Assembly (NCBI GenBank): GCA_031281465.1
Contig: JAITFH010000057.1
Span: forward strand, 1 to 56,938
Reading direction: 5' to 3'
DNA length: 56,938 nt
DNA from: Mycoplasmataceae bacterium
GTDB lineage: Bacteria > Bacillota_I > Bacilli_A > Mycoplasmatales > Mycoplasmoidaceae
Shown in pieces: positions 1 through 56,938 of the stretch. Every line of letters begins with the position of its first letter. Position 1 is the first letter of the stretch. The translations under genes and the position numbers were made by a program. The notes beneath the pieces are model-generated. The model made no database searches, was not told the DNA's origin, and saw only the letters and a program-made list of their open reading frames with translations.

Positions 1-168
1 GTTTGAGAGTGGTTCTAAAGCGAAACACTCTCAAACATGTTAGTTTAATTATTGATAGTACTTTAGGTTTGAGAGTGGTTCTAAAGCGAAACACTCTCAA
101 ACCTAAGTTATTATTAAAAAATAAATTAAGAGGTTTGAGAGTGGTTCTAAAGCGAAACACTCTCAAAC
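1..168 (+). CRISPR. Type II CRISPR array, distal end (3 repeats, 2 spacers)
   Basis: Three identical 36-base repeats lie at 1-36, 67-102 and 133-168, separated by two different 30-base, AT-rich spacers (37-66, 103-132). The exact 66-base period and the neighbouring cas9 identify a type II array. Each repeat begins GTTTGAGAGTG and ends CACTCTCAAAC, a perfect 11-base inverted repeat around a 14-base centre. The first 19 bases of the repeat pair with the anti-repeat at 203-224, so crRNA reads left to right on this strand and 133-168 is the trailing end. The array continues beyond base 1, so leader and total spacer number are unknown. Confidence 0.95.
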
Positions 169-201
169 CTCAAAAATAAAAATTAGGCCCGAGAAAATCC
201 A

Positions 202-277
202 TTTTAGAACCACATTCCTCAAACAAATTTTAAACAAAATTATATATAGAAAGCCGTAAAAATTTACGGCTTTTTAT
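202..277 (+). ncRNA. tracrRNA with Rho-independent terminator
   Basis: TTTAGAACCA (203-212) pairs with repeat bases 10-19, CTCAAAC (218-224) pairs with repeat bases 1-7, and the unpaired CATTC (213-217) against AG forms the internal bulge typical of type II crRNA:tracrRNA duplexes. An AT-only hairpin follows (226-231 with 236-241; nexus position), then a terminator hairpin (250-260 with 263-273) and a T-rich tail. I see no TATAAT just upstream, so this RNA may be co-transcribed with the array. It lies between the last repeat and the 3' end of cas9, which runs in the opposite direction. Confidence 0.85.
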
Positions 278-278
278 T

Positions 279-3200
279 TTATTTGGTTTTCCGTAAAAAG
301 AATATTTTTTCAGTTAGTCCGGTTTCACTTTGTTTTATTATTGCATCGAAACAATCGATAGTCTTACCTATTTTAGTATTGTCGTCATATGCATTAGAGC
401 TCACTTTCGCATAATCTACAAGCATTTTGAATTTTATCTCATCGTTGTAGTTATTATAGTTTTTACTATATTTCTCTTTGAATTCTTTTTCTTTAATAGT
501 TTTTAAGTTATCATAAAAAGAACTTAATTCTTGTGGATTTGAGTTAACTAATTGAATGATTTTCTCTAAACATTTGGTACTATTACTTTTTTTAAAATCT
601 TTATATAACGAAACTATTTCTCTTTTTTGGCAGTTATTAAATTCTTCACATTTTTTAAGTTCATCGTAAGTCTTAGAATAGTTATCGTATTTATCCTTAA
701 AAACTTTTGATAGCGAATTTTTTAATATGTCACATAATTTTTCAAATTTCTCATGACTTGTCAAAATATGATTGTCACTCGAAAGACTAATTTGGCAAAT
801 TTTTTGTTCGGTTTTCTTAAGCTCGTTTTCTTTTTGTTTAGCTAATACATTTTCTTCGTTCGCAACCATATTTTGTTTTCTATTTCCATTTCGTAGTTTT
901 TTGAGCTCGCCTTCGATTTTTATTTTTTCTCCAAACAAGAAGATTAAGTCTCTGCAATTCTTATTTAGATAGGTGACATTAGCGTTAGTTATATAGTTTC
1001 CGTCATCTTTCGTCCCACCTAGAAAAAATTTGCAAAAAGTCGTTTTGCTATTATTAAGCCCCTCTTCGTTTTCTATCCCCAATATTTCGCAATTTTTTAA
1101 TTCTGGATATAAAACATTTTCTTTGCCTATTTTTTCTTTATTTTCTTCGTTGTAAATTTCGGAAATTAAAGTTTTTTTAATGTCATTATTAATTGTTCCA
1201 TTCATGTTAGTTATCTTATACTTATTTCAGTATTTACTCCATAGATTACATTTAATTGGAAAAGAGATAATTTTTTCTTTAATTTTTAAAATACTTCAAA
1301 ACATCGTAAAAGCTGTTTTGTAGTATCCGTATGGAAAAATGTTTAAAGATTTTTTTAACGGAAGGTTTTTTTCGAAACCCTTATTTTTAGATTCTTTAAG
1401 AGAAGAATTTGCTGTTACTTCGTTCATTGCACTATTATTAAATTTAGGCATAACGGTAACAAAAATTTTTCCGCTTTCTAAGGAACTAGCAATATTATTC
1501 TTAATCTTCTCTTCGTTTGTTTTTTTATATATCGCATAAACGAGTGCGTTTGTAATCTTCAGCCTTTCTTTTCCGCTTTCGTCTATTATCTTAGGGACTT
1601 TGCCTTCCTCTTTAGAAGTTTTAAATATTTCCAATATGTTTTCGAAATTCCATTTATTAGAGTTAATAATATCTCCACAAATTATGTTGAAATAAGCATC
1701 TTCAGCGTGATGAAAACAGTCTGAATCACGGTTTTTTTCTCAATTAAAAACTTGTTTTCTACAAAGTGAAGCATATATTGGTTTAACAGGTATAACATCT
1801 ATAACACCATATTTTTTGGTACCATTTGAATTTTCTGAAACTTCAAAATATTTTTGAAGCAATTTAACCACTCAGCCAACTTGATTTAAATCCCTAGCTA
1901 AAAATTCTCTAGGTTCTATCGGTTCATTACTAGTTAGTAAATCATACTTTTTTGAACTAATTAAATTGTTTTTCTTTAAAGAATTTCATCAGTCTTTATT
2001 CTTCTTTATTATTTCTTCTTTTAACGGGTATTCATTCTTTTTAATTTGGTTCTCTTTCTTTTTTGTTAACCCTTTGTTATCGAACGAATTATCAAATCCG
2101 AGTGATTGTGGAAAAATATGATCGATTTGGCAATAGTCCGGATTGTTGATTATCTCATCCAAAACTAGACTGTCTTCGTTGTTGTATATATCTTTCCCGT
2201 TCTGTGTCAAATAAAGATAAATTTTATCACCAATTTTTGTGTTTTCTCGAGACCTCCATTCTTTTTGAATTTTGTCGCTCCAAATGCTAACATCTAAATT
2301 TTTTGCGTGTTTATAAACATCTTCCATTTGCTTAATTTTGCTTTCTTTCTCTTCACCCTTACTTTTGCTAACTTCTCTCGTAGTTTCTATAAAAATTTTG
2401 CTTAACTTAATATTATCTTTTTCCAGTAATGTTTTGTATTCGTCCACGCATTTAACAGCTTGATTAAAACTTCTTCTCAAAAAAGGTGGAATATAACTAA
2501 AAACATTGAAAAAATCACTAACTGTTGTTATTTTATTTTCTGGTTTTGCAAGGAAGTCCTTATTTTCTTTTTCTATTTTTTCTGGAGTATTAAATTTTCG
2601 CGAATTTAACACTTGAAAATTAAACACTCGTAGCTCATCTTCATCTTTCAAATAAACTTCATCCTCTATCCATGAAACAATTTTTTTTGAATTATTTTTA
2701 TCACCTTTTTTTGCAACTTCCAATTCTAACAATTTTTTAGAAAATCTACCCCAACCAGAAAATTTCACTTTTTTTAACTCTTTACAAGCATCTTTGCTTA
2801 ACACGTGTTCGCCATAAGTTTTATTAAACACTTCTATTGCATCTTCTATCGTAGGCATAATTGTGCAAATTTCGATAAGAGACTCTGCTTTTGAAATTAG
2901 AATTGTATTGGTTTCATCGTATATACTCTCTCCGAAGATTTTTTCTAGTTTTTTAAAAGGACTTGATGGCAAAATTTTATCTTCATTTTCCTTTCCTTTG
3001 TTAGTTATACTAATAGTTTTTTCAGAAATGTTTGAGTCTTCACAAAACTTGGGGTTATCAATAGCTTTAATAATCCCTTTTTTAAATGCAGATGTTGTAT
3101 TTAAATTCCCTTTTTTTCATTCCTCGTATAATTTGGGTTTTATTTTCTTTAGTATTTCCTCGTTTTTTGTTTCATTCAATTCGATCCCATTAATAGTTTG

Positions 3201-4796
3201 GTAGACTAAAAATTTTGATAACAAAATAGATTCTTTAGGTAAAACGTATTCTGACAAGAGATAAGTACACTTTTTTTGCATTCTTTTAATAAACGCTTTA
3301 GCTGTTTCTTTTAAATCGATTAGGTTTTCAAAGTTTCAAGGTCTTATTTTTTCGTTTTGTATATTTACACCTTCTTTAAAAACAACTCAAGGTTTTCTTC
3401 TCTTTTCATCTAAAATTGACAAAAAACTCTGCTTTGTACTTGGTATTATTCCTACGTAATAGGGGGTTTTAAAAGAGTGTATCTTACAAATTTTTTCTTT
3501 TTCAGAACAACTAAGTAAATCTGTGTTTTCCAGAATTTTCTTTAGTTCTTCATGGTGATAGTAGCTATTGATCCCACAATTTTGATTAAATACTGTAATA
3601 GGGGATTTGAAAACAACTTTAATATATTTTTTATGTTCATCATACGTAATTTCGGTGAATTCGTTTTCTCCTTTTTTCAACTTAGTATATTCTTCTTTTG
3701 TTCCTTCAATTTTATATGATTCGCCATCAAAAAAGCCTTTATATTTGGTCAATATGTCTTTTCTAAAGTTGAAAAATTCATCATACTTTTTTACAAAAAT
3801 ATTTGAAATCGTTTCTCCTTTCTTTAAATGTAATTCAGAAAAGTCTGCAAAGAGTGTTACTAATATTTTTAAAGCATTGCATAACTCGATATGAGGTGTT
3901 TCTTCATCTTTTGAAAAATCATATTCTTTTCCATCTGGAAACAAAAACACTTTCTTTCCGAATAAAAAAATCAAAACTTTCCCTACATTACTATCTTTGT
4001 CTGCGTTAATCAATTTCGATATCTTCGTTTGTTTGTCAGCTTTTTTATTGTTCTTGTCTAAAAGTATGTTTTTTATTTCTGCATTTTTTTTAAAACAATC
4101 TGATGTATTCTCAAATTCTAAGCTAAATTCAATCTTATCATTTACAAACTCCTCGTTTCAACTTTCCTTAAATTTCAAAAAATATTCAACAAACTCAGGC
4201 TCCCCATCAGACTCGGTAACTGGTTTTTCAGAAAAGAACCCTCTTCTTTTTACAATATGTTCACACGCTAAGTATATGTGGCGAATATCAGTGAATTTAT
4301 CTTTTCTTCCTTGAGCTAAATATTCTCGTAAGTGATAAATTGTTGGGAAGTCTTTAAAGAAGTTTTTATCATTGTAATTTGAGTCATTAAAAAGAGAATA
4401 CTTTCCTCGTGATGGTAATTTATTATTTTCTTTAGTAAGAATCTTATTTTTTTCTTCAAAATTAGGGAATTTTTCTTTTAGTTTTTCTTTTTTCTTCTCT
4501 GTGTATAAACGTGAATTTGTTAGACGCGAAAAAAACTCTGTATCAAGACTATTTATTTTGTTTCCCATTACTTCTTGTAAATATTCAACTCTTTTCTTTT
4601 TACGCTCTATAAGTCGTCTAGAACCCCTATACATCCGCCTTTTCTTTGCTGTTTTAGCTTCATCAAATAATCTACTAACCCAGCATTCTTTTCCGTTCCA
4701 TTTTAAAATTTTGTAATCCTCGTCACAGCATGCTACACCACAAGAAGCTTTCCCTACATCTATACCTATGTAAAATTTTTTAGGCTCTTTACTCAC
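279..4796 (-). CDS. cas9: CRISPR-associated endonuclease Cas9 (type II)
   Basis: RNA-guided double-strand DNA endonuclease, 1505 residues when UGA is Trp; five shorter stretches join in one frame with no TAA or TAG. RuvC-I is IGIDVGKASCG (Asp13), followed by an Arg/Lys-rich bridge helix near residues 50-75 and a recognition-lobe segment (PTIYHLREYL, HIVKRRGFF). RuvC-II is IFIETTRE near residue 800. HNH is IDHIFPQSLGFDNS with His near 893. RuvC-III is HHAEDAYFN near 1029, which resembles II-A Cas9s. PYGYYKTAF fits the start of the PAM-interacting region. The protein is longer than SpCas9 (1368), mainly after RuvC-III. The start is GTG at 4796, seven bases after a TATAAT, so the mRNA should be nearly leaderless. 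All catalytic motifs are present. No adaptation genes are visible; subtype cannot be fixed without them. Confidence 0.95.
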
Positions 4797-4803
4797 AAAA
4801 ATT

Positions 4804-4833
4804 ATTATAGCTTACCATATGTAAACATATGGT
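4804..4833 (-). promoter_or_regulatory. cas9 promoter and palindromic operator candidate
   Basis: On the minus strand TATAAT (4809-4804) ends seven bases before the GTG start of cas9. Just upstream is a perfect inverted repeat, ACCATATGT-AA-ACATATGGT (4814-4833), covering the expected -35 position. This is where a dimeric regulator would compete with RNA polymerase. Relatives of its core (CATATGTAA) occur near 4999 and in front of pflB near 23648. Confidence 0.6.
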
Positions 4834-5056
4834 GCCAAAATTTACCAGCCACTCGAATTTATTAAATTTTAAAAGCGCAAACTCGCATTATCACGTGTGC
4901 TTTTCACCGAAACAATAAAAAGATACAAAACGTAAATTTACTCCGGATATGGAAGTTTAGGTTATTCTCGGGTAGTTTAAAAACTACTTAACATATACAT
5001 ATGTAAGAAGAAATTATTAGACTCCTACATAATCAAACAACAACTTTACAAGGAAT
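4834..5056. other. Intergenic region, cas9 / P1
   Basis: No convincing ORF. It holds a small hairpin (GTAGTTTAAAAACTAC near 4973-4988) and an ACATATACATATGT palindrome near 4992-5005 related to the cas9 operator core. The cas9 and P1 promoters diverge from opposite ends of this stretch. Confidence 0.5.
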
Positions 5057-5062
5057 TATAAT
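5057..5062 (+). promoter_or_regulatory. -10 box of P1
   Basis: TATAAT ends 10 bases before ATG 5073. A GTG at 5064 preceded by AAGGA would be untranscribed from this promoter, which decides for the ATG. Confidence 0.55.
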
Positions 5063-5072
5063 AGTGGCGATT

Positions 5073-8000
5073 ATGAAAGTAAAAAACTCATATAAAAAAA
5101 CTAAAATATGATTGGGTGTAGCTATGTTGACTGGTGGTGCAATTGCATCAACAGTAGTATACATTAACTATTTAAATAACACTGAATTCCAATACTGTAA
5201 TTTAGGAAAATTTGTATGAGACAGCAAAACTAATTCTCAAGACGTGGTTACGGCAATTATTGATAACGAAAGCATTAACACTTTTAAAAATGAATCAATA
5301 AGTTTTCTTAAATCGAAAATTTATACTTACGACTTAAAAGTTTTAGGATTAAGCAATGAAAAAGCTTCAGCTAATGCTTACGCTCAAGCAAACAACTACG
5401 AAAAAGAGTTTAACGAAATAGTTAATAAATATTATGATGATGAATATTTTGAAATACAAAAAGATAGTTTAAGTTCACCATTCGTTGTTGTCTATACAAA
5501 ACTCTTAGACTTAAATAAAAAATACGATATTGATCCTATCGACTATAACCAATTCCAAAACACATTACTACCACAAGTTAAAGAGAAAATTTTAAATAAC
5601 GTTGCTATCTCGCAAAAACCACAAATTTCTCAAAAATTTACCTTTTTAGAAAAACAAGCTAAGGATAAAATTTTAAAAGAACATTTGAATTCGTTTCATT
5701 TAAACAAATTCTTAGCTTCTACATTAAATGAAGAAGGATTATCTGAAGACAAAGAATTAGAACTAGTAGGAATCGAAGTTGCTAAAATGATTTCTAACAA
5801 AACTCTCGTTCTAAACGAAGAACCAACTACCGATTTTGCTAGTCTATTATCTCCTTATTCAGATAATGGTCAAGTTGGACACAATGAAAAAGAAGGAAAG
5901 AATATTTTACAGCCAGATGAAATTAACAAAATATTTTTTGCAAAGAGAGATTATTTAGGCGATGCCATAATGTTACAACCTGATGAGAATAGAAATTTAA
6001 GTGATGATTTTTATAACATAGAAGAAAAAAATGATCAAAATTATTTGCCTCTTGATAAATATATCCCTACTGTTGAAGGTATGCCAGGATTTGAAAAAAA
6101 CGAAATCATTCCAGGATACACTATTCATGCGAAAATCGCAAGTATAGATTATGGAAGTGATTCTAATTTGGTTAAAGTAGGTATTCAAGTAGGAGTTTCT
6201 AAAACTGCTGATGTAAACCAAAATATTTTCTGAATTCATGGAAGTGATGATGAAGTAAATAAAGCTGATTTATCTTACGATTTTAAAGTTTCACATTTTA
6301 ATCAAAAGCAGAATTGTGCTAATAATTTCTTTTATCCTAACGAATTAAAACTAACATATAAAAATAAAGATTTTGATGTGAAAGAAATTGTTAATCGTTC
6401 TACCATAACTACAATATTAGAAGACGCACCGACCGACACAAACGATTATTATTTATTTGATGAAAACCATCCATATTTACTTAACATTGATGATTTAGAA
6501 TTGCCTGGAATAGTTAAACCTCATCAATTAGAGAACGATCATAAAAACGAAAAAATTATGTTAGCAATTACCAATGCTAACACCAACTTTATGGATGCGG
6601 GTAGTTTACAAGATTTATTATCTAATCAAGAATTAGTTAATGATTATGCTAACCCATACCGTTTTAAAAACCTTATTCCTTATGTTGAAGCTAAATGGGT
6701 TTTAGCTGATACTGATCCAGAAACAGAAGAATATAAAATCATCAAAGAATTTAATTGAACTGATAGTAAAAATGGCAATAAGATTAGCACCCTACCTATT
6801 TACTTCCCTTATTCTAATAGTGATTTAGATCTACTTCAAACAGGAAATTTTACTGCTAAATTTATCCATGATTTTTATGTCTTAGCATATGATGAAAATG
6901 GTAATAAGAGAAACATCGGAAAAGATATCTATAAAAATATGCAGATTAGTGCAGGAGTGGACGGGGCATTATCTGGTTTAATTACTATATCTGCTTTAGC
7001 AAATGATGTATTTTCTTGTATAACCGCTTTTGGAGGAGCATGAGCTTTTGGAGAAGCAATAGCTTGTTCGATAATTGATGGATTTTTAGCATACAATGGA
7101 GCAATAACATCTTATGCTAAAATAGATATTCTTCCATCAATTAAAGATGTTGGCCAGTTTATAGAAATGTTTCAAATGTTTATTCCTAAAAATATAGCTA
7201 AAACTTATGCGGATTTTTATGATAAATTAAACGATCCATTAGTTTCAGCTAAAGCTAAACTTGATATCGCATTAATTAGTAAAAACTATATCTATACAGA
7301 TTTCAAATCTGTTTTCCAGTATTTTAACTACATTAACGGAATGATAGCTAACGAACCAAAATTTATGGAAGAATCAAAAAAGTGGATAGGAATTATGATG
7401 GATGACAGTTTTAAAGTGAGAGAATTTTTAACTTGAGAAGTGCGAACTTTTGGTGACAATAGTTATGTAGATTTAGATTCAACTAAAGAATTTTTAAACT
7501 ACCATAACAAAGATATTGTTAAAGCTTTTAAATCATTAGAGTCGGATGAGTTACCAAATGTTAGTGAAGCTACTCGGGTAATGCTATATGATTTTAAAAT
7601 CCACCGTTGTTATTTTGAATTATTTAGTATGATAAATGTAGTTAGTTTTCTACTTACGAAAACTCTAGGGTTAGTAGGGTTACAAGCATATTTTTGAAGA
7701 AATATTATTAATAATCCCGTTATCGAAGAAGCTCCTAAGTCAGTGCCAAGACCAGAGATTCCGCAATTTAATACTGGTTCTCGTTTTGGAGATTTTATAG
7801 CGAATATAAGATTTAGACGTTATCTTAACCAAAGACGTCACGATTTTATTCCGCTTGATGTTGATTTTGTGGGAGATGATTTAGACTACAACCTTCCTCG
7901 TCAAACAGAACCTGTACATCCAGAAGTTAATCATGAAGCTAGATTTGTTCAGAACGAAGAAACAATTACTAAAGGAGACAATTTAAATTGTTTCCTTAAA

Positions 8001-8156
8001 GGACAAAAAATTAATAAGGGATTAGCGAAAGCTTCTTTGATTACAGGTGGTATAGTATTGTTGGTCGGAGTTGCTCAAATTTTAGTAGATAATTTGTACA
8101 CAGTTATCCCAGAAGATAAAGCAAAACTTATGGAGCAACTTTGATCAAAACTATAG
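5073..8156 (+). CDS. Paralogous surface-protein family member P1
   Basis: 1027 residues with UGA as Trp; family not recognised. A basic N-terminus and one membrane segment (about residues 12-31) form an uncleaved signal anchor without lipobox. The long exposed part carries family motifs: INTFKNESISFLKSK, IDPIDYNQF, IIPGYTIHAKI, QNCANNFFYP, KPHQLENDHKNEKIML and NPYRFKNLIPYVEAKW. A glycine/alanine-rich hydrophobic stretch lies near residues 625-675, and a second membrane segment near 990-1010 is followed by the family ending IPEDK. P1 has a Pro/Arg-rich insertion near residues 890-980 that the others lack. It is transcribed alone and divergently from cas9. A role in adhesion, immune evasion or membrane damage is possible but only inferred. 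Confidence 0.85.
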
Positions 8157-8204
8157 AGTAATGTTTGTAATATTAAAATAGCAATAAGAATTTATAAAAG
8201 TCAA

Positions 8205-8210
8205 TATAAT
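8205..8210 (+). promoter_or_regulatory. -10 box of rubrerythrin gene
   Basis: TATAAT ends nine bases before ATG 8220, predicting a leaderless or nearly leaderless mRNA. Confidence 0.6.
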
Positions 8211-8219
8211 TACCTCGTT

Positions 8220-8780
8220 ATGAAAGAATTAAAAAAAGTAGATAAAAAATCACAAACATATAAAAACTTACAAAAAGCTTTTGAAGGAGAAAGTGCTGCT
8301 CGCGTAAGATATCAAATTTTTTCTAGTCAAGCTAAAAAAGAAGGATATGTACATGCAGCTAATGTATTTACTGAAAGTAGTGATAATGAAAAAGAACACG
8401 CAGAGATATGGTTTAAATTACTATATGATGGAGCGGTACCCGCTACAACAGAGTGTTTAAAAATTGCAGCTGGAAATGAAAAATACGAGTGAAGCACAAT
8501 GTATGAAGAATTTGCTAAAACAGCTAAAAAAGAAGGATATGATAATGTTGCTGAATTATTTTTAGGTGTAGCTAGTGTAGAAAAATTTCACGAAAGCAGA
8601 TATGAACAATTAAAAAAAGAAATAGATGAGAAAACTGTTTTTTCTGCACCTAAAGAAGTTTACTGATGATGTATGAACTGTGGAACATTTGTTAAAGGAA
8701 AAACTCCACCTGAACTTTGCCCAGTATGTAAACACCCTAAAGGATATTTTGTACAAAAGACAGTTAAAATTTGCGATTAA
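8220..8780 (+). CDS. rbr: Rubrerythrin
   Basis: Non-haem di-iron peroxidase, 186 residues, the usual family length. The N-terminal four-helix domain contains the iron-ligand motifs FEGESAARVRY, DNEKEHAE and EKFHESRYE. The C-terminal rubredoxin-like domain has CMNCG and CPVCKHPKGYF, a complete four-cysteine iron site. Rubrerythrins detoxify hydrogen peroxide in anaerobes using reduced electron carriers, so the gene points to life at low oxygen. The stop codon overlaps the stop codon of the convergent aldehyde dehydrogenase gene. Confidence 0.95.
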
Positions 8781-10135
8781 TTTTTCAACAACTTTTTAAA
8801 CAATTTTACTTTCTTTGAATTAAATGGAGGGTACATTAATTTGATATCGCGGTGTGATTTTAAAACTGAACATAAATGAGAAAAAGTTTCGAAACCAAAT
8901 TTTCCATGGTAGTGTCCCATTCCACTAGAACCAACCCCTCCGAAAGGTAAATTATTATTGCTTATTTGTAACACAGTGTCGTTTCAACAACTTGTTCCAC
9001 ATTTAAGCATTCTTAATATAGAGTTATAACGTTGTTTAGAAGAAGAAAAAACATAAAGTGCTAAAGGCGATTTTGCTGTTCGTAGTATGTTTAGTTTTTC
9101 TCCTAAATCTTCATAAACAATAAGTGGTAGAATTGGTCCAAATATTTCTTCTTGCATCACAGGACTATTTTCTTCTGTTCGAATAACGGTTAGTGAAGCA
9201 ACTAAGTTTTTTTCGTCAACTTCTCCTTCTAAAATAATTTCTTGGTTTTGTAACAAACTACGAATTCTTTCAAAATGTTTAGGTGAAACAAACTTAGTTA
9301 ATTCGGTTGTATCGTTTTGATAAAGTTCGATATATTTTTTAAGCGCTACAACAAAATCATCATAAACATTTTTGTGGACATAAACATAATCGGGTGCAAC
9401 ACATGTTTGTCCACTGTTGAAAAGTTTCCCTCTTACAATTCGTTTTGCCGCTATTTCTACATCTGCATCTTCTAAAACTAGAACTGGACATTTTCCTCCA
9501 AGTTCTAGTGTATAGGGAATAAGTTTTTCCCCACATTTTGTAGCAACAATTTTCCCCACATTTTCACTTCCTGTAAAAAATACATAATCAAAATTAGGTT
9601 TCAATAATTCATCATAAGGAACATCTGAATTATTGAAACATACCACGAGTTCTGGAAGGAAAGTTTCAGAAACAATAGTTTTAATAATTTCATTAACTTC
9701 CTTTGTAAAAGAGTTTAAAAAAACCATTGCAGTATTTCCAGCAGCGATAGCGTCAACTAAGGGAACTAAACTTAAATTGAATGGATAATTTCAAGGAGCA
9801 ATAATTAACACATTACCATAAGGTTTGTGGTAAATCAAAGAAGAAGAAAAAATAGTCAAAAGATTTCTACAAACTCTTTTAGGTTTAGTTCATCCTTTAA
9901 GTTTCTTTACTATAGTATTTATTTCGTTAAGTACCAATAAATACTCACAAAAATAAACTTCCCCTTCAGGTTTGTTTAAATCTGCTTTAAAAGCTTTTAA
10001 AATTTCATCATAATGTTTGATGATATTCTTTTTAAAAAGCTTTAATAACTTTATTCTACGAGAAACATTTAAAGTGCAACAAGAATTGAAATACTTTTTT
10101 TGTTTTTCAAATAAGTCAGAATAGTTAAAAGACAA
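8777..10135 (-). CDS. Aldehyde dehydrogenase, class-3 (fatty/aromatic aldehyde) type
   Basis: NAD(P)-dependent oxidation of aldehydes to acids; 452 residues, normal for ALDH3. Visible motifs are IIAPWNYPF, FFTGSENVGK, LELGGKCP (general-base Glu), NSGQTCVAPD (catalytic Cys), EEIFGPILP and the ALDH3-like ending PFGGVGSSGMGHYHGKFGF. The usual KPSE motif after AAGNTA is replaced (AMVFLNSFTKE), so cofactor preference may differ. Start is TTG at 10135: a perfect AAGGAGG lies seven bases upstream and an in-frame TAA sits just before it. The TTG begins two bases after the stop of the upstream membrane-protein gene, so the two are probably translationally coupled. Confidence 0.9.
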
Positions 10136-10136
10136 A

Positions 10137-10943
10137 CTATACTCCTCCTTTTAGTCCAAACTTGTTAAAAGTAAAACTACTTGTACCACATGTGCTAAAC
10201 AAAAAGTTAGCACTTAAATAAGTAATTCAAATAAAACATGTGATGATTTGAGAGTCTCCAATTAAAATAGAAGAAATAACGATCAAATCACTAGTAAAAA
10301 ACAATACGTATCCTAGGAAAAAGAAAAGAAGTTGTTTCTCAAAAACTAAAGTTATAGTAACTCTTCATAATGTGAAAAATAGTAGAAAAATATAAACACA
10401 AATAAAGACTTCTTCTATCATAAAAAGTGCATCTTTTGGTTCGTTTGGTAATGGTTGGTAGAATAGAATAAAACAAGCAATAAAAACTCCTGCAGCAATA
10501 ATAAAAGGTAGTGCTGATAAAAGTTCTGACTTTTTAAATTTAGCTAATTTTATACTGTAAATCGAGATAAAAATATGAGTTAGAAAAAACGGAATAAATG
10601 CATAAACCGTACTAACATTAGCAATAGTTAAAGGAATTTTAATTGCTTCGCTCAAAGCACAAAAGAATACAGCTAAACTTACTAATCGTAGTTTTTTATC
10701 TAAGTTCAAATATCTACACATAAAAAAATGGTAGAAAAACATTCCCAATAAAACAAGGACTACAAAAACAAAAACGGCATAGTTTAAAATTAAAAAAGTT
10801 TGGTTCTCTTTAATTTCTTCTGGACTATTTGGCAAAATTAAAGATTTAATTACAACGATAAACAAACAAACCACCAGAGTAGTCATTGTGTAAGAAATGT
10901 CAATCTTTTCTTTTTGCGAAAATCTTTTATTCCAGTTTAACAT
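10137..10943 (-). CDS. Polytopic membrane protein, YhhN/TMEM86 (lysoplasmalogenase)-like
   Basis: 268 residues with UGA as Trp and about seven or eight membrane segments. FFLTHIFISIYSI and LGYVLFFTSDLIVIS followed by FIWITYLSANFLF resemble conserved positions of YhhN/TMEM86 proteins, some of which cleave the vinyl-ether bond of lysoplasmalogens and release a fatty aldehyde. The similarity is weak by eye. The context supports it: the next gene, two bases downstream in the same transcript, is an ALDH3-type dehydrogenase able to oxidise such aldehydes. Other polytopic families cannot be excluded. A TATAAT (10951-10956, minus) sits seven bases before the ATG. Confidence 0.5.
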
Positions 10944-10950
10944 TACGGTT

Positions 10951-10956
10951 ATTATA
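10951..10956 (-). promoter_or_regulatory. -10 box of YhhN-like/ALDH operon
   Basis: TATAAT on the minus strand ends seven bases before ATG 10943; leaderless arrangement. Confidence 0.6.
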
Positions 10957-11033
10957 TCGTCCCACCAATATCTATTTTATAGGTGAAAAAAACTACAAAA
11001 ACCATCCATATGAATCAAAATATATGAGTAAGA

Positions 11034-11039
11034 TATAAT
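11034..11039 (+). promoter_or_regulatory. -10 box of nusB
   Basis: TATAAT ends 12 bases before ATG 11052; short leader of about five bases expected. Confidence 0.5.
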
Positions 11040-11051
11040 TTGGTAAAAGCT

Positions 11052-11447
11052 ATGGAAAACACTAAAAAAAGATGAGAAAAAAGAGTGGATGTTTTCCGTT
11101 TCATTTATTCTTTAATTCTGAAAAATGAATACAACGAAGATGAAGTGTTGCAAGAAGCTAATTCAAAATATGATTTTGACGAAGAACATCTTGAAACAAT
11201 TAAATATTTTTTAACTCATAGAGAACAAATAATTAAAGAAATAAATAATTTTTTAATACCTCACCGTACATGAAACGATATCAAAGAAGTTGACAAAGCA
11301 ATATTACTATCTGCGATCTCAGAATTTCGTGTAACAAAAATGGATAAAAAAATTATTATCGATCAAGCTATTGTAAATGCGAAAAACTATTCGAGTGAAA
11401 ACATGTATAAATTTATTAATTCCATATTAGATAAGGTATTAAATTAA
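11052..11447 (+). CDS. nusB: Transcription antitermination factor NusB
   Basis: 131 residues, all-helical NusB length. The N-terminal RVDVFRFIYSLIL and the C-terminal EVDKAILLSAISEF, IIIDQAIVNAKNYSSENMYKFINSILDKV follow the NusB pattern. NusB binds boxA RNA with S10 and supports rRNA transcription. Two UGA Trp codons are used. The next gene starts one base after the stop codon. Confidence 0.85.
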
Positions 11448-11448
11448 T

Positions 11449-11982
11449 ATGAGTAGTAAAACTAATAAAATAAACGAAGAAAACAAACTAAATTTTACTT
11501 GAACAAAGTGACTGTTTGCTCTAGCTGTAGTTTTATGTGTTTTAGGTTTTGTAATGAACTGGGTATTTTCAAGACAAGAGATGCAACAAAACGAAAATAA
11601 CGGAACAATTAAAATAGTTGTTAACATAATTTTATATTTATTTTCATTAGTTGCATGATGACTTTCTTTTTACTTCACAAGAAAAGATTTTATTTTAATT
11701 AAAGGTATTGCTCCTAAAAAATGGTTAACTTGTTATTTTTCATCAAATGTCCTTTTTTTCGGAGGAATATTACTAGCAAATATGATGTATATGATACTTA
11801 CTAGTATTACACCTTTATATAGTAGCGAACCCCTTCCTACATACAACGAACCATTTATTCCTTGTTTGGTTGAAATATGTATTTCCGTAGCGTTTGGTAT
11901 TGCTGCTGTGGTGTTAAATTTACTTTCTTTATATAAGATAGAAGTGTTTATGTGAAAAAGAAAATTCGAAGAGAAAAAATAA
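11449..11982 (+). CDS. Membrane protein of unknown function
   Basis: 177 residues with about four membrane segments (near residues 22-39, 57-75, 95-115 and 145-165) and a basic C-terminus. No family recognised. It begins one base after the nusB stop and is probably co-transcribed with it, followed by the glycyl-radical-domain gene 86 bases later. Confidence 0.75.
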
Positions 11983-12068
11983 TCTTTTATATATACTTTA
12001 GTATATATAACCATACTTTATTAAATAATATTATTTTTAATTTTATAATTAAGTTAGGAGAAAAAACA

Positions 12069-12290
12069 ATGGAAAAAATACAAAATCAAGTAGCAACAAA
12101 AGTAACATATTTAAGAAACGGAGAAAAAGTATGTCCGGTATGTGGTTCATCACGTATTCAAGGAATTTCACGTGTTACTGGATATATGTCTTTAGATGAA
12201 CGTTTTGGAAGCGGTAAAGTATGTGAAAGAAAAGCTCGTATCGATCACAACGCAGGACACAACCCTAACTACGTATTAGGCAAAAAATAA
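12069..12290 (+). CDS. Stand-alone NrdD-type glycyl-radical domain
   Basis: 73 residues, resembling only the extreme C-terminus of anaerobic ribonucleotide reductase NrdD. It has CPVCGS (Cys22, Cys25), matching the second half of the NrdD zinc site, then ISRVTGYMS with Gly38 at the radical position, and RFGSGKVCERKARIDH, matching the NrdD tail. The first CxxC pair and the catalytic barrel are absent. The start is secure: TTAGGAG lies eight bases before the ATG. It could be a spare radical domain that repairs cleaved NrdD, as YfiD/GrcA does for pyruvate formate-lyase, or the separate C-terminus of a split NrdD encoded elsewhere. Its partner is not in the window. Confidence 0.7.
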   Translation: MEKIQNQVATKVTYLRNGEKVCPVCGSSRIQGISRVTGYMSLDERFGSGKVCERKARIDHNAGHNPNYVLGKK

Positions 12291-12293
12291 AAA

Positions 12294-12698
12294 TTAGTAA
12301 GCTCCAAAAGGTTTATCTAATCCTGTTTTCTTTTTAGCTTCTTCAAGTAAAGTATCGTTAACATGTTTTTTCATATCTATTATGAAAAAAATACAAACTA
12401 TATTAACAAAAGGTATTAAAAACAAAATTTTAAAAATTCTAAAGTATTGGTATCAAACTAAAGCTTCTTTGTTAGAAAAAAAGAACATAAAAAAATATAT
12501 TAATAATAATATGAAAGTGAATAATGTTAATAACCCTCCTGCGACGATGGTATAAAAAGCTTTATCATTAACTTCATAATTTTGAGCTGTATAAACAAAA
12601 GAACCGATTAAAAAAATTCAACCAATGAAGTTACCAATAGTTGGTATCCAAGTTTTACCTAAATTATCAACTGTGGTAGAAACATATTGAGCATTCAT
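12294..12698 (-). CDS. Small membrane protein, unknown function
   Basis: 134 residues on the minus strand, readable only with UGA as Trp. Three hydrophobic stretches (near residues 23-38, 48-73 and 85-107) are followed by a charged tail. No family recognised. A TATAAT (12708-12713, minus) lies nine bases before the ATG. The stop is three bases from the end of the convergent glycyl-radical-domain gene. Confidence 0.65.
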
Positions 12699-12707
12699 AA
12701 TACGGAT

Positions 12708-12713
12708 ATTATA
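12708..12713 (-). promoter_or_regulatory. -10 box of small membrane protein gene
   Basis: TATAAT on the minus strand ends nine bases before ATG 12698. Confidence 0.5.
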
Positions 12714-12765
12714 GAATGGATTAGGGGTATAAAAAGCCAAAATCCCAGCATTTTTTATATATTAC

Positions 12766-12771
12766 TATAAT
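12766..12771 (+). promoter_or_regulatory. -10 box of lipoprotein gene
   Basis: TATAAT ends six bases before ATG 12778, so transcription should begin at or next to the start codon. Confidence 0.65.
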
Positions 12772-12777
12772 TTAGGT

Positions 12778-15513
12778 ATGAAAATAAAAAAACTAAGAAA
12801 CATTTTTGTCGTTTCTAGTGGTTCAATAATTCTTGCTTCTGCCGCTTTGTCAATGACTAGTTGTTTTGGAGACAAAAAGAGTGTTAACGGTGTTGTTCTT
12901 GATGAAACATCAATGTTTAAAATTACTGATGACTTATCAATTAAAGCTGTTATAAACGAACAATTTGATAAAAAAATTATTGGTTCAGAATTAAGTTTAG
13001 TTCAAGACGGATTAACACAATCAACTGTTGTATTAAGAGCAGAAGATTTTTATGTAGAAGTTAGCGGTTTACCTGAAGGTTTAAGATATGTTGACGGAAA
13101 TATATCAGGAAAATGTCTTAATGCTGATAGTGGACACTATACAATTACTTTAACTCCAAAACTAACAGGACAATATGCGGGAATTACATGTCAACCAAGA
13201 TCGTTCGGCTGAACAATTAGCCAATATAGCACTAATCCAGAAAATACACACCAACTAAGAGTATTACCACCTAATGTGTCTACTTTTGTAGTTGGCGAAG
13301 AACACTCAACAGGAGCTTTAGCTGTACAAGATAAAGAAACAGAATTGCCGGTTAAAACAAACTTGCTTTTTAATCTTGTTGAACCTAGTGAAATTTTAGT
13401 TAGTGGTGTTTCTTTTGACGAACTTACTGGAGCAATGAACATAAGTGAAGATGCAGGAGTATTTGAAATGGATGTTAAAATTTCAGTTACTTGTTCAGCA
13501 GCAGATTATGCTTATGCTGAGCCAGCTTCAGTTAGCTATAAACTAGTTAACTCTTATTCGCGTAATTTAAGTGACTTAAGTGTTGTTACAGATATAGGCG
13601 ATGTATGAACTAAATCTGTTAATAATGTACCAAACGAGGGAGAAGTTGCTTTAGCATTTGGCAAAGCTAATTGTGATGCAAATGGTAACAGTTTGTTACC
13701 TGGAGATTTAGACTATACAGTTACTAATATTACTCCATACGAAGCTGATTTAGTACCATCAGGTTTATACAACGAAGGTACAATCCATTTAACATATTTT
13801 GCAAAAAAAATGGTACAAGACTATGCAAAGCATGTTGATGGATTAAACAAATATAAAAACGATTCTGAATACGTCGCATACGCACTTAATGTAAGCAAAG
13901 ACTTTTTTGATTCACGTTTCCCTGTTGATACATTACTTGAAAATGCGTTAGATGCAGAGATACAAACAGATATTAATACACAGGTAAAAACCGCTATTTT
14001 ATCTATGTTTGGCGTTACAGATGAAGCTGCTGAAGAAGGAAAAACACCAGTACCAGCATGAGCAATGAACTGATTCAAAAACAGCTTTGGTGTTAATCTT
14101 AACACAGTGTTGAGCGAAGTTCATGGAGCTGTATCATGATTCTTAAAAGACTTAGATGATTTTGGTACATTTATTGCTAATCTTCCTAGCAAGGCAGATT
14201 TAACTGAAGCAATCGAAACTCAAACAGTTGATCCTATTGATACAGCTCAAAAATTATTTGAAAGAAACAAAACCGTTATACAAGCTAAGAGAAATGAGTA
14301 TAAAAGTGTTGAATCTACTTCAGAACTAAATTTATTTAATACGATTCTAGATTTCTTAACTTCTAAAAGAGACGAAAACTTTACCCCAGACCAATTATGT
14401 ACAATATATGATGGTGGCTTCACTTCACTTAAACGAGAAATGACTACTAAAGGGTTAATCAAAATGTTCGTTAAATTCTTTCAAGATTATATGGCTTTCA
14501 AATGTAAAGAACCACTTAATCTATTCACTACAAGTACATTCCAAATCTCTCAGTATGTTCCTCAATTAGCTAAACTTCCTGCGTTAATGCAAACAGGAGT
14601 TGATGGTCTTATCCGACAAGGGTTGGGAGCAACTATCGAATACTTACAAGCCAACCCTGATTTAATGGCTGATATAAATAATGGTTACAATAGTGATGAA
14701 TTCACATTCTTAGATAATTGATTAACTAATAACAAAGACGAAAATATTAGAACGTTTTGAGCAACTACCAAAGCTGGTTTACTTGACAAAACTAGCACAA
14801 CTAGTCTTCAAGAACTTTTCCAATTAATCCAACTTGCTATTGCTGGACTTTCATTAGCTTGAAACGCTGTGCCAGAATTCTTCCAAACTTCAATCTACAA
14901 CGTTTATATTGCTACTTCTGCTGTAAACAGTTACAGAAATGATGCTTTCGGAGACTTATCTAACGGTACTAAACCAGCAGCTGTAAAAAACCACAGATTT
15001 ACATACGCTAACGAAGTATGAAAAAACATTAGAATCGGTGATATTTTAATCGAAAACCTTGGTACGAGTGAACACCCAGTAGGACATGCTGCAATGTTTG
15101 CTGGATGACGTAAAAGCGAATTATATGGAAACCAAAATGTTGCTGTATTTATTGAAGCTCAATCAAATGGTGTTTACTATGGAATATTGGATGATAAAGA
15201 TTTAGCTAATGAAAAAGGAGAAGTATACTCTGTAGTTGGTTTATCTGAATCTATGAGAAACCGAGTTGTAAACTTCGCAAAAAAACAATATGCTAAAGAA
15301 TATAACATGCCACTTGTATTATTCTATGGACAATACAAATCAGCATCTTCTTGATTCTGTTCAGAATTAGTTTATAGTGCATACAACAGCATCGGACTTG
15401 ATATTAATGATTTTACGTTCGTAAGAGCTACTCCAGGTTGTACACCTTTCAACATCTTAAACTGATGTAGAGATAACACTACTTTTGTTGGTGGAACTAA
15501 GAGTGTTTACTAG
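12778..15513 (+). CDS. Lipoprotein with Ig-like repeats and a permuted papain-like (YiiX/NlpC-P60 type) domain
   Basis: 911 residues. A signal peptide ends in a lipobox, LSMTSC, with lipidated Cys29. Residues about 60-140 look like a putative Ig domain (SGLPEGLRYVDGNISGK). The middle is mostly helical and unrecognised. The last 160 residues have the order seen in circularly permuted papain-like amidases: GDILIENLG, GHAAMFAGW (His770), VFIEAQ (Glu793) and SSWFCSELVYSAY (Cys861). A surface hydrolase is therefore likely; related enzymes cut peptides, peptidoglycan stems or lipid amides. The cell itself should lack a wall, so the substrate is probably foreign or is not peptidoglycan. P2 follows 59 bases downstream. 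Confidence 0.8.
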
Positions 15514-15572
15514 GAGCATTACAAATACCCTAAAAAATGGTAGCAAAACTATAATTATATTAATATAAGATA

Positions 15573-18500
15573 ATGTACAGTAAAAGACGGAACAAGATTT
15601 TAGGAACAGTATTCGGAACATCTATTTTAGTTGTTGCTATTTCTATCGGTACAATTGCTGGAATTAAAGCGGCTTTAAACAACAAATCTGAGCAATTTGA
15701 AGAGTTTAATTGAACTAGCTCTACTACACCTCAAGATGCTGTTCAAGCAATTGAAAAAAGCGAGTCAATAAATTCGTTTAAAGAACAATCGTTAAACTTC
15801 TTAGATGCTAAAGTTTATACTTACGAAACAAAAGTTAATGGTACACCTGTAGATGAAGCTGAAGAAAAAGCTCAAGCTTATGTTCAAAACTATCTATACG
15901 AGTTCCAAGAAAAAATTAATCAGTATTACGATACAGAATATTTTGAAACAAAAAAATCTGTTTTTGCTTCCCCTTTATCTGATGCATATTCTTGTTTAAA
16001 TACTTTGAATAACAAATATAGTATCGATCCTATCGATTACTACCAGTTTAAAAACAAAATATTCCCTAAACTTAAAACGCAACTTTTACAAAATACTAAA
16101 ATTTATCAAAAACAAAATGATGAAGCTAGAATTAATAGAATTTCTGATTTACTTTACACCCATGCAGTAAACAACAATTTAACAGCTTTTCAGTTTAACT
16201 CTTTCTTATCTAACGAATTAGTAAAACTTAGTGCTGAAGAAGGCACCGAACCAGCAGAAGAAGAAAAACAAAAAAGCAATTCTGCTAACTTCTTAAAAGA
16301 AGTAGTTAAAATGTTAGAAAACAAAAAAATAACTATTAACGAAAATCCAGAAATTAACTTTCCAGGTTTATTAGCCGCTTATTCAGCTGATGGAAAAACT
16401 GGATATTCGTTAGAGAACAATGTGCTTTCTCAAGAAGACGTTTACAAAATTGTTTTAGCTCAAAGAGATCCGTTGTTTGGAATAAGACTTACATCATTTT
16501 TTGGTAACGTTGATTATTCATCAACTACTTTACCTTCTAGTTTAAAAGACAACTTAAGCCAAGGAGTCACTCCTTCTGCTCCGTTAGATGAACTAAACCA
16601 AGGGAATAGTGAATTAGCTAACTACAAAAAAGGTGAAATATTACCTGGAGTAGTTTTGCACCTGAAAATAAGCAGCATTGATTATAGTTCTGATAGCAAG
16701 TATGCAAAAGTTCGTTTTCAAGTCGGAATTAGTCAAACAATTTTACCTGATGGTGGAATTACTTGAATAAGCGAACAAAACGAAGATACATCAGATTATT
16801 CACCTGCTGAAAAAAGTTATTTAGCAGGATTATTTTCAGTTAATACTTTTGAACAAAAACTAAACTGTGCTAATAATAATTTTTATCCTAATGATATCTA
16901 TTTAGAATACTCTAATAAAATTTTTGACTGAACAAAAATTAAAGAAAGAACTGGTATTACACAAATGCTAAACAATGCACCGGTGGATGCAAGTGGAAGA
17001 TATACAATGACTGAACAGAATCCGTTCTTCATTGATGTTGCAAATTTTAAATTAGACGGTTTACCTGTTCCTCACCAATTAGAGAACACTCATGCTAATG
17101 AAAAAGTAATGTTAAAAGTTGCTGATGTGAATACAAACTTTTCTACTTCTTTCGAATCGATTGTTGCAGACACAAACTGTGCTAAACCTTCAGCTTTGAA
17201 CCCATATGCTTTCAAAGATAAAATCCCTTACATTAAAGTTCAATGAGCTATTGTTGATATCGATCCACAAGATCCAACTCAATATCGAGAAATAAAACAA
17301 TACAAATGAAAATACAATACAGCTGTTAAAGAAAACGAATATCTTCCTTTCTATTTCTCTTATACTGATGATGAACTAACGGTTTTACAAACAGCAAAAA
17401 CACTAGCAGGAATTGTCCATGATTTTGGTATTTTAGCATACAAAGATGCTAATGGAAAAAATTTAATAGATAATATCCACGATACTATGAAAACACTTGG
17501 AGCTATAAACATATCTCTTGGTGGTGCTACTCTTGGTTTATGTCTATGAACAGACATACTATCGTTCTTCACAACTATTAGTACAGGCGCCTTCCTTTTT
17601 GATGCGTTTTTTTTAGTCCTAGACCTTTTAATGGCTGCCTCAACGATAGCTGCAGGAATAGGAGAATTAAAACTTTTACCAGATTTGCAACAATTATCTG
17701 ATTTGGTTAATACGTTTGGAAACTATGTCCCTAAATCTGTTATCGATATGTATACCGAGTATTACAACATACTGGTTGATCCAAGAATGTCAGTTCAAAA
17801 AAAGATGGAAACTGCGTGAATGAGTACTCATTATTTATTCATATTTGTTCCAAAATTTTATGAATTTCTAGAAAAAGCACTTGCTACTATTGAAGATGAG
17901 GAATTTATGCCATTTGCTAAATGAGTACTAAGCTTTTATACATCTCAAGGTTCAAAACTACGTTCATTTTTAAACTTCTTAATACCTACTTTTGCTGGTA
18001 ACGATAAAGGTGATATGAGTGCAGATGATAAACTTTGAACATTAATAAAACAAAGTAAAGATGAGATAATGGATAAAGGATTATTTGGTTGATTAATGGA
18101 ACAAAATGGTATTTCTGAAATGTTAGAAATCTATCCAAAAACTACAGTGAAAGCGGTAATCGATAGTTCTGATGCGTTTAGTACTATAACTAATCTAGCG
18201 TTTGGTCTAAAAGTTAGTTTGAGACCTTTATCAATAGTTATGGCACAGTTTTTCTTATGAAAAAACATTACCATTAAAGAATCTTGATGATGAGATCAAA
18301 GCCTAAAAAGCGAAACAGATAATTTAATAAGCGATATGAATTCTGACCATGTTGCAATTGCTAAAATAGATGGTAATGATTCTGTCTTTCATATTGTAAA
18401 TACTGATTCTCAAGTCGGTTGAACTCGTGCAGAAAGAGATGGATTAGCTGGTCAAATTGAATTTGCTTCTCAAAAAGATGGAGATAAATTCTTGAAAAAT

Positions 18501-18800
18501 TTCAAAGAATATAACACAGGAATGAACACAAGAGGTCCTAAAACAAAAATAATTACTAAGAAACTTGAGCAATGAGAAAAAGATATTTGAAGCGCTGATA
18601 AACTTATAACAACTAAAGAAAATGCTGAAAAGTTTATTAAAAAACAAAAAGTCAAACCTACAACAGCATTTACTATGGGAATTTTAGGTCTAATGATAGT
18701 AGCAATTGGTGTGGCACAGTACGTTGCAACCACTTGTATTCCAGTCATTCCAGATGATAAAGCAGACTCGCTAAAAAAGCTTTCTAATTTAAGCTATTAA
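15573..18800 (+). CDS. Paralogous surface-protein family member P2
   Basis: 1075 residues, family not recognised. A signal anchor (about residues 10-30) precedes family blocks SESINSFKEQSLNFLDAK, IDPIDYYQF, DGKTGYSLENNVLSQEDVYK, VLHLKISSIDYSSDSKYAK, KLNCANNNFYP and VPHQLENTHANEKVM. A hydrophobic central region lies near residues 640-700, and the C-terminal membrane segment is followed by IPDDK. It is the longest copy. It is followed 39 bases later by P3. The promoter is less clear than for its relatives: TATAAT at 15550-15555 is 17 bases from the ATG, and TATAAG at 15564-15569 only three. Confidence 0.85.
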
Positions 18801-18827
18801 AAATACCGCTTACATAGTAATATTTTC

Positions 18828-18833
18828 TATAAT
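18828..18833 (+). promoter_or_regulatory. -10 box of P3
   Basis: TATAAT ends six bases before ATG 18840, giving P3 its own leaderless transcript although it lies directly behind P2. Confidence 0.65.
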
Positions 18834-18839
18834 TAAAGT

Positions 18840-21800
18840 ATGAGAAACATAAAGAAAACTAAGCTTTTCAAAACTATGTTTGCCACAGGGGTAGTACTTG
18901 CTGGTGTATCTACTGGTACTTATTTCGTTATTAAAACCGCATTAGAGAATTCTAACAAGGATTTTGATGGGTTAGGACACTTTTATTGAACTAACACAAC
19001 TACTTCAGAAGATGTACTTGATGCTATTGAAAAAAGCAGCAACATCTCATCTTTTAAAAACCAATCAGTTAACTTCTTAAAATCTAAAGTTTATACTTAC
19101 GAACGTAAAGTTGCTCATCTTTCTGTTGAAGAAGCTAATGAAGTTGCTACTAAATACGGTAACCAATACTCAGCTGAACTACAAGCTAGTATCGACCAAT
19201 ACCGTAACGCTGAATACCTAGAAAATAAAAAAAACAGTAACGTTTCTCCTTTAACTGAAACTTACAACCAATTAACTATTTTAAACAACAAATACGAGAT
19301 AGATCCTGTTGACTACTACCAATTTGAAACAGTATCTATCCCACAACTTAAAGCCCAATGTGTTAATGTAGTAGATAAAAAAGAAGCAATGACAGCTTTA
19401 AACAAAATCCAACACTATGCTAAAGAAGAATTTTTAGGAAACAACTTAGACTGATATCAATTTTCTTTAGTCTTAGCAGAAGCTTTTAAATCTTCAGAAA
19501 AAAGCGTTACTGATTTACACAATCAATTCGTATTAGATGAAGTTAAAAAAATGATTTCTAACCGTAGAATTACTTTAGACACTACTGCTGAAAAAAACTT
19601 TCCTGATTTATTAGCTGCGTACTCATCTGATGGATTAACAGGTTATTCTTTAAAAAACAACGTTTTAAGTCAAGAAGATGTTTATAACTTTGTTTTAGCT
19701 AAAAGAGACACAATGTTTAATACTGATTTTTTAGAAGTACCAGCTAATGTAGATGACGAACTTGTTTCAACTGAAGAATTAACTCCAGGTTTTTCAACTG
19801 TTTATGGACAATTGGATGAAATAAGTGCTAAAGATGAAAACATGAGCTCATACAAAAAAGGTGAAATCTTACCGGGATACACTTTAAAACTTAGACTTGT
19901 AGATCTTGATTATACTTCTGATAGCAAATATGCGAAAGTAAGCTTACAAGCTGGTATTATCGAAACAAAAGATTCTGACCAAAACGATGTTTTATGAATC
20001 GAAACAGAAGGACAACCGGAAAAAAGATATTTCTTAAAAGGTTTATTTCAAATAACAACATTTGAACAAAAATTCAACTGTGCTAAAAACAACTTTTATC
20101 AATTTGATTTAGAATTAGAATACTCTAGAAGAATGTTCGAATGAAGAAAAATACCACAAAGACAAACTATCGACGAAGTATTAAAAAACGCTCCAGAAGA
20201 TGCAAGTGGAAGATACACTATGTCAGAACAAAACCCTTATTTGGTTGATCCAAGCATATTTAATCTTGATGGTGTTGTTAAACCACACCAATTAGAAGAT
20301 AACCACACTAACGAAAAATTAATGATAAAAATCGTAGATGTTAATACAAATTTTGGTAGTGAATCTGTAAGAAAATACATCAGTGAAGGTGTATCTAAAT
20401 ACCACATCGACACTAACCCTGATGGTTTTCTTAATTTAATTCCAAGCGTACTTTGCTCATGAGTAATAGCCGATCTTGATCCACAAAACCCTTCAGAATA
20501 TAAAACAATTAAAGAATACCAATGAACTAATGAAAATAGAGAACACACTTCGTATTTAAGAGTATATTTTCCTTATGCTGCTGAAACATTAGCTTTGTTA
20601 CAAAGCGGTAAAAAAATAGCTGCTTTAATCAACGACTTTGCTGTTTTAGGGGGTAAAGAATCAAATGGTAAAACTACTATCCAAAACTTATACGACTCAC
20701 TTAAATTAGTTGCTGACTGTACTAGCTTGTTAGGTTTTATTATCGGTGCAGCAAGTGGAGTAAACGACTTAATAGCAATAGCTGTTGCAGTAACAACAGC
20801 ATTTACAGGACTTGGATTAGCTTTTGCTGCAGCTATGACACTAACGGATGTTATCAATGTTACTGATGAAGTATTAATTTATTGCGAAGAATCAGACTTT
20901 TTAGAAGACTTGTACCAATTAGTAAAAGTAGTTGATGAATTTAACAAATACATTCCAGAAAAAGATGCAAAAATATACAAAGAATATTACCAAATATTAT
21001 CTGATCCTAGAATGTCTATAACTAGAAAAATTAATGTTGCTTGAATGGCTACACACTACATGTTTATATATGTACCTTCTTTTCTAGAATTCATCAATGT
21101 TTACTATGAAAAATTTGACAAAGATAGTTTCACTCCTGTTCTTAAATGATGATTAAACTATGCTAAAGATAGCCAATCTAAAGTTTCTAAACTTTTCAAT
21201 TTTGGACTACGATACTGATCCTATCCTTATGATAAAATTGTTAAAACTACAGATCCTGAATTAAACCCAGAATTTTGAGATAGAATGGTTAAAGATACTG
21301 GAAACGAAGACTTACATGTAACATATGATAAATTAGTTGAAAATATCGACACAATCAATGCGTTAGATATATTTACAACTGATTCAGTATTATTACTTAT
21401 GGAAAACTTTAAAGAAATAACTATTTTAAACCAAGACTTTTTCATCTACCACATGGCAGTAAAAATGGGAGTAGGAGTAGTAGGAACATATTTTTTATTT
21501 GCAAAAAATTCTTCTGAAGGATCATCATGATTTAAAAGTCGAAACAAAAAACATGCTGATTTTGCCGATGTTGGTGCTAATGGAGCGGATGTAGATGGAA
21601 ATCTTACTATATCAAGTACAAGCAACTTGGGTGGTGAAGCATCCTCTAACACAACAGTAAGTAAAATGGCTACTAGATTAGATAACGCGACTTTTATTTC
21701 AGAAGGTGGTAATGTTGAAAAAATTGTAGCAACAAGATCAATAATCAGTATTACTGGAATCGGAGTAATCATACTTATGGCAATAGTTGGTGTGGCTTCA

Positions 21801-21890
21801 ATTATTCAATATATTGTAAGTTTACAAAGACCTGATTTACCAGAAGATAAAAAAGCTGAATTAAGTGAATATGCTAGCTTAGTTATTTAA
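18840..21890 (+). CDS. Paralogous surface-protein family member P3
   Basis: 1016 residues. A signal anchor near residues 13-33 is followed by the shared blocks SSNISSFKNQSVNFLKSK, IDPVDYYQF, DGLTGYSLKNNVLSQEDVY, ILPGYTLKLRLVDLDYTSDS, KFNCAKNNFY and VKPHQLEDNHTNEKLM. P3 differs by a Ser/Thr/Gly/Asn-rich linker before the last membrane segment. The end is LPEDK plus a short tail. It is closest to P2 by eye, consistent with local duplication and divergence. Confidence 0.85.
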
Positions 21891-21933
21891 GATTAGAAAC
21901 AGATTATTATTTCCTAAAGACTGAAATACAATA

Positions 21934-22947
21934 TTAAAGATTTTTTAAAATATTTTCAATTTCAAATAATTCTTTATAGTCAGAAAATTTAATTGATGTA
22001 TTGTCTAATTTAGTTAATTCTCTAATTGTTTTGATTGGATATTTAGTTTTGTTTTCAACTACAAAAAACATTTTGCTGTTTGGTAGTTTGTAGTAAAAAG
22101 CATTAGCATGATAGTGGGTTAAAACTGATTCACGGAATTTCTTTTCTAAAATCTTTTGTAATTCTGCTAAAGTTGTTTCTTTTGTAATCTTTTCTCCTAT
22201 TAGAGCAAAAGCGTTTTCTCTTAATTCGTATCTATCTATTAAATGAAAATTACTTAAGACTGGGTAAACATCTTTTGGTGGGTTAGCGAAAGGTACGAAT
22301 TTTTTTAGAATATTAGTATCTTGAAGAATTGATGCTAATTTTTTTGATTTAATTAAAAATTTGTTTTTAAGTTTTTCTATTGTTTTAGTTATTGTTAATC
22401 ATTTCTCATAGTTTTCAACAACTGAATCGTAAGCAAAAGTGATGTTAACATCGTGGATAATTTTTTTACTTAAAAGTGCACCAATAAATTTTTTTAATAG
22501 TTCACTTGCTTGTGTGTCAATTACCAAATATTTATTCAAAACTAGTTGTACTAAACTATCTAATGCTTCATTAAACTCCGCACGTTTTTTATCAATTTTT
22601 TCATTAGTTAAAGCAATAACATATTGAGTGTTTATATAAAAAACATATTTAGCTGTTTTAAAAATACCTTCTCATCATTTAGGTTGTGATTCTTCGATTT
22701 CTTTTTCATATTCGTGCAAATCATTTAAATAATGGTTAATGTGAGTGTAAAGATTTTTAATATGTAATGCTTTGTTTAAAATTTCTTGACTTTTATATTG
22801 TCTAGAAAAACTTTCAAATACTTTAAAATAACTATCATCAATTTTTTCTAAATCACTAGCATCATTAATAGTATTCAAACTTTTAAACGATTTAAAAACT
22901 TTAGAAGCAGTTAAAAACAAGCTATCAAATTTATTGATTTCAAACAT
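21934..22947 (-). CDS. Hypothetical protein
   Basis: 337 residues with UGA as Trp; mostly charged and helical, with no signal peptide, membrane segment or motif I recognise. It is probably cytoplasmic. The stop lies 44 bases from the end of convergent P3. TATAAT (22958-22963, minus) is ten bases before the ATG, and further upstream lies a possible transcription attenuator (23049-23100). Confidence 0.7.
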
Positions 22948-22957
22948 ATTAATAGAA

Positions 22958-22963
22958 ATTATA
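22958..22963 (-). promoter_or_regulatory. -10 box of hypothetical gene 21934-22947
   Basis: TATAAT on the minus strand ends ten bases before ATG 22947. Confidence 0.5.
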
Positions 22964-22979
22964 AGTTAATAATAAATAT

Positions 22980-23048
22980 GTATAGAACATTACGCCGCGA
23001 TGAGTAGCGAAAGCGTAAGAAAACATTTTTAAAAAAGTGTATCTATAC
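22980..23048. other. Foldable element: closing stem with internal hairpins
   Basis: GTATAGA (22980-22986) pairs with TCTATAC (23042-23048). Inside, TTACGC-CGC (22990-22998) pairs with GCG-AAA-GCGTAA (23007-23018), leaving an AAA bulge and the loop GATGAGTA. A weaker A/T stem fills the rest. As the stems are symmetric, either strand could fold; the minus strand would place it in the leader of the 21934-22947 gene. Function unknown. Confidence 0.4.
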
Positions 23049-23100
23049 AAAAAAATTTGCATTTTTACTTAGGAAAATGCAAAATAATTCCTAAAGTAAA
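23049..23100 (-). terminator. Terminator overlapping an alternative (antiterminator-like) stem
   Basis: On the minus strand, 23083-23074 pairs with 23065-23056 (TTTGCATTTT / AAAATGCAAA) and is followed by seven T, a Rho-independent terminator. The strand between those arms also pairs with an upstream segment: 23100-23088 (TTTACTTTAGGAA) with 23075-23064 (TTCCTAAGTAAA). The two folds exclude each other, as in attenuators and riboswitches. A possible extended -10 (TGC-TATATA, 23163-23155) would start an RNA of about 100 bases near 23148. Confidence 0.5.
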
Positions 23101-23198
23101 AAATTGTTATTTTCTTACACAAGAGTGGGGACTTTGAACTTGATTTCAGCGAACTATATAGCAGAAAATTTTCCACCAATAGCTTTTAATAAAAAAAA

Positions 23199-23204
23199 TA
23201 TAAT
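23199..23204 (+). promoter_or_regulatory. -10 box of rpsR
   Basis: TATAAT ends six bases before ATG 23211; leaderless. Confidence 0.65.
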
Positions 23205-23210
23205 AATACT

Positions 23211-23453
23211 ATGGAAAACAATAATCAACAAAAAAAATACTTTGACTTTCAACCAAAGAGCTGTCTATGTTGCAAAAAAGGTGTTTTACACATCGATCAC
23301 AAAGATGTAGAACTATTAAATACTTTTATTTCTTATAATGGAAAAATTAAACCACGTCGTATTAGTGGTGCTTGCTGCAAACACCAAAGAATGATTCAAA
23401 ATGCTATTAAAAGAGCAAGACTAATCGCTTTAATACCGTTTGTTAAAGGATAA
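23211..23453 (+). CDS. rpsR: Ribosomal protein bS18
   Basis: 80 residues of the small-subunit protein that partners bS6. It has the S18 core [39 protein letters not shown], listed here as [17 protein letters not shown] and [10 protein letters not shown] blocks. An N-terminal CLCCKKG and a later ACCKH suggest a zinc-binding form. It stands alone; rpsF and ssb, its usual neighbours, are not beside it. tRNA-Leu follows 11 bases downstream on the same strand. Confidence 0.93.
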
Positions 23454-23464
23454 TTTCTTTTTTT

Positions 23465-23550
23465 GCTCAGGTGGCGGAATGGTAGACGCAGTGGACTCAA
23501 AATCCACCGGTAGCAATACCTTAAGGGTTCAAGTCCCTTTCTGAGCACCA
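23465..23550 (+). tRNA. tRNA-Leu (anticodon CAA)
   Basis: 86 bases with encoded CCA. The acceptor GCTCAGG pairs with TCTGAGC, the anticodon stem TGGA/TCCA has the loop CTCAAAA, the variable arm is long as in class II tRNAs, and the T-arm is GGGTTCAAGTCCC. Confidence 0.95.
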
Positions 23551-23558
23551 AATTATCA

Positions 23559-23590
23559 GGTTAAAATTCGAAAATATTTTACCACTTTTT
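23559..23590 (+). terminator. Probable terminator after tRNA-Leu
   Basis: GGT(t)AAAAT pairs with ATTTTACC around an eight-base loop and is followed by five T. The stem is AT-rich and moderately convincing. Confidence 0.45.
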
Positions 23591-23691
23591 AAAAAACAGA
23601 AAGGTAGAATAAAGAAAAAAAGCATCTAATTCTAATATTTATCATACATATGTAAGCAAGCTGAAAACCCGGGTAAAATGCTAATTTAAAA

Positions 23692-23697
23692 TATAAT
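23692..23697 (+). promoter_or_regulatory. -10 box of pflB
   Basis: TATAAT ends eight bases before ATG 23706. An ACATATGTAAG sequence (about 23646-23656) like the cas9 operator core lies further upstream. Confidence 0.55.
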
Positions 23698-23705
23698 TTT
23701 ATAGT

Positions 23706-25976
23706 ATGTCTAAGAACAGTGGCGTAGAAAAGTTTATTCAGTGAAAGGATTTTAAGAAGGGTGTTTGGTGTGACGCTCCCAATGTCAGAGACTTCATTCA
23801 AAAAAATTACACACCCTATACCAAAGACGCTAGTTTTCTATCCGGACCTTCCAAAACCACTATCGCTCTATGAGACAAAATCAAAGAATTATTAAAAAAA
23901 GAAAAAGATAACGGAGGAGTTTTAGACTTTGATTCATCAGTTGTTTCATCAATCGATGCTTATGATGCAGGTTATATAGATAAAGAGTTAGAAAAAATAG
24001 TTGGTCTACAAACTAACGAACCATTAAAACGCGCATATATGCCAATTGGTGGAATTAAGATGGCTCAAGCAGCTGCAGCTAACTACGGTTTTAAAACAAA
24101 CCCTGAACTAGATAAAATTTATTCTAAATATCGTAAAACGCATAACCAAGCGGTGTTTGATGTATATACCGATCAAATGCGTGCTGCTCGTCATACACAT
24201 GTTATTACTGGTTTACCTGATACATATGCTAGAGGAAGAATTATCGGAGATTATCGCCGTATTGCTCTTTATGGAATTGATTTCTTAATTGAAGACAAAA
24301 AAATTATGCGCGATAAATTAACAGGTGTAACCGTTAACGAAGAAACAATTAGAATGAGAGAGGAAACGGCAGAACAAATTAATGCGTTGGTAGCGATGAA
24401 ATCGATGGCTAAGAAATATGGATGCGATATCTCGGTGCCAGCTAGCAACGCTCGGGAAGCTATTCAATGAACATATTTTGGTTATCTAGCTGCTATTAAA
24501 GAGCAAAACGGAGCAGCTATGAGTTTAGGACGAGTCTCAACATTTTTTGATATTTATTTAGAAAAAGATATCAAAGCCAATATTATTACCGAAGAAGAAG
24601 CGCAAGAACTTATCGACCAATTTGTTATGAAACTACGAATTGTACGTTTTATTCGTCCTCATGCTTACAATGAAATATTTTCTGGAGATCCAGTATGAGC
24701 TACTGAATCAATCGGCGGAATGGGAATTGATGGCAGAACATTAGTCACAAAAACATCTTATAGATTTATCCACACACTTTCTAATTTAGGTCCTTCTCCC
24801 GAACCAAATATTACTATTCTTTTCTCAAAAAATCTTCCAGTAGAATTCAAAAAATTCTGTGCTAGATACTCAATCAAATATTCATCTATTCAATATGAAA
24901 ATGATGATTTAATGAGATTGGTAAGAGGTGATGATTATGGAATAGCTTGTTGCGTTTCTGCGATGAGTTTAGGAAAAGAAATGCAATTTTTTGGAGCAAG
25001 AGCAAATTTAGCTAAAACTCTACTTTATGCCATTAACAACGGAATAGATGAAATGGAACCAGAATACAAAATGGGACCCGATTTAGGACCATTAAAAGCT
25101 GGAGTTTTAGAATATAGCGTAGTGTGGAAAAGATACACTTTATATGTTGATTGATTAGCTAAATTGTATGTAAATACTTTAAATATGATTCACTATATGC
25201 ACGACAAGTATTATTATGAAGCAGCTGAAATGGCACTTTATGATACACAAGTTAGAAGATTTTTTGCTACTGGAATAGCTGGGTTGAGTATTGTAGCGGA
25301 TTCGTTATCAGCTATCAAATTTGCAAAAGTTACTCCAGTATGAGAAAAGACTCCTAACGGTAAAGTAGCTAAATCATTTAAAATTGTAGGAGATTTTCCT
25401 AAGTTTGGAAACAACGATGATCGTGTAGATAAAATAGCTGAACAAGTATTGGAAAACTTTATTAAATCTTTAAGAAAGAACGTTTCTTATCGTAATAGTG
25501 AAATCACTACTTCTGTTTTAACGATTACTTCTAACATTATGTATGGTAAAGTTACAGGAGCTACTCCTGATGGAAGAGAAGCTGGTAAACCGTTTGCTCC
25601 AGGTGCTAACCCGGTAAGTGGTAGAGATATGACGGGAGCTATTAACTCTCTTTCTTCAGTAGCAAAACTAAACTATGATTTTGCTAGAGACGGAATCAGT
25701 AACACGTGAACTGTTACTCCTCCTTCTTTAGGAACTAACGAGAAAGAAAGAGAGAACAATTTGGTTACCATTCTTAATGCTTATTTCGGAGATAAAAATG
25801 GATTCCATTTAAATGTTAATGTATTAGAACAAGAAACACTTCGTGATACTCAAAAACATCCAGAAAATTATCCACAATTAACAATTAGAGTAAGCGGATA
25901 TGCGGTTAATTTTGTGAAATTAACCAAAGAACAACAAGACGAAGTTATTGCTAGGACTTTTCATAACAAACTTTAA
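23706..25976 (+). CDS. pflB: Formate C-acetyltransferase (pyruvate formate-lyase)
   Basis: Converts pyruvate and CoA to formate and acetyl-CoA with a glycyl radical; 756 residues, normal length. The active-site pair is in GIACCVSAM, and [19 protein letters not shown] is conserved. The C-terminal radical loop is [13 protein letters not shown] followed by DEVIARTFH. The enzyme works without oxygen and is cleaved by it, agreeing with the rubrerythrin gene. No activating enzyme (pflA) is visible in the window. UGA encodes Trp at several sites. Confidence 0.97.
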
Positions 25977-25984
25977 TGAGTGGT

Positions 25985-25990
25985 TATAAT
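25985..25990 (+). promoter_or_regulatory. -10 box of lipoprotein gene behind pflB
   Basis: TATAAT ends six bases before ATG 25997. This favours 25997 over an in-frame ATG at 25976 that overlaps the pflB stop codon. Confidence 0.6.
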
Positions 25991-25996
25991 TTTTAC

Positions 25997-27046
25997 ATGT
26001 ATAAATATTTAAAAATATTTTCTGTACTTTTTTGTTTTTTTCCATTATTATTTGCAAACTCTTGTAGCTTCTTTTATTTTAATAATATGTTCAAAATTAT
26101 TAATATTAAGAGCTTTCCACTAGAAAATAATCAAGTAGAATATCACAACGAGATTAATATAGAACTAACAAAAAAAATAGAGTGATCTACTTTAACCACT
26201 TTAGATTTAAACTATCTAAAAGAACAAGGGGAAGAAAGTCTTGATATTTCATTAAGCAATAACTATAATAAAAATGTTAAAAATCAATCAAGAACCAATC
26301 TTTATTTTTTAATAACCGGAGCTGATGAAAATTCACCATCTATCCCTTCTATTACCGAAGAAAAATATCCATATAAAGTTGAGTTTAAAAATTTTAATTT
26401 TCCAACCAATCCAAATGACCAAAATTTTTTAGCAGATAACATCCAAGTCGGTGATACGTTGCTTTTTGATATGCCAGACGAAAGTAAAGAAAGTGTTTTT
26501 AATATATTAGATGAAAAAAATAAAATTGAAGGTGAAATTACAAGTATCCAAAAAGATAGTTCTGGAACAATTACAAGCATTGGTTTTACATCAACATCTT
26601 ACGGTTTCGATGCACAAAAATTTAATTCAGAAGGTTGTAAATTTTCTAAAGTTGTCCAAGAAGGTTCAAATATCAAACTGCCACTTGGTTTTAATGTTAG
26701 TAATATATTATTTGAAAATTATGATGCATATTCTACCTTTCCTTTAGAAAAATATATCAATTACAGCTATGAAGAAAAATTAGAATCATACTTGGTAGAA
26801 AATGCATATTTATTCACGAGATATAGTGTAGATAATGCGACTTTAGAATGAACACCAAAAGATAATATAGTATTAGGGAATAAGTCGTTAAAACAACAAG
26901 ATTTATTGTCTATTGGAGAACACCCAGTAAAAGCGAAATTAGACTTGCTTGTTACTAGAGAAAAATATGATATCTGATCCAAACTAACATATGAAATAGG
27001 ACTTAAATATTTTTATTATTTTACTTTAACAAATCCCACTACTTAA
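25997..27046 (+). CDS. Lipoprotein, unknown function
   Basis: 349 residues. A hydrophobic signal peptide ends in LLFANSC with lipidated Cys23. The rest is a hydrophilic, Asn/Lys/Glu-rich extracellular domain with no motif I recognise. Read from ATG 25976 it would be seven residues longer. Its last eight bases overlap the convergent cmk gene. Confidence 0.75.
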
Positions 27047-27686
27047 TACTATTAAATTCTTCAATAAGAATATTTATTATTTCGTCCACACTAAATCCAT
27101 CGGTTAATAAATAAAAAGCATCTGGAACACGAATTAGTGGGTTTATTTTTCTTTCTGTATCCATTTTATCTCTAAGAATAACATTCTTTTCTACTTCATC
27201 AAAAGGCACAACTTTATTAAGTTCCTCTCATCTTCTTTGTGCTCTTACTTGCACACTAGCATCTAAATAAACTTTTAGATTGGCATCAGGGAAAACAACT
27301 GATGTCGTTTCCCTTCCTTCTACAACAATGGAAGCAGTTTTAGCAATCTCTCTTCTGATATCAATAATCTTTTTTCCCACACAAGGTATCTTAGCAATAA
27401 AAGGAACTAAACCAGCTATTTCCTTAGAGTAGCATTCCGTTGTAACATCTAAATCATTCAAAAAAAAACTATTTTTCTCTTGGATGATTTTTGAACTATT
27501 GATGATTGCTTCTACATCTTCAGTGTTTTCTAAAGAAATGTTTTTGAGAGCGATAGCTAGACAACGGTATAAACCACCGCTATTAACAAAAGTAAAATTT
27601 AAAACGTCTGCGAGTTGTTTAGCAATTGTTGATTTTCCAGCACCTGCTGGTCCATCGATCGCAATCACATAATTTTTATTACTCAT
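27039..27686 (-). CDS. cmk: Cytidylate kinase
   Basis: Phosphorylates CMP and dCMP with ATP; 215 residues. The P-loop is IDGPAGAGKST (near residues 10-20), followed by FVNSGGLYR for the nucleotide-binding region, then VVEGRETTSVVFPDANLKVYLDAS and the lid RAQRRWEEL, all cytidylate kinase hallmarks. TATAAT (27694-27699, minus) is seven bases before the ATG. Confidence 0.93.
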
Positions 27687-27693
27687 TATTTAC

Positions 27694-27699
27694 ATTATA
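27694..27699 (-). promoter_or_regulatory. -10 box of cmk
   Basis: TATAAT on the minus strand ends seven bases before ATG 27686; leaderless. Confidence 0.6.
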
Positions 27700-27711
27700 T
27701 ACATAGGAACA

Positions 27712-27745
27712 AAAAAAGCTAGGGAACAATAAACCTAGCTTTTTT
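27712..27745 (-). terminator. Strong bidirectional terminator after corA
   Basis: AAAAAAGCTAGG (27712-27723) and CCTAGCTTTTTT (27734-27745) form a perfect 12-base stem with A and T runs, so it works in both directions. It would end minus-strand transcripts of the corA unit. A second perfect hairpin (GTGTGTATA 27765-27773 with TATACACAC 27788-27796), without a T run on the minus strand, lies between it and corA. Confidence 0.85.
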
Positions 27746-27815
27746 GTATGAAACAAACCACAACGTGTGTATAAATATGAAAGCGATATACACACTTTTA
27801 TAGTATATATTAAAT

Positions 27816-28787
27816 TATTTTTTTAAACACAAAAAAGATTAATAAAACAACAGTTAGCACTACAAGTATTCCGATAATGATATAGAACGAATATGGATCG
27901 TCTCCACCTGGAAGTCATACATTCATTCCATATAGACCTGCTACAACGGTTCACATACCGACAATCAAAGTAATTGCAGTTAGTCTAGTTACTACCATAT
28001 TTGTTTCAGAAGTTATCTTAGCATCATAAATTCTTAATAACTCAGCACAAGCTTTATAAATTGAATCGGAGAATCGACTAACACCTTCGATTCTTAGAAA
28101 TATACTTGTAAAAAGTTTTTTAACTTTTTTTGTAATTCATTTTATAGATTCATTGTCAATAAATCCTTGTAGTTTTTCCATAGCCCGTAATTGTTTTCTC
28201 ATGAAGAAAGTTTTCTTACGAATGATGTCAATTTTATCTAAGTTAAATTTTTTATGATTAGAAGAAATTTCTCTTTGAAGTTCTTCTACTTGATCTTCAG
28301 TCATTTCGAGAATATTAGAGTATTCAAGAATAATTGAATCAAACAAATCGTAAATACATCTAACGATAGCGGTATGTCTAATTTTAGTGCTAGAAGTAAT
28401 TCTCTTTTCCAAAATTTCATTAATCTTTTTGATTTCTGCAATTTCTTCTTCAGGGAAACAAATGAAAAGATAGTTGTTGTTTAAATAAATATTAATTTCA
28501 TTTTTTTTGATATCATCAGTTCCAAAACTCATAGAAATGAAATCAAAATCTTGGTAGCTTGTATAACGTACCATTTCATCTATATTATTAGTATCTTCTA
28601 AAGTTTCATGATTTAGAGAAAAAATCTTGCTAATTTCAATAAAACTATTTTTACTACCGATAACAATAATTAAATCGTCAGTTTTATTTTCACACTTTTT
28701 TTGAAACGATTCTAAGAATTTTTTTTGTTTTTCTTGCGAAACTTCACAGTCAAGTATGTTGTTGGCGAAACTAAAAACTCTTAACAT
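27816..28787 (-). CDS. corA: CorA-type magnesium/cobalt transporter
   Basis: 323 residues. A soluble, mostly helical N-terminal part is followed by two C-terminal membrane segments. The first ends in YGMNV, the diagnostic GMN selectivity signature, and is followed by a short acidic loop and a second hydrophobic helix. Four helical segments before it (EYSNILEMTEDQVEELQREI, FFMRKQLRAMEKL) match the CorA funnel. It follows a small basic ORF by 12 bases in the same transcript. Confidence 0.9.
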
Positions 28788-28799
28788 GTCGCTACTTTT

Positions 28800-28916
28800 T
28801 TATTCTTGATGAAGTTTAGCGAATTTTTTTGTTTCTTTCTTAGCACGTAGTAAATCTCGTTTTTCACGTTTAATTCTTCTTTTATTGCGAGTGACTTTTG
28901 TAATAAATCTTGCCAT
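28800..28916 (-). CDS. Small basic protein (38 residues)
   Basis: MARFITKVTRNKRRIK and about 22 further, mainly basic residues. Length and charge recall a small ribosomal protein, but I cannot match it to S21, L34 or another named one. It is supported by a -10-like TATACT (28923-28928, minus) six bases before the ATG and by its position as first gene of the corA transcript. Confidence 0.55.
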   Translation of the reverse strand: MARFITKVTRNKRRIKREKRDLLRAKKETKKFAKLHQE

Positions 28917-28922
28917 ATTATT

Positions 28923-28928
28923 AGTATA
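28923..28928 (-). promoter_or_regulatory. -10 box of corA transcript
   Basis: TATACT on the minus strand ends six bases before ATG 28916. Confidence 0.45.
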
Positions 28929-28969
28929 TATTGAAAATACGAAATTAAAGCAAGAAGAAAAAATTACGA

Positions 28970-29335
28970 TTAGTCTAGCTTTTTGTTTGTATTTTTGTGT
29001 GAATTATCAATGGATACTTCAAATTTATGGTTAGCACTATACTTTATTGTAAAAGGGATTCCTTCTTTAAATGTTATTGTGTTGAAATCTCCTAACAAAT
29101 CATCATCTTCCTTGAATTGTTTAAGAACAGTAAATAAAACCTTATCACACATATACTCTGTTATAGGCTCATGCGAACAATAAGAAAACATCCCGTTTTT
29201 TGAACTATAAAAACCAAATCGTTTGTATAAAAAAGATGCCATCTTTTTTTCTAATGTTTTCGCTTCTTCTAGGTTCTTCCTAATTTTGCGTTCATTAGTT
29301 TCAAATTCCAAAATCCTTACATATTTCTTTATCAT
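28970..29335 (-). CDS. Hypothetical protein
   Basis: 121 residues, no family recognised; basic and charged, with a helical first half (KIRKNLEEAKTLEKKMA) and no membrane segment. Its ATG lies inside the end of the upstream gene, overlapping by seven bases, with AGGAG directly before it, so the two are probably coupled. Confidence 0.6.
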   Translation of the reverse strand: MIKKYVRILEFETNERKIRKNLEEAKTLEKKMASFLYKRFGFYSSKNGMFSYCSHEPITEYMCDKVLFTVLKQFKEDDDLLGDFNTITFKEGIPFTIKYSANHKFEVSIDNSHKNTNKKLD

Positions 29336-29640
29336 TCTCCTGCTTCTATAGCTTCTTCTTTGTAATCTACTATACCGTCTTTTGTTTGGCTAACTAACTC
29401 TTTTATACCAGGGTGAAAATAAGTTAATTCTGTGGCAATAAAATATCTAAACATCATAATCTGCTCATCTACTGATTTGCTGTTTTTTGAAACATACCAA
29501 TTGGTTTTAGGCAAACGACGCATCGATGTCACCCTACATAAGTCTTTAAGATACAATTCAAGTTCTTCTTTTATTTCGTCTTCTTCAAATTCGTATTCCA
29601 AATAAACACCGTACTCGTAAGGTGGAGGAAGTTTAACCAT
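29329..29640 (-). CDS. Hypothetical protein
   Basis: 103 residues when the UGA at 29334-29332 is read as Trp before TAA. Acidic N-terminal half (EFEEDEIKEELELYLKDL), no recognised motif. TATAAT (29648-29653, minus) is seven bases before the ATG. It heads a two-gene unit with 28970-29335. Confidence 0.6.
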
Positions 29641-29647
29641 ACAGAGA

Positions 29648-29653
29648 ATTATA
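29648..29653 (-). promoter_or_regulatory. -10 box of two-gene hypothetical unit
   Basis: TATAAT on the minus strand ends seven bases before ATG 29640. Confidence 0.55.
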
Positions 29654-29726
29654 TTATTTGTTGAAAATTGTAGGGCGGAATGACGGAACTTTTTACACCT
29701 CCAGATTTATATTAAATCTGATTAAA

Positions 29727-29732
29727 TATAAT
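29727..29732 (+). promoter_or_regulatory. -10 box of uvrA
   Basis: TATAAT ends eight bases before ATG 29741. Confidence 0.55.
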
Positions 29733-29740
29733 AACAAATA

Positions 29741-32575
29741 ATGAGCAACGAATGAATTAAAATTAGGGGTGCAAAAGAGAACAATTTAAAAAATATTGAT
29801 ATCGATATTCCAAAGAACAAATTAGTTACCATCACCGGAGTAAGTGGTAGTGGAAAATCTTCTTTAGCTTTTGATACAATTTATGAAGAAGGAAAAAGAC
29901 GATATATGGAATCTCTTTCTAGTTATGCTCGAATGTTTTTGGGTGGAAATAAGAAACCAGATGTGTTATCAATAGAAGGACTATGTCCTACTATCTCAAT
30001 CGATCAGAAAACCACTTCTCATAATCCAAGAAGTACAGTCGGAACAATCACTGAAATCTATGATTACTTACGTGTACTATACGCTCGTATTGGAACACCT
30101 TATTGTCCTAATGGACATGGGGTGATAGAAAATCTAACTACTAAAGGGATAATTGACAAAATTATGCAGGAAATTAAAGAAGGTGATAAATTAATTTTAA
30201 TGGCACCAGTTGTCGCCAAAGCTAAAGGAACATTCGCTGACGAAATCGAGACAATAACTAGAAACGGTTTTGTCCGTGTAAGAATTGATGGAAATATTTA
30301 TATGTTAGATGAGAAAATAGAATTAGAAAAAAATAAGTTTCATACCATTGACATTATCGTTGACAGAATAGTATTTCATGACGATTATGAAACGAAAGTT
30401 AGAATCGCTAATTCGGTAGAAACTTGTTTGAAATATGGAAGTGAAAAAATTATTTATGTAGTTAACGAAAAAGAAGAAAAAACACTTTCAAAAATTCACT
30501 CATGTAAAGTTTGTGGTTTTAGTATTCCCGAAATCGAACCAAGATTATTTTCTTTTAATTCTCCAATCGGTGCTTGTCCTCATTGTAAAGGGTTAGGATT
30601 TACATATGAACCAGATGTTAATAAAATTATTACTGATTGAGAATTGAGTATTAATGACGGAGCAATAGATTTTTTTAAAAATACTGTTAATACCTCTAAT
30701 TTAGAATGACTAAATTTTAATGCATTATTGAAATACTATAAAATTAGTGCTACTAAACCTCTTTCTACTTTTACCGAAAAAGAATTAAGCATTATTTTAA
30801 ATGGAAGTGAAGAACCTATAGAGTATAAAGTTAAATCTGCTTCTGGAAACATTTTCAATAAATTTGAATATATTGAAGGGGTAGCGGCTTTAATTAAAAG
30901 AAGACATTTAGAAACTACAAGTGAAGCTGCCAGAGAATATTACAGTAAATACATGGGTGAAATCACATGTAAACACTGTCATGGAAAAAAATTATCAAAT
31001 ATTGCTTTATCTATAAAAATTGACAAAAAAGATATTATTGATTTTACTGAGTTGCCAATTGACGAAGCAATTGATTTTTTACTTAAACTTAAATTAGATA
31101 CTGTAAAAGAAGAAATTGGAAGAATGGCAATTAAAGAAATTGTTAATCGTTTGGATTTTTTAAAAAACGTTGGTTTAGGATATTTAACTCTTTCTCGTAA
31201 CGCTAACACTTTATCCGGAGGTGAAGCACAAAGAATTCGATTAGGAACACAAATTGGTAGTAGTTTGTCTGGAGTGCTTTATGTTTTAGATGAACCAAGC
31301 ATTGGACTGCACCAAAAAGATAATGAAAAAATCATTGATGCTTTAAAGAAATTAAGGGATGCTGGAAATTCAATTCTAGTAGTTGAACATGATTTAGAAA
31401 CAATTGAAGCTTCTGATTATGTAGTTGAGATTGGACCAGATGCAGGATCGAGAGGTGGTTATGTTACAGCTTATGGAACACCAAGCCAAATAAAAGCCAA
31501 CAAAAATTCTATAACAGGAAAATATTTATCTAACGAACTTTCTATTCCAATTCCAACTTCTCGACGTAGTGGAAACGGAAGCGTTATTGAAATCAAAGGT
31601 GCGGAATGCAACAATATCAAAAACTTATCTTGCGTAATTCCATTGGGAAAATTTGTTTGTGTAACTGGTGTTTCTGGTTCTGGAAAATCAACGCTAGTTA
31701 ATGAGATTATCACAAAAAACATTTTAAAAAGAACGAGCAGTCCATTTGTTGATGCGCCAAAACTTCAATCAATTAAAGGAACAAAAGAAATTAACAAAGT
31801 GATTGTTGTTTCTCAAGAACCAATCGGTAGATCGCCACGTTCTAACCCTGCTACATACATTGGAGTTTTCGATGATATTAGGGATTTGTTTGCTACCACA
31901 AATGAAGCTAAAGCGAGAGGATATTCTAAGGGAAGATTTAGTTTTAATATTCCAGGTGGAAGATGTGAAAAATGTCAAGGGGACGGAGTAATAAAAGTTA
32001 AAATGTTTTTCCTTCCTGATGTGTATGTAAAATGTGATGAGTGTCAAGGAAAAAGATATAACGATGAGACTTTATCAATATTGTACAAAGGAAAAAACAT
32101 TCACGATGTTTTAGAAATGACGGTCGATGTAGCTTATGAATTTTTTAAGAATGTTCCAAACATTGAACAAAAACTTAAATTGCTACAACAAGTAGGATTA
32201 GGATATATCAAACTAGGTGCTCCATCCACAGAACTTTCAGGTGGAGAATCACAAAGAATTAAATTAGCTAAATTTCTACAAAGAAAAACAAATAGAAATT
32301 CTATACTCTTTTTAGATGAACCTACTACGGGTTTACATATCCACGATATCAAAAAAATTATCGAAGTTTTAAACAAGATTGTAGACAGTGGAGCAACAGT
32401 AGTAGTAATCGAACACAATTTAGATTTAATTAAATGTGCAGACTATATCATAGATATGGGGCCCGAGAGTGGAATAAGTGGTGGAAAAATAATTGCTACC
32501 GGAACTCCAGAACAAGTTGCTAAAAAGAGCGATATTTCTTATACTGGTGAGTATTTAAAAAAACTAGGAATATAA
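29741..32575 (+). CDS. uvrA: UvrABC system protein A
   Basis: Damage-recognition ATPase of nucleotide excision repair; 944 residues, typical length. The first Walker A is GVSGSGKSS near residues 31-39 and the second GVSGSGKST near 645. Signature motifs are [11 protein letters not shown] and [11 protein letters not shown]. Zinc sites are CKVCGFS with CPHCKG, CKHCHG, and CEKCQGDG with [19 protein letters not shown] and LDEPTTGLH are Walker B. The stop is two bases from that of the convergent argF-like gene. Confidence 0.97.
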
Positions 32576-32577
32576 CC

Positions 32578-33597
32578 TTATTTAGCATTTACTGTAAGCA
32601 ATCATTTGATAATTGCTTCCATTGCAAATAAACGGTTGTGAGCTTGTTGGAAAACAACAGAATTTTTTGATTGGAAAACTTCTTTAGTTACTTCAACTTC
32701 ACCATTAGCCACTCAGCTGAATTGTTTACCAAAATTATCTGAAATGTATTTTGTATATTCGGAAGATGTACCATTAATAGCTGGTAAACAATGCATGTAG
32801 ATATAGTTTTCTTTAGCTAATTTAGCGATTTCAGCATTAACTTGATATCCAGTATATTCAGTTAATCTTTCTGGTCATAAATCCATACTTTCACCTAAAT
32901 CTAAAAATACGTCTTGATAAATAACATCAGCATCTTTTACTGCATTAATATCAGTAGTAAATTCTACACTACCACCATTTTCCTGAGCTAGTTTTTGGTA
33001 AAATGCTAATTCTTCGGATGAAGGGTGAGCAAGTGTTGGACCAATTCCAACATAGTGGGCTCCATACATCGCCAAACCTTCAATCAATGAACGAGCAACA
33101 TTATTGTTACAAGCACCAACAAATACAACTTTCAAACCTTTGATAGTTTTAAAAACATTGTAGATTGTTAGTAAGTCAGCAATAGCTTGGGTTGGATGAT
33201 TTTTATCACAAAGTAAGTTGATACAAGGAATAGAAGAATATTTAGCGAATTCAGCAATATCTTCATATTTCATACATCTTCATCCCATGATATCATAAAA
33301 TTGACTAAAAACATTAGCTGAATCGATAATTGATTCTTTCTTACCTAGTTGAGAACTTGCAGTATCGTTGAAACTACTCATCATGCCTAAACAAGAACAT
33401 CCAACTTCTCAAGCAGATTTAGTACGTGAAGAAGATTTGGAAAAGAAACTTACAGCTTTTTTTCCAGATGTATAAGAATTAGAAATATCTTTATTCTTTT
33501 TTGTTTTTTGTTGTAACTTATCAGATTTTTCTACCAGAAAGAAAAGTTCTTGTGGAGTTAAATCTTTGATAGTTAAAAAATGTTTAATATTTTTCAT
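32578..33597 (-). CDS. argF: Ornithine carbamoyltransferase-like transcarbamylase
   Basis: 339 residues. Family blocks are present: FSKSSSRTKSAWE in place of the carbamoyl-phosphate motif FxKxSTRTRxxFE, SSQLGKKES, KNHPTQAIADL, FVGACNNNVARSL and YMHCLPAI. Two changes matter: the last Arg of STRTR is Lys, and the ornithine-binding SMG loop reads DLG in QDVFLDLGES. Ornithine and citrulline are the expected substrates because argG lies directly upstream (two-base gap), but specificity may have shifted to another amine. No arginine deiminase or carbamate kinase gene is in the window. Confidence 0.75.
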
Positions 33598-33599
33598 AA

Positions 33600-35009
33600 C
33601 TATTTTTTAGCAACTGCTGGTTTATTTTTCTTACTAGCGCCATTAATTGCATTTCAATTAATAATTCTAATAGATTTAATTTTTTGGTATCCAGTAGTAT
33701 CTGTAACATCAAATCCACCGATTTGGTTCATAGAAACCATAGTTCCATCATATAAATTGTTTGTTTCAGAGAATCTTCCTGCACTCATTACATTTCCTTT
33801 GTACAATTTGACTGTAACATAACCATTAACAAAATTTTGTGAATAATCGAAGAATGCCATAATTGCTCCAAACTCTGGAGAATATCAAAAACCTTCGTAA
33901 ACAATGTAACTTAATTCGTTAGCTAAATTGTGTTGTAGTTTTAAGATTTCTTTATCCAAACAAATGTGTTCCATATCTGTGTGACAAGCGTAGATAATTG
34001 ATAAACCTGGGTTCTGGTAAACACCGTGGTTTTTTAATCCGTTAACTCTTGTTTCTACTACATCAGAGTTTCCGATAGCATGTTTGATACCTAGTTCGTT
34101 CAAGCTAGTAAAAATTTCTATTGGTGCAGTAACGGTTTTGATAACTTTATCTTTATTTTTCTCGTCCATAATTTCTAATTTACAAGGAACTCCGGATTTG
34201 AAATGTAAGTTAATGTATTGTGGAGTATTAGAAACTTTTTTATCATATGGTTGAGGAACTAATTTGAAAACATGTTCAGGTGTTTCTGTTTCGATTTCTT
34301 CTAGAATTCCTGCTTCACTTGATAAGTATGCGATATTGTCATCAGTTGAGTATGATTTATCAGTTGTGTGTTCGACATCGATATTGTGTGCTTTAGCGAA
34401 TTCAATCAAATCATATCTTCCTTCGAAGAAGTTAACAAATTCAGGATCTCCTCAAGGAACGATCATTTTAATTGTTGGATTTAAACTTTTACAGTTAATC
34501 ATAAATCTTGTTGTATCGTTACCTTTAGCTGTACAACCGTGAGCAATAAGATTAGTGTTTTCTTTTTCAGCGATTTCTACTGCATATTTAGAAATAATAG
34601 CTCTGGCTGGTGAACAACCCATTAAGTATTTTTTCTCATAAACTGCACCAGTTTTTGAAACTTGAAAAACATAATTTTCTACGAATTCTTTTTTAAGATC
34701 CATCACATACGCTTTTGAAGCTCCGGTTTTAAGTGCTTTAGCTTTAACTTTGTTTAAGTCATCGTATTGTTGACCAACATCAGCAGTAAATGTTACTACA
34801 TCATAACCTTTAAGAATTAATCATTTTAAGATGTTTGATGTGTCAAGACCACCAGAATAAAGTAGAACTACTTTTGGTTTTTTAGAGTTAATTTTTGCTA
34901 CTTGATCTAATTTAATGTTTTTGTAATCTTTAGTTAATTTTGGACTAGAAGGGGTTTTGTTTGGTTTTGAAGTTTTTGTTTGTTTTTGAGTTTTTTGAAT
35001 ATTTTTCAT
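33600..35009 (-). CDS. argG: Argininosuccinate synthase
   Basis: Joins citrulline and aspartate using ATP. 469 residues, longer than the usual 400 because of an N-terminal Lys/Thr/Gln/Pro-rich extension of about 45 residues and a Lys-rich C-terminal tail. The PP-loop is LLYSGGLDTSNILKWL. Further family blocks are DVGQQYDDL, GCSPARAI, AHGCTAKGNDTTRF, PWGDPEF and SYSTDDNIAYLS. No TATAAT lies next to the ATG; instead a foldable leader precedes it (35046-35139). argF follows after two bases, forming an operon. Confidence 0.93.
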
Positions 35010-35045
35010 AAGTTTAATAAATGTATTTTGGGATTTTTTTGAGAT

Positions 35046-35139
35046 ATAAACGTGTGATTTGACGGAATGCTACTTTTATTTTCGGAACCATCTGATAATA
35101 AATTTGGTTAGCGGCATAGAAAAACCTATGCACGTTTAT
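35046..35139 (-). promoter_or_regulatory. Structured leader of argG-argF (riboswitch candidate)
   Basis: On the minus strand a closing stem ATAAACGTG/CACGTTTAT (35139-35131 with 35054-35046) encloses two hairpins: GCATAG/CTATGC with a six-base loop (35131-35114), and GCTAACCA...TGGTT...TAGC (35112-35069). This is a three-way junction about 35-130 bases before the argG start. A possible extended -10 (TG-T-TATAAC) lies upstream near 35195. I cannot match it to a known riboswitch or T-box. Confidence 0.5.
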
Positions 35140-35308
35140 TTAACCATTTATTAGCGGACTTTTAACATATCGAATTAGTATTGTTGAGTTAGTTATAACA
35201 CAAAAAAATAAAAAAGTTAAAAAATTTTTTAAAAGTATGTACAAATTTATAACTGCTTTTTATCGTTAATCAAAACCGAAAAATACAACCAAAAAACTTC
35301 AATTTAAA
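35140..35308. other. Intergenic region upstream of argG leader
   Basis: No ORF seen. AT-rich, containing the likely argG promoter near 35195 and an A/T-only inverted repeat (AAAAAATTTTTT near 35219-35230). It also holds the 3' flank of the coiled-coil gene. Confidence 0.4.
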
Positions 35309-35863
35309 TTAGTCAAGAAGTTTTTTCTTTTCTACCGTTTTTTCTTTCTCTTCAAGTAGTTTAATTCTATTTTCCATACTTGTTCGAGAAGCACTAAAAT
35401 TTTCGAACCTATCGTCAGTGTTTTGTACATGCACATCAAAATCATCACGGATTTCAGCAGTTTTATCAATGAGTTTATTCAATGTGTTTGTAGTGGTTTC
35501 CTCGTTATTTATCAAAATATCAAAATTCTCTAGAATACGGAGTTGATTTTTATATAACTTGCTAATTGCTTCAAAATTTCCTATTTCAAAGTTTGCCAAT
35601 TTTTCTACTTCGGTAATAACTCCGGAAAGTATTTCTAAAAGTGGTCCGTATATCGGGTCTGATTGCAAAGCTTTTGGAACTTTAAGATTAAAAGCGATGT
35701 CTTTACTTTCCGAACGGTTAATATTTTTGTCACCATTAACGAGATTTGATTGCTGTGGTGAATCGATAGAACGAGAAAGTTGATTGCATTTGCTTTCTTC
35801 TTGTGTTTTTTCGCATAACGGATTTTCGATAGATTCCGGAACTATTTTTTGAGATTTATTCAT
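35309..35863 (-). CDS. Coiled-coil protein, unknown function
   Basis: 184 residues. The first third is polar and probably disordered; residues about 75-180 form long helices with heptad patterns (ILSGVITEVEKLANFEIGNF, RIKLLEEKEKTVEKKK). No signal peptide. Unlike most genes here it has a strong Shine-Dalgarno GGAGG five bases before ATG and a promoter region with the CGCGGTAATTATAG motif shared with the divergent coiled-coil gene at 36252. Confidence 0.75.
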   Translation of the reverse strand: MNKSQKIVPESIENPLCEKTQEESKCNQLSRSIDSPQQSNLVNGDKNINRSESKDIAFNLKVPKALQSDPIYGPLLEILSGVITEVEKLANFEIGNFEAISKLYKNQLRILENFDILINNEETTTNTLNKLIDKTAEIRDDFDVHVQNTDDRFENFSASRTSMENRIKLLEEKEKTVEKKKLLD

Positions 35864-36251
35864 TTTTGCCTCCTACTTACTATAATTACCGCGTTTTTGG
35901 CAAAACTCTTAAAATAATTTTTTTAATAATATAAATATTATTACTTTAATTTACTTTTTCGTCAAAAAACGATAATTTTGAAAATACCCCGAACATCTAA
36001 AAACACTCAAAAAAAGCCCCAAAATCGCGGTAAAAATATCCGAGCAATAAGTGAATGAAAAATGTGATTAATTTGTACAAAAAAATGAAAAAAATAAACC
36101 AGGTACCCTTTTTCAAAAACCTCATTTTTTCGTTCAAACAAAAAATTTTTTTCTTGAGATTTAATATATTACATATATTACTTTTTAGTTTTGAAAAACT
36201 TTTTAAGTAAATGGTCAAAATCGCGGTAATATATATAAATGGAGGCATAAA
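35864..36251. promoter_or_regulatory. Intergenic region with three copies of a CGCGGTAA promoter motif
   Basis: CAAAA(A/T)CGCGGTAA occurs three times: minus strand 35898-35886 before the coiled-coil gene at 35863, plus strand 36020-36033, and plus strand 36216-36229 before the gene at 36252. A TATA-like sequence follows immediately in each case (TTATAG, AAATAT, ATATAT), and the first and third are then followed by GGAGG. The GC-rich core stands out in AT-rich DNA. This may be an alternative sigma-factor or activator/repressor site. The rest is AT-rich with one weak 51-codon ORF. Confidence 0.55.
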
Positions 36252-36680
36252 TTAACTTATGAGAAGAAAAAAACGATCATTGTATCGCTAATAAAATCAG
36301 TTGAAGTATCTGATGCACAAAAACTTTCAAAGGAGCTCATTGAGCTTTTGGTACAACTTCCTGGGGTTATAATCAAACACAAGAAGATAGGTGCTGAATT
36401 TGATCCCGACGATCCAACCGGAGGAGGTGGAGAAGAAGACACACGTGAACCAAAAATGACTTTAAAGAAATTAGCTGAAATTGTAATAGAAGGTTTTAAG
36501 AAACAAAACGAGTTTAACAACTACATCAAGAATGAAGTTGAAGAACTTAAAACTGAAATGAAAGAGGTTAAAGCTGATGTTCAAGAACTCAAAACTGATG
36601 TTCAAGAACTCAAAGCCGCTCAAAAGAAAACTGACGAAAAACTTAATCGAGTAATCGAACTTAATAACCTTAAATCTTAA
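36252..36680 (+). CDS. Coiled-coil protein with unclear start
   Basis: About 140 residues: TIIVSLIKSVEVSDAQKLS, then LPGVIIKHKKIGAEFDP, a DDPTGGGGEED linker and a C-terminal coiled coil with a repeat (VQELKTDVQELK, encoded by a 21-base direct repeat). It recalls mycoplasma DUF16/UPF0134 coiled-coil proteins. The frame has no ATG near the strong GGAGG at 36241-36245. Options are TTA at 36252 (a permitted code-4 start, six-base spacing), or ATG 36259 in another frame joined by slippage on seven A (36267-36273). I give the TTA start with low certainty. Confidence 0.6.
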   Translation, partial: LTYEKKKTIIVSLIKSVEVSDAQKLSKELIELLVQLPGVIIKHKKIGAEFDPDDPTGGGGEEDTREPKMTLKKLAEIVIEGFKKQNEFNNYIKNEVEELKTEMKEVKADVQELKTDVQELKAAQKKTDEKLNRVIELNNLKS

Positions 36681-36746
36681 GCGATTCTTTTGCATATCTT
36701 AGTCTAGGTATAAAAAGATAAATACATCGTAAAAACCGTCAACTTA

Positions 36747-36752
36747 TATAAT
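36747..36752 (+). promoter_or_regulatory. -10 box of dnaX
   Basis: TATAAT ends nine bases before ATG 36762. Confidence 0.55.
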
Positions 36753-36761
36753 AAACATACT

Positions 36762-38450
36762 ATGTCACATATTTCACTTTATCGTAAATATCGTCCGACA
36801 AATTTTTCAAAAATTATCGGACAAGAATATGTTGTTAAAAGTCTATGCAATTCTATTGTTAATGAAAAAGTGGGACATGCCTATATTTTCAACGGTTCTA
36901 GAGGATGTGGAAAAACTAGTATTGCAAAGATATTTGCAAAAGCAGCGAATTGTTTAACTCCAATCAATGGAGATGCATGTAATAAGTGTGAAAATTGTCA
37001 GTTCATTAACAACTTACAAACTGTTGATGTTCAAGAAATCGATGCCGCTAGTCATAATGGAGTTGAAGAAATTAGAAAGATAAACGAAAGTGTTAATTTT
37101 TTACCAGTAGGATTGAAGAAAAAAATTTACATAATCGATGAAGCTCATATGTTAACTACTCAGTCTTGAAATGCTCTGTTAAAAACAATTGAAGAACCAC
37201 CAGAATATGTAATTTTTATTTTTGCAACTACCGAAATTCATAAAGTACCAGCAACGATTATTTCTCGTTGTCAGAGATTTCAATTCAACAAACTTTCTGT
37301 AGAACAAATTATTCAAGTAATTAAAGAAGTTTGCACGGAAGAAAAAATATCTATCGAAGAACAAGCTGTAGAAAAAATCGCTGCACTTGCCGATGGAGGT
37401 ATGCGTGATGCATTAAGTATGTTAGAACAAGTAGCTAACCTTACAAATTCTGACATCAAGCTAAACGATGTAAACGAAGTGTTCGGATTAATAGATACAC
37501 AAAACATTATTAATTTTTTAAAGGATATCATTAAAAATGATATAACACATGCTTTGACCGCTCTTAATGGTTATGTAATGAAAGGATGCAATTTATTAAT
37601 TTTTGTTGAAAATTTAATCAATTTATTAATCGATAAAGCTGTTGCTTTAAAAGAAAATAAAAAAGTTGACAACGAAATAGATTTGAGCTTCGAACAAGTA
37701 ATTAAATTATTAACTGTTTGACAAAATCAATATGTTAACGTTAAGACTTCTAATGATACGAAATTTTATGTTGAAATGGGAATTTTTGAATCAATCGATA
37801 GATTAAATAATAATGATAGCAGTGTTGTAAAAACAGAAGTCCAAGAAGTAAAAAAACCTGAAGTAAAAGTTAAAACTACTCCTGTCCAAAAAGAAGCTTC
37901 TACAAATACAGAAAATAAAAAACCATCAAATAATGAAACAACTATTCCTGATGCAAAAGATATCTTTTTGTTAAAAGAAAGAAAAGTCACAAATAGCTCA
38001 AGTACTCCAACTGAACCATCAAAAAAAGTTTCTACGAAAGCAGATGAAACTGATAGCAAGCAAGTTTTTATGCAGATTTGTGCTAACTATAAAAAAGAAT
38101 ATTCAACTGATGCAGTTGTTAAAATAGAAAAAATAAAAAGTTCTGATTTAGCAGAAATTATTATCGATATGAATTCAATTACTGCAGCTAGTAAAAATGG
38201 TATAGTTTTAGAATTTAATAACTCATTGGATGCAGAGTTTTTTAATCTAACATTTAAAAAACCAGAGACATTAGAAAAACTAAAAAACATTTTAGATGAA
38301 GTACCTGTAATTATCGCACTCGATAAAGAAACAGTGAAAGAATATAAAAAAGAATATTTAGCAACAAAGCCAAAATTATCTGAACCAGTTTTGTTTACCG
38401 AAACAAAAAAATCTAAGATAGATGATATCATAAAAAAGTATAGTTTTTAA
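36762..38450 (+). CDS. dnaX: DNA polymerase III gamma/tau subunit
   Basis: Clamp-loader ATPase; 562 residues. N-terminal YRPTNFSKIIGQE, Walker A GSRGCGKTS, a zinc motif with CNKCENC, Walker B IIDEAHML, sensor 1 FIFATTEIHKVPATIISRCQRF and GMRDALSML are all clear. After domain III there is a charged Lys/Pro/Thr-rich linker (about residues 345-425) and a C-terminal domain, as in tau. Confidence 0.96.
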
Positions 38451-38496
38451 CCATATAAAAAATCGCTTGAGAAAAACATAGATTTTAAATCTACAT

Positions 38497-38502
38497 TATA
38501 AT
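38497..38502 (+). promoter_or_regulatory. -10 box of glycosyltransferase gene
   Basis: TATAAT ends six bases before ATG 38509. Confidence 0.6.
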
Positions 38503-38508
38503 TATTCC

Positions 38509-39567
38509 ATGGCAAACTTTTGTACAGTTGATGTCGTTGTAAAGATTACAAAATCTGAAAAAAATATCAAAAGAACAGTTGAATCAATTCTTGCTCAAAC
38601 ATATTGATTTTGCTGTGTAAACATTTTATTTGTTGTTTCAACGAAAAACAAATCTATTTTAGACATTTTAACATACTATCGAAACATGTATGGTTCTAAA
38701 GTAAAAATACTGTTTACAAAAAAACATCCAGATAATAATGTTGTTACTTCGAATGTATTTGAAAATATTGAAAGTGATTTTTTCTTATTTGTAAAAGAAG
38801 ATGATTTACTAGAACCAAATGCGATAGAATTATTGGTTAAAAGTATTTTGAATGAGAATAGCGAAATCGTTATTTCTACTTCTAAAAATGGTGATAAAAA
38901 TGTTAAGAAAATTGCAATTCAAAAAATTAAAACTTTAGAAAAATATTTACAAACAAATTATTTTTCTACAAACGGACTTTTATTTAAAACTCAATACATA
39001 AAAAGTCTATTTAAAAAATCTGATAAATATATGTCAGAATTCAACTTTCTTTCATCTTGTTTATTAAATAGCAAAAAAGTTTCTTTTGTAGATAAAAAAA
39101 CCTACCTTGTTTTTAATAAAGAAAAAGACTTCGTTATCAATAAAGCTAACTACTATGTAATTTTAAATTTTATTATTCTTGAAATGAACAATTTTTGTAA
39201 TGAAAATAAATGAGAAAAATTTAACTCATTGCCTAAGATTAAAAAAACCATTATCGCTAATTGTTTCGAAAGATGTATTTCAGTAATTTATTCATTAATT
39301 ACTGAAATCAAAGATATTAACATTGGAGAGAAACGAAAAATCTATATTGACTATATATTTATTATTTGAAACATCATCCAAAAACACCAGGTAGACTTGG
39401 AAGAAAATGTTTCTCCAACAAAGAAAAAATTATTAATGAATAGTGGATATAAAAAAATTATTAATCTATTCTCTATTCGTGAAATAAACTCTCACGAAAA
39501 CAACGATAAAATAGTGTGTTTATTCAAAAAAAATATAGTTAAACGTAATAAGATAATTGTAAATTAA
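38509..39567 (+). CDS. Family 2-like glycosyltransferase
   Basis: 352 residues. The N-terminus (VDVVVKITKSEKNIKRTVES followed by ILAQTY) and FFLFVKEDDLLEPNAIELL fit the GT-A fold of family 2 glycosyltransferases, which move sugars from nucleotide donors to lipids or polysaccharides. The usual DxD is read as EDD and downstream acceptor motifs are weak, so activity is uncertain. No membrane segment is clear. It lies between dnaX and infC with its own promoter. Confidence 0.65.
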
Positions 39568-39595
39568 TTTATATATAATTCTATCATATCAGTAA

Positions 39596-40120
39596 ATGAA
39601 TAACGATAAAAAAAACCAACCTCCAAAAAATAACGAAATACCATACGATAAAATGATAGTTATTGATAGCGAAGGTAAAAGCCTTGGTTTATTAACAAAA
39701 CAACAAGCTATAAATGCAGCTGAACAAGAAGAATTAGACTTAGTATTATTAGCGCCTAGTTCTGATACAAAACCAGCAGTAACTAAAATAACTGATTACG
39801 GAAAATTTCTTTACCAAAAAAAGATTAAAGAAAAAGAAAATAAACAAAAAGTTCAAAAAATGAAAGAAATCACTGTTAAACCTCTGATTTCTGATGGTGA
39901 TTTAGCTTGAAAAGCAAAAGAAACACAAAGATGATTAAAAGAAGGAAGTCAAGTTAAATTTCAAATACGTTCTACTGGAAAATTAGCAACAAGAGAGGAA
40001 TTAATTAATGAAGTTTACCAACGATTTTTTAACTTGATTAAAGATGATGCTAAAATCATTTCTCCCTTCAAGAAAAATTCTCCCATTCTTCACTCAACAA
40101 TTTTTGGTAAAAATAAATAG
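39596..40120 (+). CDS. infC: Translation initiation factor IF-3
   Basis: 174 residues. N-terminal domain: VIDSEGKSLGLLTKQQAINAAEQ in consecutive blocks, LDLVLLAPSSD, PAVTKITDYGKF. C-terminal domain begins MKEITVKPLISDGDL and includes WLKEGSQVKFQIRSTGK. IF-3 controls start-codon choice and subunit dissociation. The usual followers rpmI and rplT are not downstream. TATAAT near 39573-39578 leaves a short leader, unlike most neighbours. Confidence 0.93.
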
Positions 40121-40353
40121 TTTTGTGTAAACTTAGCTTTCCGTTAACAATAGGTAATTCTACTGAAAAACTTACTTATATACCAATATACTAGAATTAC
40201 TTATGCGCTCTTATCTACAAAAAAATGACTCGTTTTACAACCGAAAACCGAATATTATCTCCTAAAGTCTGAAAGGAAAATATTTTTCCAACTTTCAGGG
40301 CTCAATCTACCCCCTAAAATCACAAAATAACCGGTTTTTATATAATATATAAA
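40121..40353. other. Intergenic region with two inverted repeats before dnaB
   Basis: No ORF. GTAATTCTA (40154-40162) pairs with TAGAATTAC (40192-40200) around a 29-base loop. CTGAAAG (40269-40275) pairs with CTTTCAG (40292-40298) around an inner GGAAAA/TTTTCC stem. Neither has a T run. An AACCGGTT palindrome (40329-40336) precedes the dnaB -10 box TATAAT (40341-40346), which ends seven bases before ATG. Confidence 0.5.
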
Positions 40354-41754
40354 ATGACCAACATCAACGAAGAATTTGAAGTTTACATAATCGGGGTATG
40401 TTTAAACGAACCCACTACACTTCCAAAGATTATGTTGGATTTAAAACCTAATGATTTTTTAACTCAAAACAACCGCATAATTTTTTCAGCTATTTGTGAA
40501 ATGCACAACCAAAAAGCTAAGGAAATAGATGCTAAAACTTTGATTAGTTTTATCTCTAACAATAGCTCTTATAAAGTTGATAATTGTGAACAACTTATAG
40601 AAGAAATCAATTCATCCTATATTTCTTCATCAAAATTAGACTCTTATATCGTCAACCAAAAAGTTATTTCTGCTAACCGTAAAATTAAAAATTTGGGAAA
40701 GAAAATGATGAATTGTGAGATTAATGTTGGGAATTATCAAAAAGAAATTGATGAGATTAACGAAGAAGTAAAAAATATCTATTCTGATGTACATACTTCA
40801 AGTTTGAAAGATATATCTGATATTACACCAATTATCGAGGGTAGAATAGATGCTGTTAAAAAAGGAATAAATGATCATACTGTGGGAGTAAGAAGTGGAT
40901 TCTTTTACTATGACGAATGTACTTATGGTTTTATTAATGGTTCAATCAATGTGTTTGCTGCTCGACCAGGAGTTGGTAAAACAGCTTTTATGCTTAACTC
41001 TGTTTTAAATGCAGCATACCAAGTAAAAGCAAATTCTGCAAAATATGATAAACCACCAGCAATCATTATTTTCTCATTAGAAATGAAAGCCGAAGAACTA
41101 TGGAATCGTTTGGCTTCTATTGTGTGTAACAAAAGATTTTCCACAAAGTTTAAAAAGGAATGAACAGCAGAAGATGAAAGAATGTTTAATACAGCTAAAA
41201 ACACTTTAAACTCCCTACCTATAAAAATCGAAGATCGTTCAAATATTACAGTTGGTGAAATTCGTAATATTATTGACTCAGTAGCATTAGAAAACTCTGT
41301 AGCTTTAGTTTGTATCGATTATCTAGGTTTAATCCACAGTAATAGTAAAACTTTACCTCAGCATGTTGCAGTAGGAGAAAATTCAAAAGAATTAAAAAGA
41401 ATAGCTAAAGATTACAATACTCCAATATTTTTACTAGTACAGTTAAACCGTAGTGCAGAAGCTGAAGATGATCCAAAAAATAGTATGCCAAGAATAGGGG
41501 TAAAAAGAACATTCGAACCAAAGATGTCAATGCTTAGAGAATCAGGACAAATAGAAGCTGATGCTGATACAATAACTTTTTTATGACCAGACAACACTGC
41601 TAAGCCCGAAGGAGAGGAAAATGCTGGACAATATAATAGTATTAAATTAGTGGATTTCCATATTCTTAAAAATAGGGATGGTGAACAACGTAAATTTACT
41701 CTATCATTCGATGGTGAATTGAGCAAATTTACCGCGCCTAAAAAAGATAAATAA
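40354..41754 (+). CDS. dnaB: Replicative DNA helicase DnaB
   Basis: 466 residues. The N-terminal domain (EFEVYIIGVCLNEP, IFSAICEMHNQ) is followed by a RecA-like domain with Walker A AARPGVGKTAF, IFSLEMKAEELWNRL, Walker B VCIDYLGLI, FLLVQLNRSAE and LRESGQIEADADTITFL. It unwinds DNA ahead of the replisome. The next gene, a lipoprotein, starts two bases after the stop, so the unit continues. Confidence 0.96.
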
Positions 41755-41755
41755 A

Positions 41756-43690
41756 ATGAAAAAAAATATTGCTAAAATAAATCTATATTTTGTCCCCGCT
41801 GGAACTTTATTTTTATTATTACCATCTTTTGCTACTTCGTGTGCTAGTTTAACAACATTTTTACTACCTATACAAACTGGTTCACCCACAATAGAAGGTT
41901 CAGCTTTTTCAGAGTCTTTTAGTAATGAAGTGAAGAGACAAATTTTCCCTACTGAGGATGGCGGACAAAAATGATTGGATACATCTAATGCGTGATGAAA
42001 TGGTACAAATGCTGTTTCATATGATCAATATTTAGCTACTAATTTCGCTATCCAACAATCTGGTAATTCGAATGCAGATTATGGCTATTGAGATGTTGAC
42101 CATTTTGACGGTGATACTAAAACTGGTTCTAGTTATGAATGAACTATACCATTTGTAAGAACTGCTTATTTAGCTGACAGTCCTGCTCCTCAACCTGATG
42201 ATAGTGATGCTGACACAACAGTTGACCCCCCAGCTACCGAAAAACATTGAGCCGGTCAAATAGCTTCGTGAAAAAATTTAACAAATTCTGTTTTAGCACA
42301 AACTAATGCGACGATTACTAACTCAATGAGAACAATGTATGCACTTATTTGATCTTTTATTGCTCAGCCAGCAATCGCAGGAAATCCTAACGAAGATGTT
42401 AGAACAACATGATTAGATGCATTGTTCGGAAAAGTTGATGAAAGCACGGCAAATTTAGGATTAAATATTGATGATAAAAAAACATTCTATGATTTTATAT
42501 TTTCGCTTGAAAATTTAATTAGCGAAGGCGGAAGCAATGTACAGTTTGCTCAAAATTATGCAAATTTTGCTTATGAGTCTAATAATTTTGGTCCAGGTCC
42601 TTTAATTACATCAGCTAGTATCTTAAATTCGGAATTTGACGAAGGAGATGAATTTATTCCTGGCATAGATTCTTTTTTAGGGAATAAAGCAGTTACTGAT
42701 TTGGTTAAAGTTGATACTGATGTAGCAGATATGGGCAAACAGCTACCTGGTTCTAACCTAGAAAATTGAGCTTCACCTTATGTTACATATACATTAGTTG
42801 ATATACCTCAACCAACACCAGGAGAAGGCGAAGAGGAACCAAAAGAGGATGAAAAAACTAAAAAGATTTCTTTAATACACAATAACCTTCAAGTTCCGGT
42901 TTTAGCTCAACACGAAACTGTACAATATACATTCTATGATTATTTAAATTCTAAAAGTTTTTTACCTTCAGATTGAGAAATTAAAGATGTAAATACCATT
43001 AACGGTAAAATTAAAAATTCTCCTGGGTGAAAAAACTATAGCAAATTTGCTGGCACAAATCCTGAATTAACTGGAACAACGTTTTCTTTGAAAGCACCAG
43101 AAAATAAGTTTTCAAGCGAAGTTTTTGATAAAATAAATTTACCTAGTGATGATGACGGTGAAACCGAAGAATTTCCGGTAGATTATGCTTTAAAAAATAG
43201 TTTTCAAGTTAATCCAAGTAAAAAAGAAGGTGTTGGTGCTTATCAAAACCAGTTTTTAAATTTTGCCAATTATATGGTTAATGTAAAAAATGTAGATGAT
43301 ACTTATATGGTTGAACCATTTTTAACTTCTGTGACAAATTCATTGCCTTTATGAACATTTTATAAGTTTGCTGATGAAGGTGAATCGTTAACTCCGGTGA
43401 TTGATGAAAGTTTATTTAAGAAATACACTATCGAAATGCCAGATGGAACTGAAGATATTGATTTAGCTGTAGTTGATGTTGCTAAAGCTTATACTAAATA
43501 TATTAATACTTTTGTTAATTTCTTTGGTAAAACTGTAGGACATAATTCTGATCCATTAAAAGACGCCCACGGTAGCCCATTAACTGGTAAAGAATTAAAA
43601 GACAGAATTTATTCTTTATACTATTGTTATTTCGCTTATGCTGATCCAGGTGGCAAAACAAATTCTTCATCTTTCCTATCAGAAGAATAA
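41756..43690 (+). CDS. Lipoprotein, unknown function
   Basis: 644 residues. The signal peptide ends in LPSFATSC with lipidated Cys29. The extracellular part is rich in Asp, Asn, Thr and Trp (several from UGA) and has two acidic proline-containing linkers (PQPDDSDADTT; PGEGEEEPKEDEK). No domain recognised. Its place between dnaB and ybeY is odd for a surface protein; both junctions have the same form, stop TAA, one A, then ATG. Confidence 0.8.
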
Positions 43691-43691
43691 A

Positions 43692-44120
43692 ATGAAGTTC
43701 ACTATTGTTGATCAAGATAAGTTTCTTAAAAAATATCCAGAGATAAAAAATTCATTCAACAAAATAGCTAAAACTATTTGTAGTAAATTAAAAATTACTA
43801 AACCATACTATTTTGATGTAACGTTTGTAGATGATAAAAAAATGAAACAAATTAATAAAGAGTATCGAGGAGTTAATAAACCAACAGATGTCATATCTTT
43901 TGCTTTTTTAGACAACAAACAAATAACAACACTGTTGTTAGGAGAAATTTATATTGATTATGAATACAGTCTGGAATATGCAAATGAAAATAATCTGAAA
44001 ATAGACTATGAATTTAAATTATTATTTGCTCATGGATTATTACATTTATTAGGGTTTGATCACGCTAATAAAAAAGATGAAAAAATAATGTTTGATTTAC
44101 AAGAAGAAGTAATTAGATAA
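43692..44120 (+). CDS. ybeY: Endoribonuclease/rRNA maturation factor YbeY
   Basis: 142 residues. The metal site HGLLHLLGFDH matches HGxLHLxGxDH. Upstream blocks YRGVNKPTDVISFAF and LLLGEIYID are typical. YbeY acts in 16S rRNA 3' maturation and ribosome quality control. The stop lies two bases from the CCA end of the convergent tRNA-Lys. Confidence 0.94.
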   Translation: MKFTIVDQDKFLKKYPEIKNSFNKIAKTICSKLKITKPYYFDVTFVDDKKMKQINKEYRGVNKPTDVISFAFLDNKQITTLLLGEIYIDYEYSLEYANENNLKIDYEFKLLFAHGLLHLLGFDHANKKDEKIMFDLQEEVIR

Positions 44121-44122
44121 TA

Positions 44123-44198
44123 TGGTGCTCCGTGAGGGATTCGAACCCGCGACCCAGAGATTAAGAGTCTCTTGCTCTACCAGCTGAGCTAACGGAAC
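44123..44198 (-). tRNA. tRNA-Lys (anticodon CTT)
   Basis: 76 bases with encoded CCA on the minus strand. The acceptor GTTCCGT pairs with ACGGAGC (one wobble), the anticodon loop is CTCTTAA in an AGAGA/TCTCT stem, and the T-arm is GCGGGTTCGAATCCCTC. Confidence 0.95.
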
Positions 44199-44301
44199 TT
44201 AAATAAATTATATGCTAAACACACTAGCCAATTACATAGGTATATAGTTGTTAGATATTCAATGTTTTAGTGAAATTGATGTAAGCTAAACAACTAATTT
44301 G

Positions 44302-47300
44302 TTAAAACCCTAACTTCTTAAGTGCATCTTCTTTTTCATCAGGAATGGAAGCCAATAATCCATTAGTTACTTCTTGAACAATTGAAACAATTATGATGAC
44401 AGCACCTGTGACTAGTTGTAAGTGTTTAGTAAGTGGATTAAGTGAAGTTCTACTAACATATTTTTCATACTCTTTCACATCAGTCACATTATGATAAACA
44501 TTTTGTTTTAAGCCATCGACATATCTAACAACTGTTCTTTCTGTAGTTTTAGCGTTTTCCTCTAGTTTTGCGAGTCTGTAATTTTTAAATCTTCGTTGAG
44601 ATTCAACATATTCTTGAGCTTCGCAGAAAACAATAGCTTTTTCAGGATTAGATGCTCTTCACTCATCGTACGCTCTAATAAAATCTTCATTCGAGCAAAA
44701 TATTCCTTCGGGACCACGTGCAGTTGGGTGAAGTAGATGAATTTCTCTTTCTTCTGCTACTACTCTGAAAGCGATTTCATCTTTATTACAAATACTTTTA
44801 GTAAGTACTTTTTGGAAAGCTAATACTTCGCTAACTTTTATCAGACAATTAAGTGCTCCGACTGATAAACTAAGCACTTCGAAATAACGACTGTGGAAGC
44901 AAAAACTATAGTACATACTCATGTTTAAGTCTTTTAATTTTTTAGCCGCTTCTTCATCGATGAGAAAGTCATAAGTTTTCATTACATCTTTATTCGAATA
45001 GTTTAAAAATTCTTGAACAACTTTTTCTTCAGTGTTACCTATATTTGCTGAAACAACATTTTCGAAAATATACTCACGCATACATAATGAATCAGCTTTA
45101 AATTCATCCATTCAATACTTAGCATTTTTTATGAAATCATCATTTTCTGTACTTTCGATAATTTTTCCAATAAATTCAAAGACTGATTTGCAGAAAATTC
45201 AAATATGGTTTTTACCAGCTTTTGCTATATCTATTTTTGCACTGACTGAAAGGTTTTTATCATGCAGACTGTTGTAAAATTCACTATATGCTTTTGCTAC
45301 ACTATAAGGGACACATTCCTTAAATACTTCTACTAACTCAGCTATTTTTTTAATAGTTGGAATGATAGCTCCTTTTTCTTCAAGTACCATAATGCTAGCA
45401 ACTGCTAAGCCTACGTCAATTGTACAATTAACTACTGCCCCAAAAATTCCAAGAATTCCCATACTTGTCATACACATTAAAACATCTGAGACAGCTGAAC
45501 CAGCAATAAGTAATACAGATAATGATTCGTCGAAAATTTTAGTTACTTTGATGGAAGTAGCAATGTAGTCAGCTAAATTTGTTTTAGCACCGTTTTTGTC
45601 ATAAGCTAGAATGAAAAAGTTATGAATTAGTTCGGTAGTTTGCTCAGCTGCTTGTAACAATTCTAACTCTTTTTCGGAATATGAAAAATAGAAAGGAAGA
45701 GTTTTTTGAACTGAATTTGTTAGCGCATTATATCAGCCGATTTCTTTAATAATTTCAGGTTCATTGTTGTTTTCTGGATTAGTATCAGTGATCACCCATT
45801 TTGCTTCTACATAAGGAATTAGGTTTCTGAATTTGTATGGATTAGAATGATCAATTCATGAAGCGGTGAGAAGATTATCTAAACTATTGTACTTATCGTA
45901 GTTAGTATTAATTTCTGTAATAGCTAACATAATTTTTTCATTAGAATGATCATCTTCTAGTTGCTGAGGTAAAACAAGTCCTGGTAGATTTTTGTTTGAT
46001 ACATCTACTAAAAATGGATGTTCTTCATTTATAGTATAGTGGTTAGTGTCATCAACTGGTGCTCCAGCTAGTATTTCTCCAATAGTTGAACGATTACGAA
46101 TTAAACTGTCAGAAAAGTTTTTTGGTTTGTATTCAAGAAACATTGATTTAGGGTAGAAATTATTTTTTGCACAATTAAGTTTCTCATCAAATGTACCAAC
46201 AGAAAAACTAGTTCTTAAATAACTGTTATCTTTTTCCGCTTCTGGTTGAATTCAGTGAACGCCATCTAAACCGCCAGTAGAACTAAAACCTAATTGGAAA
46301 TCTACAGAAGCAAAATTTGAATCTGAAGTAAAGTCTAAATTAGTTATTTTTGCATGTAAAGTGTAACCAGGAATGATTTCATTCTCGAGAAAAGAAGGAC
46401 AACCTTCTACATCGGAAACATATGCATCTAGAGGTTTGTAGTTTTGACTAAAATTCAAACCAGTACTTTCACCATTTAACTTTTCTTCATCTGAAGGTTT
46501 TTCAAGATTTACATTTCCTAACAAATCTCTTTTAGCTAGGATTAGTTTGTAAACTTGTTCTTGTGAAAGAATAGAATTATCAGCAGCATCCAATCCATCT
46601 TTTCCACTAGCTGAGTATGCAGCTAATTCCTTTGTAAAAGAACTGTCTTTATTTAAGATGATAGATTTATTATTTACCATTTTTACAATTTCGTTAGCAA
46701 TAATACTTTGTTCGTTTTCTACATATTCTTTACTTTCTTTTTCAAAAGTGTTGAAAGCAGAAAATAAGTAATTATTAAAATTAAAATTATTCAAGTGACG
46801 GTTTAAAACTTTGTATTCTAGGTTTTTCTCTAAAAAATTTAATTTTTGGAGAGCAGCACTGTTGCTAGAATAGTAGTTTTTAATACTAGGAAGTGAGACA
46901 AACTTAAACTGGTAGTAGTCGATTGGTTCGATATGGTATTCATTATTTAGATTAACGATTTTAGAATAAATACTGTTAAGAGGATTAACTGCACCTTCTT
47001 TTTGTGAATCAAAAAAACTTTTATCTAAATACTTGTTTATTTCTTTATCTAATTTAGCGCTATATTCGTTAAAAATTTGGTGCGCATAATTGCTTGCGTC
47101 TTCTTTATTTAATTTGCCAACTTTATTAGCATAAGTGTATGAATAAGATTCGAGAAAATCTAATGACTGATTTCTAAAAGAAGTTATGCCTGGATTATTA
47201 TTAATAGCTTCAATAGCATCTAACCCACTAGTGTTTCCTTGTCATTCAAACTTTCCTAAATCAAAGTTAACTGGTGGTTTTTGTGAACCATAAACAACTC

Positions 47301-47388
47301 CGATAGTCACTCCACTAACTGCAGAAAAGAATAATAGAGATATTCCAATGGTTTTTTTAATTTTTTTACTTCTCAAAATACTTAGCAT
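44302..47388 (-). CDS. Paralogous surface-protein family member P4
   Basis: 1028 residues on the minus strand, the only copy in this orientation. A basic start and signal anchor (about residues 11-31) lead to PVNFDLGKFEW, GITSFRNQSLDFLES, IEPIDYYQF, KDGLDAADNSILSQEQVYKL in blocks, IIPGYTLHAKITNLDFTSDS, KLNCAKNNFYP and VLPQQLEDDHSNEKIML. A hydrophobic stretch lies near residues 610-680, and the final membrane segment is followed by IPDEK. TATAAT (47398-47403, minus) ends nine bases before the ATG. Confidence 0.85.
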
Positions 47389-47397
47389 TTCATTCCC

Positions 47398-47403
47398 ATT
47401 ATA
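47398..47403 (-). promoter_or_regulatory. -10 box of P4
   Basis: TATAAT on the minus strand ends nine bases before ATG 47388. Confidence 0.55.
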
Positions 47404-47505
47404 ATGGTTTTTAAACAAAATAATTTAGAAATTTTTATCCCCTTATATATGTATGCAAAAAAGTTTTAAAAAAGTAATAATTTTCTGCGGAAAGTCTTTT
47501 AAAAC

Positions 47506-47544
47506 AACAATCTTATTGTAAACAAGAAAAGTTTTAAGATTGTT
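47506..47544 (-). terminator. Inverted repeat, possible terminator of the tRNA cluster
   Basis: AACAATCTT (47506-47514) and AAGATTGTT (47536-47544) form a perfect nine-base stem with a 21-base loop, downstream of the minus-strand tRNA genes. The T-rich tail is short and interrupted. Otherwise 47404-47614 holds no gene I can support. Confidence 0.4.
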
Positions 47545-47614
47545 AAAATCTATTAAAATATATCATAAGTGTTTGCTCTTGTAAAATTTAGAGTTATCCG
47601 AATCTTACTTAACA

Positions 47615-47688
47615 TGGAGCGGGTGATCGGAATCGGACCGACGTAGTCAGCTTGGAAGGCTGAAGTTCTACCATTGAACTACACCCGC
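47615..47688 (-). tRNA. tRNA-Gly (anticodon TCC)
   Basis: 74 bases with CCA. GCGGGTG acceptor, anticodon loop CTTCCAA, T-loop TTCCGAT. Last of five tRNAs in the cluster. The T-loop begins TTCCGA instead of TTCGA. Confidence 0.93.
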
Positions 47689-47691
47689 ATA

Positions 47692-47777
47692 TGGTGCTGA
47701 AATCGGGACTTGAACCCGAACGATCTTACGATCACAGGATTTTAAGTCCTGTGCGTCTACCATTCCGCCACTTCAGC
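47692..47777 (-). tRNA. tRNA-Leu (anticodon TAA)
   Basis: 86 bases with CCA and a long variable arm. Acceptor GCTGAAG, anticodon loop CTTAAAA, T-arm CGGGTTCAAGTCCCG. Confidence 0.95.
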
Positions 47778-47814
47778 ATTATCTCCAGTTTAATGGTACT
47801 TTTGAAAACCATAT

Positions 47815-47889
47815 TGGTGCCCCACCCGAGACTCGAACTCGGGACCCCTTCATTAAAAGTGAAATGCTCTACCGCTGAGCTAGTGGGAC
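47815..47889 (-). tRNA. tRNA-Lys (anticodon TTT)
   Basis: 75 bases with CCA. Acceptor GTCCCAC with GTGGGGC, anticodon loop CTTTTAA, T-arm CCGAGTTCGAGTCTCGG. Confidence 0.95.
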
Positions 47890-47892
47890 ATT

Positions 47893-47967
47893 TGGTTGGG
47901 TAGGCTGGATTCGAACCAGCGCATGTCAGAATCAAAATCTGATGCCTTACCGCTTGGCGACAACCCA
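47893..47967 (-). tRNA. tRNA-Gln (anticodon TTG)
   Basis: 75 bases with CCA. Acceptor TGGGTTG with CTACCCA-type pairing, anticodon loop TTTTGAT in a TCAGA/TCTGA stem, T-arm GCTGGTTCGAATCCAGC. Confidence 0.95.
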
Positions 47968-47969
47968 AA

Positions 47970-48054
47970 TGGTGGACAGGGACGGATTCGAACCGCCGAA
48001 ACCGGAGGTGTCTGATTTACAGTCAGATGCGTTTAGCCACTTCGCTACCTATCC
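47970..48054 (-). tRNA. tRNA-Tyr (anticodon GTA)
   Basis: 85 bases with CCA and a long variable arm. Acceptor GGATAGG, anticodon loop CTGTAAA, T-arm GGCGGTTCGAATCCGTC. First tRNA of the cluster in transcription order. Confidence 0.95.
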
Positions 48055-48062
48055 GCTTTTTG

Positions 48063-48068
48063 ATTATA
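48063..48068 (-). promoter_or_regulatory. -10 box of the tRNA cluster
   Basis: TATAAT on the minus strand lies between the greA stop and tRNA-Tyr, ending eight bases before the mature tRNA 5' end. The cluster can thus be transcribed separately from greA. Confidence 0.55.
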
Positions 48069-48074
48069 AATTAA

Positions 48075-48533
48075 TTACGATACCTTTATAATCTCGATAA
48101 AGTAAGGGATTTCGATATTAATTACTTGAACTTTGTCACCTTCAGAATGTCCTAGAATCGCTTTAGCAATTGGACATTCGTTAGAAATTTTGTTAACCTT
48201 AGGATCAGTTTCAGTAACACCAACGATTTCCACTTCTACATTTTTCCCGGTTTTAGTGTTTTTGTAAGTAACTTTTGAACCGATTTTAATAATGTGAGAA
48301 TTTGCATTCTTAATAATTGAGTGATCGTTTAAAATTGTTTGGATAACTTTAATACGATTTTCAATATCTGCTTGGTGTTCTTTAGCTGCATCGTAATCAG
48401 CGTTTTCGCTTAAGTCACCTTGTTCACGAGCTTGTTGTAATTCTACAATAACTTTTGGTCTTTGAACAGTGATAAGATTATCCAATTCATTCTTCAATTC
48501 GTCGAGTTTTTCTTTTGTGATTTCTAAAGCCAT
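48075..48533 (-). CDS. greA: Transcription elongation factor GreA
   Basis: 152 residues. The N-terminal coiled coil carries QAREQGDLSENADYDAAKE, with the acidic tip residues that rescue backtracked RNA polymerase. The C-terminal domain includes PIAKAILGHSEGDKV. TATAAT (48547-48552, minus) is 13 bases before the ATG, back to back with the promoter of the divergent membrane protein. Confidence 0.95.
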   Translation of the reverse strand: MALEITKEKLDELKNELDNLITVQRPKVIVELQQAREQGDLSENADYDAAKEHQADIENRIKVIQTILNDHSIIKNANSHIIKIGSKVTYKNTKTGKNVEVEIVGVTETDPKVNKISNECPIAKAILGHSEGDKVQVINIEIPYFIEIIKVS

Positions 48534-48546
48534 GTTATTCCATTGT

Positions 48547-48558
48547 ATTATATATAAT
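48547..48558. promoter_or_regulatory. Overlapping divergent -10 boxes, greA / ECF-type gene
   Basis: ATTATA (48547-48552), the greA -10 on the minus strand, and TATAAT (48553-48558) for the plus-strand gene are adjacent. The plus-strand box ends six bases before ATG 48565. Polymerases could not occupy both at once. Confidence 0.6.
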
Positions 48559-48564
48559 TTGCCT

Positions 48565-49707
48565 ATGTTTAATTCATCTAGTATTTTGATGTATTTTTTC
48601 CTAACGATAGGGGCTTACATCTTGATTTTGGTGGGTAAAAAAATATATTATTATGTAAGATACAAAAAACGTTTTTATATCTTTCCTAAAATTAATTCAA
48701 GTGGGATAGCAAATACCAGTATGGTAATTTCGATTTCAGTTTCCATCATATTTATTTTAACTTCGTTAACTGCTGGATTAATGGGAATATTTTTCCGTAT
48801 TTATCCTGGATGGAGAGTAACTATTGAAGGAATTTTGATTAATATTGGTGGTTTGTTGTTTGGACCAATTATTGGAATATTTATTGGAGCAGCAACTGAC
48901 TTATTAACTATTATGTTAACTGCTGGAATGTTCCATTATGGTTTCTTTGTTTGTTCGATCGCTTTTGGATTTTTTTCTGGGTTGATTAAAAGTTTGATCA
49001 ATGTATCTAAAAAGAACGATTTAGTTTATGTTATTGGAAGTACAGTAATTATTGTAATTATTGCAATCGCTGTTGATTTATATTTATACTACTTTCCAGA
49101 AAAATTTATTTTATCAATGTTCGGAAAAGAGATAACTTTCCCGGTGTGAAGTTTATGAATACTAATTGATGTCCCTTTAGTCGTAGCGGTAGCACTAATA
49201 TGATTGTTTTGAATGTTGATTAAAGTTTCCAACATTAAGCTTTCGTTTTTAAGAATTAAGTATTATTTTGTGATTAGTAGGAAAGAGAACTATTTCAGAA
49301 GAAAATTTATTAAGAAAAAAAATTTAGAAAAATATTCTAAAAAAGAGTTAACTTGGATGACACAAATAAATGGTAAGTACCAAAAAATATTACAACGTCA
49401 AGAAGAACTAATAGCTAGTGTGGTAAATAGTCCTAAAGAAAAAGTAAACAATATGACACAAGTGTTGTTATTACTTTCACTTACTCAACCAATTGTGTGT
49501 GTGGTAATGATGCCTTATTTCGATGCTAGTTTAGGGGGAGGAATGCCTGTATCTTTTTGAATAACATTTAGAGCTTTAAGTGTTCTTCCTTTGATGGTAA
49601 TTAATTTTGCAGTTATCTTTCCTGTATACAATGTTATTCGTCCAATTATTCAATATGACTACCGTTCAAATATTATTGAAAGCGCTAGAACACCTGTGCC
49701 AAATTAA
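48565..49707 (+). CDS. ECF transporter S-component-like membrane protein
   Basis: 380 residues with about eight membrane segments. GGLLFGPIIGIFIGAATDLL followed by GFFVCSIAFGFFSGLI is the pattern of ECF vitamin-transporter S components, near FolT-type. The protein is about twice the usual S-component length, with an extra C-terminal membrane pair after a basic loop (about residues 220-280). The ligand is unknown; EcfA and EcfT genes are not in the window. Confidence 0.7.
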
Positions 49708-49766
49708 GGTTAAAATTTACACACATTGTTTTCATATTTTTAGAGTTTGTCCGGTGTTGCTTACTA

Positions 49767-49772
49767 TATAAT
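49767..49772 (+). promoter_or_regulatory. -10 box of Abi gene
   Basis: TATAAT ends six bases before ATG 49779. Confidence 0.6.
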
Positions 49773-49778
49773 CGAAAT

Positions 49779-50687
49779 ATGGACGAAGAACTAATCGGAA
49801 TAAAAAAAACCATAGCAGAATTAGAAAATGATGGTTTGATAATAGATGATTACGAAACGTTTGAAACTTATATTTCCAAATTTAATATTAATACTTTTAT
49901 TTACGAATATAGTGAGATGTTTTTGGACGATAACGAAAGATATGTAAATGTCAAGTCATCTGATTTCATTAAATTATATGAATTCGATAGAAACTTATCT
50001 AACCACATTTTTCGTAAGATATTAATTATCGAAAAAATTATGAACACTTCTATTGTTTATAACACAATAATTACTCAAAAAATTACTGATCATAAATTAT
50101 TATCTTTGGATAAAAATTATTTAAAACAACAAATTTTTCCAAACATTGCAGATGTTGAACCAAGATTAGATTTCGATCACTTGTTGTTCAAATTAGTAAA
50201 GTATTTGGATGCTGGAAAGAAATACAAAAAATATATGATTTATGACGAGAAAGATGATATTTTAAAATGAAAAAATATTCCTTTAGATGTAATGTGTTTA
50301 GCATGATCTTTTGCTACAACTTTTAGTTTCTTTATTGCTGCTAATGATCAAATACGAATTAGTGTACTAAAAACTTTTAATGTATCCACTAAATTGTTAT
50401 GAGGATTTATTGATTTTATTAAAAATACAATAAATGTAAGAAATTTAGTTTCACACAATATGGCACTTTATAATGTAAAAATTAAATATCAAACACAAGA
50501 ATTATTTGACTTGTATAAATTTCTATTCAATGAGGAAATAATTTATATGAAATTAAGTCATATGATTAGGATATTTAGTGTTTTAAGTGGTGATGAAAAA
50601 CTAATTGAAAAGACTTTACAAAATTCACAAAAACTTGGTTTCCATCCATCTATTCAGAAAAAAATTGATGCATTATTTAAAGTTTAA
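49779..50687 (+). CDS. Abi family (AbiD/AbiF-type) protein with HEPN RNase motif
   Basis: 302 residues with UGA as Trp. The layout fits Abi_2 proteins: FDRNLSNHIFRKILIIEKIM near the first third, then WSFATTFSFF and the HEPN signature R-N-L-V-S-H in INVRNLVSHNMALYN, an RNxxxH ribonuclease site. Such proteins can cause abortive infection or act as toxin-like RNases. No antitoxin-like partner is adjacent. An AAA ATPase gene follows 122 bases downstream under its own promoter. Confidence 0.8.
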
Positions 50688-50736
50688 AAAACTGTGTAAA
50701 ATCATTGGAACTCAAAACACTTAACGTTATTCCCTA

Positions 50737-50803
50737 TAAAAAAGTGCGAAAATACATTTTTTTGGTACTAAAAAAGTGCGACAAAGCATTTTTTTAATAT
50801 AAT
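50737..50803 (+). promoter_or_regulatory. Direct-repeat operator and -10 box of AAA ATPase gene
   Basis: A 27-base sequence beginning TAAAAAAGTGCGA and ending CATTTTTTT occurs at 50737-50763 and 50769-50795 with three mismatches, a 32-base period or about three helical turns. TATAAT (50798-50803) starts three bases after the second copy and ends six bases before the GTG start. The repeats cover the -35 region and are likely bound by a regulator. Confidence 0.6.
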
Positions 50804-50809
50804 AGAGCC

Positions 50810-52105
50810 GTGCAATTACAAAGAAAAATATTTAAATTTTTAGAAGAATGAAGTTCTAATCCTGATAAGAAATCGTTAATAGTTTCAGGTTGTAGACAAA
50901 TTGGTAAAACAAAGTGTATTTTAGATTTTTGTAAAAGAAAATACAAAAAAGTTATTTACATAGATTTTATTAGCGAACCAGAATATATTGCTGTATTCAA
51001 CGGAAATTTGACTACGAAAGAAATACTAAGAAAATTGAACTTAATGAATAACGATTTTACTTACGATGAAAACACTATCGTCTTTTTTGACGAAATACAA
51101 AACTGTCCAAACGCGATTATTTCACTAAAGTATTTTACTATAGACAAAATCAATACTGTTTGTTCTGGTTCGTTGTTGGGAACGTCTTACAATTGTGTTT
51201 CTTCATTTCCTGTCGGATATGTTGAGCTACATAAAATGCATTCTCTAGATTTTGAAGAATTTTTATTAAATTATGGTATCAAAAAAGAAATTATTAACGA
51301 AGTCAAAAAATGTTACGAGTCACAAACTAAAGTAGACGATATTATCCATAAAAAGTTCATCGAACTTATTAAACTTTATGTATGTGTTGGTGGTATGCCT
51401 GAAGCAGTAAATATGTACTTAGAAACTAAGGATTTGAACTCTGTATTTAAAGTACAAAAAAACATTGTTGACGGATACATTGCTGATATTGCGAAATATG
51501 CAGATAATGCAGAAAAAAATAAAGCTAGAATTTTATACGAATCATTACCAAAACAATTAGCAAAGGAATACAAAAAATTCCAATATAAACTAATTGAAAA
51601 GAATGGCAATTCAAGGAAATATTTATCTAGTTTGCAATGAATTAAAGATGCAAATTTGGTTCAAATATGTTACAACTTAACTGCTTTACAAAAACCGTTA
51701 AAAGGATTTTGTACTGATGAAACTTTTAAAGTTTATTACGGTGATATAGGATTATTGTGCTGTTGTCTAGGAAATAAAATTCAAAGCAATATTTTATTAG
51801 GAGATTTGCAAATATTTAAGGGAGCAATATACGAAAATCTATTCGCAGATTTTTTAATCAAAAAAGACATCTCACTTTACTACTACACCAAAAATAGTGG
51901 TGTCAGCGAAATAGATTTTGTTTGTGAAAATAATGAAGGAATAATTTTGTTTGAAGTAAAATCGGAAAATGGGAAGTCGAAATCTTTAAAGTATGAAGGT
52001 GAAAAAAACAAAATTAAACAATTGATTAAAATCACAACAAGCAACCTCGGCAAAAATGGTTCTATTTTATCACTTCCATGGTATATGTGTATGTTTATTA
52101 AATAG
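50810..52105 (+). CDS. AAA ATPase with DUF4143 / PD-(D/E)XK-like C-terminus
   Basis: 431 residues from GTG. Walker A is SGCRQIGKTKC near residues 31-41, Walker B VFFDEIQNC, followed by GSLLG and FPVGYVELHKMHSLDFEEFL, typical of the AAA_14 family. The C-terminal part has SEIDFVCEN and IILFEVKSENGKSKSL, a nuclease-like D...ExK pattern as found in DUF4143 proteins. Role unknown in most bacteria; DNA or defence functions are guessed. The GTG is fixed by TATAAT six bases upstream. Confidence 0.85.
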
Positions 52106-52238
52106 GAATAATAGTGTGGAGTAAATTTAAAAAAATACGTTCCCTATAGACATGCTATTTTATGGAAACTAAAAGTATTAATATTAATAAGAAAAATATC
52201 TTTTTTTCGAACATACATTTAAGTATAATAAAACAGTT
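52106..52238. other. Intergenic region before P5
   Basis: No ORF. ACGTTCCCTATA (about 52137-52148) resembles ACGTTATTCCCTATA upstream of the ATPase (about 50724-50738), so imperfect repeats flank that gene. The P5 -10 box TATAAT is at 52224-52229, nine bases before ATG 52239. Confidence 0.4.
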
Positions 52239-55238
52239 ATGAACAAGACTTCTTTGAGTAAAAAAATAAAAATAGCTGCAGGTTTTGGCGTATTAGCAAC
52301 ATGCATAATCGCTTCATTAGCAATCGGAGCAAATCATTTTAAAAACAGCCAATTCGAAAACTTCGATTTAGGCGAATTTCAATGAACACGTAAAACCACC
52401 GCACAAGATGTAGTGAACGCAGTTAGTGAAAATGAAGGTATTAACTTTTTTAAAAAAGAGTCATTAGATTATCTTAGAGCTAGCACATACACATATGGTG
52501 TAAAGGTTTTAGGGATGACTAGTGAAAAAGCAAACAACGAAGCAGCTCTTCGTTGCAATGCTTACGAAAAAGAATTTAATAGTTTTGTCGACAAATACTA
52601 CGATGACGAATATTTCGAATGACAAATGAAAAGCTTATCTTCACCACTCAATAATGTTTATTTTGAGTTACTAGAATTAAACAAGAAAAATAATATTGAA
52701 GTAATAGATTACAATCAATTTGAAAACGTTTTATTACCTCAAATAAAAGATAGAGTTCTGAATAATGTTAGTGTTAAAGAACAACCTGAACTTAATCAAA
52801 AATTTAAGGTTTTAGAATCTCAAGCTAAAAGCAAAATTTTAGGTAAACATTTAAACTCGTACAAACTGAACAAATTCTTAGCTTCTTCATTTAGTGAACA
52901 AGAAAATTCTGCAGATAAAGATTTGGAATTAGCAGCAATCCAAACAGTGAAAATGATTTCTAATAAAAGTTTAATTGTTGATGAAAATCCTGGTATTGAT
53001 TTCGTAGGTTTACTAGCACCATATTCTAAAAATGGAAAGACTGGTTATTCAGAAAATAGTGTTTTATCCCCTGATGATTTAAACAAATTATTTTTAGCTA
53101 AAAGAGATTATTTAGTGGGAAGTGATTTTTTAGCACCAGATGAACAAATGGTACCAGAAACTGAAGAGAGTGACATTCCGTCACAAGGATACGCTCGTTT
53201 AGATGAATATATTCCCCGTAACGATGGAGTAGCTAAATTTACAAAAAATGAAATTATTCCCGGATACACTTTACATGCCAAAATTAGCAATTTAGACTAT
53301 ACAAGTAATTCTGATGTTGTAAAAGTTGGTTTTCAAATAGGCATTTCTAAAACAGAAAGTTTAGACAATGATATTTTCTGATTTCACTCCGAAAACGAAA
53401 GTGAGAAAAACGAAGGATATTTATTCCAAGATTTTAACGTATCGTCATTTGAACAAAAATTAAATTGTGCGAATAACTTTTTTTATTCGAAAGATTTGAA
53501 TTTAGAATATTCAAAAGAAAACTTTGATGCAACTAAAATAAGTGAAAGAGTAACTATTACAGATTTGTTATTAGATGCACCAGTTGGTGACAACGATTAC
53601 TACTTATTTAATGAACAAAATCCTTATTTAGTTGACGCAGATACTTTGGAAATTCCTGGAGTAGCTAAACCTCACCAACTAGAAGATAACCATGGAAATG
53701 AAAAAATAATGTTAGCAATCACTGGTGTTAACACTAACTATAAGAAAACGGGTACATTGAAAGAACTATTAAACGACAAAAATTTAGTTAACGATTATGC
53801 AAATCCTTATCGTTTCCAAAATCTTATCCCATACGTAGAAGCTAAATGAGTAGTTGCTGATAGCATTCCTAATTCTAGCGAATATAAAGTTGTCGAAGAC
53901 TTTGTTTGAACGAATGGGGTAAGCTACGAAAAGAAGAATACACTTCCACTTTACTTTCCTTATTCAAACGAAGAATTAGCTATCTTACAAGAAGCAAATC
54001 AAACAACCAAATTCATCCATGATCTATATCTTTTAAGTTATGATGAAAATGGAAACAGAATAAACATTGCCAGTGATATTTATAGAAGTACAGAGCTTAG
54101 TGCGGGAGTAGATTTAGCTCTTTCCATAGCTATTGCTCTTTCTTCTGGAGTAACCGATGTAATTTCTTGTATGACATCGTTTGGAATATTAGGAATAGGC
54201 GGAGCAATAGTTTCTAGTGCGATAGACGGTTTCCTAGCTTACAATGGATTAATGACTTCATCAGCTAAATTAGATATGTTAAGTTCGTTTGAAGATACCA
54301 TTAATATCATAGAACATTTTAAAGCATTAGTTCCATACGATGTAGCTAAATCATATGCACTTTTCTATGATAAATTAAACGATGAAAAAGTTGCTGTAAA
54401 AGTTAAACTAGATATCGCATTAATTAGCAAAACCGCTATGTACTTATCCGAATCTTACGAAAGTATTTTTAAATTCTTTGACTATGCTGTTGAATTAACT
54501 AAAGATGAAGATTTTATGAAATCGGAAAAAACATGATCTGAGTATTTTAAAAACGATACATTCTTTGTAAGAAAAGCTCTTACAAAAGTTTATGGAGAAA
54601 AAACACTAAATAAAAACGGTATTGATACCAAATTTGATAACGAATTTTTAAACTATCGTAACAAAGATATGGTTGACACTTACAACATTCTTGAATCAGA
54701 CAAAGCTGCTAAACTTAGTGAATTAGAGCAAGAAATGATTTATACATTTAAAACACATTATGCACAATTTAATCTATTTGGAAATTTTGTAGCTGAAGTT
54801 TCTGTAGGTACTAAACTCTTAACTACAGTTGGCACTCAAATATCATTAGCAAGAAGTTTAGGAATAAAAACAGCATTTATTGCGGATGAAGTAAAAAACG
54901 GTAGTTTCTATGGATATGGATTTTCTAACGGTTTAACTGGTAAAAAAGAATTTTTAAATACTCGTGCTAAAATGCTTGAATATCACATAAAATATTCGTT
55001 GGAATCGAAGGATTTAGATAAAAAAATAACGAGCTACGCAAAACACATTAGTAATAAAGAAGAATGTATAAAATATATTAAAAGAACAAGTTTAAATCCA
55101 ACTACGAGAATTGTCTCTACATTCGCTACAGTGATTGCGTTAGGAGCGGGGGTATGTCAAGTCATAGTAGGAAATATGCTTTCTAATATTCCTGATGATA
55201 AAGTTGATATTATTCAAAAAATACAAAACAATATATAA
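52239..55238 (+). CDS. Paralogous surface-protein family member P5
   Basis: 999 residues. Signal anchor near residues 12-31, then FENFDLGEFQW, INFFKKESLDYLRAS, IEVIDYNQF, KTGYSENSVLSPDDLNKLF, IIPGYTLHAKISNLDYTSNS, KLNCANNFFYS and AKPHQLEDNHGNEKIML. A Gly/Ala/Ser-rich hydrophobic stretch (SAGVDLALSIAIALSSGVTD) precedes VPYDVAKSYALFYDKLNDE. The C-terminal membrane segment is followed by IPDDK. It is closest to P6 (near-identical) and then P1. P6 begins 31 bases downstream. Confidence 0.87.
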
Positions 55239-55269
55239 CAAAAATATAAAGAGAAAACACACAAATAAC

Positions 55270-56938
55270 ATGAAAAAATCAATAAAATTAAACAAAAAAA
55301 TAAAAACAACTGTATGCTTAGGTATATTGGCTTCAGGTATTACCGCTTCATCAATAATCGGGGTTAACTATTTTAAAAATAACCAATTCAAAAACTTCGA
55401 TTTAGGTAGTTTTCAATGAAGTCCTAAAACTACTGCACAAGATGTAGTAAAAACGGTTAGCGAAAACGAAAATATTAACTTCTTTAAAAAAGAATCATTA
55501 GATTATCTAAGAGCAAGTGTATACACATATGGTGTAAAAGTTTTAGGGATGACTAGCGAAAAAGCAAATAACGAAGCAGCTATGCGTTGCGATGCTTATG
55601 AAAAAGAGTTTGAAAGTTTTGTTAGTAAATATTATGACGAACAATATTTTGAAAGACAAAAAAATAGCTTGACTTCTCCGCTTAATAATGTTTATTCAGA
55701 ACTGTTAGAATTAAACAAGAAAAATAATATTGAAGTGATAGATTACAACCAGTTTGAAAATGTTTTGTTACCTCAAATAAAGGAAAGAGTTTTGAACAAT
55801 GCAAGTATTAAAGAACAACCCGAACTTAACCAAAAATTTAATGTTTTAGAATTTCAAGCTAAAAGTAAAATTTTAGGTAAGCATTTAAACTCGTACAAGT
55901 TGAATAAATTCTTAGTTTCTTCTTTTAATAATCAAGAATCTTCTGTTGATAAAGAATTAGAATTAGCGGCAATTCAAGTGGTGAAAATGATTGGTAATAA
56001 AAGTTTGATCGTTGACAAAAATCCTGGTATCGATTTCGTAAGTTTACTAGCACCGTATTCTAAAAACGGAAAATCCGGTTATTCAGAAAATAGTGTTTTA
56101 GATCAAGAACATTTAAATAAATTATTTTTAGCAAAAAGAGATTATTTAGTGGGAAGCGATTTTTTAAGACCAGATGAACAAATGGTTCCTGAAACTGAAG
56201 AGAGTAATATTCCACCACAAGAATATGCTCGTTTAGACGAATATATTCCTCGTAACGATGGAATAGCTAGTTTTGCAAAAAACGAAATTATTCCTGGATA
56301 CACTTTACATGCTAAAATTACCAATCTAGATTATGCAAGTAATTCTGATGCAGTAAAACTTGGTTTTCAAATAGGTATCTCTAAAACAGCGAGTTTGGAC
56401 GGTAACATTTTCTGATTCCAATCTGAAAACGAAAGTGAGAAAAATGAAGGATATTTATTCCAAGATTTTGAAGTTTCATCATTCGAACAAAAATTTAATT
56501 GTGCTAACAACTTCTTCTATTCTAAAGACTTGAATTTAGAATATTCAAAAGGAAACTTTGATGCAACTAAAATAAGTAAAAGAGTAACTATCACTGATTT
56601 ATTACAAGATGCACCAGTTGGTGATAATGATTACTACTTATTTAATGAACAAAATCCGTACTTAGTCGATACTGATGTTTTAGAAATTCCGGGGATAGCT
56701 AAACCACAACAATTAGAAGATAATCATAAAAACGAAAAAGTAATGTTAGCTATAACTGATGTTAACACAAATTACAACAAAGCTGGTACGTTAGAAGAGT
56801 TATTAAACGATCAAAATTTAGTTAACGATTACTCAAACCCTTATCGTTTCCAAAATCTTATCCCATACGTAGAAGCTAAATGAGTAGTAGCTGATAGCGT
56901 TCCTAATTCTAAAGAATATAAAATTGTTAAAGATTTTA
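55270..56938 (+). CDS. Paralogous surface-protein family member P6 (cut by window end)
   Basis: At least 556 residues, open to the window edge. The signal anchor and every shared block match P5 almost residue for residue (FKNFDLGSFQW, INFFKKESLDYLRAS, IEVIDYNQF, IIPGYTLHAKITNLDYAS, AKPQQLEDNHKNEKVML). It differs from P5 at scattered positions, as expected for a recent tandem duplication. No TATAAT lies close to the ATG, so it may be co-transcribed with P5. Confidence 0.87.

Follow-up and report, generated by a model that had tools for sequence, protein, structure and literature searches.

A small free-standing protein as the probable radical-bearing chain of a two-gene class III ribonucleotide reductase in gut mycoplasmas

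Results

A radical-domain gene with its own start signals

The window, by which we mean the whole stretch of 56,938 nucleotides analysed here, corresponds to contig C45 in a MAG of 1.25 Mb, assembled in 72 contigs. On its forward strand, positions 12069..12290 hold an ORF of 73 codons with an ATG start and a TAA stop, whose product, P0001, is a free-standing NrdD-type glycyl-radical protein of 73 amino acids; a further 41 family genomes encode an orthologue of it. The genome uses genetic code 4 (TGA = Trp), and the ORF itself contains no TGA. A Shine-Dalgarno sequence, AGGAG, lies 8 nt before the ATG (12056..12060, +), and similar motifs precede many of the orthologues. Within the protein, CPVC (C22 and C25; 12132..12143, +) corresponds to the second of the two cysteine pairs that make up the zinc site in NrdD, and RVTGYMS (12171..12191, +), with G38 as the putative radical glycine, aligns with the radical loop in the NrdD structure 8p23. 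The first-pass annotation had described a 73-residue gene with its own Shine-Dalgarno sequence, encoding only half of the zinc site together with the radical loop, and the description is borne out in both respects. Against Pfam NRDD (PF13597) P0001 matches only positions 515-562, which are the last 48 of the profile, with E = 1e-7 and above the gathering score; TIGR02487 is matched with E = 1.8e-10, and the NCBIfam NrdD models are matched only at their last ~50 residues. The Pfam search of P0001 returned NRDD only, and no pyruvate formate-lyase radical domain. C22, C25, R35, T37, G38 and Y39 are invariant in a 26-row alignment. Modelled by AlphaFold as a single chain, without the core, P0001 has a pLDDT of 56, a low confidence.

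A TATAAT hexamer upstream of the gene (12044..12049, +) is a possible -10 element of its own promoter. The element is suggestive only: several of the unlinked orthologues have a TATAAT a short distance ahead of the ATG, and in a local scan of the AT-rich stretch around P0001 promoter sites were not in excess over shuffled sequences and TATAAT was not significant. In nine genomes (G015, G018, G019, G036, G039, G040, G043, G048 and G049) TATAAT lies ~6-8 nt before the ATG of the domain gene and there is no Shine-Dalgarno sequence, an arrangement that suggests leaderless transcripts of the radical-domain gene in these genomes. Elsewhere in the window, large surface or lipoprotein-like genes occupy 5064-8156 and 12778-15513; read in code 4, their products have 1030 and 911 aa, and that of the second gene has a permuted papain-like C92 domain at its C-terminal end. 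A rubrerythrin gene is located at 8220-8780, 3.3 kb upstream of the P0001 gene, and a rubrerythrin-like gene (L074 1978-2577) also lies near the domain gene in G049; this nearness may be due to chance.

A truncated NrdD core in the same genome

The first-pass annotation had proposed a search of the genome for nrdD and nrdG, asking whether NrdD retains its own C-terminus. The search found one NrdD without it, plus NrdG. The single NrdD, P0002, is encoded on contig C9 and thus apart from P0001, and NrdG, above cut-off, on a third contig. P0002 has 659 aa when read in code 4, its gene containing three in-frame TGA codons, and comprises an ATP-cone and NRDD positions 1-516 (E 4.3e-166); it scores above the PRK07111 cut-off. 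The thiyl-radical cysteine is present in a GCR motif (STMGCRTYV). The first zinc cysteine pair, C639/C642, is near the end of the chain, which stops just after it with the C-terminus ...HIRYCLECADRLTKQKAEKGKESVN, and the stop is plain in the DNA. The radical loop, R-x-x-G-Y, is missing from P0002 and is supplied in trans by P0001. Since the core ends past the first cysteine pair and the small protein corresponds to the last 48 positions of NRDD, the two chains, covering positions 1-516 and 515-562, are complementary halves of one profile. The cut between them falls inside the four-cysteine zinc site and leaves two cysteines on each chain.

Occurrence and conservation in the family

Our family sample comprised 95 genomes, most of them incomplete MAGs. 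The free-standing domain was found in 42 (34 of the 36 genomes of g1, the window's genus, 6/6 of g5 and 2/2 of g6), and a truncated core in 41 of those 42 and in 0 of the 53 remaining genomes. The odd one, G041 (84% complete), has the small gene, and its split core was undetected. All 36 g1 genomes give an NrdG match, above cut-off in 33. For two g1 genomes, G054 and G065, neither NrdD, the radical-domain gene nor a class I or II reductase was detected, and the NrdG of G054 is above cut-off; these absences may reflect loss or incomplete assembly. In the 41 genomes the truncated core and the radical domain are encoded by separate ORFs. Many genomes have the gene order core-nrdG-domain, and g6 has core-domain-nrdG; in the window's genome and others the core and domain genes are on different contigs, the domain gene there standing among unrelated neighbours. 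The split is seen in independent assemblies and on some contigs of more than 200 kb. Named relatives are mostly gut MAGs, including ‘Mycoplasmataceae bacterium’, rumen ‘uncultured Ureaplasma sp.’, a goat reticulum bacterium and Candidatus Hennigella equi, the last assigned to Mycoplasmoidaceae by NCBI.

The residues expected to be functional are strictly kept. YCxxC closes all 38 cores and the thiyl cysteine of GCR is present in 38/38; all 42 small proteins, whose length in the group is 60-80 residues, have CxxC and R[VI]TGY. In intact NrdDs (n = 51) the two cysteine pairs are separated by 8-10 residues. Split cores extend 2-29 residues beyond their cysteine pair, and the small proteins begin in or before the inter-pair linker, most of them keeping the clostridial TYL..CPxCGS pattern. 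The small gene is under purifying selection, with dN/dS of 0.03-0.09 in close pairs and higher values in distant pairs, which are partly saturated. Core and small-protein distances correlate over 35 genomes (r = 0.84; 0/2000 permutations as high); shared ancestry adds to this value, which therefore demonstrates joint inheritance and not contact. A genome devoid of an NrdD core, or decay of the ORF, had been named at the outset as findings that would speak against a two-chain reductase; the core is there, on C9, and the invariant residues and low dN/dS are the opposite of decay. The distribution points to a split that is old and has been kept.

Other ribonucleotide reductases in the family

PF02867, the profile for the large chains of class I and II reductases, was matched in 46/95 family genomes. 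In the profile search it was found in 0/36 g1 and 0/6 g5 genomes, many of them incomplete and all in agreement. A second, full-length NrdD of another type is present in a few g1 genomes (G033, G041 and G066, in G066 beside phage-like genes) and absent from the window's genome. As neither class I nor class II was detected in g1 or g5, the split NrdD appears to be the only ribonucleotide reductase in most genomes of the window's genus and of g5. The other reductases of the family are of a different type or intact. Further splits had been suspected in the second NrdDs of G025, G033, G003, G041 and G021, which proved full-length when read in code 4; likewise, a Spiroplasma-like NrdD from the same order seemed short, and two examples read in code 4 (G276 and G281) were full length. 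The g6 genomes also hold a PF02867 reductase, and their split cores (L065 2815-4605; L066 2668-4461) are apparently shortened at the N-terminus.

Origin of the split

In a tree of the cores, all split cores, including a diverged B type (G035, G039 and G049), fall on one side of a branch that separates them from 24 intact clostridial-type NrdDs (SH-aLRT 98), a topology compatible with a single split event. When distant outgroups are added, g6 shifts beside Clostridium, and an AU test does not reject a single clade of type A and g6 (p = 0.55). Because the gene order and N-terminus of g6 differ, the split may have arisen there a second time. Among intact NrdDs, the clostridial ones are the closest relatives.

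Related cases elsewhere

Free-standing or separately encoded loops are also found outside the family. In 14 genomes of another Bacilli family, f20 (L201 and L233-L245), NrdD ends after a complete zinc site and is followed, 1-40 nt downstream, by an ORF of 53-67 aa that starts just before the loop, mostly with a strong Shine-Dalgarno sequence of its own and with a varying frame offset; two members, L246 and L247, have a fused NrdD. The cut lies just after the zinc site in f20 and inside it in the gut mycoplasmas, and the f20 split is apparently independent of the mycoplasma split. A protein of ~90 aa, composed of a unique N-terminal part and an NrdD loop (FERIRRITGYLVGT..RFN) with no zinc cysteines before the loop, is encoded in 17 of 395 genomes of the class (L202 2922-3296, L248-L252 and 11 further genomes). 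In most of these genomes a full-length NrdD gives a match as well, and we regard the ~90-aa proteins as candidates for true NrdD spare parts. On the virus contig L181 a zinc-rich radical protein of 137 aa (5728-6141) is encoded just before an NrdD core (6346-8400) whose profile match ends before the loop. Similar small ORFs occur on the viral contigs L180, L182, L183, L185 and L186, with no core within the fragment; the viral radical proteins measure 113-138 aa.

Discussion

Based on these observations, we propose that P0001 very probably serves as the glycyl-radical subunit in an anaerobic (class III) ribonucleotide reductase that is naturally split in two. The ATP-cone and the catalytic barrel, with its thiyl-radical cysteine, would come from chain 1 (659 aa), together with the first pair of zinc cysteines; chain 2 (73 aa) would bring the other pair, the loop with the radical glycine and the C-terminal tail. 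The two CxxC halves would hold one zinc ion and thereby clamp chain 2 onto chain 1, its loop being threaded into the barrel beside the catalytic cysteine, where NrdG, using S-adenosylmethionine, would generate the radical on G38. We infer that the split enzyme forms such a complex, binds zinc, carries the radical and is catalytically active. In the NrdD of Prevotella copri the radical domain consists of the zinc site and then the loop, which is buried beside the catalytic cysteine; the domain is believed to move mostly as one rigid unit (PMC11226230). An untethered radical unit, clamped by a zinc ion shared between chains, would be the simplest model for the mycoplasma enzyme.

Could the small protein serve another purpose? 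The first-pass annotation left two readings side by side, a split NrdD and a spare part acting as YfiD/GrcA does for pyruvate formate-lyase, and the split is the one that the genome favours. As a spare part, P0001 would rescue an oxygen-cleaved NrdD and be otherwise dispensable. The idea of an autonomous radical domain is the same, spare parts for other glycyl-radical enzymes have been proposed, although untested, by Andorfer et al. (PMC8683613), and elsewhere in Bacilli an intact NrdD does occur alongside the ~90-aa loop proteins. However, the only NrdD of the window's genome, which ends after the first CxxC, is itself devoid of the domain, so that there is nothing intact to repair, and the match of P0001 is to NRDD and not to the pyruvate formate-lyase family. 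Since nearly all members of the clade have a truncated core only, the domain appears obligatory, and we consider a dispensable repair protein very improbable. A rejoining of the two gene products into one chain by trans-splicing, through a split intron or a split intein, would be reminiscent of phage nrdD and other reductase genes, in which introns, inteins or homing endonuclease genes are frequent interruptions (PMC3653736). Yet the small gene starts from an ATG and a Shine-Dalgarno sequence of its own, Rfam intron families are absent from the five loci examined, nrdG sits between the two genes as a normal gene in many genomes, and there is no room for intein halves because the core stops only 2-29 residues past its cysteine pair; rejoining is thus extremely improbable. 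It is hardly conceivable that the gene is a pseudogene or a decaying or chimeric assembly fragment: MAGs such as the present one can be broken or chimeric, but the same split recurs in 41 genomes of three genera, in some of them on long contigs, the functional residues are invariant and selection is purifying. A programmed frameshift was also considered and discarded, as it is impossible with unlinked genes; in f20 the frame offset varies (0, 1 or 2) with a fresh start site.

What are the implications of a radical residue on a separate chain? One account, compatible with the split enzyme that we favour, is that renewal is the main advantage: the 73-aa chain destroyed by oxygen would be exchanged and the large chain kept. 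In glycyl-radical enzymes the glycine is the point at which oxygen cuts the chain (PMC3019208; PMC8683613), the entire oxygen target would be the 73-aa chain, and the nearby rubrerythrin gene would fit such a role. On the other hand, a chain clamped by zinc might resist exchange, these mycoplasmas may be strict anaerobes, and neutral gene fission in reduced genomes would give the same picture, so that we rate renewal as the main advantage less likely than not. In principle, the oxygen-sensitive part of the split NrdD could be replaced without remaking the whole enzyme. If the enzyme is as proposed, its radical subunit could be freely exchanged, labelled or titrated. This would help to test the entry of the radical domain into the barrel, the action of NrdG on that domain and the repair of oxygen damage by subunit exchange. 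More broadly, we speculate, with the balance somewhat against us, that nature has arrived more than once at a free-standing radical subunit for NrdD: class III reductases would have been split repeatedly, in gut mycoplasmas, in another Bacilli family and in a virus, placing the oxygen-sensitive glycine on a small replaceable chain, and separate loop proteins would repair intact NrdD in other Bacilli.

For an entire genus of gut mycoplasmas, the split NrdD is apparently the sole ribonucleotide-reduction route to DNA precursors. The trichomonad symbiont Ca. M. girerdii, whose anaerobic reductase has been reported as its most highly expressed gene (PMC10557491), reportedly has its nearest relatives among the mycoplasmas of the rumen and the termite gut (PMC4206474).

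In the open-access literature, to which our search was confined, we found no class III reductase with the radical residue on its own small protein. Split reductases as such are already known in class I (phage; PMC3653736) and class II (Pseudomonas; PMC4520616), and nrdD genes broken by introns or frameshifts are known in phages. The phage genes resemble the present case in that nrdD, for example that of phiAS4, is spread over several reading frames; we rejected phiAS4 as a precedent, its breaks being inside the barrel and its last fragment ~230 aa long. Other phage reductase genes are interrupted by introns or inteins, and none is described as a free radical domain in the passages of PMC3653736 consulted. 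YfiD/GrcA is likewise a small autonomous protein with a glycyl-radical loop (PMC8683613), but it repairs an enzyme that has a loop of its own, belongs to another family and has no zinc half-site. NrdJa/NrdJb of Pseudomonas aeruginosa is a two-chain reductase of a free-living bacterium in which both chains are required (PMC4520616); unlike the mycoplasma pair it is class II and B12-dependent, and its small chain performs dithiol exchange without a glycyl radical. The P. copri NrdD (PDB 8p23 and relatives; PMC11226230) shares the ATP-cone, the NxN flap, the barrel and the structural zinc site followed by a buried loop, and differs in being a single chain with a mobile but tethered radical domain, whereas the radical domain here is untethered. 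Closest of all is the full-length clostridial NrdD (PRK07111/TIGR02487; PF13597), whose radical domain is ~60-74% identical to the small protein and shares with it the TYL..CPxCGS linker, the loop and the tail; what is one chain of ~700-720 aa in clostridia is encoded here by two genes, cut between the zinc cysteine pairs.
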